Below, piece after piece: positions 1-64,000 of a stretch of DNA of 64,000 nucleotides; positions within the stretch are counted from its first letter, which is position 1, and every line of letters begins with the position of its first letter. The position numbers and the translations under genes were made by a program. This DNA comes from Bacillota bacterium (GTDB lineage: Bacteria; Bacillota; DSM-12270; Thermacetogeniales; Thermacetogeniaceae). Under the pieces are notes generated by a model. That model had not been told where the DNA came from, did not search any database, and saw nothing but the letters and a program-made list of their open reading frames with translations. The stretch is taken from contig JABLXW010000013.1 of assembly GCA_013177945.1 (NCBI GenBank), positions 124,001 through 188,000 on the forward strand. The letters are read 5' to 3'.

Positions 1-1
1 T

Positions 2-196
2 CTGATTTCTGCAGTTAGCGGGATTGCCGTCCGGCAGGCCCTTGAGGATCCCCTGCTGCGGGTGTTGTTCCCACTTCCCGAGTTTGTTTTTCTAACAGGA
101 GCAGTGTTGATCTTGAGGCGATACAATTTAACTCTTTTCGATCTTCAGGAACTGAAGAATCTGGAGCAGTTGAAAGGTGATGAAAAAAAACAATAA
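2..196 (+). CDS. C-terminal end of a membrane protein (partial, runs in from the left edge)
   Basis: An open frame enters from the left edge and stops with TAA at 194-196. It gives about 64 residues with one hydrophobic stretch (around FPLPEFVFLTGAVLIL) and a charged tail rich in Lys, Glu and Gln. The stop lies inside the start of the sensor kinase gene (GTG 177 / ATG 180), an overlap of about 20 bases that suggests translational coupling. I do not recognise the family. Position and orientation make it a likely first member of the agr-like operon. Confidence 0.55.
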   Translation: MISAVSGIAVRQALEDPLLRVLFPLPEFVFLTGAVLILRRYNLTLFDLQELKNLEQLKGDEKKQ

Positions 197-1043
197 CTTA
201 TTTGTCGTCTTAACCATATTGATTTTCGCTGTAATCCTGGTAACTTTGGGGTTTTATCTTGAACGCCTGGTTGAAATCGGCCATGTGGTTTCCTCCGAAA
301 TAGCAGTTGCTGTCATTAATGCGGCGATTTTCACCATAGTGCTGTTCTTTCTCGTCATCTTAAGGAAGATGTTCTTACTGGAGAGGCACGAGAAATTCCT
401 GAAGGTGAAAGAAATTTATATCGAGCATCTCCGGGAACTTGTCAGAGTGACGAGGGCCCAGAGGCATGATTTCGTCAATCACCTGCAGGTCGTTTACGCT
501 TTGCTGAAGACCGGCAAAATCGAGCAGGCGCAGAGGTATATCGAAAACCTTTATCATGATGTCCGGATATCCGGGGAGATCCTGCGGGTGAATATCCCGG
601 AGCTGGCGGCCCTGTTGCTGGTAAAGATGGGCATTGCCTCATTAAAGAACATCTCCTTCACTATCGAAGTCGATGCGAACCTGAGTACGCTCCGGCTGAG
701 GCCCCTCGATTTGAACACGTTGGTCGGAAATCTGGTGGATAATGCCTTCGAGGCCGTCGAGTCTTTAGCTGCGGATAAAAGGACGGTTGCCCTGAGAATA
801 TTCGAGGCCGGCAGGCATTTTGTCTTTCAGACCGTCAATCCCGGTTTTATTGAGAAGGAACTCAGGGACAAAATATTTGAGCCGGGCTTTTCCACCAGGT
901 CCGGCAATAGGGGATTCGGCCTGGCTTCCGTCAGGTCGGTGGTCGATAAAAACGGGGGGAAAATCCTGGTGAGCAGCTTCAAGGACCGGGGGACGAAGTT
1001 CACCGTGATTTTCCCTAAACAACAAAGGGGAAGGGGGCGGTAG
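177..1043 (+). CDS. agr-type sensor histidine kinase (Spo0B/AgrC-like)
   Basis: Membrane sensor kinase, likely the receptor for the cyclic peptide encoded nearby. Two membrane segments lie at about residues 8-29 and 42-64, fewer than the usual six or seven of AgrC. A short linker leads to the phospho-acceptor motif RHDFVNHLQ with His about 97, the form used by AgrC/CitS/Spo0B-like kinases. The ATPase domain has an N-box (GNLVDNAFEA, about 184-193) and a G-box (GNRGFGLASV, about 242-251). The start is GTG 177 or ATG 180. Two bases separate it from agrB, and a LytTR regulator follows, so it completes an agr-like two-component pair. The reduced sensor region is notable; part of the sensing may rest on the truncated upstream membrane protein. 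Confidence 0.88.
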   Translation: MMKKNNNLFVVLTILIFAVILVTLGFYLERLVEIGHVVSSEIAVAVINAAIFTIVLFFLVILRKMFLLERHEKFLKVKEIYIEHLRELVRVTRAQRHDFVNHLQVVYALLKTGKIEQAQRYIENLYHDVRISGEILRVNIPELAALLLVKMGIASLKNISFTIEVDANLSTLRLRPLDLNTLVGNLVDNAFEAVESLAADKRTVALRIFEAGRHFVFQTVNPGFIEKELRDKIFEPGFSTRSGNRGFGLASVRSVVDKNGGKILVSSFKDRGTKFTVIFPKQQRGRGR

Positions 1044-1044
1044 C

Positions 1045-1712
1045 ATGCCGACCATCCACGGACTGGCAGAAAAAGCCGCGGGTTACATCGTCCGCGAGCT
1101 GGGGAGCGACAGGCAAAAAGAGGGCATGCTGGTCTTCGGCCTGGAGCTGCTGCTGGGCTCGGCTCTGGAGTTTGCCCTGATCATGGCGCTGGCCTGTCTC
1201 TTCGGAATATTCCGGGAGACCCTGATCCTGGTTTTAACTGCAGGGACCCTGCGCCTGGTTTCCGGGGGCGAGCACTGCCAAGGGTATTACCGCTGTCTGA
1301 TCGGGGGGACGGTCTTCTTTTTACTGATGGGCTGGCTGGTTAAGTGGCTGAAGTCCGCTATTGCTTTCCAGGGCCTTATTTTGTTAATGATAATTACCTT
1401 CATAGCGGTTATCGCGATCATTGGAAGTATGCCCCCGGGGAAACGGAAAACAAGCCGCTGACCGAAGCGGAGAGGGTCAGAGGCAGAAGGCTGTCTTTTG
1501 CAGTTGCCGGAATTTTCTTTGCCGTGGTGATTCTGCTGTTAATTCATAAAGCCGATCAAGCGTACGTGCTTCCGGTAATCGTTGGTGTATTATGTCAAAG
1601 CTTTACCCTCACCCCGTGGGGATACCGGTTTATCAGGTGGGTTGACGCCATGTTGAATTTCAGGGATCAAGGTGGTGTCGACAGTGGGCCTGAGGGTGCT
1701 GATAGCCGATGA
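1045..1712 (+). pseudogene. agrB: AgrB-type peptide-processing membrane protease, split by one frameshift
   Basis: AgrB cleaves and cyclises the AgrD pro-peptide at the membrane. The first frame (1045-1461) carries the catalytic pair exactly where the family has it: His77 and Cys84 in GGEHCQGYYRC. It then stops early at 138 residues. The missing C-terminus is present in the next frame up to 1712, starting with the family-typical YAPGETENKPL segment and followed by two more hydrophobic stretches. Adding one base near 1425-1430 (inside atcattgg) restores a continuous protein of about 222 residues, the usual AgrB size. The lesion could be a real mutation, a sequencing error or, less likely, programmed frameshifting. 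The catalytic residues lie before the shift. Confidence 0.85.
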
Positions 1713-2394
1713 CAACCCGGCTACCGCAGCGTACTTGAAGAGGGTGATCGAAGAGGTGCCTGGGGTCGAAGTGATTTCCATCGCCGGGGACGGCAAGGAG
1801 ACCATCAGGCAGGTGGAAATTTATCAGCCCGATGTGGTGTTTCTGGATATCGATATGCCGGGAATGAACGGATTGGATGCAGCCAGGGAGCTGGCAGAAA
1901 TGCAGCCGGGCCTCTTTTTCGTTTTCGCCACCGCCTTTCCCGATTTCGCCCTGGAAGCGTTTGAGCTGTATTCCTTTGACTACATTTTAAAGCCTTTCGA
2001 TGAGGCAAGGATCCGAAGGACGGTCCGGCGCCTGAAGGATAGAATTTGCAAACCCCAGAACCGGCGCAATGAATTTATCTTAATCAAATCGGATAAGCGC
2101 AAGCTGGTGATTCACCCGGAAGAAATTCTTTTCATTGAAGGCCGCCGGCACAAAATTCTCATTAAAACGGAAAAAGGGGAACACCTTGTACCAGGTAAAT
2201 TGGGCGAACTGGAACGGCAGCTTGATCCCCTTGGTTTCTTCAGGTGCCACAAGGGATATCTCGTTAATTTAGAAAAGATCAGGGAAATTGTCCCTTCAGG
2301 TCAGGCATATAACATTGTTCTGCACTCTGGCGACAGGGTTTTCTTAAGCCGGGAGCGAGAGAAAGCCCTGCTTAAAAGGCTCGGAATAGAGTAG
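1684..2394 (+). CDS. LytTR-type response regulator (AgrA-like)
   Basis: DNA-binding response regulator partnered with the kinase upstream. The receiver domain (about residues 1-120) has the acidic pair DD near residue 9, the phospho-acceptor Asp in VVFLDIDMPG near 55, Thr in FATAF and Lys in YILKPF near 102. The C-terminal LytTR domain (about 130-236) includes the features FIEGRRHKI and FFRCHKGYLVNL. I prefer GTG 1684, because AAGGTGG at 1669-1675 sits at the right distance; in-frame GTGs at 1672 and 1675 are alternatives. The gene overlaps the agrB remnant. Three LytTR-type sites lie just downstream of its stop, in front of agrD. Confidence 0.93.
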   Translation: MGLRVLIADDNPATAAYLKRVIEEVPGVEVISIAGDGKETIRQVEIYQPDVVFLDIDMPGMNGLDAARELAEMQPGLFFVFATAFPDFALEAFELYSFDYILKPFDEARIRRTVRRLKDRICKPQNRRNEFILIKSDKRKLVIHPEEILFIEGRRHKILIKTEKGEHLVPGKLGELERQLDPLGFFRCHKGYLVNLEKIREIVPSGQAYNIVLHSGDRVFLSREREKALLKRLGIE

Positions 2395-2440
2395 ACTTTT
2401 TCCGGTAGTAGGATTTAGGATAAGCGAACGCGCATCATCA

Positions 2441-2461
2441 TAACCGTTAGTTCAACGGTTA
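2441..2461 (+). terminator. Hairpin after the response regulator gene
   Basis: An 8-bp perfect inverted repeat (TAACCGTT / AACGGTTA with a 5-base loop) is followed by a T-rich run (tttttgttt). This suggests a modest Rho-independent terminator closing the agrC/A transcript before the separately controlled agrD. Confidence 0.5.
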
Positions 2462-2474
2462 TTTTTGTTTAAAA

Positions 2475-2525
2475 TCCGTTCATGCAGCAATATCATCCGT
2501 TTGTGCAGCGATATGCTCCGTCTGG
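2475..2525 (+). promoter_or_regulatory. Three phased LytTR-regulator binding sites upstream of agrD
   Basis: Three direct repeats lie at 2475-2483 (tccgttcat), 2496-2504 (tccgtttgt) and 2517-2525 (tccgtctgg). Each pair is separated by exactly 12 bases, so the repeat is phased at 21 bp, or two helical turns. The first two match the published LytTR consensus [TA][AC][CA]GTTN[AG][TG] at every position; the third differs at one. They lie 73-123 bases before the agrD start, as expected for activation by the regulator encoded at 1684-2394. Confidence 0.8.
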
Positions 2526-2597
2526 GAAGATCAGGCAGGAGAATGGTTTTCCACGTCTAAAGAGATTTGCAAAACCAATTTCCCGGAGGTGAGTAGC

Positions 2598-2726
2598 ATG
2601 TTCAAACCGCTTAAGACAAATCTTCTGCGATTTGCTTCGGCCTTGCTCCTGCTCGTAGCGGCGACGGGAGCCAGCACCACTTGCTGGTTCCACTGGTATC
2701 AGCCGAAAGTGCCGGAAAAGGGATAA
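2598..2726 (+). CDS. agrD: AgrD-type cyclic lactone autoinducer precursor peptide
   Basis: A 42-residue peptide read from ATG 2598, preceded by a strong ribosome site (GGAGGTG, 2584-2590). It has the AgrD layout: a short basic N-terminus (MFKPLKTNLLRF), a hydrophobic amphipathic helix, then a core around STTCWFHWYQPK with one Cys, and a charged tail (VPEKG). By family rules AgrB cuts after the core and the Cys forms a thiolactone with the new C-terminus. The Trp-rich core resembles clostridial autoinducers. The ring size and exact cut are not visible in the sequence. It sits behind the LytTR sites and two genes downstream of agrB. Confidence 0.85.
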   Translation: MFKPLKTNLLRFASALLLLVAATGASTTCWFHWYQPKVPEKG

Positions 2727-2954
2727 CCAATATTCTATTTAGGGGTTATTCAATGAACAGCCCCCGATGAACCGGCAGATCGTTGACCATCATTCACAAG
2801 GGGCGAATACACTCCCTTTGCAGAGCAAAGGCGCAGGCATATTTATCTTACCTGTTACTCCACCTTTGTAAAGAAAGGCCAAAAAGAGGAAAGGTAATTC
2901 TTCTCTAAAGAGTGGCTCCTGTAGCTGGCAAATAGCCCGGGTATTGGGGGTATT

Positions 2955-3362
2955 ATGATGAAAAAACTATTGACCTTTGTAATAGCTGTAACCATCATTT
3001 TCTCGCTCTATGTTATCTGGCTCAAAAGGAAAACCACTTGCTCATCCTGTGGCTTTGCCACCCTCGGTTTACCGGTTAACGAGCTTACATTGGCAATTCT
3101 TGCATTAGGTGGGTCATTGGTTATCGCTATCAGTTACTACCTTTCTCAAAAAGTGCGGGGATTTCAATACGTGAGCCTGGGCATTTCAGGCATTTCAGCC
3201 GCCGTTGCGTCTTTTCTGATGGCAGTCCAAATGAAGCGCATCATCTGTTGGCCGTGTCTCATCACAGACATTTTGTTTTATTTAATTTTTGTTTTAGTGT
3301 GCTTGGATACTTTTTGCCATCTTAAAGGAAAAATAAAATTAGGAGGGATTGAAAATGATTAA
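2955..3362 (+). CDS. Four-helix membrane thiol oxidoreductase (VKOR/DsbB-like)
   Basis: A 135-residue protein with about four membrane helices. It has two CxxC motifs: C29-S-S-C32 after the first helix and C98-W-P-C101 at the start of the last, with further Cys at 116 and 121. This arrangement of paired cysteines at helix ends is what VKOR, DsbB and MauE-type proteins use to pass electrons from exported thiols to quinones. I cannot choose between these families by eye. Its stop overlaps the start of the next gene, whose product has a 12-cysteine tail, so the likely job is making disulfides in that exported peptide. Start ATG 2955 (or 2958) follows a GGGGG site. Confidence 0.65.
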   Translation: MMKKLLTFVIAVTIIFSLYVIWLKRKTTCSSCGFATLGLPVNELTLAILALGGSLVIAISYYLSQKVRGFQYVSLGISGISAAVASFLMAVQMKRIICWPCLITDILFYLIFVLVCLDTFCHLKGKIKLGGIEND

Positions 3363-4143
3363 GATCCTTGGAAAGTCCTGGCAACGGGTTGTTGCGGTTA
3401 TGCTAGCTGTCGTTATGCTAGCAACACCGGCAATTGCTGGTGTTGCTACTGCAAGTGTAACAGGTTTAATTTCTGGGAATGGATTATTATATAGGGACAA
3501 AAAGTCTAACGAGGTAGGTCCTGAAGCGAAAAAATTAGGAGTAAGATCATATAAGGTAGAGACTGATGGCGATATAACTATTGTAAACTATACCCATGAG
3601 TCAACTGCTAAAGGTGGCGTTTTACGCATAAACCGGTATGATAGGGAATATTTGGCATTAGAACTGAGAAATTCAAAGGGTTTGAGTAGTATTGAATGGG
3701 ATTTACCGAACGGCAAGTTTACTTATATTGACACGAAAGGTCGGTCTGCAGTTTTTAAGTACAATTCTACTGAAAGAAAATGGTCGGCTGATAGTGATCT
3801 TTCAAAAAATATTGTAGACGAGAACAAATTCGATATTGCTCTTATGGCTGCAATAGCTGCAGATTTCGATCCGATAATAAGAACAAAACCAGCCGAAACT
3901 TCTTCCGAGATACAAATGCAACAGAGTCTTTGTAGTGATTACGAACACCCGGTCGTTGGCAGTAGTGTTGCTACTACGAGAAGTCTGGGATGTTATAAGG
4001 CGCGACAAGATGCTGCCCCTAAATGTTCCAATCAATGGTGCATTGGGTGCCATGAATACTTGAGCTGTGACTGTGCCTGTGGAATAGGTGATTATTTTTG
4101 CATTTGCTCTATAATTGGTTTTCCTTGTGAGCCATGTTATTGA
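3355..4143 (+). CDS. Secreted precursor with 12-cysteine C-terminal peptide (halocin C8-like architecture)
   Basis: A 262-residue exported protein. Start ATG 3355 follows AGGAGGG at 3341-3347; an upstream in-frame TTG at 3349 is less likely. A signal peptide ends near residue 28 (TPAIA). About 165 residues without any cysteine follow, rich in beta-type sequence (TYIDTKGRSAVFKY). The last 70 residues, from about residue 193, hold 12 cysteines (LC, GC, KC, WCIGC, CDCAC, FCIC, PCEPC). A Cys-free immunity-like domain followed by a cleavable Cys-rich toxin of about 70-75 residues is the plan of halocin C8 and its Gram-positive relatives. I infer a bacteriocin or signalling peptide; direct similarity cannot be proven here. 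The coding sequence is AT-rich compared with core genes, suggesting transfer. Confidence 0.62.
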   Translation: MIKILGKSWQRVVAVMLAVVMLATPAIAGVATASVTGLISGNGLLYRDKKSNEVGPEAKKLGVRSYKVETDGDITIVNYTHESTAKGGVLRINRYDREYLALELRNSKGLSSIEWDLPNGKFTYIDTKGRSAVFKYNSTERKWSADSDLSKNIVDENKFDIALMAAIAADFDPIIRTKPAETSSEIQMQQSLCSDYEHPVVGSSVATTRSLGCYKARQDAAPKCSNQWCIGCHEYLSCDCACGIGDYFCICSIIGFPCEPCY

Positions 4144-4170
4144 AGCATATTGTCAGGCATTTATCACCAC

Positions 4171-4201
4171 TGGGGAAGATTTTACTAAAAAATCTTCCCC
4201 A
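4171..4201 (+). terminator. Strong hairpin after the Cys-rich peptide gene
   Basis: A perfect 13-bp inverted repeat (TGGGGAAGATTTT / AAAATCTTCCCCA) with a 5-base loop lies 28 bases after the stop of the peptide gene. There is only a weak T-run after it, so it may be a partial terminator or an mRNA-stabilising hairpin. Confidence 0.6.
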
Positions 4202-4252
4202 GCTTTACGTATTTTGGTAATAAGTTTTGGTAAATTCAGGTAGGGATGTACT

Positions 4253-4498
4253 ATGAACAGTTTAGATGCTCTAGTTTTGCCACAAGCTTTAATAGTACTT
4301 CTACTGGCATCAATCTTAACAATATATTGGACTTGGCAACTTATAAGGTGTTACCGCCAGGAACCTGACGGAATAAATAAGGTAGCATGGCTGGTGTTTA
4401 TCGCTTTAACTCATTCTGCAGGAGCTACCGTTTACTTATTGTATAGGTTGATTTATAAAAGGCGAGATGGAAATCATCAACGCAAGAGTTGGAGATAA
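4253..4498 (+). CDS. Small two-helix membrane protein with PLDc_N-type domain, possible immunity protein
   Basis: An 81-residue protein with two membrane helices (about residues 8-28 and 42-63). Motifs typical of the PLDc_N family are WTWQLIRC in the first half and THSAGATVYLLYRL in the second. Such short proteins occur beside bacteriocin and ABC-transporter genes (YxlE-like) and are often suspected of immunity or regulatory roles. It lies directly behind the Cys-rich peptide gene and before the inserted IS element. The immunity role is an inference from position. Start ATG 4253. Confidence 0.65.
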   Translation: MNSLDALVLPQALIVLLLASILTIYWTWQLIRCYRQEPDGINKVAWLVFIALTHSAGATVYLLYRLIYKRRDGNHQRKSWR

Positions 4499-4528
4499 CC
4501 CCAAACTCCCTAACCTAACCGTTTTTCC

Positions 4529-5886
4529 GGTAGCGTAAAATCAATTGTGTAAAAAGGAAAAACCACAAAAAAGGGCGTACCCTCAAATATAGACAATTCC
4601 CAAAACAACCAAAAGGAGGGTACACCTTTGAAAATCAGTTTACCAGAAGAAATGCAGGATGTCGAGGTCAACGAGAAATGGGGGCAGGAAATTCTCATCA
4701 ACGATCTGGCTCTCTATATCAGGCAGTTCATCAAACATGCCCTCCAAGAAGCAATCAAGCAGGAACTGACCAAATTTCTGGGTTACGAGCAGTACCAGAG
4801 GGGAAATGGCAAAAGGGATAACAACCGCAACGGGTATTACGAAAGGGATCTCCTCACCCGGTTTGGCTTGATTGAAGATATTCAAGTGGAGAGATGCGTA
4901 ACGGCGAATTTGAATCGAAGGTTCTCCCTCGCTACAGGCGGAGAGAAGAAAAAATCGACAGGCAGATTATTAGATCTTTTCATCGGCGGGATCAGCACCC
5001 GGAAAATGAAGAAGATCACGAAGGAACTATTGGGCAAGGGTTATTCTCCCGGAACCATTTCCAGGATCAACAAAGAGCTGACTCAGGAAATGCGGGCCTG
5101 GCTGGAGCAGCCTCTTGAGGACAATATCATGTATATTTTCTTAGACGGCTTGAATCTTCCCGTAAAGAGGTTCACAGTAAGCAAAGAATCGCTTCTGGTG
5201 GCCATCGGCATCACCACCGAGGGTTACAGGAAGATCCTGGGGGTCCAGCTTGGAGAGAGATGCGCGCCTCCTCCTGGAGGGAGTTCTTGAAAGACTTAAA
5301 AAGGCGGGGGCTCAAAGGAGAAAATCTCATCATGGGAATCATGGACGGCCTGCCGGGCCTTGAGAGTGCCTTCACCGAGGCTTTCCCTAACACATCAGTG
5401 CAGAGGTGTGTCGTCCACAAGCTCCGGAACATCGCGGCAAAACTTTCCCGCAAAATCCGAAAAAGTTTTGTCTCGACCACGCCAAGCGCATCTTTTATGC
5501 CGGCTCCCATGAAGAAGCTGAAGAACGCTTTCATGCCTGGAAAGATGCCTGGGAGAAAATAGCGCCTACAGCCGTAGCGTGCCTGGAAAAAGACCTGCAA
5601 GCAGTGCTTCAGTTCTATACCCAGCCCAAGCCGTTGTGGAAGCTCCTGCGCTCCACCAACACCATTGAACGCACCTTCAAGGAATTTAAAAGAAGGACAA
5701 GGCAGATGGAAAGCCCTGAGGACTGCTGCCTAAGGTGCATTTTTGTAATATCCCTGAATCGAACCTGGTCGGAAAAGAGGATTGATGGGTTCTTGAAAAT
5801 GCAGCAGAAAGTGGTTGCCTAAAAATGCTAATCTTTGAGGGTTGCCCTAAACATAAAAAATTTTACACAAGAGTATTGACACTACC
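4529..5886 (+). mobile_element. IS256-family insertion sequence, decayed
   Basis: About 1.36 kb bounded by imperfect terminal inverted repeats. The left end starts ggtagcgt at 4529 with TTGTGTAAAA at 4544-4553. The right end, read in reverse, starts ggtagtgt with TTGTGTAAAA, ending at 5886. Length and end structure fit the IS256 family. The flanks (gtttttcc on the left, ttaatcgg on the right) are not a direct repeat, so no target duplication is visible. It lies inside the Cys-rich-peptide locus, between the PLDc_N protein and the next small membrane protein. Confidence 0.88.
4628..5822 (+). pseudogene. IS256-family (mutator-type) transposase, two frameshifts
   Basis: Three overlapping frames together give a full transposase. 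Residues from TTG 4628 to about 5255 include the family motif FLGYEQYQRGN and the first catalytic-type Asp in IMYIFLDGLNL. A frame change near 5255-5262 leads to ASSWREFLKDLKRRG and the second Asp in IMGIMDGLPGL. A second change near 5455-5475, in an A-rich run, leads to FCLDHAKRIFYAGSHEEAE and the C-terminal Glu region STNTIERTFKEFKRR. Both shifts are single-base events. As read, no active enzyme can be made. A strong ribosome site (aaaggaggg) precedes the start. Confidence 0.9.
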
Positions 5887-6232
5887 TTAATCGGAAATCA
5901 AGGATCTGAATGAAGCCAGTATAACAAATTTCGATGCACGATTATAACACCGTATTAAGGAAAGTGGGGTCGACAAATGGAGAAATTAACGACCAACATG
6001 AGTTTATCATTGTGAACAACGACATAAGCCAAGTAGCAGGGTTCCATCAAGGGGTTCGGCAGTTGGGCTCTGCGTGTCGGGCCTTTTTTCTTTTTTGCTT
6101 TTTGGATTGAGCTCTATCAAGCTGGATGCGTTGTTAGCAGTAGAAAGATGATAGGATGCGGCGAAGTTGTTAATAATTTTTTGAGTATAAAGTTAATCAT
6201 TTTATGAAGCTATCAATTTAAGGAGGGAACTC
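5887..6232 (+). other. Gap between the IS element and the next small gene
   Basis: No intact gene is visible. From about 5893 a short frame reads KDLNEASITNFDARL before a stop and continues HRIKESGVDKWRN, which may be a coding relic. A T-rich tract (ccttttttcttttttg, about 6083-6100) follows a GC-rich stretch with a weak GCAG/CTGC hairpin and might be a terminator. An AT-rich stretch (6165-6225) precedes the ribosome site of the next gene and probably holds its promoter. Confidence 0.4.
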
Positions 6233-6511
6233 ATGGATTTTAAGATCGTTCTCACATTAGTATTGTTGCTGGGTTTAATTTACTACTTTCGCCAAGCACA
6301 TACTTCACAAAAAAACAAAAGCAGAATCATCGATCTTCTGGTAATCGGAGTTGTTCTTTTAGTTTCTCCAAGACTGAGTGCTTACATTGAAGCAAGTTTC
6401 TCCTCTCAGCCGGCCGGGATCAATGACCCTTTTGAAGTTGCCGGAATCTTGCTCTTTGCTTATGGATGGCTGATTTTGATTGTAGAAAAATTTTGGGAGG
6501 GACTCAAATGA
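6233..6511 (+). CDS. Small hydrophobic membrane protein, unknown family
   Basis: A 92-residue protein with about three membrane segments: residues 4-20, 33-50 and 68-85. It has few charged residues outside the loop QAHTSQKNKSRI. I do not recognise the family. A strong ribosome site (aaggaggga) lies before ATG 6233, and the stop overlaps the start of the next short frame (ATGA, 6508-6511). It is followed by two more tiny frames and an ABC transporter. By position it may be an immunity or transport helper of the peptide locus; this is an inference. Confidence 0.6.
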   Translation: MDFKIVLTLVLLLGLIYYFRQAHTSQKNKSRIIDLLVIGVVLLVSPRLSAYIEASFSSQPAGINDPFEVAGILLFAYGWLILIVEKFWEGLK

Positions 6512-6624
6512 AATTGTACAAAAGTATAAAAGTGTCTGGTGCAGCTTCGGTGATGATTGGGAATTCACTGTTCCTGCATGGCAAATTTCTTTACCTGGAA
6601 AAAACCTGGAGGCATCAGGTTTAG
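6508..6624 (+). CDS. Possible 38-residue peptide, ATGA-coupled to the gene before
   Basis: A short frame from ATG 6508, overlapping the previous stop by 4 bases (ATGA), reads MKLYKSIKVSGAASVMIGNS and continues to a TAG at 6622-6624. It is basic with a mildly hydrophobic middle and contains no Cys. The coupled start and tight spacing on both sides are the only support; no family is recognised. Confidence 0.4.
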   Translation: MKLYKSIKVSGAASVMIGNSLFLHGKFLYLEKTWRHQV

Positions 6625-6625
6625 A

Positions 6626-6730
6626 ATGTTGAAAATGGACCGATGGAAAACAGTTTTGTTTTTCGTGCTGATAATCGGAGCTGGAGGGTTGATGGTGGTT
6701 GGACAGCGGTTTAAAGAGGATTACGGTTAG
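6626..6730 (+). CDS. Possible 34-residue single-helix membrane peptide
   Basis: A short frame from ATG 6626 to TAG 6728-6730. It has a basic start (MLKMDRWK), one hydrophobic helix of about 18 residues (TVLFFVLIIGAGGLMVVG) and a charged end (QRFKEDYG). It begins one base after the preceding short frame and ends 11 bases before the ABC transporter gene. Shape and position fit a small immunity or transporter-associated peptide; this is inferred. Confidence 0.45.
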   Translation: MLKMDRWKTVLFFVLIIGAGGLMVVGQRFKEDYG

Positions 6731-6741
6731 GAGGTAATACA

Positions 6742-8190
6742 TTGTCCGGGAACAGCAAAGAAATCTTTAGGAACACCGGGAAATCCACCCAACTCCGGCA
6801 ATTCATGTTCGGGTTAATGCCGATCATTTTTATTGAACTGTTTGTAGTAGGGATCGCTGTCTATCTTTTATTGCCCAAAAGTTGGCCGCTTTTTCTGATC
6901 ATTGCCATATTGCTTTCCTTATATTGCTATGCGGTTAACTCCATACGTTTAATGCTTCAATCTGCCCATGTTTTAACAGGCGACGAACTCTTCATCCGTT
7001 TGGGTTCGCGGTTTAAAAGCCGGATTCCGCTCCCGCTGGTGACTGCTGTTGAAAGGGCATCTCCGGCCTCGCTCCCCAAGCCCGATATCGCCGGCATTGC
7101 CGTTATCCGGGATGGAGATTGCCTGTATTGCCTCTCACGCACGAGCGATGTTATTCGGATCATGCTCTCAAAGCAGATCATGGTAAAAGCTCCGGCGGCG
7201 GGAAGCAGAAGCAGGCAGGGGTTGGTTCGGGAGATTTTGATCAACGCCGACGAGCCGGAGGGGTTTATCGAGAGACTAACTGCAATCACCGGTTCAAGGC
7301 AACGGCCCGATCCAGGAGTGTCCGGCAAAAACATAGTTCCTGGAGTTGGAGAAGAAAGAATATTAGTGGAACAAGCAATGAGAACCGGACTGTTTGAAGC
7401 AAACAGCACCCCTAACCTGGAGCTCAAGGGCCTGACCAGGTATTACGGTGATTACCCTGCCGTTCAAGACCTCTCTTTGCAGGTCTTTCCCGGCGAAATA
7501 TTCGGCTTTCTCGGCGCAAATGGAGCAGGGAAGACCACCACCATCAAAATGATCACAGGCCTCCTGCGGCCGACGGCGGGAACGGTGCTGGCGCTGGGAG
7601 AGGATTTATGGAAACCGGGCGCGGCTGTTCGCCGTCGCATCGGATATGTTCCCGACTCACCGCTGGTTTATGAAAGGTTAACGGCAAGAGAGCACCTTAC
7701 TATGGCAGGCTGCCTCTACAATCTGCCGCAGGACAGGATCAAGAAGAGAGTGGAAGAACTCCTGGCCATCCTTGACCTTCAGAATTGGGCCGATCAGATG
7801 ATTGCAACCTATTCCATGGGAATGCAGCGCAAGGTCTCATTCGCTCTCGCCCTTCTTACCGATCCGGAGATTATTATTGTTGATGAACTTACCAATGCCT
7901 TCGATGCTCCAACTCTGGCCGATATCAAAGAAATTCTAATCAGTCTCAGAAACGACGGGAAAACGGTGTTTCTCTCCACCCATGTGATGGATGTTGCCGA
8001 AAAACTCTGCGATCGCGTGGGCATCATTCACAAGGGGCGGCTTATCGCCCTGGGCAAGGTGGAGGAGCTTTGCCGGGCGGCAGGGGTTGAAGGCGGTCTC
8101 GAGCCTTTGTTTTTAAAGCTTACCGGCATTCAGGCGAAAGCAAGGGGGTGGACTGCCAATGGGCAACTGGTGGACACTGGCAAAAAATAA
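6742..8190 (+). CDS. ABC transporter ATPase with N-terminal membrane/PH-like domain
   Basis: A 482-residue protein. Two membrane helices (about residues 22-43 and 46-66) and a globular region resembling a bacterial PH-type domain (to about 190) precede a full ABC ATPase. The ATPase has Walker A GANGAGKTT (258-266), signature YSMGMQRK (about 357) in place of LSGGQ, Walker B IIIVDE (377-382) and the switch His in STHVMD. The D-loop region reads DELTNAFD rather than the common DEPTNGLD. Start TTG 6742 follows AGGAGGTAA. It overlaps the permease gene by 32 bases. Likely role: energising export of, or immunity to, the Cys-rich peptide. Confidence 0.87.
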   Translation: MSGNSKEIFRNTGKSTQLRQFMFGLMPIIFIELFVVGIAVYLLLPKSWPLFLIIAILLSLYCYAVNSIRLMLQSAHVLTGDELFIRLGSRFKSRIPLPLVTAVERASPASLPKPDIAGIAVIRDGDCLYCLSRTSDVIRIMLSKQIMVKAPAAGSRSRQGLVREILINADEPEGFIERLTAITGSRQRPDPGVSGKNIVPGVGEERILVEQAMRTGLFEANSTPNLELKGLTRYYGDYPAVQDLSLQVFPGEIFGFLGANGAGKTTTIKMITGLLRPTAGTVLALGEDLWKPGAAVRRRIGYVPDSPLVYERLTAREHLTMAGCLYNLPQDRIKKRVEELLAILDLQNWADQMIATYSMGMQRKVSFALALLTDPEIIIVDELTNAFDAPTLADIKEILISLRNDGKTVFLSTHVMDVAEKLCDRVGIIHKGRLIALGKVEELCRAAGVEGGLEPLFLKLTGIQAKARGWTANGQLVDTGKK

Positions 8191-9685
8191 ACTCAAAGAA
8201 ACCTGGAATGAGCGGATGCGATTCGGCCGCTCCGGCTTATGGTTCGTACTGTTAGAACTGGCAACACTCGTGATGATATGTTTTGGAATGGGTTCAGTCC
8301 TTAAAAACCGGGCGGATGGTCTGGAACCGGCGGGTATTTTGGGTTTCCTTACGGTAATGACTTTTCTGGTGGCCTTCGGCAACGGCTACCTCTTTTCCGA
8401 ACGGATGCTGTTCGGACGCACCGCCCGGGTGGACCGGCTGCTTGCCGTAGCCCCGCGGGATGTCGTTTTGTCCACGGTCCTCGTTGCTTACCTGGCGAAC
8501 CTGCGGCCGACCCTGCTGAGCCCTATTCTGATGGCCCTGGCGCTGGCGCACGCGTGGTTTCCTGAGAAGCAGATCCCTCTTTTGGGTCTGGCGTTTCTTG
8601 CCCCATTCTTCGGTACTGCCCTGGCGGTTTTGGCGGTCGTGCTTGTCAAGAAGTTCCTGAACAGGTTGAGCGGTCTGGCCTTCATCATCGCACCCGCACT
8701 GCAGGTCGGTGGGCTCGCAGGAACTGTGTGGCTGGTAATAGACCTGGCAGGAAGACGGACGATAACACGGGAAGCGTGGATCAACTTGCCGGCATTCCAG
8801 CACCTCCTTTGGTGGGCACCGGCACTGCTCATGACAGGCGGCATACTCCTTTTCGCCCTGGCGCGATTGGCGCATTTATGGGAGGAAACTCAGTGGCAGC
8901 TGGAAGGCCGGGGCAGCCGGAGGCAGGAAAAAAATCAAGTTCGCAGTATCCTGGCATTGCTGTCGGCTTTCCGTCTGCCGCCACCCATCCAGGCGGTTAT
9001 ATTGAAAGAATGGTTGTCCCTCAGGCGAAACCCTTTAACCACCCTCCGGATTGTGGCCTGGGCTATCATTTCACTGGCTCCACTTCTGTCCCCTGGATTA
9101 CGCTCGTTGATTTCTACCTTTCCTTCTCCATTAATTGCAGTATTTGCAATCTGGTTTTTCTGCTTCGGGGAGCTGGTTGCCACGGCCTACCAGGCCGAGG
9201 GCCGCCGCCTGGGGCTGTTGTGGCTGGCGGCCGTTTCACCCGGCCAATTAGCTCTGGGGAAATTCTTAGCCTACCTTCCTCTGGCTTTGTTTGCAGCGGG
9301 AACGGCGGGCGTGATGATTTTAATCTTCAGTTTGCAGAGGGCATCGGCCTTGCCGATGATCATCCTTGCTTTTACCGGTACAGTGGCGGGAATCGCCCTG
9401 TCCCTGGCCCCGGCAAGCCTTTCCATGAATACGGTCAATTACCAGGGCAACTCTCTTACTGAATTGGCCTTCGAGCAAGTCCCTACAACGTTTTACAGCA
9501 TTGCTTCAACAATCATCTTAGGGGGGCTCCTGGCAGCCTTTAGCATTGCGCCTGTTTTCCTGAAAAGCACCGGGATGGTACCGCTCTTCTCCGCTTGGAT
9601 TGGTGCCGTTGCCGGTTCTGCAATCATAGGAATTGCGGGGATAGCAGCAGCCAGTTATTTGTTGAAACGGCGCTTTCTGTTGTAA
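8159..9685 (+). CDS. ABC-2-type permease of the preceding ATPase
   Basis: A 508-residue integral membrane protein with about 10-12 hydrophobic segments. It is organised as two similar halves separated by a charged stretch near residues 240-265 (WEETQWQLEGRGSRRQEKNQ). ATG 8159 lies inside the ATPase gene (32-base overlap), so the two are translationally coupled and should form one transporter. Large ABC-2 permeases of this kind pair with single ATPases in export or self-protection. No substrate can be read from the sequence. It ends the agr/peptide accessory block. Confidence 0.85.
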   Translation: MGNWWTLAKNKLKETWNERMRFGRSGLWFVLLELATLVMICFGMGSVLKNRADGLEPAGILGFLTVMTFLVAFGNGYLFSERMLFGRTARVDRLLAVAPRDVVLSTVLVAYLANLRPTLLSPILMALALAHAWFPEKQIPLLGLAFLAPFFGTALAVLAVVLVKKFLNRLSGLAFIIAPALQVGGLAGTVWLVIDLAGRRTITREAWINLPAFQHLLWWAPALLMTGGILLFALARLAHLWEETQWQLEGRGSRRQEKNQVRSILALLSAFRLPPPIQAVILKEWLSLRRNPLTTLRIVAWAIISLAPLLSPGLRSLISTFPSPLIAVFAIWFFCFGELVATAYQAEGRRLGLLWLAAVSPGQLALGKFLAYLPLALFAAGTAGVMILIFSLQRASALPMIILAFTGTVAGIALSLAPASLSMNTVNYQGNSLTELAFEQVPTTFYSIASTIILGGLLAAFSIAPVFLKSTGMVPLFSAWIGAVAGSAIIGIAGIAAASYLLKRRFLL

Positions 9686-9768
9686 CAATCGCCTGGAGTA
9701 ACTGTGCCGGGAGGGGTAAGAATTAAAAACTTACTGGAGCACTTCTTGAAAGTTCGGAGAGAAAAAGG

Positions 9769-10227
9769 TCAAGATCGTTTTTCAACTCTAAGGTGGTCAT
9801 ACTTCACGCTTCCAGGGCCTCCTTCAAGTAGCGCTTCCGGAGCGGGGGGCAAAATCGTAATACTCGATGGTGTCTGCTCCTGAAAGGCAACCCGGAGGTC
9901 TTCGTCTTTTTCAAGAATGCGAGTTCCATTACGGAGTACGCTATACTTAAATGAAAGGGGCGCCTCGTTTAAAATACGGAGATCGACGGGATAATGTATC
10001 AGTTCTTCCAGGGCGCTTTCCAGAGCCAACTCATAATAAGTGCCGCTTCCTGCTGGCACCGGAGAGAGATAGATAGCGAGATCAATATCTCCAAATGTTT
10101 CTTGCTCTAGAAATGAGCCATGGGCGTACGCGAAGCTTATCTCCGGTTGCGCCTCCAGAAGGTTTTTGATCTTGGCAAGGATTACCTCTTTTTTTCTTGC
10201 GCCAGGTAATACCTTTTCTTTAACAAT
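9769..10227 (-). CDS. MNT-type nucleotidyltransferase, start codon unclear
   Basis: Read on the minus strand, the frame holds the nucleotidyltransferase signature HGSFLEQETFGDIDLAIY (GS...DxD), then LALESALEELIHYPVDLRIL. The first ATG (10059) lies after this motif, so the true protein must begin earlier. The frame stays open to a TAG at 10237-10239 without ATG, GTG or TTG. An ATT at 10227 is the only start-like codon that keeps the family N-terminus. A GTG just upstream is in another frame and would join after a one-base change in the A-rich run near 10200. Small MNT proteins usually pair with HEPN partners in toxin-antitoxin systems; no HEPN gene is adjacent. It may be decayed or affected by a base error. 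Confidence 0.65.
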   Translation of the reverse strand: MVKEKVLPGARKKEVILAKIKNLLEAQPEISFAYAHGSFLEQETFGDIDLAIYLSPVPAGSGTYYELALESALEELIHYPVDLRILNEAPLSFKYSVLRNGTRILEKDEDLRVAFQEQTPSSITILPPAPEALLEGGPGSVKYDHLRVEKRS

Positions 10228-10488
10228 TTTCTCACTCTAGAAATTTATCTAAATTTAAAGGATTTGCCCATCATATAATGAAAAACTGCTAAATTATTTG
10301 TCTATCCGCTTAATCTTTGGATTTGAAAATAATTAGCAAATAAATTATATTATTTACGAACAACCTCAATTAATTAACTAAGTTGTTTGTTCAAATACAT
10401 TGCAAGTTGAGATTTATCAGAGGAATAGGGTTATCCACAGATCCGTAAATAAGGGTGGTTGGTTCTTTACAGCAAAAGGGGGGTAGTT

Positions 10489-11745
10489 ATGAACTTTCAT
10501 GGCAAAATGTTGTTTATCTCTGTCCACGGCGATCCTTTCGCCAGACTGGGCAATATTCAGTCGGGAGGTCAGAATGTCTACGTCAGGGAATTGGTACAGG
10601 CGCTTGATTCCTTGGGCATCGAGGTAGATGTTTTCACTCATTATTCAGATCCGAAGTTTCCCGAAGAGGAACCCCTGGGCAAGAACTCTCAAGTAATAAG
10701 GCTTCAGGCAGGATATAAAGGATTTAGATCCAAACATCAAATGTTACAGATCCTTCCCAAGTTCACGAGTGAGCTTAAACAATATATGGGGAAACGTAAT
10801 AAATATACTTTAATACACAGCAATTACTGGCTGTCTGGCTGGGTAGGGTTACAACTGCAAAAGATCTATCGTATACCCCGGGTACATACCTCCCATTCGC
10901 TCGGAATCGTCAGAAAGAACGCTCTGGGTACGAATAACCCGTTGCTTTCAGTTCGCCTGCAAATAGAAAAAGAAGTGCTGCAGAAAGCGGATAAGGTGAT
11001 AGCGACAACCCCTCTTGAGCAAAAAATATTATCCGACTACTACTCGGTAGATCCCCAAAACATATCGTTGGTGCCCTGTGGTGTAAACACCAATCTTTTT
11101 CATCCTGCTGAAGACAATAAGCCTCTAGGGCTGGTGAAAGAAAACAAAAAGATCATTCTTTTTGTGGGTCGGTTTGAGGAAAATAAAGGTCTGCAGGTTC
11201 TCTTAAAATCATTCGACATTTTAAAGAAAAAGCACCCCTCAACGGCGGCGGAGACCTTGCTGGTAATTGTCGGTGGTGATAGTTTGGATACACCACCGGC
11301 CTCCCTGAGCCCCGAAAAAAAGAAATATATGAAGTTCATTCGGGAAAATGGGCTTTCCGACCAGGTTGTCTTTACAGGGCCGGTACAACATAGTTCGCTC
11401 CCTTCCTGGTATGCCGGTGCATGGGTTACAGTGGTCCCTTCATATTATGAATCTTTCGGGCTGGTTGCCTTGGAGGCGATGGCCTGCGGGTGTCCTGTAA
11501 TAGCTTCCCGTACCGGAGGTTTACAACAAAACGTTCTCCATGGTAAAACTGGACTGCTTGTGGAGCCAAAAAACCCGATGGATCTGGCAACAGCAATAAA
11601 TTATCTGATTACGAACGAAAAGGCCAGGAACGAAATGGCGAAGCAAGCAGCACTTCATGGAAAAAAATTTACTTGGAAAAAAACAGCTTCAAACCTTGTA
11701 GCAATTTATAAGGAGGTTGCAGATGGCGGGAGAAAGTCCAAGTAA
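10489..11745 (+). CDS. GT4 glycosyltransferase, sucrose-phosphate-synthase-like
   Basis: A 418-residue retaining glycosyltransferase of the GT-B fold. The N-terminal part has GGQNVYVRELVQALDSLG, the acceptor-side signature shared by sucrose-phosphate and mannosylfructose-phosphate synthases. The C-terminal part has VGRFEENKGL and the EX7E-type motif ESFGLVALEAMACG (about residue 320). ATG 10489 follows an aaaagggggg site. The next gene, overlapping by 23 bases, is a matching HAD sugar-phosphate phosphatase. The pair probably makes a non-reducing sugar (sucrose or a relative) as a compatible solute. The exact donor and acceptor cannot be read by eye. Confidence 0.82.
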   Translation: MNFHGKMLFISVHGDPFARLGNIQSGGQNVYVRELVQALDSLGIEVDVFTHYSDPKFPEEEPLGKNSQVIRLQAGYKGFRSKHQMLQILPKFTSELKQYMGKRNKYTLIHSNYWLSGWVGLQLQKIYRIPRVHTSHSLGIVRKNALGTNNPLLSVRLQIEKEVLQKADKVIATTPLEQKILSDYYSVDPQNISLVPCGVNTNLFHPAEDNKPLGLVKENKKIILFVGRFEENKGLQVLLKSFDILKKKHPSTAAETLLVIVGGDSLDTPPASLSPEKKKYMKFIRENGLSDQVVFTGPVQHSSLPSWYAGAWVTVVPSYYESFGLVALEAMACGCPVIASRTGGLQQNVLHGKTGLLVEPKNPMDLATAINYLITNEKARNEMAKQAALHGKKFTWKKTASNLVAIYKEVADGGRKSK

Positions 11746-12475
11746 AAAACCTAAATATATCCTGGCAACAGATCTCGATGGCACGCTTGTGGGTAGCCGA
11801 TCGGCATTGAGTGAGTTCAACCGCTTGATGTTAAAACACAAAAATGATATTCTTCTGGTTTACATCACAGGAAGAACCCTTATATCAGCTTGGCAGCTCA
11901 TTGTTCAGGAAAACCTTCTGTATCCCCATGTGCTGATTACAGATGTGGGAACAGAGATTTACACTCCCCCCTGGTTTAGACCGGACCTGGTATGGGAGAG
12001 CCTAATGGCATCCAACTGGGACGAGAAAGAAATCAGGTCTGTAATTGAAAGGATAGAAGGCTTGCAAAAACAAGAAGTGCATGCAAGATTCCGGCTTGCT
12101 TACTATACTGACAGGACAACATTTAAAGAGACTGTTGCACGGCTTTTCGAATCTGTCAGACAGACCAAACTGCCTGTAACAATAGTTCCTTCTATGGGAT
12201 ACATCATTGATGCTATCCCTTCTTGTGCAGGGAAGGGGGCAGCGCTCCAATATGTACAGAAGCTTTATTGCATTAAAAGAGAGCATACCCTCGTTTGTGG
12301 CGACAGCGGGAATGACCTGTCCATGTTTTTAAAAGGGTATAAAGGAATTGTGGTCGGGAACGCCCAGCCGGAACTTAAAGAAAGTATCAAAAACATCCCT
12401 GATGAGATTTATTTATCCAGGTCACACTATGCAGAAGGAATACTGGAAGGTCTGAAATCATACGGGGTTATTTAA
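11723..12475 (+). CDS. HAD phosphatase, sucrose-phosphate-phosphatase-like
   Basis: A 250-residue HAD-superfamily phosphatase of the Cof/SPP type. Motif I is DLDGTL (about residue 16), motif II YITGRT (about 50), and the C-terminal motif GDSGNDLSMF (about 193), with Lys in AGKGAALQYV between them. These match sucrose-6-phosphate and mannosylfructose-phosphate phosphatases. ATG 11723 follows AGGAGG at 11711-11716. It overlaps the glycosyltransferase gene and would remove the phosphate from that enzyme's product, pulling synthesis forward. Its 3' end overlaps a CBS-domain remnant on the other strand. Confidence 0.85.
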   Translation: MAGESPSKKPKYILATDLDGTLVGSRSALSEFNRLMLKHKNDILLVYITGRTLISAWQLIVQENLLYPHVLITDVGTEIYTPPWFRPDLVWESLMASNWDEKEIRSVIERIEGLQKQEVHARFRLAYYTDRTTFKETVARLFESVRQTKLPVTIVPSMGYIIDAIPSCAGKGAALQYVQKLYCIKREHTLVCGDSGNDLSMFLKGYKGIVVGNAQPELKESIKNIPDEIYLSRSHYAEGILEGLKSYGVI

Positions 12476-12707
12476 CACCCCAGGTAATAACCCAACTCCT
12501 AATACGATAATTCCTGCAAAAATCAGACCGGTTATATTCTGTTCATCAAAAAAAACCACCCTCTTCTTTTAAGAGATAACGGTTATAAGCACTAACGATA
12601 TCGCTTCTGGTAATAACACCTATCACTTTTCTGCTGCCCTTTTCTTCCACAACGGGAACTCTCCCAATGTCTCGCAGTGCAAATTTCCGTGATATTTCTT
12701 CCGCAGT
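12458..12707 (-). pseudogene. CBS-domain protein remnant
   Basis: Minus-strand frame ending at TGA 12458-12460. It reads TAEEISRKFALRDIGRVPVV, then VIGVITRSDIVSAYNRYL, a clear single CBS motif, followed by a hydrophobic tail (ITGLIFAGIIVLGVGLLPG). An in-frame TAA at 12708-12710 cuts the beginning of the CBS unit. No start or upstream domain follows; instead a structured GC-rich block begins. It is therefore the C-terminal relic of a larger protein, perhaps a channel or transporter with C-terminal CBS domains. Confidence 0.65.
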
Positions 12708-12794
12708 TTAATTTGGATGGTACAGGGCTTCCCCAGTTAAGCCTGCCTGCCTGAGCATGAATCCGTCTATCCTAACTCCCCAGGTTATCCAGCC

Positions 12795-12972
12795 TTCGAG
12801 CTTTCCCACTTCACGCAAGGTCACCCACCTGGAGAGCCAACCCCGGTTAGCTCATTCCATGCTCTTCCTTCGGCCTTCTTCAGACCCGCCGTTGCCGGCG
12901 ACGCCCTTGCCTGCGGATGGTCTTCCCGCTTACTCAGTGACAGGGTTTCTTTCAATCCACCGGCTCAGCAGG
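12795..12972 (-). ncRNA. Structured GC-rich RNA, candidate stand-alone HEARO/omega RNA
   Basis: No gene fits this stretch, but it has strong RNA-like structure on the minus strand. There is a 5-bp hairpin closed by a GCAA (GNRA) loop at 12887-12900. A closing stem pairs 12882-12886 with 12919-12923. A 9-bp stem (12833-12841 with 12845-12853) has one mismatch that becomes a U-G pair only on the minus strand. The order of elements (CTGAGTAA, a GACC...GGTCTGAAGAAGG hairpin, then GAGCATGGAATGA) resembles what I remember of HEARO (omega) RNAs that guide IscB nucleases. No iscB gene is present. Identity rests on memory of the family and needs a covariance-model search. Confidence 0.42.
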
Positions 12973-12992
12973 CATGCTGGGCGAACGTAAAA

Positions 12993-13015
12993 CGGCTGGG
13001 GGTTTACCCCAGCCG
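12993..13015 (-). terminator. Terminator of the RuBisCO-like operon
   Basis: A 9-bp perfect inverted repeat (CGGCTGGGG / CCCCAGCCG, 5-base loop) overlaps the stop codon of the last minus-strand gene. On the minus strand it is followed by TTTTACG. It is the probable 3' end of the operon. Confidence 0.7.
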
Positions 13016-13837
13016 GATCTCCTTGTACTGCCTGGTGATCTCCACTATCGCCGTCTCGGTGGGCAGGCGCTCACCGCTGGAACCGGCGGCATATCCCACC
13101 GCACCGGAGTTCATAATGGAATACCGGGCGGTTTCCACGTCCTTGAAGGGGCCGCCGTGGGTGAGAACGAGCACCTCCGGGTTCACCTCTCTGGCAGCCC
13201 TGCAGATCTCCTGGATGTGCCTGGTGGCATCCTCGAGGCTCTGGGACTTTTTCGCCCCCGTCAGGCCGCCGACGGTCACCCCCACAATGGCGCCGATCAC
13301 GTCGGCGCCGGCTTCGGCCATGATCCGCCCCTCCTCCGGGGTAAAGGCCCAGGCCACCGTGAAGACATCCTTCCTGTGGGCGGTTCTGATCAGTTCCACT
13401 TCCCGGGAGAAGCCGATCCCCGCAGCCTCGAGCTGCTCCGCAAACTCCCTGCCGTAAATGCCCACAAAGGGCTCGTTGGTAATCCCGGAAAAGCCCATCT
13501 CCAGCAATTCGTCAATGAACTTTTCCATATTCAGGGCGGGGTCGTGGGCGCCGATCCCGGCGATGCACGGGGTTTCCCTCACCGCCGGAAGGGTCTCCCG
13601 GGCCATCCTAGCCACGTGTTCGTTGGCGTTGGAATAGGGGAGCCAAGCCAGCAGGGAGGGCTGACCCATCATCCGGTAGTAGGCGGTGCTGTAGACGCCG
13701 ATGAGATCGGCTCCGCCCATTTCGGCGCACCTGGCGGTCAGGCCGATCCCCGCCCCGAACATGAGGAGGGCCTTTCCCTGCCGGACCTGGCCGCGCAGGC
13801 GCTCCAGCACCTCTTGCCGCGTATAGCGCTTAGCCAC
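13004..13837 (-). CDS. PEP-hydrolase-family TIM-barrel protein (Tm-1 C-terminal half homologue), copy 1
   Basis: A 277-residue TIM-barrel protein of the phosphoenolpyruvate hydrolase-like family (PF09370). Recognisable motifs are KALLMFGAGIGLTARCAEMGG near the start, DLIGVYSTAYYRM, PCIAGIGAHDP, FVGIYGREF and LVLTHGGPF near the end. GTG 13837 follows AGGGGGTG; a longer reading to 13897 would run into the previous gene and is less likely. The gene lies 11 bases after the UPF0261 gene, in the same order as the two domains of the fused plant Tm-1 protein. No reaction is established for this bacterial pair. A second copy lies two genes away, beside the RuBisCO-like gene. Confidence 0.88.
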   Translation of the reverse strand: MAKRYTRQEVLERLRGQVRQGKALLMFGAGIGLTARCAEMGGADLIGVYSTAYYRMMGQPSLLAWLPYSNANEHVARMARETLPAVRETPCIAGIGAHDPALNMEKFIDELLEMGFSGITNEPFVGIYGREFAEQLEAAGIGFSREVELIRTAHRKDVFTVAWAFTPEEGRIMAEAGADVIGAIVGVTVGGLTGAKKSQSLEDATRHIQEICRAAREVNPEVLVLTHGGPFKDVETARYSIMNSGAVGYAAGSSGERLPTETAIVEITRQYKEIRLG

Positions 13838-13848
13838 CGGAACACCCC

Positions 13849-15192
13849 CTAGAACGGAACGACGTAGGGAAGGTCCTGGTGGCTTCCCTTCTTCCACTTG
13901 CCGTTCAGCATCTCTTCCAGCAGTTCCGCCATCAGGTCGGCGAACTCGGGCTCGTTCAGGTGCCTGTCGACGATGATCACGTCGAGATTCGGCTTGTCCC
14001 TGTCAATGACCTTGCGCAGGGCGGATACGAAATAGCCGCTCCGCAGCGACCATCCGGGATGATCCGGGTCTTCCGCCCAAACGGGTCCCGGCCCGGGCCC
14101 CGCCCAGCCGAGATCCTTGTTCGGCGCCGGAAGGTCGCAGGCACCCCAGCCCCGCATCGGCACGCAGAGCACCGTCGGCCCCTTTGCCCTGTTGAGCTTT
14201 TCGGCGATATGCTCCCCGATGCGGTACGCCTCCTCGGTGGACACCCCGATGCACGTCACCATCGGGTTGTGGACGTAGAGGCCGCGGCCGGGCCGGTCGG
14301 TCTCCTTGAGCAGCCTCTCCGGCACCGTATCCTTGGGCCCGAAGTTGATCAGGTCGAGGCCGCCCGGTGCCACAACCTGGGGAATTCCCTTCTCCCCGGC
14401 GGCTGTGAGGCGATCCGGGCCCGCACTGAGCACGCCTCCCAGCAAAAAGTCACCGATCTCGTGGGTGGTGATGTCCAGGATCCCCACGATGTAGCCGTCC
14501 CGGATCAGTTCCTCCATCGACCGGCCGCCGCTGCCCACGGCGTGGTTGATCATAACATCGTAGCCCCGGTCCTCAAAGTACTTTGACGCCCGCAGAACGC
14601 AGGGGGTGGTGACCCCGAACATCATGCACCCGATGAGCGGCTTTTCTGCAACCGCCCCTGTTTCCGGAGCATTTGCCATACCCACAATGGCGCCTGCGGC
14701 GTTGTTCAGAATCCGGCGGGTCACCTTGTTGAGGCCGGCCTCGGCGATGGGATACATCAGGCAGAGGTCCTTGGTCCCCACGTAAGGGCTGACGTCCCCG
14801 GAGGCCATGGTGGTCAGCATGAACTTCGGGAGTCCGATGGGGAGGGTCTGCATGATGCGGGTGGCGATGCTCGCCCCCATGGACCCGCCGTAGGCGATCA
14901 TCCCGTCCAGCCTGCCTTCCCTGAGCAGTCTGGCGACAAGTTTCGAGGCGGCTTCGACGATGATGTCGGAGGCCTTGCCCCGGTCCAGGGCGAAGATCTC
15001 CTCCTTTGTGCGGCCGATCTCACCCAGGACCTGGCCGATGCCGATGTCGGCCCAGCCCACTTCCCGCCCGACGCTCAATTCCAGTATGGTCGGCTCGCCG
15101 CCGGCGGCCCTGACTCGTTCGGCCAGGTACCTAATCTCCTGCCCCTTGGTATCCAGGATTCCCGCCACGATAATGCTCGGTCCCTTTCCCAT
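13849..15192 (-). CDS. UPF0261 / Tm-1-like ATP-binding protein
   Basis: A 447-residue protein of the UPF0261 family, the N-terminal half of Tm-1-like proteins. Motifs are IIVAGILDTKGQEIRYLAE at the start, MIAYGGSMGASIATRIM, FMLTTMASGDVSPYVGTKD, and HEIGDFLLGGVLSAGPDRL. Plant Tm-1 binds nucleotide in this domain; the bacterial substrate is unknown. ATG 15192 follows AAGGAGGA. It is placed directly before a TIM-barrel gene homologous to the other half of Tm-1, which suggests the two proteins act together. The operon context (RuBisCO-like protein, ComB-like phosphatase) points to a small phosphorylated acid as substrate; that is inference. Confidence 0.9.
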   Translation of the reverse strand: MGKGPSIIVAGILDTKGQEIRYLAERVRAAGGEPTILELSVGREVGWADIGIGQVLGEIGRTKEEIFALDRGKASDIIVEAASKLVARLLREGRLDGMIAYGGSMGASIATRIMQTLPIGLPKFMLTTMASGDVSPYVGTKDLCLMYPIAEAGLNKVTRRILNNAAGAIVGMANAPETGAVAEKPLIGCMMFGVTTPCVLRASKYFEDRGYDVMINHAVGSGGRSMEELIRDGYIVGILDITTHEIGDFLLGGVLSAGPDRLTAAGEKGIPQVVAPGGLDLINFGPKDTVPERLLKETDRPGRGLYVHNPMVTCIGVSTEEAYRIGEHIAEKLNRAKGPTVLCVPMRGWGACDLPAPNKDLGWAGPGPGPVWAEDPDHPGWSLRSGYFVSALRKVIDRDKPNLDVIIVDRHLNEPEFADLMAELLEEMLNGKWKKGSHQDLPYVVPF

Positions 15193-15218
15193 AGCTTTGT
15201 CCTCCTTTCCGGACAACC

Positions 15219-15974
15219 TCAGGTTAAAGGCGTGAATTCGCAGGGATTGCTGTTGATGAGGACGGGCACCAGATCAGAAACGTCGACCCTGCTGCAGGAG
15301 GCAATGTCCTCCTCTCGTTTTATCTCCACCAAGCGCCGCCCGCTGCTAGACTCCATAAAGCAGGACCTGATGTCCGGGTAGGAGTCAAACAGCCGGTGGG
15401 CGGCCCGGGCGGCGTCGGAGACCATCAGATCAAGTTCCATTTCCTTTCCCGTACGCAGCAGGGTTTTGACCAGGTAACCGGCGCAGCAGGCATCGTCCAG
15501 GACGAATCTTCCCTTTTCGCCGGCGCAGACGATCCCGACTCCTGTACCGTGTTCCCGGACAAGCTCCAGTGCCCTCCTGCAGCAGGCGGATGCGTTGAGA
15601 AAACAGCCGATAAGCACCGCCCGGGAAAAGGCCGCCTTTTTGATTACCTTTGTCCCGTTGGTGGTGGTCAGAACGGCCTTTTTCCCCCGGAGATTCATCC
15701 CCTCCAGCTCAAAGGGGGAATTGCCGAAATCGAACCCTCTTACTGTCAGGCCGTTGCGTTCCCCGCCGATGAGCCACCCCTTTTCCCGGGCCAGGGCCCG
15801 GGCCCCGGCAACTGATCCTACAGTATAGACGCTCCGGCAGCCCTTATCCAGAAGAGTGACGATGGTGGAACTGGCGCGGATCACGTCCACCACGATGCAG
15901 ACCAGGTCTCTCCAGGCAGGCCGCACCTCGGATGGCACCAGGGCAACGTCGACTAAAAGCGTGCCCATCCCCAT
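15219..15974 (-). CDS. ComB-family phosphatase (2-phosphosulfolactate phosphatase-like)
   Basis: A 251-residue protein of the ComB family, Mg2+-dependent phosphatases that release sulfolactate in coenzyme M synthesis. Family motifs are VVDVIRASSTIV (about residue 30), GGERNG (about 70), VLTTTNGTKV (about 102) and CAGEKGRFVLDDACCAG (about 152). ATG 15974 follows GGGGGATG. No other coenzyme M genes are nearby. It sits between TIM-barrel copy 2 and the UPF0261 gene, so it probably acts on a different phosphorylated 2-hydroxy acid made or used by the RuBisCO-like pathway. Family assignment is firm; substrate is not. Confidence 0.88.
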   Translation of the reverse strand: MGMGTLLVDVALVPSEVRPAWRDLVCIVVDVIRASSTIVTLLDKGCRSVYTVGSVAGARALAREKGWLIGGERNGLTVRGFDFGNSPFELEGMNLRGKKAVLTTTNGTKVIKKAAFSRAVLIGCFLNASACCRRALELVREHGTGVGIVCAGEKGRFVLDDACCAGYLVKTLLRTGKEMELDLMVSDAARAAHRLFDSYPDIRSCFMESSSGRRLVEIKREEDIASCSRVDVSDLVPVLINSNPCEFTPLT

Positions 15975-16001
15975 CAAAGCTCATCCCCCTAAACTGCGGT
16001 T

Positions 16002-16844
16002 CTATTTCTTCAGCGGAACGTTCTTAAACTGGCGTACCGCCTCGGTGAGCGGCACCTCGATCGGAATGCGCTCGATGCTGGAGGCACCCAGGAAGCCTAC
16101 CGCCTCGGTGTGCTGGTAGATGTAAGCGGTGTCCTCGGGACTGGAGATGGGGCCGCCGTGGGCGAAGATCATGATGTCCGGGTAGCCTTGCCTGGCCGCC
16201 CTGGTCATCTCCCGGATGAGCTCCGCGGACTGCTCCAGGGTCATGGTTTCGGCATACTTGGAGCCGATAGAACCCCCCTTGGTGAGGCCCATGTGGCAGA
16301 TGAGGACGTCCAGCTGGGCCCGGCCGACCATGGCCGCTTCCTCCACGTTGAAGGCATAGCCGAGGGTGAAGAAGCCAAGCTCCTTGGCCAGCTTCAGGGC
16401 TTCAATCTCCACGCCGTAGCCCATTCCGGTGTCCTCCAGTTCCTTGCGGAACCTCCCGTCAATGAGGCCTACGGTGGGGAAGTTCATGACGGCCGAGAAG
16501 CCGATCTCCTTGAGCTGCTTCAGGTAATAGCGCATCTCCCGGGTGGGGTCCGTCCCGCAGATCCCGGCGATCATGGGGGTCTCCTTGATTACCGGGAAGA
16601 CCCGGTTGGCCAGGTCGATGACGATCTGGTTGGCGTCCCCGTAAGGCATCAACCCGGCCAGGGAGCCCTTGCCGTCCATCCGGAACAGCCCGGAGTTGTA
16701 GACCCCGATCAGGTCGACACCCCCCCTCTCCGCAAACTTACCGGAGATCCCGGTGCCGGCACCGGCGATGATGACCGGTTTCCCCTCCGCAATGGTCTTC
16801 TTCAAGCGGGCCAATACCTCTTCTCTGGTGTACTGCTTTGCCAT
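16002..16844 (-). CDS. PEP-hydrolase-family TIM-barrel protein, copy 2
   Basis: A 280-residue paralogue of the protein at 13004-13837. Shared features are the N-terminus KQYTREEVLARLKK, the loop IIAGAGTGISGKFAERGGVD, DLIGVYNSGLFRMDGKGS, PMIAGICGTDPT and MIFAHGGPISSPED. ATG 16844 follows AAGGAGG with good spacing. It starts 27 bases after the RuBisCO-like gene and precedes the ComB-like gene. Two diverged copies in one operon suggest either two related C-C or C-O bond-cleaving steps or a heteromeric enzyme. Both readings are inferences. Confidence 0.88.
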   Translation of the reverse strand: MAKQYTREEVLARLKKTIAEGKPVIIAGAGTGISGKFAERGGVDLIGVYNSGLFRMDGKGSLAGLMPYGDANQIVIDLANRVFPVIKETPMIAGICGTDPTREMRYYLKQLKEIGFSAVMNFPTVGLIDGRFRKELEDTGMGYGVEIEALKLAKELGFFTLGYAFNVEEAAMVGRAQLDVLICHMGLTKGGSIGSKYAETMTLEQSAELIREMTRAARQGYPDIMIFAHGGPISSPEDTAYIYQHTEAVGFLGASSIERIPIEVPLTEAVRQFKNVPLKK

Positions 16845-16871
16845 TTCCCGACAACCTCCTTGTTTTTTTAT

Positions 16872-18188
16872 TTAAGCCTTGATTTCAAAGATGCCCGGCC
16901 TTTCCTCATCGGGATAGCCCCAGGCATCAAGCGCAGCCTTTAATTCGGGATGATCTTTGGCCGCATCCCGCAGGTCGATGCCGTTCATGGCGGCGTCGAT
17001 TGCCTGCCGCATCGCCCTTCCCCCGGCCTCGGGGCCCATCGGGTGACCGTGAATGGCGCCTCCAGCCCCCAGAATGCAGTCGTTCCCCAGGTCTCTGATG
17101 ATGGCGGGCACCACAGAAGGCATCACCCCGCCGCCCGGCATGGGAAAAGCCGGCTTAAAGTGCAGCCACTTACTTAAAAGATGATGCCCGATCTCCAGAT
17201 AGCGTTCCCTCAGGAACGGGAATTTGCCGAAGGGGCTCGGGTAAACCACGATGTCGGCCCCTGCCAGCCGGGCCAGCTTGCCCAGGATGAGGTGGGAGCT
17301 CATACCGGAATAGGGGGATTCGTACATGGTTCCTGCAAAATCCAGGTGCGCCAGGATCGGCACGTTGATCTCCGGGTCCTCGGCCAGTGCCTGCAGCACC
17401 GAAATACCGACGGTCAGGTAGTTGAGCATGATGCCGTTTGCCCCGGCATCGATCGCCCGCCTGGCGTTGTCCCGGACCCTGTCGGCCCGGTCGGTAACGT
17501 TTACGGTGTAAAGCACCTTGTGCCCCGTCTCTTCGTAAATACGTCTGGCCTCCTCCATGTAGAGCCTGACCCTGTCCACCATCGGGCAGAATACCGGATC
17601 GGCGATCAGTTCATCATCCTTGACGATGTCAACACCCCCCCGGGCGGCACGGGAAAACAGCTTGGCGCCGACCTCCGGGGTGTAGCCGGTGCAGGGCTTG
17701 ATCATGTTGTTCAACAGCGGCCGCTTTTCCACTCCCAGGATCTCCCGGACTCCCTTCGTTCCGAACTTGGGGCCCTTGAAGCCCTTCAGGAAGGGTGTGG
17801 GGAATTTGAGGTCCAGGAGCTTCAATTTCCCGGACATGGAGATGTTGCCGATAACAGTACTCAAGAGCATGGGGATCTGGGGGCCGAAATTCACCACCGG
17901 ATAGGCGAGCTGGAAGACGAACTGCCTTGTCCTGGCTTCTGCGGGCACCTCAAACTCGTACCCCGGCACTTCGTAAATACCCACTACCTTTGCCACGTGC
18001 TTTTCACGCACTTCCGGGGTTTCTTCGGGGACCGCAACCCAGGTTCCTGTTGTTTGCTCTACCGCGATGGCGCTGATCTTCGAGACGATATCGCTCCCGA
18101 CACCTGTTTCCAGATAGTAGGTGGCGATCACGTAACTGTCCTCTTTTTCGATCTGTTCAGGAATGGCAAGCATGTCCAATGACGACAC
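16872..18188 (-). CDS. RuBisCO-like protein (form IV-type)
   Basis: A 438-residue member of the RuBisCO large-subunit superfamily; GTG 18188 follows AAGGAGGA, and a longer reading to 18230 has no better site. The carbamylation and metal motif is intact: GGVDIVKDDE, with Lys190, Asp192 and Glu193 matching K201, D203 and E204 of spinach. Lys164 (IKPCTG) matches K175, but the next catalytic position, K177, is Cys166. His281 (LAHLDFAG) may match H294. Loop 6 reads LILGKLARLAGAD, the style of RuBisCO-like proteins, with PGGG at 351-354. It likely performs an enolase, isomerase or transcarboxylase-type step, not CO2 fixation. There is no small subunit, phosphoribulokinase or methionine-salvage gene nearby. 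Confidence 0.9.
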   Translation of the reverse strand: MSSLDMLAIPEQIEKEDSYVIATYYLETGVGSDIVSKISAIAVEQTTGTWVAVPEETPEVREKHVAKVVGIYEVPGYEFEVPAEARTRQFVFQLAYPVVNFGPQIPMLLSTVIGNISMSGKLKLLDLKFPTPFLKGFKGPKFGTKGVREILGVEKRPLLNNMIKPCTGYTPEVGAKLFSRAARGGVDIVKDDELIADPVFCPMVDRVRLYMEEARRIYEETGHKVLYTVNVTDRADRVRDNARRAIDAGANGIMLNYLTVGISVLQALAEDPEINVPILAHLDFAGTMYESPYSGMSSHLILGKLARLAGADIVVYPSPFGKFPFLRERYLEIGHHLLSKWLHFKPAFPMPGGGVMPSVVPAIIRDLGNDCILGAGGAIHGHPMGPEAGGRAMRQAIDAAMNGIDLRDAAKDHPELKAALDAWGYPDEERPGIFEIKA

Positions 18189-18299
18189 TAAAATCTCCTC
18201 CTTGTCCGTGGGCCGTATCGCACGTAGCATTTAGAGTATCTCCCCAAATACACCGCCTTATCAGACCCTCATGGCAGCCATCACCTCGATCACGCCGGT

Positions 18300-18371
18300 G
18301 TAAACAAAAAGTCCCACCCCTGTAACCTTACGGTTACTCCAGGAGTGGGACTTACTCTCGTCTCTAGTCCC
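18300..18371 (-). promoter_or_regulatory. Attenuator-like leader of the RuBisCO-like operon
   Basis: On the minus strand a long hairpin (arms 18345-18353 and 18309-18317, continued inward by GTAACC/GGTTAC) is followed by TTTTTGTTT, a Rho-independent terminator. Just upstream, GGGACT at 18371-18366 can pair with AGTCCC at 18352-18347. Those bases belong to the 5' arm of the terminator, so the two hairpins exclude each other. The site lies about 50 bases after glpP and about 110 bases before the RuBisCO-like start. GlpP proteins act as leader antiterminators, so control by GlpP is a natural inference. A plain glpP terminator is the alternative. Confidence 0.6.
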
Positions 18372-18423
18372 GGCTTAATATGACTTTCAGTTTATATCTT
18401 CGATATGAAATTTAAAACTCCTT

Positions 18424-19008
18424 CTAAAGATTTTCGACGTTCCACAATTTTTCCGCGCTGGTGTCCACGGCAACCGCTCCGGCCTTGAGAACCAGCCGGA
18501 GATCCTGGATGCCTTTGATCAGTCCCGCTGCGATAATCGGCTGTTGAAAGTGCTCCCTGAGCTCGTCCATCACCCGGAGCACGGCCAGCCCCGGCAGGAC
18601 CTCGATGAAGTGGGGTTTCGACTGTTTCAAAACACTGATGCCGGTGGCGATGGAAGGGGAATCGTGGGCGAACAGCCTCTGCACCGTGAGCAGTCCTTCC
18701 TTGCGCGCCGCGGTGATCAGCTGGCTGCCAGGCGTGACTATCCCGGTGACCCGGGCCTTCTCTTTCAAGAACCTGACGGCGGTGTGATCCCTGCCCAGCC
18801 CGGCTATGAGATCCACGTGGACCAGCACCAGTTTGTTGTGCTTCTCCAGTTCACGGCCGATCTCTTCTACGTTGAAAATATCACCGGAAGAGATCAGAAC
18901 AACCCGCGCTCTGCAGGAAAGCGCAACCGGCAGCAGTTCCTCCCTGCGGAGCGACGCAATCACCGGGTAGGCTTTGATCGCCTGCATGAATTCCGCTATC
19001 CGGGGCAT
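18424..19008 (-). CDS. glpP: GlpP-family glycerol-3-phosphate-responsive antiterminator
   Basis: A 194-residue protein covering the whole GlpP family: PVIASLRREELLPVALS at the N-terminus, VVLISSGDIFNVEEIG, VHVDLIAGLGRDHTAVRFLK, VTGIVTPGSQLITAARKEG, and the C-terminal IIAAGLIKG...VDTSAEKLW. In Bacillus, GlpP with glycerol-3-phosphate binds the glpD leader and prevents termination. Here no glpF, glpK or glpD gene is adjacent. The next gene is the RuBisCO-like protein, preceded by an attenuator-like leader. The protein may therefore sense glycerol-3-phosphate or a related phosphate for that operon. ATG 19008 follows a weak AAAGGGT site; a promoter lies near 19194. Confidence 0.9.
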   Translation of the reverse strand: MPRIAEFMQAIKAYPVIASLRREELLPVALSCRARVVLISSGDIFNVEEIGRELEKHNKLVLVHVDLIAGLGRDHTAVRFLKEKARVTGIVTPGSQLITAARKEGLLTVQRLFAHDSPSIATGISVLKQSKPHFIEVLPGLAVLRVMDELREHFQQPIIAAGLIKGIQDLRLVLKAGAVAVDTSAEKLWNVENL

Positions 19009-19193
19009 CTCATATTACCCTTTTTCCTCAAAAGATTCAAATGTCGCCTTTTGATGAAAGCGAAATACAATTCAGGGGCCACCTACTCCTTTTTGGAAAA
19101 ACCGAAGCTGCCGAGTTTGCCTTCAACGGAACGGCATTCGCGGATGCAGAATGCATAAGGTTCTGCTCTTTTATTTTTGCTGCTTTATTTTTA

Positions 19194-19199
19194 ATTATA
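19194..19199 (-). promoter_or_regulatory. Probable promoter -10 for glpP and the RuBisCO-like operon
   Basis: On the minus strand TATAAT preceded by TGG forms an extended -10; the -35 (TGTTTC region, about 17 bases upstream) is weak. The untranslated leader to glpP would be about 180 bases. In the rest of 19009-19327 I see only this promoter and the terminator at 19268-19295. Confidence 0.55.
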
Positions 19200-19267
19200 C
19201 CACACCGGTTATATACGAAACATTTCAGTCAAGAAATGTCGTCGAAGATGCAAGGGGTGAGATAAAA

Positions 19268-19295
19268 AGGCCGGGAGGTGCATTGCTCCCGGCCT
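19268..19295 (-). terminator. Terminator after the ABC permease gene
   Basis: A perfect 10-bp inverted repeat (AGGCCGGGAG / CTCCCGGCCT, 8-base loop) is followed on the minus strand by TTTTTATC. It closes the GntR-ATPase-permease operon, 33 bases after its last stop. Confidence 0.85.
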
Positions 19296-19327
19296 GATTA
19301 ACGGTTTTCGGGTGTGATCCGAACTAA

Positions 19328-21343
19328 TTAATCCAGCTGTTCCAGGTATTCTCTCAACGCCTCCGAAGCCGGCCAATCCCGCCGGATGGAGCGGTGGTAC
19401 TGGAAGGCGCCCGCTGCCGTCTTTCCGTAAAAGGTTACTTCGACGGTTTTTCGCGGGCCGGGGCTGCCCTCGGGGCCGGATATGTAGAGCAGTTCCTCGA
19501 TCAGCTGCCGGTCCCTGATCTCAATCTGCCCGGTCACCCGGCCGGTCTCATCAACCTCGGGAGGTACGCGATATTCCAGGACGGCATATTCGACCTCCTC
19601 CGGCAGCAGCGCGACTTTCTCATAATACCCCTTTTCGTTGAGCCAGGCAACAGCCGACCTGTAACTGGTTCGAAGGTTGTAGTATTCCGGAACCGGATGG
19701 TTTACCGGCATTCCGGCGGAGTACACGATGCTGGCATGCAGGTGCTCTCCGGTATCGGCGGTCATTTCTTCAAAAGTGGTGTTGAGCAAATCCTGCTTCA
19801 ACCGGGCGGTAAACTCTTCGATTTCAGCCTTGTCTACCAAGAAGATCGGCCCTTTTGGGGTCCTGTCATCGTCGATCTCGATCATTTTTATCCTGGCAGG
19901 GTTCTGCACCAACACCGGGAACCTGGCCTGTTTATACTCCAGGGACTCGTACAGGGGTTTAAGAAGGGAGGCGTAATCCCTCTCGTCGAAGGAATACCGG
20001 CGGGCCAGATAGCCGTCATCCAGGATATAAACGAGGTAATGGTCAATCCCTTCTTTAGGGCGAGGATGCTTCAGCAACTGCCGGTGCAGGAGAATGATGT
20101 TTTTGATGTTGTTTCGATCTTTGAAAAAGGTGCCGCCTCTGTACCCTATGTTTTGCTCTCCGGTGCTTTCCTGCTCGTCTTGAAGCATCCAACCACCGAT
20201 ACTGGTGCCGAAGTAAACCTTCTTCACCTTTTCCGGGGCGGGAACCCGGTGCACATAACCGGTGGCGTCGGTGGCAATCCCCAGCAGCAGCACCGCCACC
20301 ACCACGGCATATCCCAGGTAACCCTTGTACGACGACCAGACCTTCAAAGATTTCTGCAGCAGGGCCTCGGCCGTCAGGTACCCCAGCAGGGAACCCAGCA
20401 CGTAGCCCAGGGCGATGACGGGGAAAGCGCCTTGATACGCGGCGGCAAAGTAGGCTCCCGCCAGCAGCATGGTGCAGGCGGTCACTCCGTACTTGAAAAC
20501 CGGGCGCAGGACCGGAAAGGCAACCACCTCGCCGGCGGCTTCGGCGGGCCTCCACCTGTAAACAAGGAGGGCGACGGCCAGGAAGAAGAGGGCCGCCAGA
20601 AGGTATACCGCAACGGTTCCGGAAACGTTTTCGGCGGCGGAGAGATTCCTGGAAGTGGCGCCGGCAAACACCATTAGAGGAAAATTATACTGTAGTTTGT
20701 CGGGTTGGGTGATGACGGCATAGCCGTAAACCAGGTGCCGGAGGTTTTCGGACAGGAGCACGTGCAAACCGCTGGGCAGGACCTGCAGGATGTAGGTGAA
20801 GATGATGTGGGCAACAGTATTCCCCGTGAACATTCCTACAAAAACGGCGATGGAAAAGGTTAATGTGTCGAAAAGGGCCGTCATGCCCATCCACCGGAGA
20901 ATGTCCCACGCCGTATAATACTCCTTCAAATGGGTAGCGGCATTCAGGGCCAGGAGCACCAGGCCCGTGGCCAAAACGGGCAGGAGCAGCAGCACCAGCC
21001 CCGCCGCTGTGTGGCTGAGAAAGAGGGTCTTCCGGTCGAGGGGGAGGCTGTGCAGGACTGCCGTTGCCCGTCCGTTGTGTAGATATTGAAAAAGCAGCAT
21101 TGCCAGGATGACGGGCACGGTGCAGATCAGGAGGGCCTGCAGCCCGCTCCCGCCGGAGAAAATATCCAGCGAGCGCCGCAGCATTTCCCCGACCCATTCA
21201 CTGTCTACGGGCAAATTCTTCATCATGTGGTCGAAGGGCAGGATTAAGAGCAGGGCGATGCCGTACAGGGCGCCGATCCACCAGAACCTTTTGAGATCGC
21301 TGGCAATCACTCCTTTACTAAATAAGGACACTTTGAATGTCAT
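19328..21343 (-). CDS. ABC-2-type permease with large C-terminal extracellular-type domain
   Basis: A 671-residue membrane protein. About 11 membrane helices occupy roughly the first 370 residues, with the motif LHSLPLDRKTLFLSH typical of this exporter permease family. A soluble C-terminal region of about 300 residues follows (from about VHRVPAPEKVKKVYFG), resembling the DUF6449-type extension of YtrC/YtrD-like permeases. ATG 21343 follows GGGGGGAAT. It overlaps the ATPase gene by 26 bases. With the GntR regulator it forms a Ytr-like operon, a type usually induced by cell-wall-active compounds. The substrate is unknown. Confidence 0.85.
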   Translation of the reverse strand: MTFKVSLFSKGVIASDLKRFWWIGALYGIALLLILPFDHMMKNLPVDSEWVGEMLRRSLDIFSGGSGLQALLICTVPVILAMLLFQYLHNGRATAVLHSLPLDRKTLFLSHTAAGLVLLLLPVLATGLVLLALNAATHLKEYYTAWDILRWMGMTALFDTLTFSIAVFVGMFTGNTVAHIIFTYILQVLPSGLHVLLSENLRHLVYGYAVITQPDKLQYNFPLMVFAGATSRNLSAAENVSGTVAVYLLAALFFLAVALLVYRWRPAEAAGEVVAFPVLRPVFKYGVTACTMLLAGAYFAAAYQGAFPVIALGYVLGSLLGYLTAEALLQKSLKVWSSYKGYLGYAVVVAVLLLGIATDATGYVHRVPAPEKVKKVYFGTSIGGWMLQDEQESTGEQNIGYRGGTFFKDRNNIKNIILLHRQLLKHPRPKEGIDHYLVYILDDGYLARRYSFDERDYASLLKPLYESLEYKQARFPVLVQNPARIKMIEIDDDRTPKGPIFLVDKAEIEEFTARLKQDLLNTTFEEMTADTGEHLHASIVYSAGMPVNHPVPEYYNLRTSYRSAVAWLNEKGYYEKVALLPEEVEYAVLEYRVPPEVDETGRVTGQIEIRDRQLIEELLYISGPEGSPGPRKTVEVTFYGKTAAGAFQYHRSIRRDWPASEALREYLEQLD

Positions 21344-22217
21344 AGCCGATTCCCCCCAGCTCATAGATAAAAATCTCCTCCAGTGTCAACGGCAAAATAT
21401 CCAGAACGACCGGGTTGGCCCGCCGCACCTCGGACAGAAGCCGGTCTTTATCCCCCCTCACAATCAACTGAAGGATGCTCCCGCTTTGCTGCCGGTGCAG
21501 AACCGTTTCCGTCTGAAGGAGGTCTGGAGGCACTTCTCCGGCAAACGCAACCTGAATTTTATGAATATCCGTCTTTAACTCATCGAGATCTCTTTCCACC
21601 AGGATTGTGCCGTTGTGCAGGATCCCCACATGATCGCAGACATCCTCCAGCTCCCGCAGGTTGTGGGAGGAGACCAGCACCGTGGTTTCGCGTTCGGCCA
21701 CATCCTGAAGCACCAGGTTCCAGACCTGTTTCCGCATCACCGGGTCCAGGCCGTCCACCGGCTCGTCCAGGAGCATCACCCGGGGCATGGCGCAGATCCC
21801 CAGCCAGAAGGCCACCTGTTTCTGCATCCCCCGGGACAGACGGGTGACTTTTCTTCTGGGGTCGATGGAGAACACCTGCTTCAAGAGCCGGTATCTCTCC
21901 CAGCTCCAGGCGGGGTAGAGGCCGGCATAAAACCGGGCCGTTTCCTCAATGCTGTATTGGGAGAAGAAATAGAGCTCGTCGGGTACGTAAACCAGGTGCG
22001 CCTTAACCTCGGGATTCTCGTAAACCGCCCGCCCGTCGATGGTGACGGTTCCTGCATCCTGCCGGTAGACACCGGCCAGATGCTTGATGAGGGTGGTCTT
22101 GCCGGCTCCGTTAGGCCCCACCAAGCCGTAAACGGAGCCTTTCTTGACATTGATACTGACGTTCTCCAGAGCTTTGATTTTGCCAAAGCTCTTGCTGAGC
22201 TTTCTGACCTCTATCAC
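21318..22217 (-). CDS. ABC transporter ATP-binding protein (Ytr-like operon)
   Basis: A 299-residue ABC ATPase. Walker A GPNGAGKTT is at residues 34-42, with Q-loop region VYVPDELYFFSQYS, signature LSRGMQKQ, Walker B VMLLDEP followed by VDGLDPV, and switch His in VSSHNLRE. The C-terminal 80 residues form the regulatory extension common in drug-export ATPases. ATG 22217 overlaps the GntR gene by 4 bases, and the gene's end overlaps the permease gene. It supplies energy to the permease at 19328-21343. Confidence 0.92.
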   Translation of the reverse strand: MIEVRKLSKSFGKIKALENVSINVKKGSVYGLVGPNGAGKTTLIKHLAGVYRQDAGTVTIDGRAVYENPEVKAHLVYVPDELYFFSQYSIEETARFYAGLYPAWSWERYRLLKQVFSIDPRRKVTRLSRGMQKQVAFWLGICAMPRVMLLDEPVDGLDPVMRKQVWNLVLQDVAERETTVLVSSHNLRELEDVCDHVGILHNGTILVERDLDELKTDIHKIQVAFAGEVPPDLLQTETVLHRQQSGSILQLIVRGDKDRLLSEVRRANPVVLDILPLTLEEIFIYELGGIGYDIQSVLI

Positions 22218-22594
22218 TCAATCAGGCCTCCTTTCCTGTAGATGGCGCGAACGACCTCCATCAGGTGCTCGAGCGGTTCGTTCAGATACATCAGCTCAGA
22301 AACGGTTTTTTCCAGTTCCCGAAGCAGCTCCTCCCGCCGGGGGTTGTGGGCCGACCGGTCCTGTGGGGCGACAAAGCTGCCCTTGGCCCGGATGGAGTAA
22401 ATGAACCCCTCCGCCTCCAGGTCCTTGTAGGCCTTCTGGATGGTGTTGGGATTGACGGTCAGCATCTGGGCGAGTTCGCGCACCGAGGGTAACCGCTCGT
22501 CCGGCTTCAACACCCCGCTGATGATCAGCGTCTTGATTTTTTCCTTGATCTGTTCGTGCAGGGGTCGGCGATCCCTGAAGTCCAGCTGTAACAT
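22214..22594 (-). CDS. GntR-family (YtrA-type) transcriptional repressor
   Basis: A 126-residue regulator. A winged helix (residues 8-75) contains PLHEQIKEKIKTLIISG and the recognition segment LTVNPNTIQKAYKDLEAEGF. The short C-terminal tail (about 45 residues) is the YtrA subfamily form, without a ligand-binding domain. ATG 22594 follows AGGAGG at 5 bases; an in-frame GTG lies two codons earlier. A perfect palindrome lies in its own leader region, so it most likely represses the whole operon. YtrA-type repressors respond to antibiotics or envelope stress; the signal here is unknown. Confidence 0.92.
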   Translation of the reverse strand: MLQLDFRDRRPLHEQIKEKIKTLIISGVLKPDERLPSVRELAQMLTVNPNTIQKAYKDLEAEGFIYSIRAKGSFVAPQDRSAHNPRREELLRELEKTVSELMYLNEPLEHLMEVVRAIYRKGGLIE

Positions 22595-22607
22595 AGGCAC
22601 CTCCTCT

Positions 22608-22649
22608 CTGTATTAATAACATTAATACAGTTAATACAGTACTATAATA
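22608..22649 (-). promoter_or_regulatory. GntR operator and promoter of the Ytr-like operon
   Basis: A perfect palindrome at 22608-22630 has 10-bp arms CTGTATTAAT / ATTAATACAG and a 3-base centre. A further half-site (TTAATACAG) follows directly at 22631-22639. On the minus strand TATAGT/TATTAT at 22641-22649 is a likely -10. The palindrome would sit at or just after the transcription start, ideal for auto-repression. Confidence 0.8.
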
Positions 22650-22895
22650 TACCGGCCCCGGCAGGCTGTCAAGTCTTTAATCAAGACTTTAACTTAATTG
22701 AATATCGTTACCTACTTTTCCGCATCCTGAAGGATTAAACAACACCAATTCCGGGGTCAAAACTGATAGGACAGATCTTTGCGATTTGTTGTAGGACTTT
22801 GTAGTGCTGTTTCTGTGTCATCGCATTTTTAGACCGGCGGTTTTAAGAGTCCTGAGCGCCCCGTGCAGAACGAAGATCGTTTTACCCCAGAAAGG

Positions 22896-22923
22896 TTGAC
22901 ATCGATTGAAAAGATGTTATACT
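22896..22923 (+). promoter_or_regulatory. Promoter of the pyr operon
   Basis: TTGACA at 22896-22901, a 16-base spacer, and TATACT at 22918-22923. This is a strong vegetative-type promoter just before the PyrR attenuator. The rest of 22650-22895 holds no gene that I can see. Confidence 0.85.
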
Positions 22924-22930
22924 GTTTAAG

Positions 22931-23621
<691 letters not shown>

Positions 23622-23624
23622 AGC

Positions 23625-23735
23625 AAGAGGTTACACCCTTTCAAACTAGTCCTGTGAGGCTAGAAAAGGGGTCGCACAAAGGAGAAAAACCTCTTTGTCT
23701 GGCCTCGCAGGAGGAAGGCAAGGAGGTTTTTTTGT
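23625..23735 (+). promoter_or_regulatory. PyrR-dependent attenuator 2 (between pyrR and pyrB)
   Basis: A PyrR-type binding hairpin lies at about 23635-23672 (ACCCTTT...CTAG tcctgtgagg CTAG...AAGGGGT). The antiterminator pairs AAGAGGTT (23625-23632) with AACCTCTT (23688-23695). The terminator AACCTC...GAGGTT ends near 23728 and is followed by a T-run. The arrangement repeats attenuator 1, giving a second checkpoint before the biosynthetic genes. Confidence 0.88.
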
Positions 23736-23759
23736 GGGGAAAAAGAGGGGGGAAGGGAT

Positions 23760-24701
23760 TTGAAGCTCAAGCGAAAAGATATTCTGGGCCTTCGGGATCT
23801 GAGTGTAGAAGAAATAAATCTGATCCTTGATACCGCAGAGCCCATGAAAGAAATTCTGGCCCGGGAGATCAAAAAAGTTCCCACTTTGCGGGGGCGCTCG
23901 GTAGTTACCCTTTTCTACGAACCGAGCACCCGGACGCGGACTTCTTTTGAGCTGGCGGCCAAATACCTGAGTGCCGACACGGCAAGCATTTCGGTGGCGA
24001 CGAGCAGTGTGCAAAAGGGCGAAAGCCTGAGGGATACCGCAAAAACCATCGAGGTGATGGGGGCGGACGCAATCATCATCAGGCATTCCGTATCTGGCGC
24101 TCCCCATTTTTTGGCCCGGATGGTCGACGCCCGCGTCATTAACGCCGGAGACGGCGCCCACGAGCATCCCACCCAGGCCCTGCTTGATATGTTCACGATC
24201 AGGGAAAAGAAGGGCCGTCTTGCGGGGCTCAAAGTCGCTATTCTCGGAGACATTACCCATAGCAGGGTGGCCCGCTCCAACATCTGGGGTCTCACCAAAA
24301 TGGGGGCGGAGGTGCGGGTGGTGGGCCCTCCCACGCTGATGCCGCCTTTTATCCAGGATCTGGGGGTAAAGGTTTTTTACAGGTGCGAGGAGGGGCTGGA
24401 AGGTGCGGATGTGATCAATGTTTTGAGGATCCAGCTGGAGCGCCAGCAGAGAGGCCTGTTTCCCAGCATTCGCGAGTATACCAGACTTTTCGGCCTTGAC
24501 GAGAGGAAACTCCGTTATGCGAAGCCCGATGTCCTTGTTCTCCACCCGGGCCCTGTCAACCGGGGAATCGAGATCAGCCCCGAGGTCCAGGATGGCCCCC
24601 ATTCCGTGATTAACGAACAGGTTACAAACGGGGTTGCGGTAAGGATGGCGCTCCTTTATCTCCTGATGAGCGGGGGTGAGGCTAATGAGCTTGCTTCTTA
24701 A
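23760..24701 (+). CDS. pyrB: Aspartate carbamoyltransferase catalytic subunit
   Basis: A 313-residue enzyme joining carbamoyl phosphate and aspartate, the committed step of pyrimidine synthesis. Family motifs are [15 protein letters not shown] (about 52), the phosphate-binding [18 protein letters not shown] (about 132) and [13 protein letters not shown] near the C-terminus. TTG 23760 follows a purine-rich GGGGGGAAGG. No regulatory subunit gene (pyrI) is present, as is usual in Firmicutes. The end overlaps pyrC by 17 bases. Confidence 0.97.
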
Positions 24702-25983
24702 AGGAGGCTTTGTGGTCGATCCGGTAAAGGGCACGACGTCCCGGCTTGATGTGCTGGTGGAAGGAGGAAAAATTGCCGCCCTTGCCCCGCAAATTGACGC
24801 TTCTGCCGGAGAAGTTGTTTTGGTAGATGGGTGCTACGTTTGCCCTGGTTTCGTTGACATGCACTGCCACCTCCGCGAGCCAGGCGAAGAGTATAAAGAA
24901 ACGATCCTGACGGGGGCGCGGGCGGCAGCAAGAGGCGGATTCACCGCCGTTGTCTGCATGGGAAACACGAGGCCGCCGGCCGACAGCCGGGCGGTGATCG
25001 AGTTCATCAAAAGGCAGGCCGGAGCGGCTCCTGTTCCCGTTTATCCCGTGGGCTGCGCCACCAAGGAGCGAAAAGGGGAGGAACTTGCGGAAATCGGGGA
25101 TCTTGCAGAAGCCGGTGTAGTTGCCCTCTCTGATGATGGGAACCCGATCATGAACAGTGAAGTTCTGAGGCGAGTGCTTGAATACAGTCTTATGTTCGAT
25201 CTCCCGGTGATCAGTCACTGCGAGGATCAGAATCTCAGCGCGAACGGTGTAATGCACGAAGGCTTCGTCTCCACGGTGCTTGGCCTGCGGGGGATTCCCC
25301 GCGCCGCAGAAGAGGTTCATGTGGCCCGCGACCTGATATTGGCTGAAATGACGGGGGCGCGCCTCCACGTCGCCCACGTGAGCAGCGCGGGTTCGGTAGA
25401 ACTCATCAGGGATGCCAAAAGGCGCGGCGTCCGGGTGACCGCCGAGGCGACTCCCCACCACCTCTGCCTGACCGACGAGGCGGTCCAGACGTTTGACACC
25501 AACACCAAGGTAAATCCTCCCCTGCGCACGAGACGCGACATCGAGGCGCTGGTTGCGGGGCTGCAGGATGGAACGATTGACGTCATCGCCACCGATCACG
25601 CTCCCCATTCCCTCGAAGAAAAGGAGGTAGAGTTCAATTACGCGCCCTTTGGGATTTCGGGCCTCGAGACGGCGGTACCCCTGGTGTGGGAGCACCTGGT
25701 GGCGAGGGGGATTTTAAGCCCGGTTCAGCTTGTGCAGAAGATGGCCTTCAACCCCGCGCGGATTTTGGGGCTGCCGGAGCGGGTGATTGAAGCCGGAAAA
25801 GAGGCCAACCTTACGGTGATCGATCCCGGTTTAAAGCTTCTGGTTCGGGTTAAGGACTTTGTTTCGCTGGGCAAGAACTCCCCCTTCGACGGCTGGGAAC
25901 TCCGGGGCTGGCCCGTGCTCACGGTCGTCGCCGGGGAAATTGTTATGCATCGAGAAGATTGCGGAAGGAGAGAAGGGAATTAA
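24685..25983 (+). CDS. pyrC: Dihydroorotase
   Basis: A 432-residue zinc amidohydrolase closing carbamoyl-aspartate to dihydroorotate. Metal ligands are visible in [16 protein letters not shown] (HxH motif, about 58), His in VISHCEDQ, His in LHVAHVSS, and the catalytic Asp in [13 protein letters not shown] 24685 follows a GGGGGTGAGG site and overlaps pyrB; a GTG at 24676 is possible but poorer. This is the class I bacterial type, which is normal for Firmicute pyr operons. Confidence 0.96.
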
Positions 25984-25990
25984 ACTTGAA

Positions 25991-27058
25991 ATGATTGCAT
26001 ACCTTGCTTTAGAAGACGGTACGGTTTTCCAGGGAAAGGCTTTTGGAAGCGAAGGAAAGGAATTCGGAGAAGTCGTTTTTAACACAGGAATGACCGGGTA
26101 CCAGAAGATTTTGACAGATCCCTCCTACTGCGGTCAGATTGTAGTGCTCACTTACCCCCTGGTGGGAAATTACGGCATTAACCGGGATGACTTCGAATCG
26201 GAAAGGCCCTGGGTGCGGGGTTTCGTCATTAAAGAGCTGTGCACCTATCCGAGCAACTGGCGCTGCTGGATCAAACTTGAAGAATTTTGCAGGCGGTACG
26301 GAATTATCGGTCTGGTCGGAATAGACACCCGGGCCTTGACGAGACGCCTGCGCAATTACGGTACGATGCGGGGGATCATTGCAACCGGAGAGCAGGATCC
26401 CGCCCGGTTGGTGAAGGAGGCAGGAGAGGCTCCACCTCTCTCGGGACAGGACCTCGTTCGCACCGTTTCCACCCCCAGGGCAAGGGTTTGGGGCGAGGGC
26501 CCCATTAAAGTTGTTGTCGTGGATTTTGGGGTTAAATACAACATTTTGCGTTCCCTGGTGCAGCGCAACTGCACTGTTTATTTGGTCCCGGCCTGGACTC
26601 CGGCCGAGGAGATCTTGAGCTACCGGCCGCGCGGGGTTGTTCTCTCCAACGGACCCGGCGACCCGAAAGATGTCTGGTATGCCGTTGAGGCGACCCGGAA
26701 GCTGATCGGGAAGGTTCCTCTGATGGGCATCTGCCTGGGGCACCAGATTCTGGGCCTCGCCTTCGGAGGAGATACGTACAGGCTGAAGTTCGGCCACCGG
26801 GGCTCCAACCACCCCGTGAAAGATCTGGAAACGGGCCGGGTTTACATTACTTCGCAAAATCACGGTTTTGCCGTAGACGAGCGGAGCCTCCCTCACGGCG
26901 AAGTTGTTGTGAGCCACCGGAATTTAAACGACGGTACGGTGGAGGGTTTGAAGCACCGGAAGCTCCCGGTGTTCTCGGTCCAGTTCCACCCCGAGGGGGC
27001 CCCGGGACCCCTGGATTCTACTTATCTTTTCGATCGTTTCATGTCATTCCTTGAATAA
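25991..27058 (+). CDS. carA: Carbamoyl-phosphate synthase small (glutaminase) subunit
   Basis: A 355-residue glutaminase that feeds ammonia to CarB. The N-terminal domain starts [19 protein letters not shown]. The class I amidotransferase domain has the catalytic Cys in [12 protein letters not shown] and the His-Glu pair in [15 protein letters not shown] 25991 is chosen because it gives the family N-terminus; the open frame upstream to 25859 overlaps pyrC and is not coding. The stop lies 43 bases before the preferred carB start. Confidence 0.96.
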
Positions 27059-27101
27059 AAAGCAGGTAAATTTTGCCTGGTTGGAAGAGGAGGAACCAGT
27101 C

Positions 27102-30100
27102 ATGCCCCGTAATCCGGAACTGAAAAGGGTAATGGTAATCGGCTCGGGCCCCATTGTGATCGGCCAGGCTGCGGAGTTCGACTACGCAGGGACTCAGGCC
27201 TGCCGGGCCCTCAAAGAGGAAGGGATCGAGGTCGTCCTGGTCAACAGCAACCCTGCGACCATCATGACGGACCTGGAGATGGCGGACAGGATTTATATTG
27301 AGCCTCTGACCCCGGACTTTTTAACAAGAGTGATCGCAAGGGAACGGCCCCAGGGCCTCCTTCCCACCCTGGGAGGGCAGGTGGGGCTGAATTTGGCAGT
27401 GCAGCTGGCCGAGGCCGGGGTCCTGGATAAGTATCATGTATCTCTTCTGGGAACACCTTTAGAGGCAATTAAAAGGGCCGAGGACCGCGAGCTTTTCAAA
27501 GAGATGCTCCGGGCCATTGGGGAACCGGTGCCGGAGAGCAAAGTGGTGGGTACGGTTGAAGAGGCCGTTGCTTTCAGCCGCGAGATCGGCTTTCCGGTGG
27601 TGGTTCGGCCGGCTTACACGCTGGGCGGAACGGGAGGCGGCCTGGCCCGGAACGAGGCGGAACTCCGGGAGATTGCAAGCCGGGGCCTCGCTTTAAGCAT
27701 GATCCGGCAGGTGCTGATCGAGCGCAGCGTGGCGGGCTGGAAGGAGATCGAGTACGAGGTAATGAGGGATGCTGCGGACAACTGCATTACCGTATGCAAC
27801 ATGGAAAATATCGATCCGATGGGCATCCATACAGGTGACAGCATCGTTGTGGCTCCTTCCCAGACGTTGAGCGACCACGAGTACCAGATGCTCCGGACTG
27901 CCTCTCTGAAAATCATCCGTGCCTTAGGAGTCGAGGGCGGCTGCAACATCCAGTTTGCCCTCGACCCCGAAAGCTTCCGCTACTATGTAATCGAGGTCAA
28001 TCCCCGCGTGAGCCGGTCGAGCGCCCTGGCCTCCAAGGCCACCGGCTACCCGATTGCCCGCGTTGCGGCAAAGATCGCGTTGGGGCTTCACCTTGACGAA
28101 ATAGAAAACTTTGTGACCAGAAAAACGAGGGCATGCTTCGAGCCGGCTCTTGATTACTGTGTCGTGAAATTTCCCCGCTGGCCCTTTGACAAGTTCGGGG
28201 AAGCGGACCGCACGCTGGGCACCCAGATGAAGGCAACGGGGGAAGTGATGGCCATCGACCGGACCTTTGAGGGGGCGCTTCTCAAGGCCGTCCGCTCTCT
28301 TGAGCTTTCGGTAGCGGGGTTGTCTTTCCCGGGCCTGTGTGAACTTGAGACCCCGGTGCTGCGCGCAAAGCTCTCTGCTCCTTCAGACGAACGGCTGTTT
28401 CTGATTGCGGAAGCCATCAGGAGAGGGTTCAAGATCGAAGAGCTGAACGCGCTTACCGGAATTGACAGGTTCTTTTTAGCCAAGATCAGAGAAATTACCA
28501 AACTCGAGATGGCCCTTAAGGAAATGAAAGACGCGCGGCAGTTCGACCGGAAGGTAATCGCCAGGGCGAAGCGAATGGGTTTCAGCGACGCGATGATCGG
28601 CGAGCTGATGGGCATCGACCCTGCGGCGGTGAAGGGTTTCCGGGTGCAGCACGGAATCAACCCCGTCTATAAAATGGTGGACACCTGCGCCGGGGAATTC
28701 GAGGCTGTTACTCCCTATTTTTATTCGACCTACGATCTTGAGAATGAGGCCATTCCCACTTCCAGGCGCAAGGTTCTCGTAATCGGGTCGGGTCCCATCC
28801 GCATCGGGCAGGGAATCGAGTTCGACTACTGCTCGGTGCACTCGGTTTGGGCCCTCAAGGAGGAGGGAGTTGAGGCTTTAATCATCAACAACAACCCGGA
28901 AACCGTAAGCACCGACTCCGACACCGCAGACAGGCTCTACTTTGAACCCCTCACCCTGGAGGATGTGCTTCACGTAATAGAACGGGAAAGGCCCGAGGGG
29001 GTAATCGTCCAGTTTGGGGGCCAGACTGCCATTAACCTTGCCTGGCCCCTGGCGGAGGCAGGTGTTCCGATCTTGGGAACACCGGTGGAGAAGATTGACG
29101 AAGCCGAGAACCGCGAGAAGTTCGAGAGGCTGCTGGCGCGGCTCGGGATCCCGAAACCCCCCGGCCGGGGGGCCTCTTCGCTGGAAGCATCCCTCGCGAT
29201 CGCGCGGGAGATCGGTTTTCCTGTGCTGGTCCGCCCCTCCTATGTTTTGGGAGGGAGGGCAATGGAAATCGTTTATGATGAAGAAGATCTGAAGACCTTT
29301 GTGGCCTCGGCCGCCGCTGTTTCCCCGCACCATCCGATCCTCGTGGATAAATATTTGCAGGGAAAAGAAATCGAGGTTGATGCCGTTTGCGACGGGGAAG
29401 ATGTTCTAATCCCCGGCATTATGGAACACATTGAGAGGGCCGGGGTCCACTCGGGCGACAGCATTGCGGTCTACCCGGCGCGCCTTCCGGAGCATGTGGA
29501 GGCAAAAATTGTAGAAAACACGGTGAAGCTGGCCCGGGCGCTGGAGATCAGGGGCCTCCTCAACATCCAGTTTGTCTATTACCAGGATGAGGTTTATGTG
29601 CTTGAGGTCAATCCCCGTGCAAGCCGCACGGTTCCTTATTTAAGCAAGATCACCGGGATTCCAATGGTGCGGTTGGGGACAAAAGTCATGCTGGGGAAAA
29701 AGCTCCGGGATCTGGGATACGAAGGAGGACTCCTCCACCCCGGTGCGCTGGTGGCTGTGAAAGTTCCTGTTTTCTCTTTCGGAAAGCTGCACCAGGTCGA
29801 CACCTACCTGGGGCCCGAAATGAAGTCTACCGGGGAGGTAATGGGGGTGGACACCTCCGTGCCCTGTGCCCTCTACAAGGGTTTGCTGGCGGCGGGTTGC
29901 TCTATCCCCCGCGCCGGGACGGTGCTTGTCACCATTGCCGACCGCGATAAAGAAGAAGCCCTTCCGATCGTGGAGGGTCTGGCCTCGCTGGGGCTTAAAT
30001 TCTATGCCACCCGGGGAACGGCGCGCTTTTTAAGGAAGCACGGCATCGAAGTTCAGGAAGTGCGCAAAATTGAAGAGGGCTCTCCCCACGTGGTTGACCT

Positions 30101-30344
30101 GATCAGGGAGGGAAAGGTGAATTTTGTGATCAATACCCTCAGCGGGGGGGAGGGGCCGGCTCGGGACGGGTTCCAGATCAGGCGGGCCGCCGTAGAACAC
30201 GGCATCCCCTGTCTCACCTCACTGGATACCGCAAGAGCCCTCCTGGGGGTGATCCACTTTTTGCAGAGCGGCGGAAAAAGCGCCATTATCGCTCTGGATG
30301 AGTATACTGCGCCTGGTTTTGCGAAAGCACTCGGGAAAGGATGA
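27102..30344 (+). CDS. carB: Carbamoyl-phosphate synthase large subunit
   Basis: A 1080-residue two-halved ATP-grasp synthase making carbamoyl phosphate from bicarbonate, ammonia and two ATP. The halves begin with near-identical segments: [20 protein letters not shown] at the start and [20 protein letters not shown] at about 557. The C-terminal MGS-type allosteric domain follows (from about [15 protein letters not shown]). ATG 27102 follows AGAGGAGG and gives the usual MPRNPELK start. A TTG at 27051 would add 17 residues and is less likely. It overlaps pyrK by 4 bases. Confidence 0.97.
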
Positions 30345-31141
30345 GGAAAATCGTGGGAAAACAGCCGGGAGAATATCAATGTGCGGTTCTTGAACAGGTC
30401 AGTGTCGCCCCGGGGTGCCTTCTTCTGTTCCTGGCCGCGCCCCAGATTGCCCGGTCCGCGGCGCCCGGGCAGTTTGTCTTGATCGGCTGCGGGACGCGGT
30501 ATGACCCTTTTTTGAGGCGCCCTTTAAGCATCCACCAGGTAAAGAGGGAGCAGGGAGAGGTCGGCTTTCTTTATCGGGTCAGGGGAATCGGGACCCAATG
30601 GCTTGCCGAAAGACGCAAAGGCGATGTGGTTTCCCTGCTGGGGCCTTTAGGGCGCGGGTTTACCTATCCAGGGAGAGGAAAGAAGGGACTGCTGGTAGGG
30701 GCAGGGGTTGGAGTTGCTCCCCTCCTCTTTCTGGCCGGGGAGCTGGCCGCCCTGGACTGGAAACTTGCGATTCTGATCGGGGCGCGGACGAGGACGGAGA
30801 TCTTTCGTTCCGGGGCCTTTATGGAGTACGGGACCGTCAAAACCGTTGCCGAGGATGGCAGCACAGAAAGGAGGGGCACAGTTCTCGAACTTTTGTACGA
30901 TGAACTGAGGGAAGGTGTTTGGGATGGGATTTACGCCTGTGGCCCCCGCCCCGTACTTAAAGGGGTTCAGAGAATCAGCAAGGAAACCGGAATTCCGGCG
31001 CAAATCGCCCTTGAGGAGCGAATGGCCTGCGGAGTGGGTGCCTGCCTGGGCTGCGTTTGCCAGGGAGCAGGGGAGGCCCCGCGCTATCTGCGGGTTTGCC
31101 GGGAAGGGCCGGTATTCGATGCCTGGGAGGTGATTCTGTGA
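30341..31141 (+). CDS. pyrK: Dihydroorotate dehydrogenase electron-transfer subunit
   Basis: A 266-residue FAD and [2Fe-2S] protein that lets PyrD use NAD+. Flavin-binding motif RRPLSIHQV (about 52), NAD-domain [18 protein letters not shown] (about 117), and a C-terminal cluster motif with Cys in [15 protein letters not shown] and [11 protein letters not shown] 30341 overlaps the carB stop (ATGA), and its stop overlaps the pyrD start. Its presence defines the class 1B enzyme. Confidence 0.95.
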
Positions 31142-32091
31142 TTGACCTCTCCGTGGAAATCGCCGGGATAAAAATGAAAAATCCCGTGATGGTGGCCTCC
31201 GGTACTTTTGGTTTCGGCGCGGAGTACGCCGCCTTTTTCGATTTAAGTAAATTAGGCGCCCTTGTAACCAAAGGGCTAACCCTGGAGCCCTGCCCCGGGA
31301 ATCCTCCTCCCCGCGTCTGCGAAACCCCGGCGGGCATGCTCAATGCGGTCGGGCTGCAGAACCCCGGGGTGGAAGTTTTTCTCAGTGAAATCCTGCCGGC
31401 GATGAAAGCTTTCGGAGTCCCCATCATCGCCAACATCGCCGGTTTCACCGTTGAGGAATACGCGGCGCTGGCCTCCCGCCTCACGGTTCCGGGGATCGCA
31501 GGGATTGAGGTGAACATTTCCTGCCCCAACGTGAAAACGGGAGGGATGGCCCTGGGAACCGCGCCCGAACTTGCTGCCGAGGTTGTGGAGGCGGTTGTAA
31601 AAGCAACCCCCCTGCCGGTGATCGTGAAGCTCACCCCTAATGTCACCGACATCGTGGCCCTTGCGAGGGCGGTTGCAGAAGCCGGGGCGCACGCTCTTTC
31701 CCTGATCAACACCCTGCTGGGAATGGCCATCGATGTCAATACCAGGCGGCCCGTTCTGGCCAACATCATGGGCGGCCTGTCCGGCCCTGCCATTCGTCCT
31801 GTGGCGGTGCGGGCGGTCTGGCAGGTGGCCCGGGCGGTGGATCTGCCTATCATCGGGATGGGAGGGATCTGTACGGGCAGCGATGCCCTCGAGTTTATCC
31901 TGGCAGGAGCTTCCGCAGTTGCGGTGGGTTCGGCGCACTTCCGGGACCCCCTGGCTGCAGTAAAAATTCTTGCCGAACTGGAGCAGTACTGCATCAAGAA
32001 CAAAGTTAAAAACTGGCAGGAGCTCATCGGTGCTGCCTGGAAGGAGGGACCTTTTTATGGATGCTCGAGAACGGTTGATTGTCGCCCTTGA
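31138..32091 (+). CDS. pyrD: Dihydroorotate dehydrogenase, class 1B catalytic subunit
   Basis: A 317-residue FMN TIM-barrel oxidising dihydroorotate to orotate. The catalytic base is the Cys in [13 protein letters not shown] (about 133), the type 1B form. Other motifs are [13 protein letters not shown] near the start, KLTPNVTD and [22 protein letters not shown] 31138 overlaps the pyrK stop by 4 bases. The C-terminus overlaps the pyrF start by 35 bases and adds a short non-family tail ([12 protein letters not shown]), which is slightly unusual but harmless. Confidence 0.96.
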
Positions 32092-32794
32092 CGTTGAAAC
32101 AAGAGAGCAGGCAGAGACTCTTGTGGGGGAACTGCGGGACTGCGTGGGGTTTTTCAAGGTTGGACTGGAGCTTTTCTGCCGCTACGGCCCCCCGGTGGTC
32201 TCCATGATCCGGGAGCAGGGGGCGCGCCTTTTTCTCGATTTGAAGTTCCACGACATCCCCCGGACCGCAGCGCAGGCCGCCCGGGCAGCGGTGAGGATGG
32301 GAGCTGCGATGCTTACCGTCCACGTCGCCGGGGGGAGGGAAATGCTGCGGTCTGTTGTGGAGGCCGTCCGGGCGGAGGCAGGGGCCGGCGAGGCTCCCAG
32401 GGTCCTGGGGGTTACCGTCCTGACAAGTCTCGGGACCGAACAGCTGAAAGACGACCTGGGCCTTTTCCGTTCACCCCTGGAACAGGTGCTCTTCTGGGCG
32501 GAGCTGGCAAAGAGCTGCGGCCTTTCCGGGGTTGTTGCTTCTGCCCGGGAAGCCGCGGCAATTCGAAACCGGTGCGGCCCCGATTTCTTAATCGTCACAC
32601 CGGGCATCCGTCCGGCCGGTTCGGGAGGAGATGATCAAAAACGGGTCAGCTCGCCCGGAGAGGCCCTGCGGGCCGGGGCCGACTACCTGGTGGTGGGGAG
32701 GCCGATCTTGCAGGCTCCGGAGCCGCGCCGGGCTGCTCTGGCCTTGATCAGGGAAATGGAGGAGGGTTTGGCATGCCGGAACAGGAATTGTTAG
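32057..32794 (+). CDS. pyrF: Orotidine 5'-phosphate decarboxylase
   Basis: A 245-residue TIM-barrel decarboxylase giving UMP. The N-terminal [17 protein letters not shown], the catalytic [15 protein letters not shown] (Lys/Asp/His, about 58) and the phosphate-binding PGIRPAG are visible. ATG 32057 follows AAGGAGGG at 32041-32048, which fixes the start inside pyrD. It overlaps pyrE by 22 bases. Confidence 0.96.
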
Positions 32795-33369
32795 AAGTTT
32801 TTCGGCAGCACGGGGCCCTGCTGGAGGGTCACTTCCTGCTGAGTTCGGGGCTTCACAGCGACCGCTACATCCAGTGCGCCCGGGTGCTCCAGTACCCCGA
32901 AGTGGCCGCGGACCTGGGGAGAAGGCTTGCAAGTTGCTTCCGGGGCCTTCCCGTGGACCTCGTGGTGGGCCCGGCTTTAGGGGGGGTCCTGGTGGCGCAT
33001 GAAGTGGCGCGGGCCTTGAAGGTCAGGGCGCTCTTCACCGAGCGCGAGCAGGGAGTGATGACTTTGCGCCGGGGTTTTGCGGTGGCACCCGGTGAAAACG
33101 TCCTTGTGGTTGAGGATGTTGTTACCACCGGGGGCTCAACCCGCGAGGTGGTTGCGGTAATGCGGCAAGCGGGCGCAAGAGTTGTTGGAATCGGCGCTCT
33201 GGTGGACCGCCGCACCGGGAGCCTGGACTTCGATGTCCCCTTTCATGCCCTGTTGACGTTGCAGATTGCAACCTACTCCCCGGAGTCATGCCCCCTTTGC
33301 CGGGAAGGAAAACCGCTGTTGAAGCCGGGGAGCAGGGAACAGATACAGGTAGAGGAGCGCCGCCCCTAA
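32773..33369 (+). CDS. pyrE: Orotate phosphoribosyltransferase
   Basis: A 198-residue PRPP-dependent transferase making OMP from orotate. The PRPP motif is VLVVEDVVTTGGSTREV (about 110), and GALLEGHFLLSSGLHSDRYI is typical of the N-terminus. The C-terminal CPLCREGKPLLKPGSR is common in the Firmicute/archaeal type. ATG 32773 follows GGAGG. It is the last pyr gene; its TAA (33367-33369) overlaps the stop of rqcH on the other strand, so the two operons converge. Confidence 0.95.
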   Translation: MPEQELLEVFRQHGALLEGHFLLSSGLHSDRYIQCARVLQYPEVAADLGRRLASCFRGLPVDLVVGPALGGVLVAHEVARALKVRALFTEREQGVMTLRRGFAVAPGENVLVVEDVVTTGGSTREVVAVMRQAGARVVGIGALVDRRTGSLDFDVPFHALLTLQIATYSPESCPLCREGKPLLKPGSREQIQVEERRP

Positions 33370-35153
33370 CCTTCCGGGTTGGAAAGACGCGGCGCTTTTT
33401 CGGGCTCCTCCGGATTAACGAAGATGGTTTCGTAATTTTCGTAAATGACAAAACCCGGACGCGCCCCGGTCGGTTTTGAGACATTTTTGCGGTTCGTGTA
33501 GTCCACAGGCACCTTGGAGGAGTGGCGGGCCTCGCTGAAATAGGCGGCAAGGCGCGCCGCCTGTTCCAGAGTTTCCGGCGGAATAGTCCTTCCCGGCTGC
33601 GCCTTCACAACCACATGGGCTCCTGCCGTGTCTTTTGCATGAAGCCAGAGGTCCTCATCTTTAGCCAGGCGCATGGTGAGGTAGTCGTTCTGCCTGTTGT
33701 TTTTGCCAACCAGGATCTCGAATCCATCAGGTGAGGTAAACCGAAGGATCTGGGGCCGCAGTTTTGAAGTCTGCCCTTTTCCTTTCACCTGCTTCTTGTT
33801 TTTAGCCTTAAGATACCCCTCCTCCTCCAGCTCTGTTCTAATTTCATCCAGTTCCTGGAGGGTTTCGGCCTGGTCGAGGGCGTTGCGGATGCTGGCCAGG
33901 TACTTTTGTTCTTCCTCCGCCTGCGCGATCTGTTTCTTTGCGAAGTTGAGGGTGTTCCGCGCCTTTGCATACTTGCGGAACAACTGCTGGGCATTCTGGC
34001 TTGGCGTCAGAGACGGGTTCAGTTCGATTTCAACGGGAGGGGCGTCCGGGTCGTAAAGATTGGGAAGAACTACCTGCTCCTGGCCGCGGGGTATCTGGTG
34101 GAGGTGGGCAAGGAGCATTTCTCCCTGCAGGCGGTACTTTTCCGCCTTTTCTGCTTCTGCCAGTGCCTGCCGGGAAAGACTGATTTTCTTGAGGCAGCGC
34201 TCCTCTTCTCTCTTGACCGTGCTTTTGAGTGTACTCAGGAGCTGCTGAAAGCGGCCGAGTTCCTGGCGGGCGGCGTAGTACTGGTCAAGGGCCTGATTCA
34301 TCGATTGCTGGGCCACCGCACGGAGGCCCTGATACTGGACTAAGGGAACAGGAGCGCAACAGATCGGGCGGTTTCCCTCGTAAATCAGGGTTGGCCTGGA
34401 TTCCCCGCGAAGCAGGGGAGGAACCAGCTTCTGGAACGCCAGCCAAAGCGCCCTGAGTTCGTGTTCACCGCAGTACTCCAGGCGGAGGTCGCAGTCAAGG
34501 CCGGCGCGCACCGTAATTTCGCGCCCCAGGACGGGCCCGATCCCTGCAATATGGTGCGTGAGAAGTTCGGCAAGCGTTTCCCCCCAGGGGCCTTTGAGCA
34601 AAGTCTCGCGAAATTTATCTTCATCAAGGTCGAGCGGGTGGATCTTTTCCTGGGCGGGAGGGGGAAGATAGGGACGGCCTGGCAGGACCTCCCGATAACG
34701 GCTTAAAGCGTGGGAGTAGCGTTTGATCCCGTCTATGATTGTTTCTGTTTTCGGCTCGAGAAGAATGATGTTGCTGTGCTTTCCCATGATTTCGACGACC
34801 AGGGTGCGCTCCTGCGAGACGCCGCTTTCCTCCAGCCGGGTAAAGGTAAACCTGAGGATGCGGTCGAGAGCAATTTGCTCGATCCGCAGCAGGCGGCTCC
34901 CCTCAAGGTGCTTCCTGAGCACGAGGCAAAAGAGGGGGGGAGACGGGGGATTTTTCTTTTCTTTCTCCGTCAGGTGGACCCGCGCCCCCTCTGCCTGGGC
35001 GGAGAGGAGAAGGCGGTAACCCTGCCCCGGCCGGCGGATGTTCAGGATGATCTCGTGCTGTTCGGGCTGGAAGACCCTTTCGACCTTTCCCTGAATCAGA
35101 AGCTCCTGAAGTTCCCGTACGATTAAGGAGAGCGTAACTCCATCCGGTGACAT
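33366..35153 (-). CDS. rqcH: Rqc2/NEMF homologue RqcH, ribosome-associated quality control
   Basis: A 595-residue NFACT protein that binds stalled 50S subunits and recruits alanyl-tRNA to add C-terminal alanine tails. NFACT-N domain from MSPDGVTLSLIVRELQELL, helix-hairpin region (AGIGPVLGREI), a long coiled coil (about 290-430), and the NFACT-R domain with ILVGKNNRQNDYLTMRLA, DLWLHAKDTAGAHVVVK and SKVPVDYTNRKNVSKP. ATG 35153 follows a GAGGA site. Older annotation calls such genes fibronectin-binding proteins. Divergent from the Ca2+-type ATPase. Confidence 0.94.
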   Translation of the reverse strand: MSPDGVTLSLIVRELQELLIQGKVERVFQPEQHEIILNIRRPGQGYRLLLSAQAEGARVHLTEKEKKNPPSPPLFCLVLRKHLEGSRLLRIEQIALDRILRFTFTRLEESGVSQERTLVVEIMGKHSNIILLEPKTETIIDGIKRYSHALSRYREVLPGRPYLPPPAQEKIHPLDLDEDKFRETLLKGPWGETLAELLTHHIAGIGPVLGREITVRAGLDCDLRLEYCGEHELRALWLAFQKLVPPLLRGESRPTLIYEGNRPICCAPVPLVQYQGLRAVAQQSMNQALDQYYAARQELGRFQQLLSTLKSTVKREEERCLKKISLSRQALAEAEKAEKYRLQGEMLLAHLHQIPRGQEQVVLPNLYDPDAPPVEIELNPSLTPSQNAQQLFRKYAKARNTLNFAKKQIAQAEEEQKYLASIRNALDQAETLQELDEIRTELEEEGYLKAKNKKQVKGKGQTSKLRPQILRFTSPDGFEILVGKNNRQNDYLTMRLAKDEDLWLHAKDTAGAHVVVKAQPGRTIPPETLEQAARLAAYFSEARHSSKVPVDYTNRKNVSKPTGARPGFVIYENYETIFVNPEEPEKAPRLSNPEG

Positions 35154-35303
35154 GAAAATCCTCTTTTCTCGGCCCGCTCTTTTGGTAATTCCCTTTGCAG
35201 TATAAGCCCCTTGGTTCCTGCCCGTCAAGCATTTGCCTTTGGTTCTCCTTGCATTTTCCCTCTTTTGCGAGATTTTGCCCGGACGGGACGGTCTGGTTTA
35301 AAG

Positions 35304-35359
35304 CTCCGGTATTTTCTAAATTCCCCCTGAATATGAATTTGTAGAAAAAGATACCGGAG
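35304..35359 (+). promoter_or_regulatory. Long inverted repeat covering the ribosome site of the P-type ATPase
   Basis: The 5' arm (35304-35323, CTCCGGTATTTTCTAAATTC) pairs with 35335-35359 with only small bulges. Perfect 9-bp ends CTCCGGTAT/ATACCGGAG are followed by TTTCTA/TAGAAA and AATTC/GAATT. The 3' arm contains the first half of the ribosome site GGAGGGAG (35356-35363). In mRNA the hairpin would hide it; in DNA it could be an operator. Confidence 0.6.
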
Positions 35360-35369
35360 GGAGCAATTG

Positions 35370-38147
35370 ATGGAAAAGGGTCCCGCCTGGCATGCTTTGG
35401 AGATTCAAACTGTTGTCGACACCCTGGTTACCGATCTCGAGAGAGGGCTTTCTCTTAAAGAAGCTGCGCGCCGATTCAGGTTTTTTGGCCCCAACAAGCT
35501 CGCCGAACAAAAGCAGGTTTCCCCCTGGCTCATTTTTTTCTCCCAGTTTAAAAATTTTATGGTGGTGGTGCTTTGCGGAGCCGCCGTCATTTCCCTTTTT
35601 TTAGGGGAAACGGCTGATGCCTTTACCATTGTGGCGATAATTTTTCTTAACGCCTGCCTGGGTTTTATCCAGGAGTTTCGGGCGGAACGCACCCTCGCGG
35701 CTCTAAAGCAGCTTTCATCTCCTGAAGCGACGGTAGTTCGAGACGGTTTGGAGGTGCGCATTCCTGCAACGGAACTGGTGCCCGGAGATTTAGTGAAACT
35801 GGAGGCGGGGGACCGCGTCCCCGCAGACCTCCGCCTGATCCAGGCAATCGGTATGGAGGTCGAGGAGTCAATTCTGACCGGTGAATCGGAACCGGTTTCC
35901 AAAGATGCAGGAGTAGTTCTCCCTGTTCATGCAAATTTTGGCGACCGGCTCAACATGGTTTTCCAGGGCTGCTTGATTACAAAAGGACGCGGTCAGGGTC
36001 TTGTCGTGGGCACCGGAATGAACACGGAAATGGGAAAGATCTGCGGGATGCTCAAGGAGGTCGAACAGGGTCCCACCCCCCTCCAGCGCCGCCTGGAAAG
36101 GCTGGGAAAAGTGCTGGTTGTGGTTTGTCTTGCCCTTTGCGCCTTGATTACGGTTTCAGGTATCATGCGGGGAGAACCGGTTTACGAGATGTTTTTGTCC
36201 GGGGTAAGCCTTGCTGTTGCGGCGATCCCCGAGGGCTTGCCTGCAATTGTGACCATCGCCCTTGCGACCGGAGTGCAGCGGTTGAGCAGGCGGGCTGCAA
36301 TTATGCGCCAGTTGCACGCTGTTGAGACGCTTGGGTGCACCACGGTTATCTGCTGCGATAAAACAGGCACCCTCACGCAAAACGAAATGACCCTTCAGGA
36401 AGTTGTTTTCCCTGATTGTAAATTCTATCTCTCCGGAGCCGGTTACCGGCCGGTAGGCGATTTTTTTGATCAAGAGATGCAGAGGGTTGAGGTTCAGGAT
36501 CATCCCCAACTGCTTCTTTTTCTGGAGATGGCAGCTCTTTGTAATAACGCCCAACTGTGCCGGGGTGAAGTCACCCGGCCCGGCTTTTTAAGATGGAGGC
36601 GCTGGGAAGTTAAAGGAGATCCCACCGAGGGCGCCCTGCTTGTTGCGGCAGCAAAAGGAGGAGTATGGAGGGAAACCCTGGAACGAAGGTACGGGGCGCG
36701 GCTCGATGAGATTCCTTTTACGCCAGAACGGAAGATGATGAGTGTGATCTACCGGAACCGGAAGGGCAATCGAAGTGTCTTAGTAAAGGGTGCGCCTGAA
36801 GTGATTTTGGCCCGTTGCCGGACCGCTCTGAGCGGAGGCCGGGAAATTCTTTTAACCTCTTCCTTAAAGGAAAAGATCCTGGAGCAGGGGCAGAACATGG
36901 CCGGCCGGGCGCTCCGGGTCCTGGCCTTTGCTTATCGAGAAGTAGATTACCATACTGGGGGAAGCCGGGCTGAGGAGAAGGAAAAACTGGAGCAGAATTT
37001 AACTTTCGTCGGTTTAGCGGGAATAAAGGATCCCCACCGCCCTGCCGCCAGGCGTGCTGTAGAGATCTGCAGAAAAGCGGGAATCAAGGTTGTGATGATT
37101 ACCGGCGATCACCCCCTTACCGCCCTTGCTGTTGGAAAGGAGCTTGGGCTGGCCGGGGGGGATCAGAAAACCGTCCTCACGGGCCGGGAAGTAGAAGAGA
37201 TGAGCGAGGAAGAATTAGTAAAAAATTTAAACCGGGTTCAGATTTTTGCCAGGGTTTCTCCTCTCCATAAGCTCCGCATCGTTCAGGCCTACAAGAGGGC
37301 CGGGGAGATTGTCGCCATGACGGGAGACGGGGTCAACGATGCCCCTGCTTTAAAAGAAGCGGATGTTGGAATCGCCATGGGGCGGAGCGGGACGGATGCA
37401 ACCAGGGAGGCGGCGGCGGTGATCCTTGTAAATGACGAACTGAATACGATTGTAAGGGCGATCGAAGAGGGAAGGGGGATTTACGAGAATATCAGAAAAT
37501 TCATCCGCTATCTTCTTGCCTGCAATATTGGGGAGGTTTTGACCATGTTTTTCGCAACACTGGCCGGATTACCTCTTCCCCTCTTGCCGATTCAAATTTT
37601 ATGGGTTAATCTAGTAACAGATGGCCTTCCGGCAATTGCGCTGGGGTTGGATGCCTCAGACTCGAATCTCATGGAAAGACCGCCCCGCCCTCCGGGTGAA
37701 GATATTTTCGCACGGGGCCTGGCCAGAAAAATTCTGGCCTGGGGATTTTTGATTGCGTTAAGCTCGATCCTGATTTTTGCAGGCGTCCTTTACTACAGCG
37801 GTGACCTGGCACGGGCGCGAACCGCTGCCTTTAGTTGCCTTGTACTGGCCCAGCTGTTCCATGTCTTCGATTGCCGCTCCGAGCAGCGGTCCCTTTTTGA
37901 GGTAAGGATTTTTAATCTTTATCTTTTAGGGGCAGTTGGTTGCTCCCTGATGATGCAGCTGGCTGTGATTTATTTTTCTGCCTGTCAAAGGATTTTTCAC
38001 ACCGTTCCTCTCACGGCTGGCGAGTGGGCGCTGATCATTCTGGCTGCAGGAGGGACAACCATCGGAAACGGAATCATCCGTTGGGTCTACGGCATGTTTC
38101 GGCACCGCCTGGTCGCCTTTAATTTAAGCCTTGCGAGGGGGAAATAA
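35370..38147 (+). CDS. Cation-transporting P-type ATPase, SERCA/PMR1-like (Ca2+ type)
   Basis: A 925-residue P-IIA-type pump. The cation N-terminal domain ([15 protein letters not shown]) is followed by TGES in the A-domain, phospho-acceptor Asp about 330 in [12 protein letters not shown], and [11 protein letters not shown] in the P-domain. Calcium-ligand positions of SERCA are kept: AAIPEGLPA in M4, NIGE in M5 and [11 protein letters not shown] in M6. This supports Ca2+ (or Mn2+) export. ATG 35370 follows GGAGGGAG, which overlaps the inverted repeat just upstream; translation or transcription is probably controlled there. DapF begins one base after the stop. Confidence 0.92.
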
Positions 38148-38148
38148 A

Positions 38149-39009
38149 GTGAACTTTTCGAAATGGCAGGGCCTGGGGAACGATTTTATCCTCGTGGAAT
38201 CTGCGGAGCTTGGCTTTCTTTCTGAAGAAAAACTGCCGGCTTTTGGCCGCCGGATTTGCGACCGGAATTTTGGAGTAGGGGGAGACGGTCTGGTTCTTTT
38301 ATCGCCGGGAACCCGGGGGGTTCTGGCCATGCGGATTTTTAATCCCGATGGTTCAGAAGCCGAAATGTGCGGAAACGCGCTGCGCTGTGTGGCGAAGTAT
38401 GCATACGAACGGGGTCTTGTTCAGGAGCGGGCCTTTAAAATCGAAACGAAGGCGGGAGTAAAAGTTCCCGAAATAATCCTGGAGGATCAATGTGTTACTG
38501 CGGTGCGGGTGGACATGGGTGAACCTGTTCTGGAGCGGGGTTTGATCCCGGTGCTGGGCCCCGCGGGGACAAGGGTGATTGAAGAAGAAATCAGGGTTGA
38601 CGGGGAATCTTTGAAGTATACTGCTGTTTCCATGGGCAACCCCCATTGTTTGATCTTTGTACCCGATGTCTCCCAGGTTCCGGTTCGGAATTTGGGCCCT
38701 CGTCTGGAGCACCATGAGCTTTTTCCCAGGCGGATAAATGTAGAATTTATCCAGGTCCTGAGCCCGGAGGAGATTGTTGTGCGCGTCTGGGAGCGGGGGG
38801 CAGGCGAGACCCTGGCATGCGGGACGGGGGCCTGCGCCTCGGTTGTGGGCGGAGTTCTCACCGGAAGGACGGGTTCCCGTGTTCGGGTAAATTTGCCGGG
38901 AGGGCAGCTTTTCGTAGAATGGGCCGAAAATAATCATGTCTATATGACGGGCCCCGCCTCCGAAGTTTTTCAAGGCACTTTGAGCAAATTTTTTCTGGAT
39001 CAACTTTAA
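38149..39009 (+). CDS. dapF: Diaminopimelate epimerase
   Basis: A 286-residue cofactor-free racemase converting LL- to meso-diaminopimelate for lysine and peptidoglycan. Both catalytic cysteines are present: EMCGNALRC (about 75) and ETLACGTGACAS (about 223). Start GTG 38149 follows GAGGGGG; a TTG at 38131 would overlap the ATPase gene. The next gene is the LL-DAP aminotransferase, giving the two consecutive last steps of the DapL route. Confidence 0.95.
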   Translation: MNFSKWQGLGNDFILVESAELGFLSEEKLPAFGRRICDRNFGVGGDGLVLLSPGTRGVLAMRIFNPDGSEAEMCGNALRCVAKYAYERGLVQERAFKIETKAGVKVPEIILEDQCVTAVRVDMGEPVLERGLIPVLGPAGTRVIEEEIRVDGESLKYTAVSMGNPHCLIFVPDVSQVPVRNLGPRLEHHELFPRRINVEFIQVLSPEEIVVRVWERGAGETLACGTGACASVVGGVLTGRTGSRVRVNLPGGQLFVEWAENNHVYMTGPASEVFQGTLSKFFLDQL

Positions 39010-39030
39010 GGGGAGAGGAGAGCTGACTGG

Positions 39031-40200
39031 ATGAAAGAAGCAGAACGTCTGGCCTCTTTGCCGCCTTACCTTTTTGCCCGAATTGAGCAAAAAATTGAGG
39101 ATGCCAGAAAGCGGGGGGTTGATGTTATTGATCTGGGGATCGGAGACCCTGATCGCCCCACACCCTCCCACATCGTTCGGGCTTTGATTGAGCAGGCTCA
39201 GGTGCCCGAAAACCACCGCTACCCAACCTCAACCGGGTTGCTGGCATTTCGGACTGCTGTAGCCGGCTGGTATCGGAGGAGGTTCGGAGTTGATCTCGAT
39301 CCGCAAAATGAAGTCGTTAGTTTGATCGGGTCAAAGGAAGGAATTGCCCATATTTCGTTTTGTTACCTGGAATCCGGCGACCTGGCCCTCATCCCCGACC
39401 CCGGCTATCCTGTTTACGGGATCGGTGCTGCTCTGGCGGGGGCGGAAAACTACCTGATGCCCCTCCGTGCAGATCGCGGTTTTCTTCCTGATTTGAGCAG
39501 CATCCCTGCTGAGGTAGCACGGAGAGCAAAGTTGATGTTTCTCAATTATCCCAATAATCCGACAGGTGCCACCGCAACGAAAGAATTTTTTGAAGATGTG
39601 GTTGCCTTTGCGCGCGATTTCGACATCCTGGTGTGCCACGATGCAGCTTACTCGGAGATTACTTTCGATGGTTATGTGGCGCCAAGTTTTCTTGAAGTAC
39701 CGGGAGCAAAGGATGTCGGGATCGAGTTCCACTCTCTTTCCAAAACCTACAATATGACGGGGTGGCGTTTGGGCTGGGCAGCCGGCAAACCGGAAGTGGT
39801 CAGGGCCCTGGGGAAATTGAAATCCAACCTTGATTCTGGCGTCTTTCAGGCGATTCAATACGCAGGGATCAGCGCCCTGGAGGGACCCCAGGATTGTGTT
39901 CAGGAGATGCGGAGGGTTTATGAAGAAAGACGGAATGCTGCAGTTGCCGGACTCCGCAGTTTGGGCTGGGAAGTTCCCTTGCCCCAGGCAACGATTTACA
40001 TCTGGGTGCCGGTTCCACCCGGCTACACTTCAACCGACTTTGCAGAACTGGTTCTGGAGAAAACGGGTGTTGTGATTACGCCAGGAATCGGCTACGGGAG
40101 GTACGGCGAGGGCTATTTCCGCATTGCTTTAACTACCGAAAAGGGCCGGATTGAGGAAGCCTTCAACCGTATGCGGCGCGCTTTTGGGAGCTTTTTTTAA
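39031..40200 (+). CDS. dapL: LL-diaminopimelate aminotransferase
   Basis: A 389-residue fold-type I PLP enzyme making LL-diaminopimelate directly from tetrahydrodipicolinate, bypassing the succinylase and acetylase routes. Motifs: [27 protein letters not shown], and the PLP-lysine in [16 protein letters not shown] (about 238), with the Arg in YFRIALTT. Length and N-terminus ([11 protein letters not shown]) fit the DapL group used by several Clostridia. Placement behind dapF supports this over a generic aminotransferase. Confidence 0.9.
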
Positions 40201-40298
40201 GTTTGCATAACAGTTTTGAAATAACCAGGAAGGAGAGTGGAAAGCCTGGTTTAAGCGAAAGGGTCTTAAAATTGAATTGCGCGAACCAGGTGTTTGCT

Positions 40299-41177
40299 GT
40301 GCTGAAGAGTATGACGGGTTTTGGTCGGGGTGAGTGGGAAGAGGAGGGCCTGCGGGCGACCGTGGAAATTCGGAGCGTAAACCACCGGTTTTGCGAAGTC
40401 GTGATCCGGGTTGCCCGGCCCTACCTTTTCCTGGAGGAACGGATTAAGGAGGAGGTTCAAAAAAGGGTGGCCCGCGGCCACCTGGATATTTATGTCAACA
40501 TTGTGGATTACCGCGAAAAAAAGCGTAAAGTCAAGCTTGACAAAGAATTGGTTGTTGCATATTATAATTGCTTGAGGGAATTAGCTGAAATGCTGAAAAT
40601 TGATTTTCAGTTGAATCTTCATCAGCTTGCCCAGTATCCTGATGTCATCCTTGTGGAGGAACAGGAGGAAGATCTGGAGGGCTTCTGGCCTGTTGTGAAA
40701 AAGGCCCTGGACGGGGCTCTGGATCAGTTGATTTTAATGCGGACGCGGGAAGGAGCGCGGCTGTACGAGGATTTTATCCAGCGGAAAATCCAGATTGCGA
40801 AGTCTCTCGAATTGATCAAGCAGCGTGCACCTTTCCTGAGCGAGGAGATGAAGTCTCGCCTTAAAAACCGCCTGGCAGCTTTTCTAGGGGAATTTGAGGT
40901 TGATGAGGGCCGGCTTTTAAACGAGGTAGTTCTCTATGCAGAAAGAAGCAGTATTGCGGAGGAAGTGGTGCGTTTATCCTCCCACCTTGAGCAGCTGGCG
41001 GAGATGCTGAATTCCCCAGGGCCCGTGGGAAGAAAACTGGACTTTTTACTGCAGGAGATGAATCGGGAGATCAATACGATTGGAGCAAAGGCAGCAGATC
41101 AGATTATTTCGCCCCTGGTTATTGAAATCAAGAGTGAACTGGAGAAGATGCGGGAACAGGCTCAAAACGTCGAGTAG
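40299..41177 (+). CDS. yicC: YicC-family endoribonuclease
   Basis: A 292-residue protein of the YicC/YloC family, recently shown to be RNA-cleaving enzymes. The N-terminus KSMTGFGRGEWEEEG and the C-terminal NSPGPVGRKLDFLLQEMNREINTIGAKA are hallmark segments. I prefer GTG 40299, which gives the usual length; the open frame extends back to 40203 without a matching N-terminus. The ribosome site is weak. It starts the conserved Firmicute run yicC-remA-gmk-rpoZ-coaBC. Confidence 0.9.
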   Translation: MLKSMTGFGRGEWEEEGLRATVEIRSVNHRFCEVVIRVARPYLFLEERIKEEVQKRVARGHLDIYVNIVDYREKKRKVKLDKELVVAYYNCLRELAEMLKIDFQLNLHQLAQYPDVILVEEQEEDLEGFWPVVKKALDGALDQLILMRTREGARLYEDFIQRKIQIAKSLELIKQRAPFLSEEMKSRLKNRLAAFLGEFEVDEGRLLNEVVLYAERSSIAEEVVRLSSHLEQLAEMLNSPGPVGRKLDFLLQEMNREINTIGAKAADQIISPLVIEIKSELEKMREQAQNVE

Positions 41178-41210
41178 TTTCTGGTGTGGTCCATGCGAGG
41201 GAGGTAAATT

Positions 41211-41480
41211 ATGGACATTAAGCTGATTAACATTGGTTTCGGAAACATCGTCTCCGCGAACCGGATTATTGCCATTGTAAGTCCGGAATCGGCACCGATC
41301 AAGCGCATTATTCAAGAAGCACGGGACCGGGGGATGCTGATTGATGCTACGTACGGGAGAAGAACCAGAGCCGTTATTATTACCGACAGTGATCACGTCA
41401 TTCTTTCTGCCGTTCAGCCCGAAACCGTGGCTCATCGTCTTTCCGTCAAGGAAGTGCCTGCCCAGCAGCCTGAAGAATAA
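41211..41480 (+). CDS. remA: RemA-type regulator (DUF370)
   Basis: An 89-residue protein of the RemA family, a DNA-binding regulator of biofilm matrix and osmoprotectant genes in Bacillus. Core motifs [31 protein letters not shown] and [18 protein letters not shown] are well kept. ATG 41211 follows GGGAGG. In most Firmicutes it lies, as here, between yicC and gmk. Confidence 0.95.
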
Positions 41481-41507
41481 ATTCCGCAGCAGGGAGCCCC
41501 AAGAAAA

Positions 41508-42116
41508 TTGAGCGCGAAGCCCCTTCTCATTATCATCTCAGGACCCTCGGGTTCAGGAAAAGGCACTTTATGCAACAGACTGCGCCAGGCACTTCCCGAT
41601 TTAATGTATTCGGTTTCAGTGACAACACGCCCCTCCCGTCCGGGTGAAATCCACGGGGTGGATTATTTTTTTATTACAGAGGCCGATTTCCTCAAGCAGC
41701 TGCAGGCCGGAGAGTTTCTCGAGTGGGCAGAAGTATACGGGAATTATTACGGCACCCCTCGGCGGCCGGTTGAAACCTGGCTTCGTGAGGGAAAAGATGT
41801 TTTGCTGGAACTGGATATTCAAGGGGCTCAGCAGGTGAGGAAAATTTTCCCTCAGGCATTGCTTATTTTTATCACCCCTCCCTCGTTAGAAGAACTTGGA
41901 GTGCGAATCACGAAAAGGGGAACAGATACTGAAGAAACGATCCGGAAACGGTTGAAGTTTGCCCCGGCAGAGATTCAGGCTGCAAAAGATTACAACTACG
42001 TCGTAGTCAATGATCGAGAAGAACGTGCCCTGGCCGAATTACTGAGTATTATTGAGAAGGAAAAAGAGCGCTTGAACGCAGAAAGGGGAGACCGTCATGG
42101 AACAGCCGAGCCTTGA
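41508..42116 (+). CDS. gmk: Guanylate kinase
   Basis: A 202-residue kinase phosphorylating GMP to GDP. P-loop GPSGSGKGTLC (about 13), GMP-binding VTTRPSRPGEIHGVDYFF and the lid region RITKRGTDTEETIRKRL. Start TTG 41508, preceded by a weak AGGGAG. The 3' end overlaps rpoZ by 20 bases, linking nucleotide supply with the polymerase omega subunit as usual in Firmicutes. Confidence 0.95.
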   Translation: MSAKPLLIIISGPSGSGKGTLCNRLRQALPDLMYSVSVTTRPSRPGEIHGVDYFFITEADFLKQLQAGEFLEWAEVYGNYYGTPRRPVETWLREGKDVLLELDIQGAQQVRKIFPQALLIFITPPSLEELGVRITKRGTDTEETIRKRLKFAPAEIQAAKDYNYVVVNDREERALAELLSIIEKEKERLNAERGDRHGTAEP

Positions 42117-42306
42117 TATTTTGATGACAAAGATGAGCAGTAAGTACGAACTGGTGGTGGTAGCAGCAAAAAGGGCGCGCATTCTTAATGAAATCAGCCG
42201 TCCCGGCGGAGAGCCGCGTGCTCTGAAGCCGGTTACCGTTGCTCTTGAGGAAATTGCTACAGGTAAGTTAAAGGTGGAGCGCCCCAAGGGCAAGGCGACC
42301 AAGTAG
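42097..42306 (+). CDS. rpoZ: RNA polymerase omega subunit
   Basis: A 69-residue omega subunit that helps assemble RNA polymerase. Motifs SSKYELVVVAAKRARILNE and KPVTVALEEIATGKL are diagnostic. ATG 42097 follows GGGGAG inside the gmk gene. It contains the expected short basic tail. Confidence 0.94.
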   Translation: MEQPSLDILMTKMSSKYELVVVAAKRARILNEISRPGGEPRALKPVTVALEEIATGKLKVERPKGKATK

Positions 42307-42343
42307 GCGCGGTACGGATAAGGAAAACAGGAGATGATTACAG

Positions 42344-43549
42344 TTGAAATCGAAGACCATTGTTTTAGGAGTGACCGGCAGCATTGCGGCATATAAAGCA
42401 GCAGAACTGGCAAGTACCCTGGTGAAGCGGGGCTACTCGGTTCATGTCATTATGACCCGCGCCGCGACAAAATTCATCACTCCTCTCACGTTCCAGACTC
42501 TTTCCCAGAACCCCGTTTACCATGAGATGTTTGAACCTCCAAGGGATTGGGAGATCTCACACATCAGCCTTGCGCAGCGCGCCGATCTTGTGCTGGTAGC
42601 CCCAGCTACCGCTAATTTTATTTGTAAACTTGCCGCGGGGCTGGCCGATGATCTTCTATCCGCAACAATACTCGCGACCAGAGCACCTGTCCTGATTGCT
42701 CCGGCAATGAACGAAGGAATGTACGAAAATCCTGTTTTCCAGCATCATATGAAGTTTTTGCAAAGCTTTGGGTACTCTTTTGTCGAGCCGGATACGGGAA
42801 GGCTGGCCTGTGGGGTCAGGGGAAAAGGGAGGCTTGCGGAGATTCAAAAGATTGTCGAAGCTGTAGAGAGAATTCTCAACCCCAAAAGGGACCTTTCTGG
42901 AAAGCGCATCCTTGTGACTGCCGGCCCCACACGGGAACCCCTCGACCCGGTGCGTTTTTTATCCAACTACAGTTCGGGTAAAATGGGTTATGCAATTGCT
43001 GAGGCGGCGCGGGAAAGGGGCGCCGAAGTAATTCTCGTGAGCGGTCCCACAGATCTGGAACCTCCCAGGGGTGTGGAACTGGTTCCTGTAGAAACCGCAC
43101 AGGAGATGTTCGACGCCGTGGTCGCGCGTTTTCCCGGGGTCGATGTCGTGATCAAAGCAGCAGCAGTTTCTGATTTCCGCCCCCGGGCAAAGGCTCAGAC
43201 GAAGATTAAAAAACAGGAAGCCCTGGTTCTTGAACTGGAACAAACGCCGGATATTCTGGCTTATTTGGGAAAGCATAAAAGAGGTGACCAGATTCTGGTT
43301 GGTTTTGCTGCCGAGACGGAAAGGATTTTACACAATGCTGAAGAAAAGTTAAAAGAGAAAAATCTTGATCTGCTGGTGGCTAATGACCTTACCAGGGAAG
43401 GAGCAGGGTTTGGAGCGGACACCAACATCGCGATTCTTCTGTACCCCGGCGGGGCGGCGGTTGATCTTCCTAAAATGACAAAAAAGGAACTCGCGGGAGT
43501 AATTCTGGATGCAGTGGCCAAATTGCTTGAGCCTTCCCCGACAGGTTAA
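42344..43549 (+). CDS. coaBC: Bifunctional phosphopantothenoylcysteine synthetase/decarboxylase
   Basis: A 401-residue two-domain enzyme of coenzyme A synthesis. The N-terminal flavin decarboxylase (CoaC) has LGVTGSIAAYKAAELAS, the active His in WEISHISLAQRADLVLVAPA and Cys in RLACGVRGKGRLAE. The C-terminal synthetase (CoaB, from about 180) has ILVTAGPTREPLDPVRFLSNYSSGKMG. Start TTG 42344. It closes the yicC-coaBC run. Confidence 0.95.
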   Translation: MKSKTIVLGVTGSIAAYKAAELASTLVKRGYSVHVIMTRAATKFITPLTFQTLSQNPVYHEMFEPPRDWEISHISLAQRADLVLVAPATANFICKLAAGLADDLLSATILATRAPVLIAPAMNEGMYENPVFQHHMKFLQSFGYSFVEPDTGRLACGVRGKGRLAEIQKIVEAVERILNPKRDLSGKRILVTAGPTREPLDPVRFLSNYSSGKMGYAIAEAARERGAEVILVSGPTDLEPPRGVELVPVETAQEMFDAVVARFPGVDVVIKAAAVSDFRPRAKAQTKIKKQEALVLELEQTPDILAYLGKHKRGDQILVGFAAETERILHNAEEKLKEKNLDLLVANDLTREGAGFGADTNIAILLYPGGAAVDLPKMTKKELAGVILDAVAKLLEPSPTG

Positions 43550-43604
43550 AGCCGGTTTGGATTGCCACGATTCCAACATTTACGAAAGAGGGTGAAAACG
43601 AAGG

Positions 43605-44813
43605 ATGGCGCGGCGTTTCTTTACTTCGGAGTCTGTTACCGAGGGGCATCCGGACAAAATTGCAGACCAAATCTCTGATGCAATTCTGGATGCCATTGTC
43701 GAGAAGGACCCTGTGGCTCGGGTTGCGTGTGAAACGATGGTGGCAACCGGCCTTGTTTTTGTTGCCGGCCAGATTACGACGGAGTGCTACGTAGACATCC
43801 CGCGGATAGCCCGGGAGACGATCAGGGAAATCGGGTATACCAGGGCTAAGTACGGTTTTGATTGCGATACATGTGCGGTTATTACGGCGATTGAAGAACA
43901 ATCCCCCGATATTGCGTTGGGTGTGGACCAGGCCCTTGAAGTAAAGTTGGGGGAAATTGCAGATGCTCAGGAATTGGGTGCCGGGGATCAGGGGATGGTG
44001 TTCGGATACGCCACAGATGAGTGCCCTAATTTGATGCCGCTCCCGATCGATCTTGCGCACAGACTGGCACGCCGCCTTGCCGAGGTTCGCAAGAAGCGGA
44101 TCATCCCGTATCTCCGGCCCGATGGGAAAACTCAGGTTACGGTAGAATACGAAGGCGACCGGCCGATCCGGGTGGACGCGGTGGTTGTTTCCGCCCAGCA
44201 CCGCCCCGATGTCCCCCTGAAAACAATCAGGGATGATATTATTGAGCAGGTTATTAAATACACCATTCCTCCCGAGTATATTGATAAAAATACCCGGTTT
44301 TATGTCAACCCTACCGGGCGTTTTGTGATCGGCGGCCCTCAGGGAGACACCGGTTTGACGGGCCGGAAGATCATAGTAGATACCTACGGGGGAATGGCGA
44401 GACACGGCGGGGGCTGTTTTTCTGGAAAGGATCCTACCAAGGTGGACCGGTCGGGCTCTTACGCGGCAAGGCACATCGCGAAGAACATCGTTGCCGCCGG
44501 CCTGGCGCGGCGCTGTGAAATTCAGATTGCATATGCGATCGGGGTGGCCAGCCCCGTCTCGGTTCAGGTAGATACCTTTGGTACGGGGGTAATTCCTGAT
44601 GAGGCAATTTGCCAGCTTGTTAAGGACAATTTTAATTTGAGGCCAGCTGCGATCATTCGGGAGCTGGATTTACGGCGCCCCATTTATAAGCAAACCTCTG
44701 CTTACGGTCACTTCGGGCGTTCCGATCTGGACCTGCCCTGGGAGAGGGTCGACCGTGCGGAGCACCTCCGAAAAGAGGCAGAAAAACTCACCTGTTCGGT
44801 TCGGCGCCAGTAG
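43605..44813 (+). CDS. metK: S-adenosylmethionine synthetase
   Basis: A 402-residue enzyme making SAM from methionine and ATP. Motifs: [20 protein letters not shown] at the N-terminus, [15 protein letters not shown] (about 125), [18 protein letters not shown] (about 240) and [20 protein letters not shown] 43605 follows a GAGGGTG site. No SAM riboswitch is seen in the 55-base gap after coaBC. A terminator follows at 44871. Confidence 0.97.
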
Positions 44814-44870
44814 TCGGTGCGCCGGGTTTTCGGGGCGCCGCGGGATTAAAAACACCTTTAAGAAGCAGAA

Positions 44871-44896
44871 AAGCCCGGTTTTCCGCCGGGTTTTTC
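44871..44896 (+). terminator. Terminator after metK
   Basis: CCCGG (44874-44878) pairs with CCGGG (44886-44890) and is followed by TTTTT. It lies about 60 bases after the metK stop. Confidence 0.75.
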
Positions 44897-44905
44897 CGCG
44901 TCTAG

Positions 44906-44986
44906 ATAGCAAAAAAGCTGGGCCTGACTGTCGCGACGCTTTATAACCACATGGGCAAAAGCCTTCGACCGACGGCAGCAGGATAA
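44906..44986 (+). pseudogene. Relic of a helix-turn-helix, resolvase/invertase-type
   Basis: A short open stretch ending at TAA 44984-44986 reads IAKKLGLTVATLYNHMGKS, followed by LRPTAAG. It looks like the C-terminal DNA-binding helix-turn-helix of a serine recombinase or a similar regulator. A TAG lies just upstream (44903-44905) and there is no start codon, so it is at most a remnant. Confidence 0.35.
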
Positions 44987-45042
44987 TTGCAGTCCTTTTT
45001 CAGGTAGACATTTTCTGGTATACTGAGCAAGGAGGGATAAAA

Positions 45043-45228
45043 TTGAAGAAACGTGAGAACGGCTGTTATCCCGTCGGCGCCTACCGTTCGGTCACACGGG
45101 ATGAAAGATACTGGAAACAACTTGCAGAAATGACTCCGGAAGAAAAGGTGCTCTGGCTGGAAAAAACCAAAAATATGGTATGCGCCCTGCGGGAGGCGGT
45201 TAAGAAATGCAGGAAGAGCATCCTTTAA
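45043..45228 (+). CDS. Small protein preceding a nucleotidyltransferase, unknown
   Basis: A 61-residue protein from TTG 45043 with a good AAGGAGGG site. It is charged, with a helical segment EMTPEEKVLWLEKTKNMV. I do not recognise the family. Its end overlaps the next gene, a nucleotidyltransferase, by 22 bases, an arrangement typical of small two-gene modules such as toxin-antitoxin pairs. Whether it is an antitoxin is an inference from layout only. Confidence 0.7.
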   Translation: MKKRENGCYPVGAYRSVTRDERYWKQLAEMTPEEKVLWLEKTKNMVCALREAVKKCRKSIL

Positions 45229-45782
45229 TTCAGGTGGCCCGGGTTTTAGAGAACGCCAATCTTCCCTACTGCCTCATTGGCGGTTACGCCGTGGCCGTTT
45301 ACGGAGAGCCTCGCGCCACTTATGACGTAGATTTTCTTGTTGGCTGTTCCAGGGAAGACTTCAAAAAGTTCCTCGAGAGGTGTAAAGGACTTGGATGGTC
45401 TGCTGAATTGCGGGGGGCAGACCCCGGAGATCCAGTGGGGGACGTCCTGAGGGTATACCGCCCCTTTGCGGCTGATTTCCTTAGGGCACGTCCTGGTTTG
45501 GAAGAAAGCTGTATTGAGTGCGCGGAGCAGGTTGTGTTGTTTGATCAGAAAGTGTATATTGTAAGGCCTGAATACCTTATCCTGCTCCTCCTCCGGGCGG
45601 GAGACCCACGTAGTTTCTACGACGCGCTGGGCATTCTTCGTGTTCAGGAGCTGTCAAGAAAAAGGCTTGACAAAGAGGAGCTTCGGTGCCTGGCGCGAGA
45701 TTACGGGCTGGAACGAAACGTGGAGCTTCTCTTGCGGGGAGAATTTCGCTGGAATCTCCGCCGTCCTCCCGGGCTGTTTTAG
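45207..45782 (+). CDS. Nucleotidyltransferase-fold protein (DUF6036-like)
   Basis: A 191-residue protein. The N-terminal nucleotidyltransferase signature IGGYAVAVYGEPRATYDVDF (about 20-39) holds the GG and DxD-type acidic residues. A helical C-terminus follows (about 115-190). It resembles AbiEii and DUF6036-type proteins, many of which act as toxins that modify tRNA or other targets. It is coupled to the 61-residue gene upstream. The biochemical target cannot be inferred. The flanking sequences (a recombinase relic before it, an IS-like end after it) suggest an inserted module. Confidence 0.78.
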   Translation: MQEEHPLIQVARVLENANLPYCLIGGYAVAVYGEPRATYDVDFLVGCSREDFKKFLERCKGLGWSAELRGADPGDPVGDVLRVYRPFAADFLRARPGLEESCIECAEQVVLFDQKVYIVRPEYLILLLLRAGDPRSFYDALGILRVQELSRKRLDKEELRCLARDYGLERNVELLLRGEFRWNLRRPPGLF

Positions 45783-45952
45783 GAGACTGTTGCAAATAAC
45801 CTTATTTTCATCTCGCCCCGTTGGGCTTGAAAAATTGCATCAGACCAAAATGATACATAAACCCATGATAACCAGCCCAACTCAAGAGATCAGTTCCCTG
45901 TTACACTCTCTGTTGTTTCTTGGTTTCCTGATACAGCGAAGGGCTCTCTTGC

Positions 45953-45958
45953 TATAAT
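45953..45958 (+). promoter_or_regulatory. Probable -10 of the priA operon promoter
   Basis: TATAAT preceded by TGC forms an extended -10; no good -35 is visible. It lies about 45 bases before priA and would drive the priA-def-fmt-DUF116-rsmB group. Confidence 0.55.
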
Positions 45959-46003
45959 AAGTTAGCAACGGGAGCTAAGATTTTCCCGAGGGGGATTTTT
46001 AAA

Positions 46004-47998
46004 GTGGAGGAAGAGTGTGCTGAGGTTGTAGTCAACGTCAATCATCCCAGGCTTGACAGAATTTATCACTACCGGGTACCCGAGCACTGGGAGCGGCCGG
46101 AGGTAGGGGTTCGGGTGACCGTTCCCTTTGGCTACCAGACCGTTCAGGGTTGGCTTGTCGGATACAGCTCGCCTCCTGCGGGAATCCCTCTCAAGGAGAT
46201 AAGCGGGGTTTCCAGTCCGGAACCCGTTTTAACGCGCGAGCTTATCGCAATCGCGCGCTGGATGGCGGAACACTACCTGCATCCTTTATCCGAAATCCTG
46301 AAAATCATGACTCCTCCGGAAAGGCCCCGGCGCCGGCTCCGGTCTCCGGTGCCGTTGAAAATTTTAAGCCCTCCCCGGCCCGGAAAGGTGATTTTAACGC
46401 GGGAGCAGGTGGTTGCTTTAAAAGAAATTATAAGTTCCCTGCGGGCGCGGGAAGCAAGGCGGTTTCTTCTTTACGGGGTCACCGGAAGCGGAAAAACAGA
46501 GGTCTATCTCCGTGCCGCGGCTGCAGCCATTTCCCTTGGGCGCCAGGTCCTCTATCTCGTTCCCGAGATTGCCCTCACCCCCCAGGCAGGAGCCTGGTTT
46601 CGAGCGGTTTTTGGGGAACGGGTGGCAGTCTGGCACAGCAGATTATCCCGGGGCGAGAAATACCGGATTTGGGAGGGTGTTAAGCGGGGGGAATTGCGAG
46701 TTCTCATCGGCCCCCGCTCTGCAGTTTTGGCTCCCTTTTCCGATCTTGGCCTGATCGTTGTCGATGAAGAACACGATCCTTCTTACAAGCAGCAGGAAAA
46801 ACCCTATTATCATGCCCGGGATGTTGCCGAACAGCGTGCTCTTTTAAACAAGGCAGTGCTTGTATTGGGGAGCGCCACGCCTTCCCTGGAAAGCTACAAC
46901 CGGGCAGGAGAAGGAAGCTACAGGTTATTAACAATGTTCAGGCGGCCTCAGGGGCGGACTTTCCCCCGCATCTCCGTTATCGATCTGCGGACGGAACAGG
47001 ACCTGGGGGCGGGTTTCCTGAGCCGGTACCTGAGAGAACAGATTCAGCTCCGCCTGGAACGGCGCGAGCAGGTAATATTGTTTCTCAACCGCCGGGGTTT
47101 TGCCCCCCTTGTTTTTTGCCCTGTTTGCGGTTACGTTTTAAAGTGCAAAAACTGCTCGATTTCTCTCGTCTACCACCGGACGACAGGGGACCTGCGGTGC
47201 CACTACTGCAACTCCAGGTGCCGGCTTCCCGAGCGCTGTCCCTGGTGCGGAAGCGCAAAGAAGCTGACTCTGCTGGGGTCCGGAACGCAGCGGGTTGAGT
47301 ATTTTATCCGCCGCCTTTACCCGGAGGCCCGCATCCAACGCCTGGATCTGGATGCAACCCGGAAAAGGGAGGCGTTTGCCCGGATTCTGGACAGTTTTGC
47401 CAGAAAGGAGATCGATATTCTTCTCGGCACCCAAATGGTGACAAAAGGGCACGACTTCCCCGGAGTAACCCTTGTCGGAGTTCTGAATGCCGATCTCGCT
47501 TTGAACCTGCCGGATTACCGCGCTGCCGAACGCACCTTTCAGCTCCTCACTCAGGTTGCGGGAAGGGCAGGACGCGGCCGCATCCCGGGCGAGGTTGTGA
47601 TTCAGACCTACCATCCCGGCCACTACAGCATCTGGAGCGCCTGCCGCAGGGATTACCTTTCTTTTTACCGGGAAGAGATAAGAAACCGGGCCTATCTGGG
47701 CTACCCGCCCTTTGAGGAGCTGATCCGCGTTCGGATCCTGGGAGAACGAGAGCAGGAAGTAAAATCTTTAGCTTCTGCCCTTGCTGAGGAGTTCCGGGAG
47801 CTTCTCCAGGAGGCTCCGGTCGCCGTTTTGGGGCCCGCCCCGGCACCGGTGTTGAAGGCCAGGGGGTACTACAGGTGGCAAATCATGTTGAAGGGAAAGT
47901 GCAGCGGGAGCCATGGCAAGATCAAAGCCTGTCTTGACCGCTATTATGACAAAACAAATGTTATAATAAATGTAGAAGTAGATCCATTTGGATTTTAA
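46004..47998 (+). CDS. priA: Primosomal protein N', replication-restart helicase
   Basis: A 664-residue superfamily 2 helicase that reloads the replisome at stalled forks. 3'-end-binding domain at the N-terminus (GVRVTVPFGYQTVQGWLVGY), Walker A GVTGSGKTEVYLRA (about 163), DEEH box in IVVDEEHDPSYKQQE. The zinc-binding insert has CPVCGYVLKCKNC, CHYCNSRC and CPWCG, followed by the helicase motif GTQMVTKGHDFPGVTL. It is somewhat shorter than many PriA proteins (over 700) but has all domains. GTG 46004 follows GAGGGGGA. Confidence 0.95.
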   Translation: MEEECAEVVVNVNHPRLDRIYHYRVPEHWERPEVGVRVTVPFGYQTVQGWLVGYSSPPAGIPLKEISGVSSPEPVLTRELIAIARWMAEHYLHPLSEILKIMTPPERPRRRLRSPVPLKILSPPRPGKVILTREQVVALKEIISSLRAREARRFLLYGVTGSGKTEVYLRAAAAAISLGRQVLYLVPEIALTPQAGAWFRAVFGERVAVWHSRLSRGEKYRIWEGVKRGELRVLIGPRSAVLAPFSDLGLIVVDEEHDPSYKQQEKPYYHARDVAEQRALLNKAVLVLGSATPSLESYNRAGEGSYRLLTMFRRPQGRTFPRISVIDLRTEQDLGAGFLSRYLREQIQLRLERREQVILFLNRRGFAPLVFCPVCGYVLKCKNCSISLVYHRTTGDLRCHYCNSRCRLPERCPWCGSAKKLTLLGSGTQRVEYFIRRLYPEARIQRLDLDATRKREAFARILDSFARKEIDILLGTQMVTKGHDFPGVTLVGVLNADLALNLPDYRAAERTFQLLTQVAGRAGRGRIPGEVVIQTYHPGHYSIWSACRRDYLSFYREEIRNRAYLGYPPFEELIRVRILGEREQEVKSLASALAEEFRELLQEAPVAVLGPAPAPVLKARGYYRWQIMLKGKCSGSHGKIKACLDRYYDKTNVIINVEVDPFGF

Positions 47999-48031
47999 AA
48001 ATTGACGACTTCTTTGGGAGTGAATGGAGAA

Positions 48032-48484
48032 GTGGCCGTTTACAAAATTGTAGAATTAGGAGACCCCGTGCTGCGGGAGAAGGCCCGCCCTGTCCCGGAG
48101 GTCAACAACAACATCCGGAAATTGCTCGCCAACCTGGCCGAAACCATGTATGCGGCGAAGGGAGTGGGGCTTGCTGCTCCTCAAATCGGCATTTCCAAGC
48201 GGGTGATCGTAGTAGATGTAGGGGAAGGGCTCTGGGAGTTGATTAATCCAGAAATAGTTTCCAGGCAGGGAGAGGAGATCGGAGTCGAGGGATGCCTGAG
48301 CATTCCCGGTGTTGCCGGAGAGGTTAAACGCGCCGCCCGGGTCGTTGTAAAGGGATGGGGCCGCGATGGGAACCAGGTTGAGATCAGAGCGAGCGGCTTG
48401 GGGGCGCGTGCCCTGCAGCATGAGATAGATCATCTGGACGGAATCCTCTTCATCGACAAGGTAATCAAGTTTATAGAGGGCTGA
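48032..48484 (+). CDS. def: Peptide deformylase
   Basis: A 150-residue metalloenzyme removing the formyl group from nascent proteins. All three motifs are present: [18 protein letters not shown] and QHEIDHLDG (metal ligands Cys and two His). GTG 48032 gives the family start [21 protein letters not shown] at 48002 would add 10 residues and has no clear ribosome site. Followed directly by fmt. Confidence 0.95.
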
Positions 48485-48506
48485 GGCCAGGAGGCAGGGG
48501 GGAATC

Positions 48507-49445
48507 GTGGAAATCCTTTTTTTCGGAACATCGGAATTCGCGCTTCCTACTTTGAAATTGCTGCTTGAAAGCAAGTGGAAGCTGGCCGGAGCTGTCACGC
48601 AGCCTGACCGGCCGCGGGGGCGCGGCCGGAAGGTTGCTCCTCCCCCGGTCAAAAGTTTTCTTGCCGGCTCCGGGGTCCCGGTTTTTCAGGTGGAATCGCC
48701 AAAAAACCTCTTCGGCCTCCCGGCGTTTCGGCATTTGCGGCCTGCGGTGGCCGTTGTCGTTGCCTACGGGAAGCTGCTCCCCCCCCAGATCCTCAGTCTT
48801 CCTCCCAAGGGGTGCATTAACCTCCATCCCTCCCTGCTTCCTGCTTACCGGGGAGCGGCTCCCATTCAAAGGGCGATCATCAACGGCGAGAAAAAAACGG
48901 GAGTGACAACGATGTACCTGAGCCCGGAAATGGATGCTGGAGATATCATTCTCCAGGAGGAGGTCGCAATCGAAGATGATGCCACCTATGGGGAGCTTGC
49001 GGAGCTTTTAGCAGAGAAGGGCGCGGCTCTTGTGCTTAAAACCCTGACCATGATCGATCAGGGGAGCGCCCCCCGCCGCTCCCAGGACCACAGCAAGGCA
49101 ACCTATGCCCCTCCGCTTCAACCCTGGGAGGAGAGAATCGCCTGGGAGAAAAAGGCCGAAGACCTGTACAATCTGATCAGGGGTATGAATCCCTGCCCGG
49201 GGGCGTATACTTTCTTTAAAGGAAGAATTCTCAAGATCTGGCGTGCTCAGGTAATCGATCAGGATGCAGGGGATTTCGGCCCGGGTCAGGTCGTGGCTGT
49301 TGATCCCAAGCTCGGCTTCACCGTTCAAACGGGCCAGGGCCGGCTTTTGCTTCAAGAGGTCCAGCCTGCAGGCCGCCCCCGGATGAGCGGCGCCGAATTT
49401 TCGCGTGGCTACAGGATCGAACCCGGCATCCTTTTGGGAGAGTAG
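48507..49445 (+). CDS. fmt: Methionyl-tRNA formyltransferase
   Basis: A 312-residue enzyme formylating initiator tRNA. Motifs: ILFFGTSEFALPTLKLLLES, the catalytic INLHPSLLPAYRGAAPIQRA (Asn/His, about 108), and MDAGDIILQEEV with the Asp. The C-terminal OB-type domain starts near residue 205. Start GTG 48507. It pairs with the deformylase upstream, the two ends of the formyl-methionine cycle. Confidence 0.96.
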   Translation: MEILFFGTSEFALPTLKLLLESKWKLAGAVTQPDRPRGRGRKVAPPPVKSFLAGSGVPVFQVESPKNLFGLPAFRHLRPAVAVVVAYGKLLPPQILSLPPKGCINLHPSLLPAYRGAAPIQRAIINGEKKTGVTTMYLSPEMDAGDIILQEEVAIEDDATYGELAELLAEKGAALVLKTLTMIDQGSAPRRSQDHSKATYAPPLQPWEERIAWEKKAEDLYNLIRGMNPCPGAYTFFKGRILKIWRAQVIDQDAGDFGPGQVVAVDPKLGFTVQTGQGRLLLQEVQPAGRPRMSGAEFSRGYRIEPGILLGE

Positions 49446-49454
49446 GGTTTCCCG

Positions 49455-50249
49455 GTGCGCGCCAGGAAGCGTCTTTTTATCGGATTGCTTGGCCTCGGGG
49501 TGGCTCTGATCCTGCTCCTTGTGATTTTTACAGTTTACCTTGCAATCAACTGGGAACGGCCCCTGAATCGAATCATTTTGCTGATTCTTGCGCTTTTGAT
49601 CATAGCAGTCCTGGGGATTGTTTCCTTTGGAATTGCCGGCATCATCCTGACGCTTTGGAGCGCAAGGACGATTCCTTCATTCGAGCATTTAATCCGGGTG
49701 ACTCTCACCCTGCTTTTCCCAATCTCTTTGATGTTGGGGCGCATTTTGGGTTTCGGCCAGGAAAAGGTGCAGGCCTCCTTTGTGGAAGTGAACAACCAGC
49801 TGGTCCGGGCAAGGCGGAAGCGGGTTCTGCCAGGCCAGCTCCTCCTCCTTGCTCCTCATTGTCTCCAAAATGCCGAGTGTCCTCACAAAATTACGCTTTA
49901 CCCTGACAACTGCAAAAGGTGCGGCAGGTGCCAGGTGTCTGAACTCCTTTCCTTGCGGGACCGATACGGAATCAGGCTTGCTTTTGCAACAGGGGGAACC
50001 CTGGCCCGTCGCTTTATCCAGCTTTACCGGCCCCAGGCGATCATTGCAATTGCCTGCGAGCGGGATCTTGCGAGCGGGATTCAGGATACCAGCCCCCTCC
50101 CGGTGCTCGGCGTTTTGAATCAAAGACCGTACGGCCCCTGCTTCAACACCCGTGTTGACTTAAAAGAGGTGGAAGGCGCGGTTCTTTATTTTTTGCAAAC
50201 CCGGGAGCCTCGGGAGCAGAGGTTGTCACAGGAACCGGAAAGCGGGTAG
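49455..50249 (+). CDS. DUF116 membrane protein with cysteine cluster
   Basis: A 264-residue protein of the DUF116 family. Three membrane helices occupy about residues 8-30, 36-70 and 80-95. A cytoplasmic domain has a Cys cluster (CLQNAECPHK, CKRCGRCQ; about 136-160) that may bind metal or an Fe-S centre, then ATGGTLARRFIQLYRPQAII. The function is not known. It sits between fmt and rsmB, a placement common in Clostridia, suggesting some link with translation or tRNA/rRNA modification. Confidence 0.88.
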   Translation: MRARKRLFIGLLGLGVALILLLVIFTVYLAINWERPLNRIILLILALLIIAVLGIVSFGIAGIILTLWSARTIPSFEHLIRVTLTLLFPISLMLGRILGFGQEKVQASFVEVNNQLVRARRKRVLPGQLLLLAPHCLQNAECPHKITLYPDNCKRCGRCQVSELLSLRDRYGIRLAFATGGTLARRFIQLYRPQAIIAIACERDLASGIQDTSPLPVLGVLNQRPYGPCFNTRVDLKEVEGAVLYFLQTREPREQRLSQEPESG

Positions 50250-50275
50250 AATTACCTTAGGGTGGAATTGAACAG

Positions 50276-51706
50276 GTGAAGCAAGGAGATCTTTTGCAAA
50301 ACTTTTCCTCGGCACGGGATGGGGCGCTTCGGATACTTTTGGCGGTGGAGCGCGAGGGGGCTTACGCCAACCTTGCTCTCCAGAAGCTGACACGGTCCCG
50401 CCGCCTCAACCCTGCAGAGATGGCTTTGCTGACGGAGCTTGCATACGGCACCCTCCGTTTGAGGAACACCCTTGATTGGGTGATCGGCAAATTCAGCAAG
50501 GTTCCTGTTGAGCGCTTGAATTATGTGATCCGGAATATTTTGCGGCTCGCCGTTTACCAGTTGCTCTTTTTAGAGCGGGTTCCGGCCGCCGCTGTTTGCA
50601 ACGAATCCGTGAATCTGGCAAGGAAATGGAGGCTTGACAGTCTGGCGGGGTTTGTTAATGGAGTGCTGCGCAATATCGTGCGCCACCCGGAAAGAATTGA
50701 GTACCCTTCGCTGCAGGAAGATCCTGTGCTCCATATCAGCGTGAAATACTCCCATCCCGCCTGGCTCGTGGAGCGCTGGTTAAGGCGTTTTGGGGAGGAG
50801 GAAACGATTGCTTTATGCAGGACAAACAACATGCCGCCTCCTCTTGTGCTCCGCTGCAACACGCTGAAAGCTTCACCCGAGCAGTTGCGTAAAATATTAG
50901 AAGAGGAAGGGATATCCGCCCGGCCAAGCCCTCTCATCCCGGAGGGATTGAGGGTTTCCCGGCTTGCTTTTTTGCCCGACTGCGCTTCTTTCCGAGAAGG
51001 TTTTTTTGTCGTCCAGGATGAAAGTTCGATGCTTGCCTCTCTTGTCCTGAATCCTCAACCCGGGTCCTTTGTTGTTGACGCGTGCAGCGGCCCCGGAGGG
51101 AAAACGAGTCACCTTGCCCAGATCATGAAAAACAAGGGAAGGGTTCTGGCGCTGGATATTCACGAGCACCGGCTGAGGCTGGTCCAGAAAACCTGTCTCA
51201 GGCTGGGGATTTCCATCGTCGAAACCTCTCTCCTCGATGCCCGGTTTCTTCCTGAAGAGTTGTGGGGAAGGGCAGATTACTTGCTGGTGGATGCGCCGTG
51301 CTCCGGCCTTGGTGTAATCAGGCGGCGCCCCGACTTGCGCTGGCGCGTTTGCCCCGAGGAACTGGTCCATCACGCCCAGGCGCAACTGGCGATCCTGGAA
51401 GGTGCCGGGAAGTGCTTAAAAAAGGGCGGGGTTCTGGTCTACAGCACCTGTTCAACCGAGCCCGAAGAGAATCTCGAGGTGGTAACGCGTTTTTTAACCG
51501 ACCATCCAGATTTTGAACCTCAAGAGATCGTTTCCCGGCTTCCTTTCCCGCTTGTATATGACGAAGATCGAGTTTCGGCACGGGCCGGCCACCTCCAGCT
51601 CTTGCCTCACCGCCACGGAACCGATGGTTTTTTTCTGGCGTGCCTGAAGAAGACAAGCGAAGAGCAGGTGAGAAGATGGATTTGCAAGTATGGGAAAAGT
51701 GGTTAA
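50276..51706 (+). CDS. rsmB: 16S rRNA (cytosine-967-C5) methyltransferase
   Basis: A 476-residue SAM-dependent enzyme with an N-terminal NusB-like RNA-binding domain (about 10-140). The catalytic domain has VVDACSGPGGKTSHLAQIM (SAM motif I), LVDAPCSGLGVIRRRPD and the catalytic Cys in VYSTCSTEPEEN. GTG 50276 is the longest start; TTG 50294 has the better ribosome site (AAGGAG) and may be used. Its end overlaps the FHA protein gene by 31 bases. Confidence 0.94.
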   Translation: MKQGDLLQNFSSARDGALRILLAVEREGAYANLALQKLTRSRRLNPAEMALLTELAYGTLRLRNTLDWVIGKFSKVPVERLNYVIRNILRLAVYQLLFLERVPAAAVCNESVNLARKWRLDSLAGFVNGVLRNIVRHPERIEYPSLQEDPVLHISVKYSHPAWLVERWLRRFGEEETIALCRTNNMPPPLVLRCNTLKASPEQLRKILEEEGISARPSPLIPEGLRVSRLAFLPDCASFREGFFVVQDESSMLASLVLNPQPGSFVVDACSGPGGKTSHLAQIMKNKGRVLALDIHEHRLRLVQKTCLRLGISIVETSLLDARFLPEELWGRADYLLVDAPCSGLGVIRRRPDLRWRVCPEELVHHAQAQLAILEGAGKCLKKGGVLVYSTCSTEPEENLEVVTRFLTDHPDFEPQEIVSRLPFPLVYDEDRVSARAGHLQLLPHRHGTDGFFLACLKKTSEEQVRRWICKYGKSG

Positions 51707-52452
51707 CCAACTTCTGGGAAGGCATTTTTCGGAGAAAAGGCAACCGACCTATCCAGCCCGTAGAGATTGCCCGGGCCCTCGTGAGGGAAATGAATGCCCA
51801 GCGGCGGGTAAGCGTTTCCCGGGTTTATGCTCCCAATACTTTTACCGTGAGCCTGGGGAGGGCCGATTACGAAAAATGCGCTCCTCTCCAGGAGCCCTTC
51901 AGCAGAGAACTTGAAGAATACCTTCAGGTTAAAGCTGCCGAAAAGGGGTTTACCTTAATCGGGAGGCCGCGGGTTTCTTTTCTTGAAGATCCCTCGCTGG
52001 GAATTGGCGAAATTCGGGTAAAATCCTCGTTTGCCTCCTCCAGAGAAGAACGGGAGTCGCCTGAAGTTGAAGAGCCGGTAACCGGCCCGGCCCGGAGCGA
52101 GGAAATTCGCCAGATTGACCATACGATGATTTTTAGTAAAAAAGGACTTCAGGAAAGGGAGGGCTTTTTTCTCAAGGTGGTACAGGGGCCCGACCAGGGA
52201 AAGGTCTTTTCTCTCGGCAGGGAAGAACGGTACACAATCGGGCGAAAAAGCACAAACCAGATTGTGCTTTCGGATTTAAACACCTCCCGGGAGCATGCCC
52301 TGCTTGAATGGCGCGACGGCAATCTCTATTTAACCGATCTCCAGAGCCGGAACGGCACGCTGGTAAACGGGATTCCGATTAAACAGAAGTGCCTCAAGAT
52401 CGGGGATAGAATCCAGATTGGAGAGAACATCTTGCAGGTTGAAGGGGGCTGA
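51676..52452 (+). CDS. FhaA-like protein: DUF3662 domain plus FHA domain
   Basis: A 258-residue cytoplasmic protein. The N-terminal domain (about 1-115) matches the FhaA DUF3662 type (IARALVREMNAQRRVSVSRV, NTFTVSLGRADYE). A linker follows, then a C-terminal FHA domain (about 170-255) with YTIGRKSTNQIVLSDLNTSR and LQSRNGTLVNG. FHA domains bind phospho-threonine, so this is a likely target or adaptor of the PASTA kinase three genes downstream. The fhaA-ftsW-pbp-pknB order resembles the actinobacterial pknB operon. ATG 51676 lies inside rsmB. Confidence 0.92.
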   Translation: MDLQVWEKWLTNFWEGIFRRKGNRPIQPVEIARALVREMNAQRRVSVSRVYAPNTFTVSLGRADYEKCAPLQEPFSRELEEYLQVKAAEKGFTLIGRPRVSFLEDPSLGIGEIRVKSSFASSREERESPEVEEPVTGPARSEEIRQIDHTMIFSKKGLQEREGFFLKVVQGPDQGKVFSLGREERYTIGRKSTNQIVLSDLNTSREHALLEWRDGNLYLTDLQSRNGTLVNGIPIKQKCLKIGDRIQIGENILQVEGG

Positions 52453-52456
52453 AGCA

Positions 52457-54157
52457 GTGGTCTGGCTCACCTTGGCCTTCAAGTATCTGGTTCTTGTCTT
52501 GCTCTATCTTTTTTTCTTCTGGGTGGTTTCTTTAATCGTTAAGGATCTGAAAGGGGAGGTACGGGCATCCAGAAGGCCGGCAGCTACACTGACGGTTCTT
52601 CTTTCAGAGTGCCTTGCGGTGGCACCGGGGACAAGGTGGGTTCTCAAAAACGATGTAATAATTGGAAGAGGTCCGGATTGCGATATTAATCTCCCGGATC
52701 ATTACGTTTCTTCCCGCCACGCCAGAATTTACCTTTCCGGAGGAGAGTACTTCGTAGAGGATCTGGGCAGCACCAACGGGACCTTTTTAAACAACAAACC
52801 CCTTTTTGCAGCTGCGAGAATCAGGCCGGGGGACCGGCTGCAAATCGGACGGGTTACCCTTGCTTTAACTTCAGGGGATGTTCAGGTTAAAGGCTTCACC
52901 TCTTATCTTTTGTCTTTTTGCCCCGGTGTCTTTCCGATTGCCGGCGGGGCGGCCCTGTATGCAGAGAGGTTTATCGGGCTGCACGATTTTGCGCTCCTTG
53001 CCTTTGTTGGTTTTCTTCTCGGGGCAAGTTCCCTTGTTTGCCACCTGCGGAGAAGGGGAGACCCTTTTTTATTCTCTTTGTTTGGGGTCCTGGCTTCACT
53101 CGGCCTGATTTTTCTCTACCGCATCAACCCCTTTTTCGGACTGCGGCAGTCCATTTGGGTCCTGCTGGGCCTGCTCATCATCTGGCTGGTTCAGGCATTT
53201 TTGCGCAACTACAGGCGTTTGACCGACTATAAATATCTCTTTATGGCCTTGGGGATCGTTTTCCTTTTTCTCACCATTTTCTTGGGAACCGGGGCAGGGG
53301 GAGCCCGAAGCTGGCTTGCCCTGGGTTCTTTTCGCTTTCAGCCTTCCGAGGCCGTGAAAATCTTTATGGTGATTTTTTTAGCAGGATACCTGGATGAAAA
53401 CCGGGAAATTTTAACGCGGGGGACGAGGAAAATCGGCCCTTTTTTAGTCCCGGACTGGCCTTATCTGGGCCCCCTGCTGGCCGCCTGCGGCCTTTCCCTC
53501 CTGCTTCTCGTCTTTCAGCGGGATTTGGGAATGGCCCTCCTTTTTTTTGCCACCTTTTTGCTGATGGTTTATCTTGCCACGCAGCGTTTTTCATATCTGT
53601 TGACGGGCATCCTCCTTTTCCTGGGAGGCGCCCTTCTGTGTTATTTTCTTTTTCCTCACGTGCGTACCAGAATTGCGGTTTATCTTAACCCCTGGCAGTC
53701 GCCGGGAGGCGGGGGCTACCAGATCCTCCAATCACTTTTCGCCCTGGGAAGCGGCGGCCTTTTGGGTTGGGGTCTGGGGAGCGGCTTCCCTGAATTGATC
53801 CCCGCCGTTCATACCGATTTCATTTTTTCTTTAATTGGAGAAGAATTCGGTCTCGCGGGAACTTTGGGCATCATCACCCTTTATCTTTTCTTCGTCTGGC
53901 GGGGGCTGCGGATCGCTTTCCGGATGCCTGAAGGGTTCGGATGCCTGCTGATCTTCGGGTTCAGCTCCCTGTTCGCCCTCCAGGCATTGATCATTCTCGG
54001 AGGGGTGGTTAATCTCATTCCTTTAACGGGGCTCCCTTTACCCTTTCTCAGTTACGGGGGAAGCTCTCTGGTTTCTAACTGCTTCCTGACCGGAACCCTG
54101 CTGAAGGTGAGTGAGTGGGTGAAAACAGGTCATGCAGGATTCCATCAGAAAGTTTAG
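52457..54157 (+). CDS. FHA domain fused to an FtsW/RodA/SpoVE-type glycosyltransferase
   Basis: A 566-residue fusion. One N-terminal membrane helix (about 3-26) precedes an FHA domain (about 50-130: VIIGRGPDCDINLPDHYVSS, LGSTNGTFLNNK). Then comes a SEDS-family peptidoglycan polymerase with about ten helices. SEDS signatures are GARSWLALGSFRFQPSEAVK, QRDLGMALLFF, HTDFIFSLIGEEFG and LPLPFLSYGGSSL. In actinobacteria FhaB and FtsW/RodA are separate neighbours; here they are one chain, which would put phospho-dependent control directly on the polymerase. GTG 52457 follows AAGGGGG. It overlaps the PBP gene by 26 bases. Confidence 0.92.
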   Translation: MVWLTLAFKYLVLVLLYLFFFWVVSLIVKDLKGEVRASRRPAATLTVLLSECLAVAPGTRWVLKNDVIIGRGPDCDINLPDHYVSSRHARIYLSGGEYFVEDLGSTNGTFLNNKPLFAAARIRPGDRLQIGRVTLALTSGDVQVKGFTSYLLSFCPGVFPIAGGAALYAERFIGLHDFALLAFVGFLLGASSLVCHLRRRGDPFLFSLFGVLASLGLIFLYRINPFFGLRQSIWVLLGLLIIWLVQAFLRNYRRLTDYKYLFMALGIVFLFLTIFLGTGAGGARSWLALGSFRFQPSEAVKIFMVIFLAGYLDENREILTRGTRKIGPFLVPDWPYLGPLLAACGLSLLLLVFQRDLGMALLFFATFLLMVYLATQRFSYLLTGILLFLGGALLCYFLFPHVRTRIAVYLNPWQSPGGGGYQILQSLFALGSGGLLGWGLGSGFPELIPAVHTDFIFSLIGEEFGLAGTLGIITLYLFFVWRGLRIAFRMPEGFGCLLIFGFSSLFALQALIILGGVVNLIPLTGLPLPFLSYGGSSLVSNCFLTGTLLKVSEWVKTGHAGFHQKV

Positions 54158-55520
54158 CCTCTTTATCGTCGGGTGTTTTGTAATTTACTCTCTTTACCTG
54201 GTTTACGTCCAGATCTGGAAGGGGCCCGCCTTGTGTAAAAACAGCGCAAACCCCCGGCCCTGGCTTCTGGAAAAGCGCGTGGTTCGGGGAGGAATCTACG
54301 CCCGGGAGGGCGAAAAAATAGCAGAAAGTCTCCGCCTGGGAAAGGGCTTCTTCCGGCGCTACCGGTTCGGACCCCTTTATGCCCACCTTGTCGGTTACGA
54401 ATCCCGGCGTTTGGGTAAAGCAGGGCTGGAGGAGATTTACGATCACGAGCTTTTAGGCATGAGGGGATCAATTGTTAAAAGCTGGGAGGTGCGTTGGGGG
54501 TTAAAGGAGGTCCGGGGGAATGATCTCTATCTTACGATTAGCCATAAAATGCAGGAGAGAGCCTGGCAACTGCTTGCGCCTCACCGGGGCGCTGCGGTTG
54601 TTTTAAATCCCCAAACCGGAGAAATCCTTGCCATGGTAAGCACTCCGGGCTTTGACCCCAACCCGCGCGAGCTTGAAGAAAACTGGGAAAAGCTCAAAAG
54701 TAACCCCGGACACCCTCTTTTAAACCGGGCTGCCGCCGGTTTGTATCCACCCGGATCGACTTTAAAAATTGTGACTGCAGCGATTGGTGTAAAAGAGTTT
54801 CCACAACTCCCCGGTGAATCCGTTTTTTGCCGGGGGGAACTGGAGATTCAGGGAGGGCGTCTGCGCGATCTCCGCCCGCACGGATGGGTTGATTTAAACC
54901 GCGCCCTGGCGGTTTCCTGCAACAGCTATTTTGGTGGTTTGGGGCTGCGGCTGGGAGCCGCACGTTTTGCGGAGGGCCTTCGAAATTTCGGTTGGGGGAA
55001 AGGGGTTCCCCTGGAACTGCCGGCAGAGCCGATTCCTCTGCCGGAGGAAAGCTTTGCGAGCGCAAGCGGCCTCGCCGAGGCGGCGGTGGGGCAGGGTAAA
55101 ATCGTTGCCAGTCCTTTGTTTATGGCGCTTGTAGCCGGTTCCCTTGGCAATGATGGGGTGATGATGAAGCCTTACCTGGTGCGCGAAATTCGGAGCCCCG
55201 GAGGAGAAGTAATCTGGAGGGCCCGGCCCCGTGTTTTAAGGCGAACCGTACCTTCTCCGGTTGCGGCAAGAGTGCGGGAGGCAATGGTGGAGGCCGTTGC
55301 AAGGGGTACGGGAAGGGCTGCGTCTCTTCCGGGAATTCAGGTGGCGGGCAAAACCGGCTCCGCAGAAAATCCGGCAGGCTCCCCTCATGCCTGGTTTGTC
55401 GCCTTTGCCCCTGCGGACCGGCCCCGGGTAGCCGTCAGTGTCTTGATCGAAAACGGAGGGCAGGGAGGCAGGGTGGCAGCACCCATAGCCCGGGAATTGA
55501 TGAAGCTTGCCTTGTTCTGA
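54132..55520 (+). CDS. Class B penicillin-binding protein (PbpA/FtsI-like transpeptidase)
   Basis: A 462-residue membrane-anchored transpeptidase, partner of the SEDS polymerase upstream. One N-terminal helix (about 8-27), a short dimerisation region, then the three active-site motifs: STLK in YPPGSTLKIV (about 207), SCN in AVSCNSYFG (about 259), and KTG in VAGKTGSAENPAG (about 411). It is compact for class B and close to mycobacterial PbpA in size. ATG 54132 lies within the previous gene. Confidence 0.93.
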   Translation: MQDSIRKFSLFIVGCFVIYSLYLVYVQIWKGPALCKNSANPRPWLLEKRVVRGGIYAREGEKIAESLRLGKGFFRRYRFGPLYAHLVGYESRRLGKAGLEEIYDHELLGMRGSIVKSWEVRWGLKEVRGNDLYLTISHKMQERAWQLLAPHRGAAVVLNPQTGEILAMVSTPGFDPNPRELEENWEKLKSNPGHPLLNRAAAGLYPPGSTLKIVTAAIGVKEFPQLPGESVFCRGELEIQGGRLRDLRPHGWVDLNRALAVSCNSYFGGLGLRLGAARFAEGLRNFGWGKGVPLELPAEPIPLPEESFASASGLAEAAVGQGKIVASPLFMALVAGSLGNDGVMMKPYLVREIRSPGGEVIWRARPRVLRRTVPSPVAARVREAMVEAVARGTGRAASLPGIQVAGKTGSAENPAGSPHAWFVAFAPADRPRVAVSVLIENGGQGGRVAAPIARELMKLALF

Positions 55521-55534
55521 GGGGGTTTGACTCA

Positions 55535-57349
55535 ATGGTGGGAAAAATTTTGGGCAATAGATACGAAATCGTGGCAAAACTCGGCTCCGGAGGCATGGCC
55601 CATGTTTATCAGGCAAGGTGCAGGATCCTGAACAGGATCGTCACCGTAAAAATCCTGCGGGCCGAGCTGGCAGAAGACAAGGAATTCGTACAGCGTTTCC
55701 GGCGGGAGGCCCAGACTGTAGCAAGCCTCTCTCACCCGAACGTTGTGAGCATCTACGATATCGGCGAGGAAGCGGGTATTCCCTACCTTGTTATGGAGTA
55801 TGTTGAGGGGTCCAATTTAAAAGAGATTATTGAAAGGGAAGGGCCGCTCCCCCCGGCGGAAGCAGCTAATCTCGGCGCCCAGGTTTGCGCGGCCCTGGCC
55901 CATGCCCACGAAAAAGGAATTATCCACCGGGACATTAAGCCCCACAATATTCTGGTGACGCCTGCAGGGCGGGTAAAGGTAACGGACTTTGGGTTGGCAA
56001 GGGTGCTTTCCCTGCCCAGCGCCACCCAGTCCGGCTCGGTGATGGGTTCGGTACACTACTTTTCGCCAGAGCAGGCCCGGGGTGAAGAAGTGGGCCCGAA
56101 ATCTGATCTCTACTCCCTGGGCGTTGTGCTCTACGAAGTGGTTACAGGGCATGTACCCTTTCGCGGTGACAACCCGATTTCAGTTGCCCTGAAGCATTTG
56201 CAGGAATTACCCCCCGCTCCCAGCAAAGAGAACCCCGCGGTCCCCCGGTGGCTGGAAAAAATTATTTTTAAGGCAATGGCAAAAGACCCGCGGCAGCGTT
56301 TTGCTTCTGCAAGAGAGATGCAGAGGGCGCTGGCAGAGGAGTTCGCCCCGCGCGAAGATATTGAGGATGAGAATAACAATGGAGAATTGGCGCACCTGAC
56401 TTCCGGCGCACCAGAGGGCTCCCCGCAGCGGCGCTTTCGCCCTGCTGCCTGGCTGGCGCTGTTTGCCCTCTTGGTCCTGATCACTGCGGGAAGTGTTTGG
56501 GCGGCATCGAAATGGTTTTTCGTCAGGGATGTCACTGTTCCCCCGGTAACCCAAATTCCCCTTGCCGATGCGGAGGCTAAAATAAAAGCCTTGGGGCTGG
56601 ATCCCAGGGCCCACGAAATCTATGATCCCCAGGTCCCTGCCGGAATTGTCTTGCGCCAGAGCCCGCTGGCAGGAACGCCTGTGAAAAAGGGGCGTGTTGT
56701 CGAGCTGTGGGTGAGCAAAGGGCCGCGCCTTGTCTGGCTGCCTGATGTCACGGGCTACCCGTTGAGGGAAGCAAAAGCCTACTTAACAAACGCCGGTTTT
56801 CAGGTCAAAGTGGAAGAAGTTTACGACCAGGACGTTCCCCCCCAGGCGATAGCAGGGCAGGTGCCTGCCGGAGACCGTCGGGTAACGGAGGGGAGCGAAG
56901 TTACTCTTCGGGTGAGCAAGGGGCCCCCTCCGGGAGATCTTGTCATGCCCTCCCTGATCGGCCTTACGGTGGAACAGGCGCGGGAGGTCCTGGACAGCGT
57001 GGGGCTGGGATTGGGTGAAATCAGGGACGAGGCCAGTCTTGACTATCCGGAGGGAATCATTTTTGGTCAAAGCATCAGCCAGGGCACACCGGTTCGCCCC
57101 GGCGATGTTGTAAACGTAATCCGCAGCAAGGGCCCCGGGCCCCAGCAGCGTCTGGTTCCTCTGGAACTGAAGGTACGCGATTCGGGAGAGGTTAAGGTTG
57201 TTGTCCAGGATGCCCGGGGCACGCGGGTTGTTTACCAGCAGTTCCACCAGGCAGGAGAGAAGATTAAAAAAGAATTCCTGGTTTTCGGCGCCGGAGAAAT
57301 CCAGATTTATTTCCAGGGCCAGTTTTTTGAAAAATACTCCATAGAATAG
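55535..57349 (+). CDS. prkC: PASTA-domain serine/threonine protein kinase (PrkC/PknB)
   Basis: A 604-residue membrane kinase sensing muropeptides or lipid II. The kinase domain (10-270) has glycine loop LGSGGMAHVY, Lys39 in VTVKIL (the usual Ala is Thr), HRDIKPHNIL with Asp133, and DFG at 151. One membrane helix (about 305-325) leads to three PASTA repeats (about 330-395, 396-465, 466-535) and a beta-rich tail of about 65 residues. ATG 55535. The partner phosphatase of the PP2C type, normally next to prkC, is not in this window. Confidence 0.95.
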   Translation: MVGKILGNRYEIVAKLGSGGMAHVYQARCRILNRIVTVKILRAELAEDKEFVQRFRREAQTVASLSHPNVVSIYDIGEEAGIPYLVMEYVEGSNLKEIIEREGPLPPAEAANLGAQVCAALAHAHEKGIIHRDIKPHNILVTPAGRVKVTDFGLARVLSLPSATQSGSVMGSVHYFSPEQARGEEVGPKSDLYSLGVVLYEVVTGHVPFRGDNPISVALKHLQELPPAPSKENPAVPRWLEKIIFKAMAKDPRQRFASAREMQRALAEEFAPREDIEDENNNGELAHLTSGAPEGSPQRRFRPAAWLALFALLVLITAGSVWAASKWFFVRDVTVPPVTQIPLADAEAKIKALGLDPRAHEIYDPQVPAGIVLRQSPLAGTPVKKGRVVELWVSKGPRLVWLPDVTGYPLREAKAYLTNAGFQVKVEEVYDQDVPPQAIAGQVPAGDRRVTEGSEVTLRVSKGPPPGDLVMPSLIGLTVEQAREVLDSVGLGLGEIRDEASLDYPEGIIFGQSISQGTPVRPGDVVNVIRSKGPGPQQRLVPLELKVRDSGEVKVVVQDARGTRVVYQQFHQAGEKIKKEFLVFGAGEIQIYFQGQFFEKYSIE

Positions 57350-57371
57350 GCGGGGTTAAGAGGAGGCATTC

Positions 57372-58247
57372 ATGCACGAAGGATTGATCGTTAAGGGCTA
57401 TGGAGGCTTCTATTTCGTTCAATCAGACCAGAAGATCTGGCGGTGCCGGGGGCGGGGCCGCCTCCAGTTTAAAGAACAGTTCTTGCTCCCGGGCGACCGC
57501 GTGCTGTTTTCGCCTGTGGAGGAGGGAATGGGGGTCATCGAGGCCATCCTCCCACGCAAGAACACCCTCCGCCGTCCGGCCGTCGCAAACGTGGATCAGG
57601 CAATTTTGGTTTTTTCCCTGGCGCAGCCCGAACCGGACTTGAAACTACTGGATCGCCTTCTCGTCTTGTGCGGTGTTGAAGGGATCGACGCCGTCATCTG
57701 CTTCAACAAGCTGGATCTTGTTGACGGAGAGTTTGCGGCCGGCCTGGCCTCCCTCTACCGGGGGATAGGTTATGTGGCAATTCTTGTCTCCGCACTCCAG
57801 GGCAGGGGGGTCGAAAATTTGCGTGACCTGATCAAAGGCAGGCTTTCTGTTTTAGCCGGGCCCTCGGGTGCCGGCAAGTCAACGCTCCTCAATGCTCTGG
57901 AGCCCGGCCTCTCTTTGAAAACAGGGGAGGTCAGCAGGAAGCTGAAGAGGGGAAGGCATACCACCAGATATGTGGAGCTTCTGCCCCTTGCAGGAGGCTT
58001 AATTGCCGACACCCCCGGTTTTAGCAACCTGGATTTGCCCCGCCTGGAAAGAACGGAGCTCGGTTATTATTTTCCGGAAATTCACGAGCTGTCTAAGGGC
58101 TGCCGGTTTCACGATTGCTTGCATATGCAGGAACCCGGTTGTGCGGTGAGGGCTGCTTTTCAGGAAGGGAGGATCAACCCCACCCGCTATCGAAACTATC
58201 TGAGTATGCTTTTTGAAGTTCTTGCCAGGGAGCGGATTTACGAATGA
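57372..58247 (+). CDS. rsgA: Ribosome small-subunit GTPase RsgA
   Basis: A 291-residue circularly permuted GTPase for late 30S maturation. N-terminal OB domain, then G4 FNKLDLVD before G1 AGPSGAGKSTLLNAL (about 160) and G3 DTPGFSNLDL. The zinc motif GCRFHDCLHMQEPGCAV (about 250) is complete. ATG 57372 follows AGAGGAGG. The order prkC-rsgA-rpe is classic for Firmicutes; the stop overlaps rpe (ATGA). Confidence 0.96.
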   Translation: MHEGLIVKGYGGFYFVQSDQKIWRCRGRGRLQFKEQFLLPGDRVLFSPVEEGMGVIEAILPRKNTLRRPAVANVDQAILVFSLAQPEPDLKLLDRLLVLCGVEGIDAVICFNKLDLVDGEFAAGLASLYRGIGYVAILVSALQGRGVENLRDLIKGRLSVLAGPSGAGKSTLLNALEPGLSLKTGEVSRKLKRGRHTTRYVELLPLAGGLIADTPGFSNLDLPRLERTELGYYFPEIHELSKGCRFHDCLHMQEPGCAVRAAFQEGRINPTRYRNYLSMLFEVLARERIYE

Positions 58248-58948
58248 AGATCCAGCTTGCCCCCTCTATTTTGACAGCCGATTTTGGCAATCTTGCAGTT
58301 CAGATCCGCCGCCTTGAAGAAGGCGGGGCTGACTCCCTGCATCTTGACATTATGGATGGGCGCTTTGTTCCGAATCTTACCTTTGGCCCTCCGGTCGTGG
58401 CCTCCCTCCGCAAGATTACCAGACTTCCCTTTGATATTCACCTGATGGTGCAGGAGCCCGAACGTTTCCTGGAGGCTTTTGCCGGGGCAGGGGGAAACAG
58501 TTTAACCGTTCATGCCGAGTCTTCCCCTCACCTCCACCGCGTGGTTAAGGCCATCAAAGGACTGGGTTTGAAGGCAGGAGTTGCCTTAAATCCCGCCACT
58601 CCTCTTCATGCCCTGGAATTTGTTCTGGAAGAGGTCGATCTGGTTTTGCTAATGACCGTGAATCCGGGGTGGGGAGGCCAGGAGTTTATCCCCCAGATGC
58701 TCCGGAAGATTAAAAAATTAAGAAAGAGAATTTTACGCGCCCGGCTCCCGGTGGAGATTCAGGTTGACGGCGGGATCAACCGTGCAACCCTGGCAGGGGT
58801 TGTTGCTGCCGGGGCAGATCACCTCGTGATCGGCTCTGCCCTGTTTAACGAAGAAGACCCGGGAAAGGCCCTCCAGGAGTACCGGAGCCAGGCGGAAGGG
58901 GCCTTCCGCGAAAGCTGGTGGGGAAATTTCCAGGATTCGGAGGTTTAA
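58244..58948 (+). CDS. rpe: Ribulose-phosphate 3-epimerase
   Basis: A 234-residue TIM-barrel epimerase joining ribulose-5-phosphate and xylulose-5-phosphate. Metal and catalytic residues lie in LAPSILTADFGNL, LHLDIMDGRFVPNLTFGP, FDIHLMVQEPERF, MTVNPGWGGQEFIP and IQVDGGIN. ATG 58244 overlaps rsgA. The pentose phosphate product supports the riboflavin genes downstream, which use ribulose-5-phosphate. An 8-bp inverted repeat (GGAGGTTT/AAACCTCC) spans the stop codon without a clear T-run. Confidence 0.95.
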   Translation: MKIQLAPSILTADFGNLAVQIRRLEEGGADSLHLDIMDGRFVPNLTFGPPVVASLRKITRLPFDIHLMVQEPERFLEAFAGAGGNSLTVHAESSPHLHRVVKAIKGLGLKAGVALNPATPLHALEFVLEEVDLVLLMTVNPGWGGQEFIPQMLRKIKKLRKRILRARLPVEIQVDGGINRATLAGVVAAGADHLVIGSALFNEEDPGKALQEYRSQAEGAFRESWWGNFQDSEV

Positions 58949-59059
58949 CCACCTGCCGGCGGTTGCTTAGAAGAAACCTCCCAAGCACCATGTAAATCCC
59001 CTGAGAAATTTTTGCTTTAGATAAATTTTTTAAAGGTTTATTTTAGGAGGTGGATTCTT

Positions 59060-59257
59060 GTGGAGTGCCAGAGGGAAAAGAATCTTGAGAATTGCTCCTG
59101 CACCTATCAACACTGCGAGAAAAAAGGGATCTGCTGCGAGTGCGTTGCTTACCACAGAAAGCGCGGCGAGCTGCCTGGCTGCTTTTTCCCACCGGAAGTT
59201 GAGCGCACCTATGACCGCTCAATTGTGGCCTTCCTCCGCTGCTGCGCCGGAAAGTAA
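59060..59257 (+). CDS. Small cysteine-rich protein (DUF6485-like)
   Basis: A 65-residue protein from GTG 59060 with a strong AGGAGG site at 59045-59050. Nine cysteines: CQ, CSC, HC, ICCEC, GC and RCC. It matches the short DUF6485 family by its order MECQREKNLENCSCTY, KKGICCECVAYHRKRGELPG and CFFPPEVERTYDRS. Probably a metal-binding, cytoplasmic protein (no signal peptide). Function unknown. It lies between rpe and the FMN riboswitch and is probably transcribed apart from the rib genes. Confidence 0.82.
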   Translation: MECQREKNLENCSCTYQHCEKKGICCECVAYHRKRGELPGCFFPPEVERTYDRSIVAFLRCCAGK

Positions 59258-59276
59258 AAACTTTTTTGAAAAAAGG

Positions 59277-59305
59277 TTGACCTGTTCAAGAGAAGGGTGT
59301 AAAAT
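59277..59305 (+). promoter_or_regulatory. Promoter of the riboflavin operon
   Basis: TTGACC at 59277-59282, a 17-base spacer, and TAAAAT at 59300-59305 preceded by TG (extended -10). Transcription would start shortly before the FMN riboswitch. Confidence 0.8.
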
Positions 59306-59345
59306 CACAAGAGAATTGAAAAAACCAGATAAGTCAGGGCCTGAA

Positions 59346-59505
59346 GGCTCCTTCGGGGGCAGGTGGAATTCCGCACCGGCGGTGATGCCTTGCAGTGAGG
59401 TTAAGCCCGCGAGTCCGGCACTCCCGTTTGTGAGTGCTGGATTGATCCGGTGAGAATCCGGAGCCGACAGTGAAAGTCTGGAGGGGAGAGGGAAGTTCTT
59501 CTGTG
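59346..59505 (+). ncRNA. FMN riboswitch (RFN element)
   Basis: The conserved core is clear: TTCGGGGGCAGGTGGAATTCC, the CACCGGCGGTGATG arm, AAGCCCGCGAG, the TGATCCGGTGAGAATCCGG segment, GCCGACAGTGAAAGTCTGGA and the closing GGGAGAGGGAAG. It binds FMN and then promotes termination at the hairpin downstream, so it represses ribD-ribE-ribBA-ribH when flavin is plentiful. Confidence 0.97.
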
Positions 59506-59525
59506 CAGTTGGTGCTTTGTGTTTC

Positions 59526-59556
59526 AATCCCGGGCCTTCGGCTGCGGGATTTTTTA
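59526..59556 (+). terminator. Expression-platform terminator of the FMN riboswitch
   Basis: AATCCCG...CGGGATT hairpin around ggccttcggc, followed by TTTTTT, 30 bases before ribD. It is the intrinsic terminator controlled by the riboswitch. Confidence 0.9.
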
Positions 59557-59585
59557 TGATCCGCTAAAATCTGGAGGAAGATCTG

Positions 59586-60692
59586 GTGGAAAGAGAATCC
59601 TTCTTTATGGCGCGGGCATTGGAGCTGGCCGCTTTAGCCCGGGGGAAAACGAGCCCCAATCCGCTTGTGGGAGCAGTCGTGGTTAAGAACGGGTTGATCG
59701 TGGGAGAGGGATACCACCGGAAAGCCGGCACCTCCCACGCAGAGGTTCTTGCCCTGCAGCAGGCGGGTGAAAAGGCAGAGGGTGCAACCCTTTACGTTTC
59801 TCTGGAACCCTGTTGCCACTATGGACGGACCCCTCCCTGCACCGAGGCCATCATCCGCGCCGGGATCAAACAGGTTTATGTGGCCACTCCAGATCCCAAC
59901 CCGCTGGTGGCCGGAAAAGGAATCCAGGCTTTGCGGGAAGCGGGCATTGACGTTCGGGTGGGCCTTCTGGAAGAGGAGGCGCGCCGCCTGAACGAGGCCT
60001 TTTTTAAATACATCGTTTCAAAGGAGCCTTTTGTTACCCTGAAGGTGGCGATGAGCCTTGATGGAAAAATTGCCACCTGCACCGGGGATTCTCGGTGGAT
60101 TACGGGAAAAGAAGCGCGGGCCTGCGTCCACCGCCTGCGGGCGGAAAATGATGCCGTCATGGTGGGCATCGGGACCGTGCTTTCCGATGATCCCCTGCTT
60201 ACCGTGAGGCTGCCGGGCGAAGATAAACAACCCCTGCGCGTCGTTGTGGACAGCAGATTGCGAATTCCCCTTGAGGCCCGCCTTGTCCAGACCGCGCAGG
60301 AAGTGCCGACAGTAGTTGCTGCCGTGAAAGGAAAATTTCAGGCGGAAAAGAAAACATTATTGGCCGCTTCCGGTGTGGAAGTTTGGGAGCTGCCGGAGCA
60401 GGAGGGCCGGGTTAACCTCCGGTCGCTGATGGTGGAACTCGGCAAAAGGGAGGTTTTAAGTGTTCTCCTCGAGGGAGGGGGAACCTTAAACGCGGGCGCC
60501 CTTGCAGCAGGAATTATCGATAAATTTATTTTCTTTCTTGCCCCGAAAATCATCGGAGGAAGCCGCGCCCCGGGGCCCTTTGGGGGCCCCGGTTTTGAAA
60601 GCTTGAAGGACGCCTTTTTGATTTCCGAACTGGTCTGCACCAAAGCGGGCGATGATTTAATGATCACCGGATACCCGGCGCGGCGCGCGTAA
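59586..60692 (+). CDS. ribD: Bifunctional pyrimidine deaminase/reductase
   Basis: A 368-residue enzyme for the second and third steps of riboflavin synthesis. The N-terminal zinc deaminase has SPNPLVGAVVV, the metal His and catalytic Glu in SHAEVLAL (about 50) and Cys ligands in PCCHYGRTPPC (about 76). The C-terminal reductase (from about 145) has VTLKVAMSLDGKIAT, SRWITGKEAR and LLEGGGTLNAG. Start GTG 59586 follows GGAGGAAG. First gene under the FMN riboswitch. Confidence 0.96.
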   Translation: MERESFFMARALELAALARGKTSPNPLVGAVVVKNGLIVGEGYHRKAGTSHAEVLALQQAGEKAEGATLYVSLEPCCHYGRTPPCTEAIIRAGIKQVYVATPDPNPLVAGKGIQALREAGIDVRVGLLEEEARRLNEAFFKYIVSKEPFVTLKVAMSLDGKIATCTGDSRWITGKEARACVHRLRAENDAVMVGIGTVLSDDPLLTVRLPGEDKQPLRVVVDSRLRIPLEARLVQTAQEVPTVVAAVKGKFQAEKKTLLAASGVEVWELPEQEGRVNLRSLMVELGKREVLSVLLEGGGTLNAGALAAGIIDKFIFFLAPKIIGGSRAPGPFGGPGFESLKDAFLISELVCTKAGDDLMITGYPARRA

Positions 60693-60706
60693 GGGAGTGA
60701 AAGCGG

Positions 60707-61354
60707 TTGTTTACGGGCCTTGTGGAAGAGAAGGGACTCGTCCGGAGTTTTGTGAAAGGCGGGCCCTCGGGCTTTTTGACCATAGAGGCCCGCAGGGTGC
60801 TTGAGGGCCTGGAAGAAGGGGACAGCATCGCCGTAAACGGCGTCTGTCTTACGGTAACCGGCTTCGATTCCTGTGCTTTCACGGTAGATGTGATGGCGGA
60901 AACCCTTGAAAAGACAAACATCGGGCTCTTGGCGCCGGGTGCTGTCGTTAACCTGGAGCGGGCCCTGAAGATAGGGGGGAGGTTGGGCGGCCACTTTGTA
61001 ACGGGACACGTAGATGCGACCGGAGCGATCTTGAGTTCCCGGCCGCGGGGTATTGCTGTTGAATTGTGGATCAAGGCCCCACCGGAGGTGGAAAGTTTTC
61101 TGGTGCCCCAGGGTTCTGTAGCCCTGGACGGAGTAAGCCTCACTGTCGCAGATTTAAAACCGGGCGCCTTTATGGTCAGCTTGATTCCCCATACCAGGGA
61201 AAAAACCACATTGGGAAGCAAACGGGTGGGCGATCTCCTCAACATTGAGGCGGATATCATGGGAAAATATATCAGCTACTTGCTCATGAGGCGAGGGATT
61301 GGACAAAGCGAGAGAATAACTCCGGAATTTCTAGCCGAACACGGGTTTATTTGA
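60707..61354 (+). CDS. ribE: Riboflavin synthase alpha chain
   Basis: A 215-residue trimeric enzyme dismutating two lumazines to riboflavin. Two similar halves: FTGLVEEKG...GDSIAVNGVCLTVTGF and HFVTGHVDATG...GSVALDGVSLTVADL. Start TTG 60707 gives the normal MFTGLVEE beginning. It lies 14 bases after ribD, in the conserved Firmicute order ribD-ribE-ribBA-ribH. Confidence 0.96.
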   Translation: MFTGLVEEKGLVRSFVKGGPSGFLTIEARRVLEGLEEGDSIAVNGVCLTVTGFDSCAFTVDVMAETLEKTNIGLLAPGAVVNLERALKIGGRLGGHFVTGHVDATGAILSSRPRGIAVELWIKAPPEVESFLVPQGSVALDGVSLTVADLKPGAFMVSLIPHTREKTTLGSKRVGDLLNIEADIMGKYISYLLMRRGIGQSERITPEFLAEHGFI

Positions 61355-61378
61355 TTGAGAGATTGGGGAGGAGCAGAC

Positions 61379-62593
61379 ATGGAGCACTGCGGACAGTTTC
61401 ACAGCATCGAGGAGGCCATTGAAGAGATTAAAGCAGGCCGGATGGTTATTGTCGTGGACGATGAGGACCGGGAAAACGAGGGGGATCTTGTCATTGCCGC
61501 AGAGAAGGTCACCCCGGAAGCCATTAACTTCATGGCTACCTACGGGAAAGGACTCATCTGCATGCCGGTTATCGGTGAGCGCCTGGATGAGTTGGAGATT
61601 CAGCCAATGGTTGCCCAGAATACGGAAAGTTTAGAAACGGCTTTCACGGTTTCCGTAGACGCGGCCACCGTTACCACAGGGATTTCTGCTTTTGAGCGCG
61701 CCTTCACCATTCGCACCATTCTTGATCCCAAAACCAAACCACAGGACCTGCGGCGGCCCGGGCATGTTTTTCCTCTGCGGGCAAAGGAAGGCGGCGTCTT
61801 GAGAAGGGCCGGCCATACGGAGGCAGCCGTGGACCTGGCGCGCCTGGCCGGTCTTTATCCTGCCGGTGTTATCTGCGAAATTATGAATGACGACGGAACA
61901 ATGGCGCGCGTGCCGGAGCTGCTCAAGTTTGCTCAAAAACACGGCTTGAAGATTATTACCATTGCCGATCTCATCGAATACCGGCGCCGGACGGAGAAAC
62001 TGATCAGGAAGGTTGCTGCCACACTCCTTCCCACCAGGTACGGAGAGTTTAAGGCCGTTGCGTATGAGAGCATTCTGGACCACAACTGCCACCTTGCCCT
62101 GGTAAAGGGTGAGATTCAGCCTCAGAATCCGGTTCTTACCCGTGTTCACTCGGAATGCTTGACCGGGGATGTTTTCGGATCCCTCCGCTGCGATTGCGGT
62201 GAGCAGCTTGCCCAGGCCCTCAAGATGATTGCGCGGGAAGGAACCGGCGTCCTGTTGTATATGAGGCAGGAGGGGAGGGGAATCGGGCTTCTCAATAAAA
62301 TCAAAGCTTATAAACTTCAAGATCAGGGGTGCGATACCGTTGAAGCCAACGAGCTGCTCGGCTTTCCCCCGGATTTGCGCGATTACGGGATAGGAGCTCA
62401 AATTCTTGTGGATTTGGGTTTAAAGAAGATCCGGTTGCTCACGAACAACCCCCGGAAAATCGCGGGTCTGGAGGGGTACGGACTGGAGATTGTGGAAAGG
62501 GTCCCCATTGAAATCCCTCCCATTGCGGAGAATCACCGCTATTTAAAGACGAAAAAAGAAAAATTGGGGCACCTTCTGGCCCTGAAAAAGTAG
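61379..62593 (+). CDS. ribBA: Bifunctional DHBP synthase / GTP cyclohydrolase II
   Basis: A 404-residue fusion. The N-terminal half makes dihydroxybutanone phosphate from ribulose-5-phosphate ([44 protein letters not shown]). The C-terminal GTP cyclohydrolase II has zinc Cys in [20 protein letters not shown] and [17 protein letters not shown] 61379 follows GGGGAGGAG; an earlier in-frame TTG directly after ribE is less likely. It starts both branches of riboflavin synthesis. Confidence 0.97.
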
Positions 62594-62611
62594 AGGGAGG
62601 AGAAGAAGCCG

Positions 62612-63097
62612 ATGGTGAAAATTTTCGAAGGGAAGCTTCTAGGCCAGGGACTGCGCTTCGGAATCGTTGTGGCCAGGTTTAACGACTTCATTACAAGCCG
62701 TCTCCTGAGCGGTGCCCTTGACACCCTCCGGAGGCACGGGGTGGGCGACCAGGATCTTGAGGTGGCATGGGTTCCCGGCGCCTTCGAAATACCCCTTGCA
62801 GCAAAAAAAATGGCGGCGCGCGGCTACGATGGAGTGATCTGCCTGGGTGCTGTAATCAGAGGGGCGACACCCCACTTCGATTATATTGCCGGCGAGGTCA
62901 CCAAGGGAATTGCACAGGTTGGGCTGGAGACGGGGGTTCCTGTTGTCTACGGTTTGATTACCGCCGACACCCTGGAGCAGGCGATCGAACGGGCGGGGAC
63001 AAAGGCGGGGAACAAGGGCTCGGAGGCGGCCCTGACGGCCCTGGAAATGGTCAACCTCTTCCGGGAATTGCAGCGGGATGCAGGATTTCAGGTATAA
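62612..63097 (+). CDS. ribH: 6,7-dimethyl-8-ribityllumazine synthase
   Basis: A 161-residue lumazine synthase. [52 protein letters not shown] with the catalytic His, and [20 protein letters not shown] are diagnostic. Start GTG 62612 is near another GTG. Ends the rib operon; the phosphodiesterase gene follows 12 bases later and is probably co-transcribed. Confidence 0.96.
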
Positions 63098-63109
63098 AGG
63101 AGAGTGTTT

Positions 63110-63664
63110 ATGCGCCTCGGGATAATCAGCGACACTCACGGTTCTGCTGCCGCGTGGGAAAAGGCAATGAGTGCTGTTTTCAAGGAAGTGGAACTGATCA
63201 TCCACGCAGGAGATGTTCTTTACCACGGCCCCCGCAATCCCCTGCCGGAGGGATACGATCCCCAAAGGCTGGCGGCTTTGATCAATAAGGCCCCGGTGCC
63301 GGTGATCATTGCGCGGGGAAACTGCGACGCAGAGATCGATCAGCTTTTAATCGAGTGGCCGCTTCAGGCCCCTTACGCCTTTTTGCAGGTAGAAAGCCTG
63401 CGCCTTCTGGTAACTCACGGGCATCAGGCCCCGTTCCAGGAATTGCAGGCGCAGGCAGAGCGCTACCGGGTTCGGCTGCTGATTTCCGGACATACTCACC
63501 TTCCCGAAATTTCAAAGGAGAGGGGAGTCGTTTTTCTCAATCCCGGCTCTCCTTCTCTCCCAAAGGGCACCCCGGCAAGACCCACGGCTGCTCTGGTTGA
63601 TGAAAGAAGCGTCCGGCTGATTGATGCAGAAACCGGCCAAACCCTGAACGAGGTTTTCTTTTAA
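63110..63664 (+). CDS. YfcE/MJ0936-type metallophosphodiesterase
   Basis: A 184-residue calcineurin-like phosphodiesterase. Metal ligands are seen in LGIISDTHGSAAAWEKA, IIHAGDVLYHG, IARGNCDAE, LLVTHGHQA and LISGHTHLPE. ATG 63110 follows AAGGAGAG; a GTG two codons upstream is also possible. Family members cleave model phosphodiesters; the natural substrate is unknown. It converges with rpmB, with two bases between their stops. Confidence 0.92.
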   Translation: MRLGIISDTHGSAAAWEKAMSAVFKEVELIIHAGDVLYHGPRNPLPEGYDPQRLAALINKAPVPVIIARGNCDAEIDQLLIEWPLQAPYAFLQVESLRLLVTHGHQAPFQELQAQAERYRVRLLISGHTHLPEISKERGVVFLNPGSPSLPKGTPARPTAALVDERSVRLIDAETGQTLNEVFF

Positions 63665-63666
63665 AG

Positions 63667-63855
63667 CTACAGAGCGCGTTTTACCTTGCCTGCTTTAAGA
63701 CAGCGCGTGCAAACTTTAAGACGAACAGGCCTTCCGTTGACGACCGTCCGGATGGATTGCAGGTTCGGAGACCAGGTTCTTTTGGTGCGGATGTGGGAAT
63801 GGCTGACCTGCATTCCAACCTTTACCCCTTTTCCGCAAAGGGCACATTTTGCCAT
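63667..63855 (-). CDS. rpmB: 50S ribosomal protein L28
   Basis: A 62-residue ribosomal protein beginning [20 protein letters not shown] and ending [16 protein letters not shown]. The two CxxC pairs mark the zinc-binding (C+) form. ATG 63855 follows AAGGAGGG; the open frame upstream of it is not coding. Nothing recognisable remains between 63856 and the window end on either strand. Confidence 0.96.
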
Positions 63856-64000
63856 TTGAACACCCTCCTTTCTCACAAGCCCTATTCTAGCAAATAGAAG
63901 ATCCCCTGGCAAGAAAAACGGCAAAAAACTCGCGCGGCCTTCGGCAGGCTCTCAAGCCGCCTTGTCATCTCCTTTGTTTGACCGGTTTTTAAAAAACAGG

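Follow-up and report, generated by a model that had tools for sequence, protein, structure and literature searches.

What does a relative of RuBisCO do when it is encoded among putative phosphometabolite enzymes, behind a GlpP-type regulator? The question is raised by a 64,000-nucleotide stretch of DNA (the window), on the minus strand of which six genes follow one another: a GlpP homologue (18424..19008), a RuBisCO-like protein (RLP; 16872..18188), a PEP_hydrolase-like TIM barrel (PEPh1; 16002..16844), a ComB-like Mg-dependent phosphatase (15219..15977), a UPF0261/Tm-1 N-terminal-like protein (13849..15216) and a second PEP_hydrolase-like barrel of the Tm-1 C-terminal-domain family (PEPh2; 13004..13837). 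This is the minus-strand unit of the original prediction, and all of its genes are present with strong Pfam support. A terminator scan located intrinsic terminator-like hairpins on the same strand at 19268..19295, where the preceding transcript ends and which marks the upstream boundary, and at 12993..13015, the operon end; an arrangement flanked by two predicted terminators is consistent with one transcription unit. The RLP most likely starts at GTG 18188 (438 aa) rather than at ATG 18230, given an aaggaggag ribosome site and a start position common to its aligned relatives, and alignment places the most likely start of PEPh2 at GTG 13837 (277 aa), 12 bp past the UPF0261 stop, and not at 13897. 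An opposite-strand frame overlapping PEPh2 in several loci (compare 12974-13852 of the window) was read as a shadow frame.

The order RLP-PEPh1-(ComB)-UPF0261-PEPh2 was found again in Syntrophomonadaceae, and other Clostridia have the same order with a different RLP lineage and without the ComB-like gene. Such recurrence is far more than chance would produce for this gene set. The cultured Candidatus Formimonas warabiya DCMF, whose genome is complete, is among the carriers. Joint conservation, as originally proposed, thus holds in the neighbourhood comparison for the RLP, PEPh1, UPF0261 and PEPh2, with the phosphatase lying outside this invariant core as a facultative cassette member. Among 398 genomes of the phylum, an RLP gene adjoins PEPh1 in all 14 that carry PEPh1 at 80% identity or more, one of these RLPs being truncated. 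PEPh1 is the most conserved part of the cassette; group B PEPh1, UPF0261 and PEPh2 are 77, 64 and 63% identical to those of group A, to which the window belongs. The group B RLP belongs to another lineage, closer to the PTS-linked RLPs (64% identity to group D, 53% to group A), and this combination of an A-like cassette with another RLP indicates that an RLP repeatedly fills this slot. It is hardly credible, and already disfavoured, that the genes serve separate processes and are neighbours by accident; UPF0261-PEPh pairs are also found in many settings that lack an RLP, but the invariant order in Syntrophomonadaceae and other Clostridia and the 14/14 co-occurrence argue against this view.

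The RLP is a member of the form IV superfamily, with RuBisCO fold domains (RuBisCO_large, 163.1 bits; PF00016 and PF02788 above cut-off) and an incomplete RuBisCO site. Alignment of the active site showed that K175, K201, D203, E204, N123, T65, W66 and K334 are kept, while the RuBisCO columns K177, R295, H327 and S379 hold C, L, V and G. CO2 fixation was rejected on these replacements, in what is the only RuBisCO-family gene of the genome. Because the Mg-carbamate residues (K201/D203/E204) and most phosphate-1-site residues are retained, the substrate is likely to be singly phosphorylated; residue conservation does not fix the reaction itself. To our knowledge, most RLP clades have no known reaction.

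Methionine or 5'-deoxyadenosine salvage has to be weighed here, with the RLP acting as DK-MTP-1-P enolase (MtnW) or as an R. rubrum-type MTRu-1-P isomerase, and with the neighbours processing the released carbon; we consider this reading, including the role it gives to the neighbours, improbable. The nearest named models and structures are indeed those of MtnW (NF007095, 406.8 bits with the cut-off at 409; 2OEK is the best PDB match), MtnA is encoded in the genome, and DeepYkr RLPs are known to isomerise MTRu-1-P (PMC5893883). Nevertheless, the second MtnW profile is missed (TIGR03332, 365.7 against 513.6), and in a tree without R. rubrum RLP1 the window RLP falls in a clade of its own (clade A, 100/100) outside the separate MtnW clade (also 100/100), whose members adjoin MtnX, MtnB and MtnD genes absent here. 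Lys98 (2OEK numbering), which we take to be the catalytic lysine of MtnW, corresponds to Asn129 in the window RLP and to Asn in all IKPC RLPs. MtnA occurs in relatives both with and without the operon and so does not track it, and a Pfam scan found no cupin gene in the operon. Methionine salvage was rejected on these cut-offs, residues and neighbours. The profile of OiaX is likewise missed (NF042437, 184.4 bits; cut-off 700), and the RLP is none of MtnW, OiaX and RuBisCO. The original prediction had named dispersal of the genes in related genomes and an RLP clade of known reaction as outcomes that would count against it; neither was found, since the RLP lies outside the MtnW clade and below the MtnW and OiaX cut-offs and the genes are conserved together.

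Evidence for the step proposed to precede the RLP comes from UPF0261, both domains of which score above cut-off (N-terminal PF06792, 170.2 bits; C-terminal PF23189, 233.3 bits). Its AlphaFold model (pLDDT 90.9) matches the Tm-1 fold of 3WRY and 9MPY, the latter with E 1.5e-36, 33% identity by fold alignment and a bound acetovanillone. Outside the UPF0261 structures the fold search matched only UDP-GlcNAc 2-epimerases, weakly and with poor global agreement (TM ~0.2), and these matches were not used. From the title of the PDB entry and a citing paper, we infer that 9MPY (Saro_1862) is MarK, the single-component kinase with which acetovanillone use by Novosphingobium aromaticivorans begins (PMC13101465). 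By this relationship UPF0261 is probably a small-molecule kinase. RLPs of the IKPC family, to which the window RLP belongs, also stand next to other phosphorylating systems in groups C and D (see below), which favours the pathway proposed further on. MarK phosphorylates phenols, and the window protein is a distant relative only.

A phenol-type substrate, phosphorylated as by MarK, altered in its side chain by the RLP and the barrels and dephosphorylated by the ComB-like enzyme in an Hpe-like scheme, seems very improbable to us. Syntrophomonadaceae often live on degradation products, a lifestyle that would suit such a route, as would the acetovanillone bound in 9MPY. The Hpe route itself proceeds from phosphorylation through carboxylation to dephosphorylation (PMC9618137), a kinase-conversion-phosphatase order resembling the one proposed. 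However, the operon has no biotin carboxylase or CoA ligase, a GlpP-family regulator suggests a triose-phosphate-like effector, and the partners of related RLPs are sugar enzymes: group C IKPC RLPs adjoin an FGGY kinase, group D IKPC RLPs a galactitol-type PTS, and group E RLPs adjoin UPF0261, class II aldolase, RpiB and TpiA.

For the remaining enzymes, PF09370 covers the whole of each PEPh barrel (368.3 and 333.7 bits), where 'PEP hydrolase' is an annotation label, and a fold search with a predicted model of PEPh1 places it with the barrel of PEP mutase and methylisocitrate lyase. The ComB-like phosphatase (PF04029, 236.8 bits; PDB relative 1VR0) scores 158.2 against the TIGR00298 equivalog cut-off of 175.05, by which it is a member of the family and not ComB (2-phosphosulfolactate phosphatase) proper. 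The original prediction envisaged a phosphorylated C3-C6 acid or sugar acid and a PEP- or pyruvate-like end product. Spelled out, a C4-C6 (keto) sugar acid would be phosphorylated, the RLP would decarboxylate or isomerise it in the manner of OiaX, and the barrels would cleave it to a pyruvate- or PEP-type product. We regard this route as unlikely, while giving it real weight: RLPs take part in such pathways, as exemplified by OiaX (3-oxo-isoapionate-4-phosphate decarboxylase) and by a Rhizobium RLP adjoining a four-carbon acid sugar kinase, and both the group E neighbourhoods and the fold of PEPh1 would fit. The OiaX score argues against it, as do the retention in the Rhizobium acid-sugar RLP of R295, H327 and S379, lost in the window RLP, and a conserved cluster without a transporter or dehydrogenase gene. 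The predicted PEP- or pyruvate-like product found no support, as PEPh1 shares only a barrel with PEP mutase and methylisocitrate lyase; for UPF0261, a kinase role is the better reading. All parts of the operon do fit a phosphometabolite route, as had been proposed.

The regulator belongs to the GlpP family as predicted (PF04309, 183.5 bits against a cut-off of 27; PDB relatives 3KTS and 1VKF), but glycerol sensing is doubtful here. No glycerol kinase GlpK was found by TIGR01311 in the window genome or in four operon-bearing relatives, and GlpP is present in a single copy that tracks the RLP operon; on these grounds GlpP probably acts as an RNA-binding antiterminator for this operon alone. Its candidate target lies between glpP and the RLP gene (18305..18371, minus strand), where a conserved GGGACnAGAGAnGAGAGTnAGTCCC element overlaps a terminator. 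The 5' part, GGGAC-AGAGAnGAGAGTnA-GTCCC, forms a predicted antiterminator hairpin with a AGAGAnGAGAGT loop, and its GTCCC arm is common to the intrinsic terminator GTCCCACTCC...GGGGTGGGAC-TTTTT in the 3' part. The element is conserved in 11 loci and, among the 398 genomes, occurs only before the RLP operon, matches of 33 bits or less not being counted (the AGAG motif was absent where these were inspected). It had no match in Rfam, nor near the glpP of a GlpK-bearing relative. A glycerol regulon was disfavoured, as no GlpK was found and the element was found nowhere else in the window genome. In the four leaders for which energies were computed, the prediction is -7 kcal/mol for the antiterminator and -25 to -29 kcal/mol for the terminator, so a helper is to be expected. 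The antiterminator helix hardly varies and hence offers little covariation support, and the link between glpP and the leader has a single clade and a single likely loss as its basis. One locus keeps the element in an 84%-complete genome where glpP was not found.

From the conserved gene order and co-occurrence, the residue pattern, the related folds and the conserved leader, we tentatively propose, at slightly less than an even chance, that the operon serves to convert a hydroxylated, sugar-like metabolite inside the cell, under GlpP antitermination. The kinase role, step order, substrate class and GlpP-RNA contact would be as follows. UPF0261 would phosphorylate the substrate with ATP, perhaps together with PEPh2 in the part of the Tm-1-type partner barrel; the resulting monophosphate would occupy the former RuBisCO phosphate-1 site of the RLP, which would enolise or isomerise it via Mg2+ and a carbamylated lysine; PEPh1, as a barrel of the PEP-mutase/isocitrate-lyase type, may carry out the next C-C or mutase step, and the ComB-like phosphatase would remove the phosphate in lineages having it. 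In the leader, transcription would end at the terminator that separates glpP from the RLP gene; only when a phosphorylated effector is bound would the dedicated GlpP homologue stabilise the overlapping antiterminator hairpin. We lean slightly towards the broader view that the pathway is undescribed: a kinase of the UPF0261/Tm-1 type would supply a form IV RLP with its substrate, the RLP reaction would be unlike methionine salvage or apionate use, and GlpP would exert control via a GlpP-class RNA element absent from Rfam.

A literature search found no paper joining an RLP with UPF0261 or PEP hydrolase and none with this gene set, in agreement with the original view of the combination as undescribed; nor did it find a description of a metabolic role for the UPF0261/Tm-1 pair, from bacteria to tomato. 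As the cluster pairs a RuBisCO relative that does not fix CO2 with a probable Tm-1-type kinase, it suggests an undescribed job for both families. The RLP and the UPF0261/Tm-1 pair are tied in fixed order across many anaerobes, so that the same in vitro assays could inform on the two at once. The short, operon-specific RNA element is a candidate GlpP-family target in genomes seemingly without glycerol kinase, through which the ligand and RNA specificities of this family become testable.

Several known systems resemble parts of the operon. MtnW (2,3-diketo-5-methylthiopentyl-1-phosphate enolase, YkrW clade, form IV) is the closest characterised RLP by sequence and has the Mg/carbamate triad and K175 in common with the window RLP, but identity is ~40%, the clades are distinct, and the window RLP has Asn for K98, no MtnX/B/D neighbours and scores below the cut-offs. 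RLP1 of R. rubrum and R. palustris, the DeepYkr MTRu-1-P 1,3-isomerase, acts on a ketose 1-phosphate and is a plausible model for the chemistry, whereas its partner is a cupin methylsulfurylase, without kinase, UPF0261 or barrel. The Bacillus subtilis glpD-glpFK system (PMC9604022) also has a GlpP-family protein and, in the leader of the controlled gene, an intrinsic terminator; the operon here differs in that its target is an RLP operon and no GlpK was found in the genome. Mll9387 (2P10), a structural-genomics entry named putative phosphonopyruvate hydrolase, has the same barrel as PEPh1 and is 47% identical, yet in M. japonicum it adjoins Tm-1-like, cupin and Gfo/Idh genes and no RLP. MarK is of the UPF0261 family, like the window protein, but is a kinase of aromatic monomers, while the operon lacks aromatic-pathway partners. 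Finally, UPF0261 followed by a PEP_hydrolase-type barrel corresponds to the halves of tomato Tm-1 as separate genes, as in bacterial UPF0261/TIM-barrel pairs (PMC5028733), from which the window pair differs in its linkage to an RLP, a further barrel and frequently a phosphatase.

Pfam assigns the six genes, called at 13004-19008 on the minus strand, to a GlpP-type antiterminator, a RuBisCO-like protein (RLP), two PEP_hydrolase barrels (PEPh1 and PEPh2), a ComB-family phosphatase and UPF0261, all well above cut-off, which bears out the families, strand and extent given in the original prediction. A terminator scan placed terminator-like hairpins at 19295-19268 and 13015-12993 (both minus strand), at either end of the six genes, making a single transcription unit plausible. 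Alignment with relatives corrected two minus-strand starts, that of the RLP to GTG 18188 and that of PEPh2 to GTG 13837. Directly downstream lies a Group II intron D1-D4-3 RNA match (12741-12901, minus strand; 39.7 bits against a gathering score of 32), and convergent with the operon are a glycosyltransferase family 4 gene and then a sucrose-phosphate-phosphatase-like gene (10459-12475, plus strand), both below the equivalog cut-offs for named sucrose enzymes. The genes upstream (19328-22600, minus strand) resemble a GntR regulator, an ABC ATPase and a membrane protein of 678 aa for which Pfam gave no match.

The operon is real and conserved. The genome-neighbourhood search proposed in the original prediction found the gene set conserved together: in the family and phylum sample, RLP-PEPh1-(ComB)-UPF0261-PEPh2 surrounds every RLP at least 72% identical, within contig reach, and scanning 84,980 species genomes turned up 19 loci of this order (group A, L129-L147), labelled mostly Syntrophomonadaceae/Syntrophomonas or unclassified Bacillota. 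Group B, made up of seven more loci from Clostridia, one of them in Candidatus Formimonas warabiya DCMF, keeps this order but lacks ComB; its RLPs are 53-57% identical. ComB is also absent at group A loci L131 and L137, and is thus facultative. Within the PEPh1/UPF0261/PEPh2 cassette, PEPh1 is the best marker, occurring at 80% identity or above in 14 of 398 genomes, with an adjoining RLP in all 14 and the next match at 58%. One of the 14 (G049, L044:9508-10431) has an RLP gene shortened to 307 codons directly before PEPh1; its remaining cassette genes are apparently intact, and the shortened RLP is closest to group B.

In a tree of 84 RLP sequences, group A forms a single clade (support 100/100), and group B falls apart from it, beside the RLPs of PTS-linked group D (B+D support 100/99). 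Mean RLP identity is 64% between B and D and 53% between B and A, and the cassette proteins of A and B share 77% (PEPh1), 64% (UPF0261) and 63% (PEPh2). The simplest reading of these comparisons, new here, is that the cassette kept its RLP slot and the RLP itself was swapped once; given slow PEPh1 evolution this is suggestive, short of proof.

Also new is an operon-specific leader element, a candidate RNA switch. The glpP-RLP gap, a leader of ~0.23 kb, holds the putative antiterminator hairpin GGGACnAGAGAnGAGAGTnAGTCCC; its 3' arm doubles as the 5' arm of a strong terminator with a T run at its end. The loop is near-invariant across 11 loci, while flank length and sequence vary. Among 398 genomes, leader-model matches of at least 57 bits (next 33) and pattern matches with 0-1 mismatches occur solely before this operon. 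Covariation supports the terminator, with 18 double-change cells vs 8.5 in shuffles; the short antiterminator hardly varies and so gains little such support. Predicted energies for four leaders are approximately -7 kcal/mol for the antiterminator vs -25 to -29 for the terminator, so antitermination would need help. The element-free loci L136 and L138-L147 also lack a nearby glpP, probably reflecting a single loss in one clade. The window's genome has one GlpP gene, and no glycerol kinase was found by TIGR01311 there or in the other operon-bearing relatives tested. This makes the GlpP homologue likely to be a dedicated, putative regulator of the operon with a phosphometabolite ligand.

PEPh1 and PEPh2, ~40% identical, are distinct subfamilies. 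PEPh1 is 47% identical to 2P10, with PEP mutase and methylisocitrate lyase the next likeness. UPF0261-PEPh pairs are also widespread where no RLP is present, their neighbours being Gfo/Idh, cupin and sugar ABC genes. The window phosphatase is related to ComB but scores under the ComB equivalog cut-off; in several group B loci, where ComB is absent, a nearby HisJ-type PHP phosphatase hints at a dephosphorylation step, though its presence is not invariant. The phosphometabolite route originally predicted was a reasonable guess; its PEP- or pyruvate-like product is unsupported. The proposed mechanism as a whole is tentative, its chances slightly below even.

RLPs with the IKPC motif, as in the window, recur next to differing phosphoryl donors: an FGGY kinase, xylulokinase-like, in group C (Chloroflexota, archaea and other phyla); a galactitol-type PTS, EI/HPr and, at several loci, class II aldolase in group D; and UPF0261 with sugar ABC genes, class II aldolase, RpiB and TpiA in group E. 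At group C loci L148-L208, which hold a wide family of RLPs, the RLP follows the kinase, often with a saccharopine-dehydrogenase-like gene next, and at L045, L051, L054-L057 and L064 the RLP lies within galactitol-type PTS operons, several with class II aldolase and alcohol dehydrogenases. UPF0261 adjoins the RLP at L047, L048 and L063 (class II aldolase, RpiB, TpiA and sugar ABC genes at L047 and L063), a separate sugar-type use of the two families. The predicted UPF0261 model (pLDDT 90.9) matches tomato Tm-1 and 9MPY in a fold search, the latter being Saro_1862 with acetovanillone bound. Independently, acetovanillone use in N. aromaticivorans reportedly begins with the single-component kinase MarK (PMC13101465); we infer that Saro_1862 is MarK. 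By this likeness the window UPF0261 is, as a best guess, a putative kinase, which would supply the operon's otherwise missing one; this probable identity is a further new result.

The window RLP misses both cut-offs for the enolase MtnW (365.7 vs 513.6, and 406.8 vs 409 for NF007095), the near-miss making an automatic MtnW label easily possible, and that for the decarboxylase OiaX (184.4 vs 700). The position of K98, the catalytic lysine of MtnW, is Asn, as in RuBisCO. In RuBisCO the C1 phosphate is bound by T65, W66, K334 and a glycine pair, and the C5 phosphate by R295, H327 and S379. The window RLP keeps E60, T65, W66, N123, K175, K201, D203, E204, H294 and K334, and K177, R295, H327 and S379 become C, L, V and G, the H294/R295 columns being less certain in the alignment; G404 is Ala, a partial change at phosphate site 1. 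Retention of site-1 residues with loss of R295, H327 and S379, a pattern newly described here, suggests that, compared with RuBisCO, this RLP would bind a single phosphate, at site 1, with enolase/isomerase-type chemistry.
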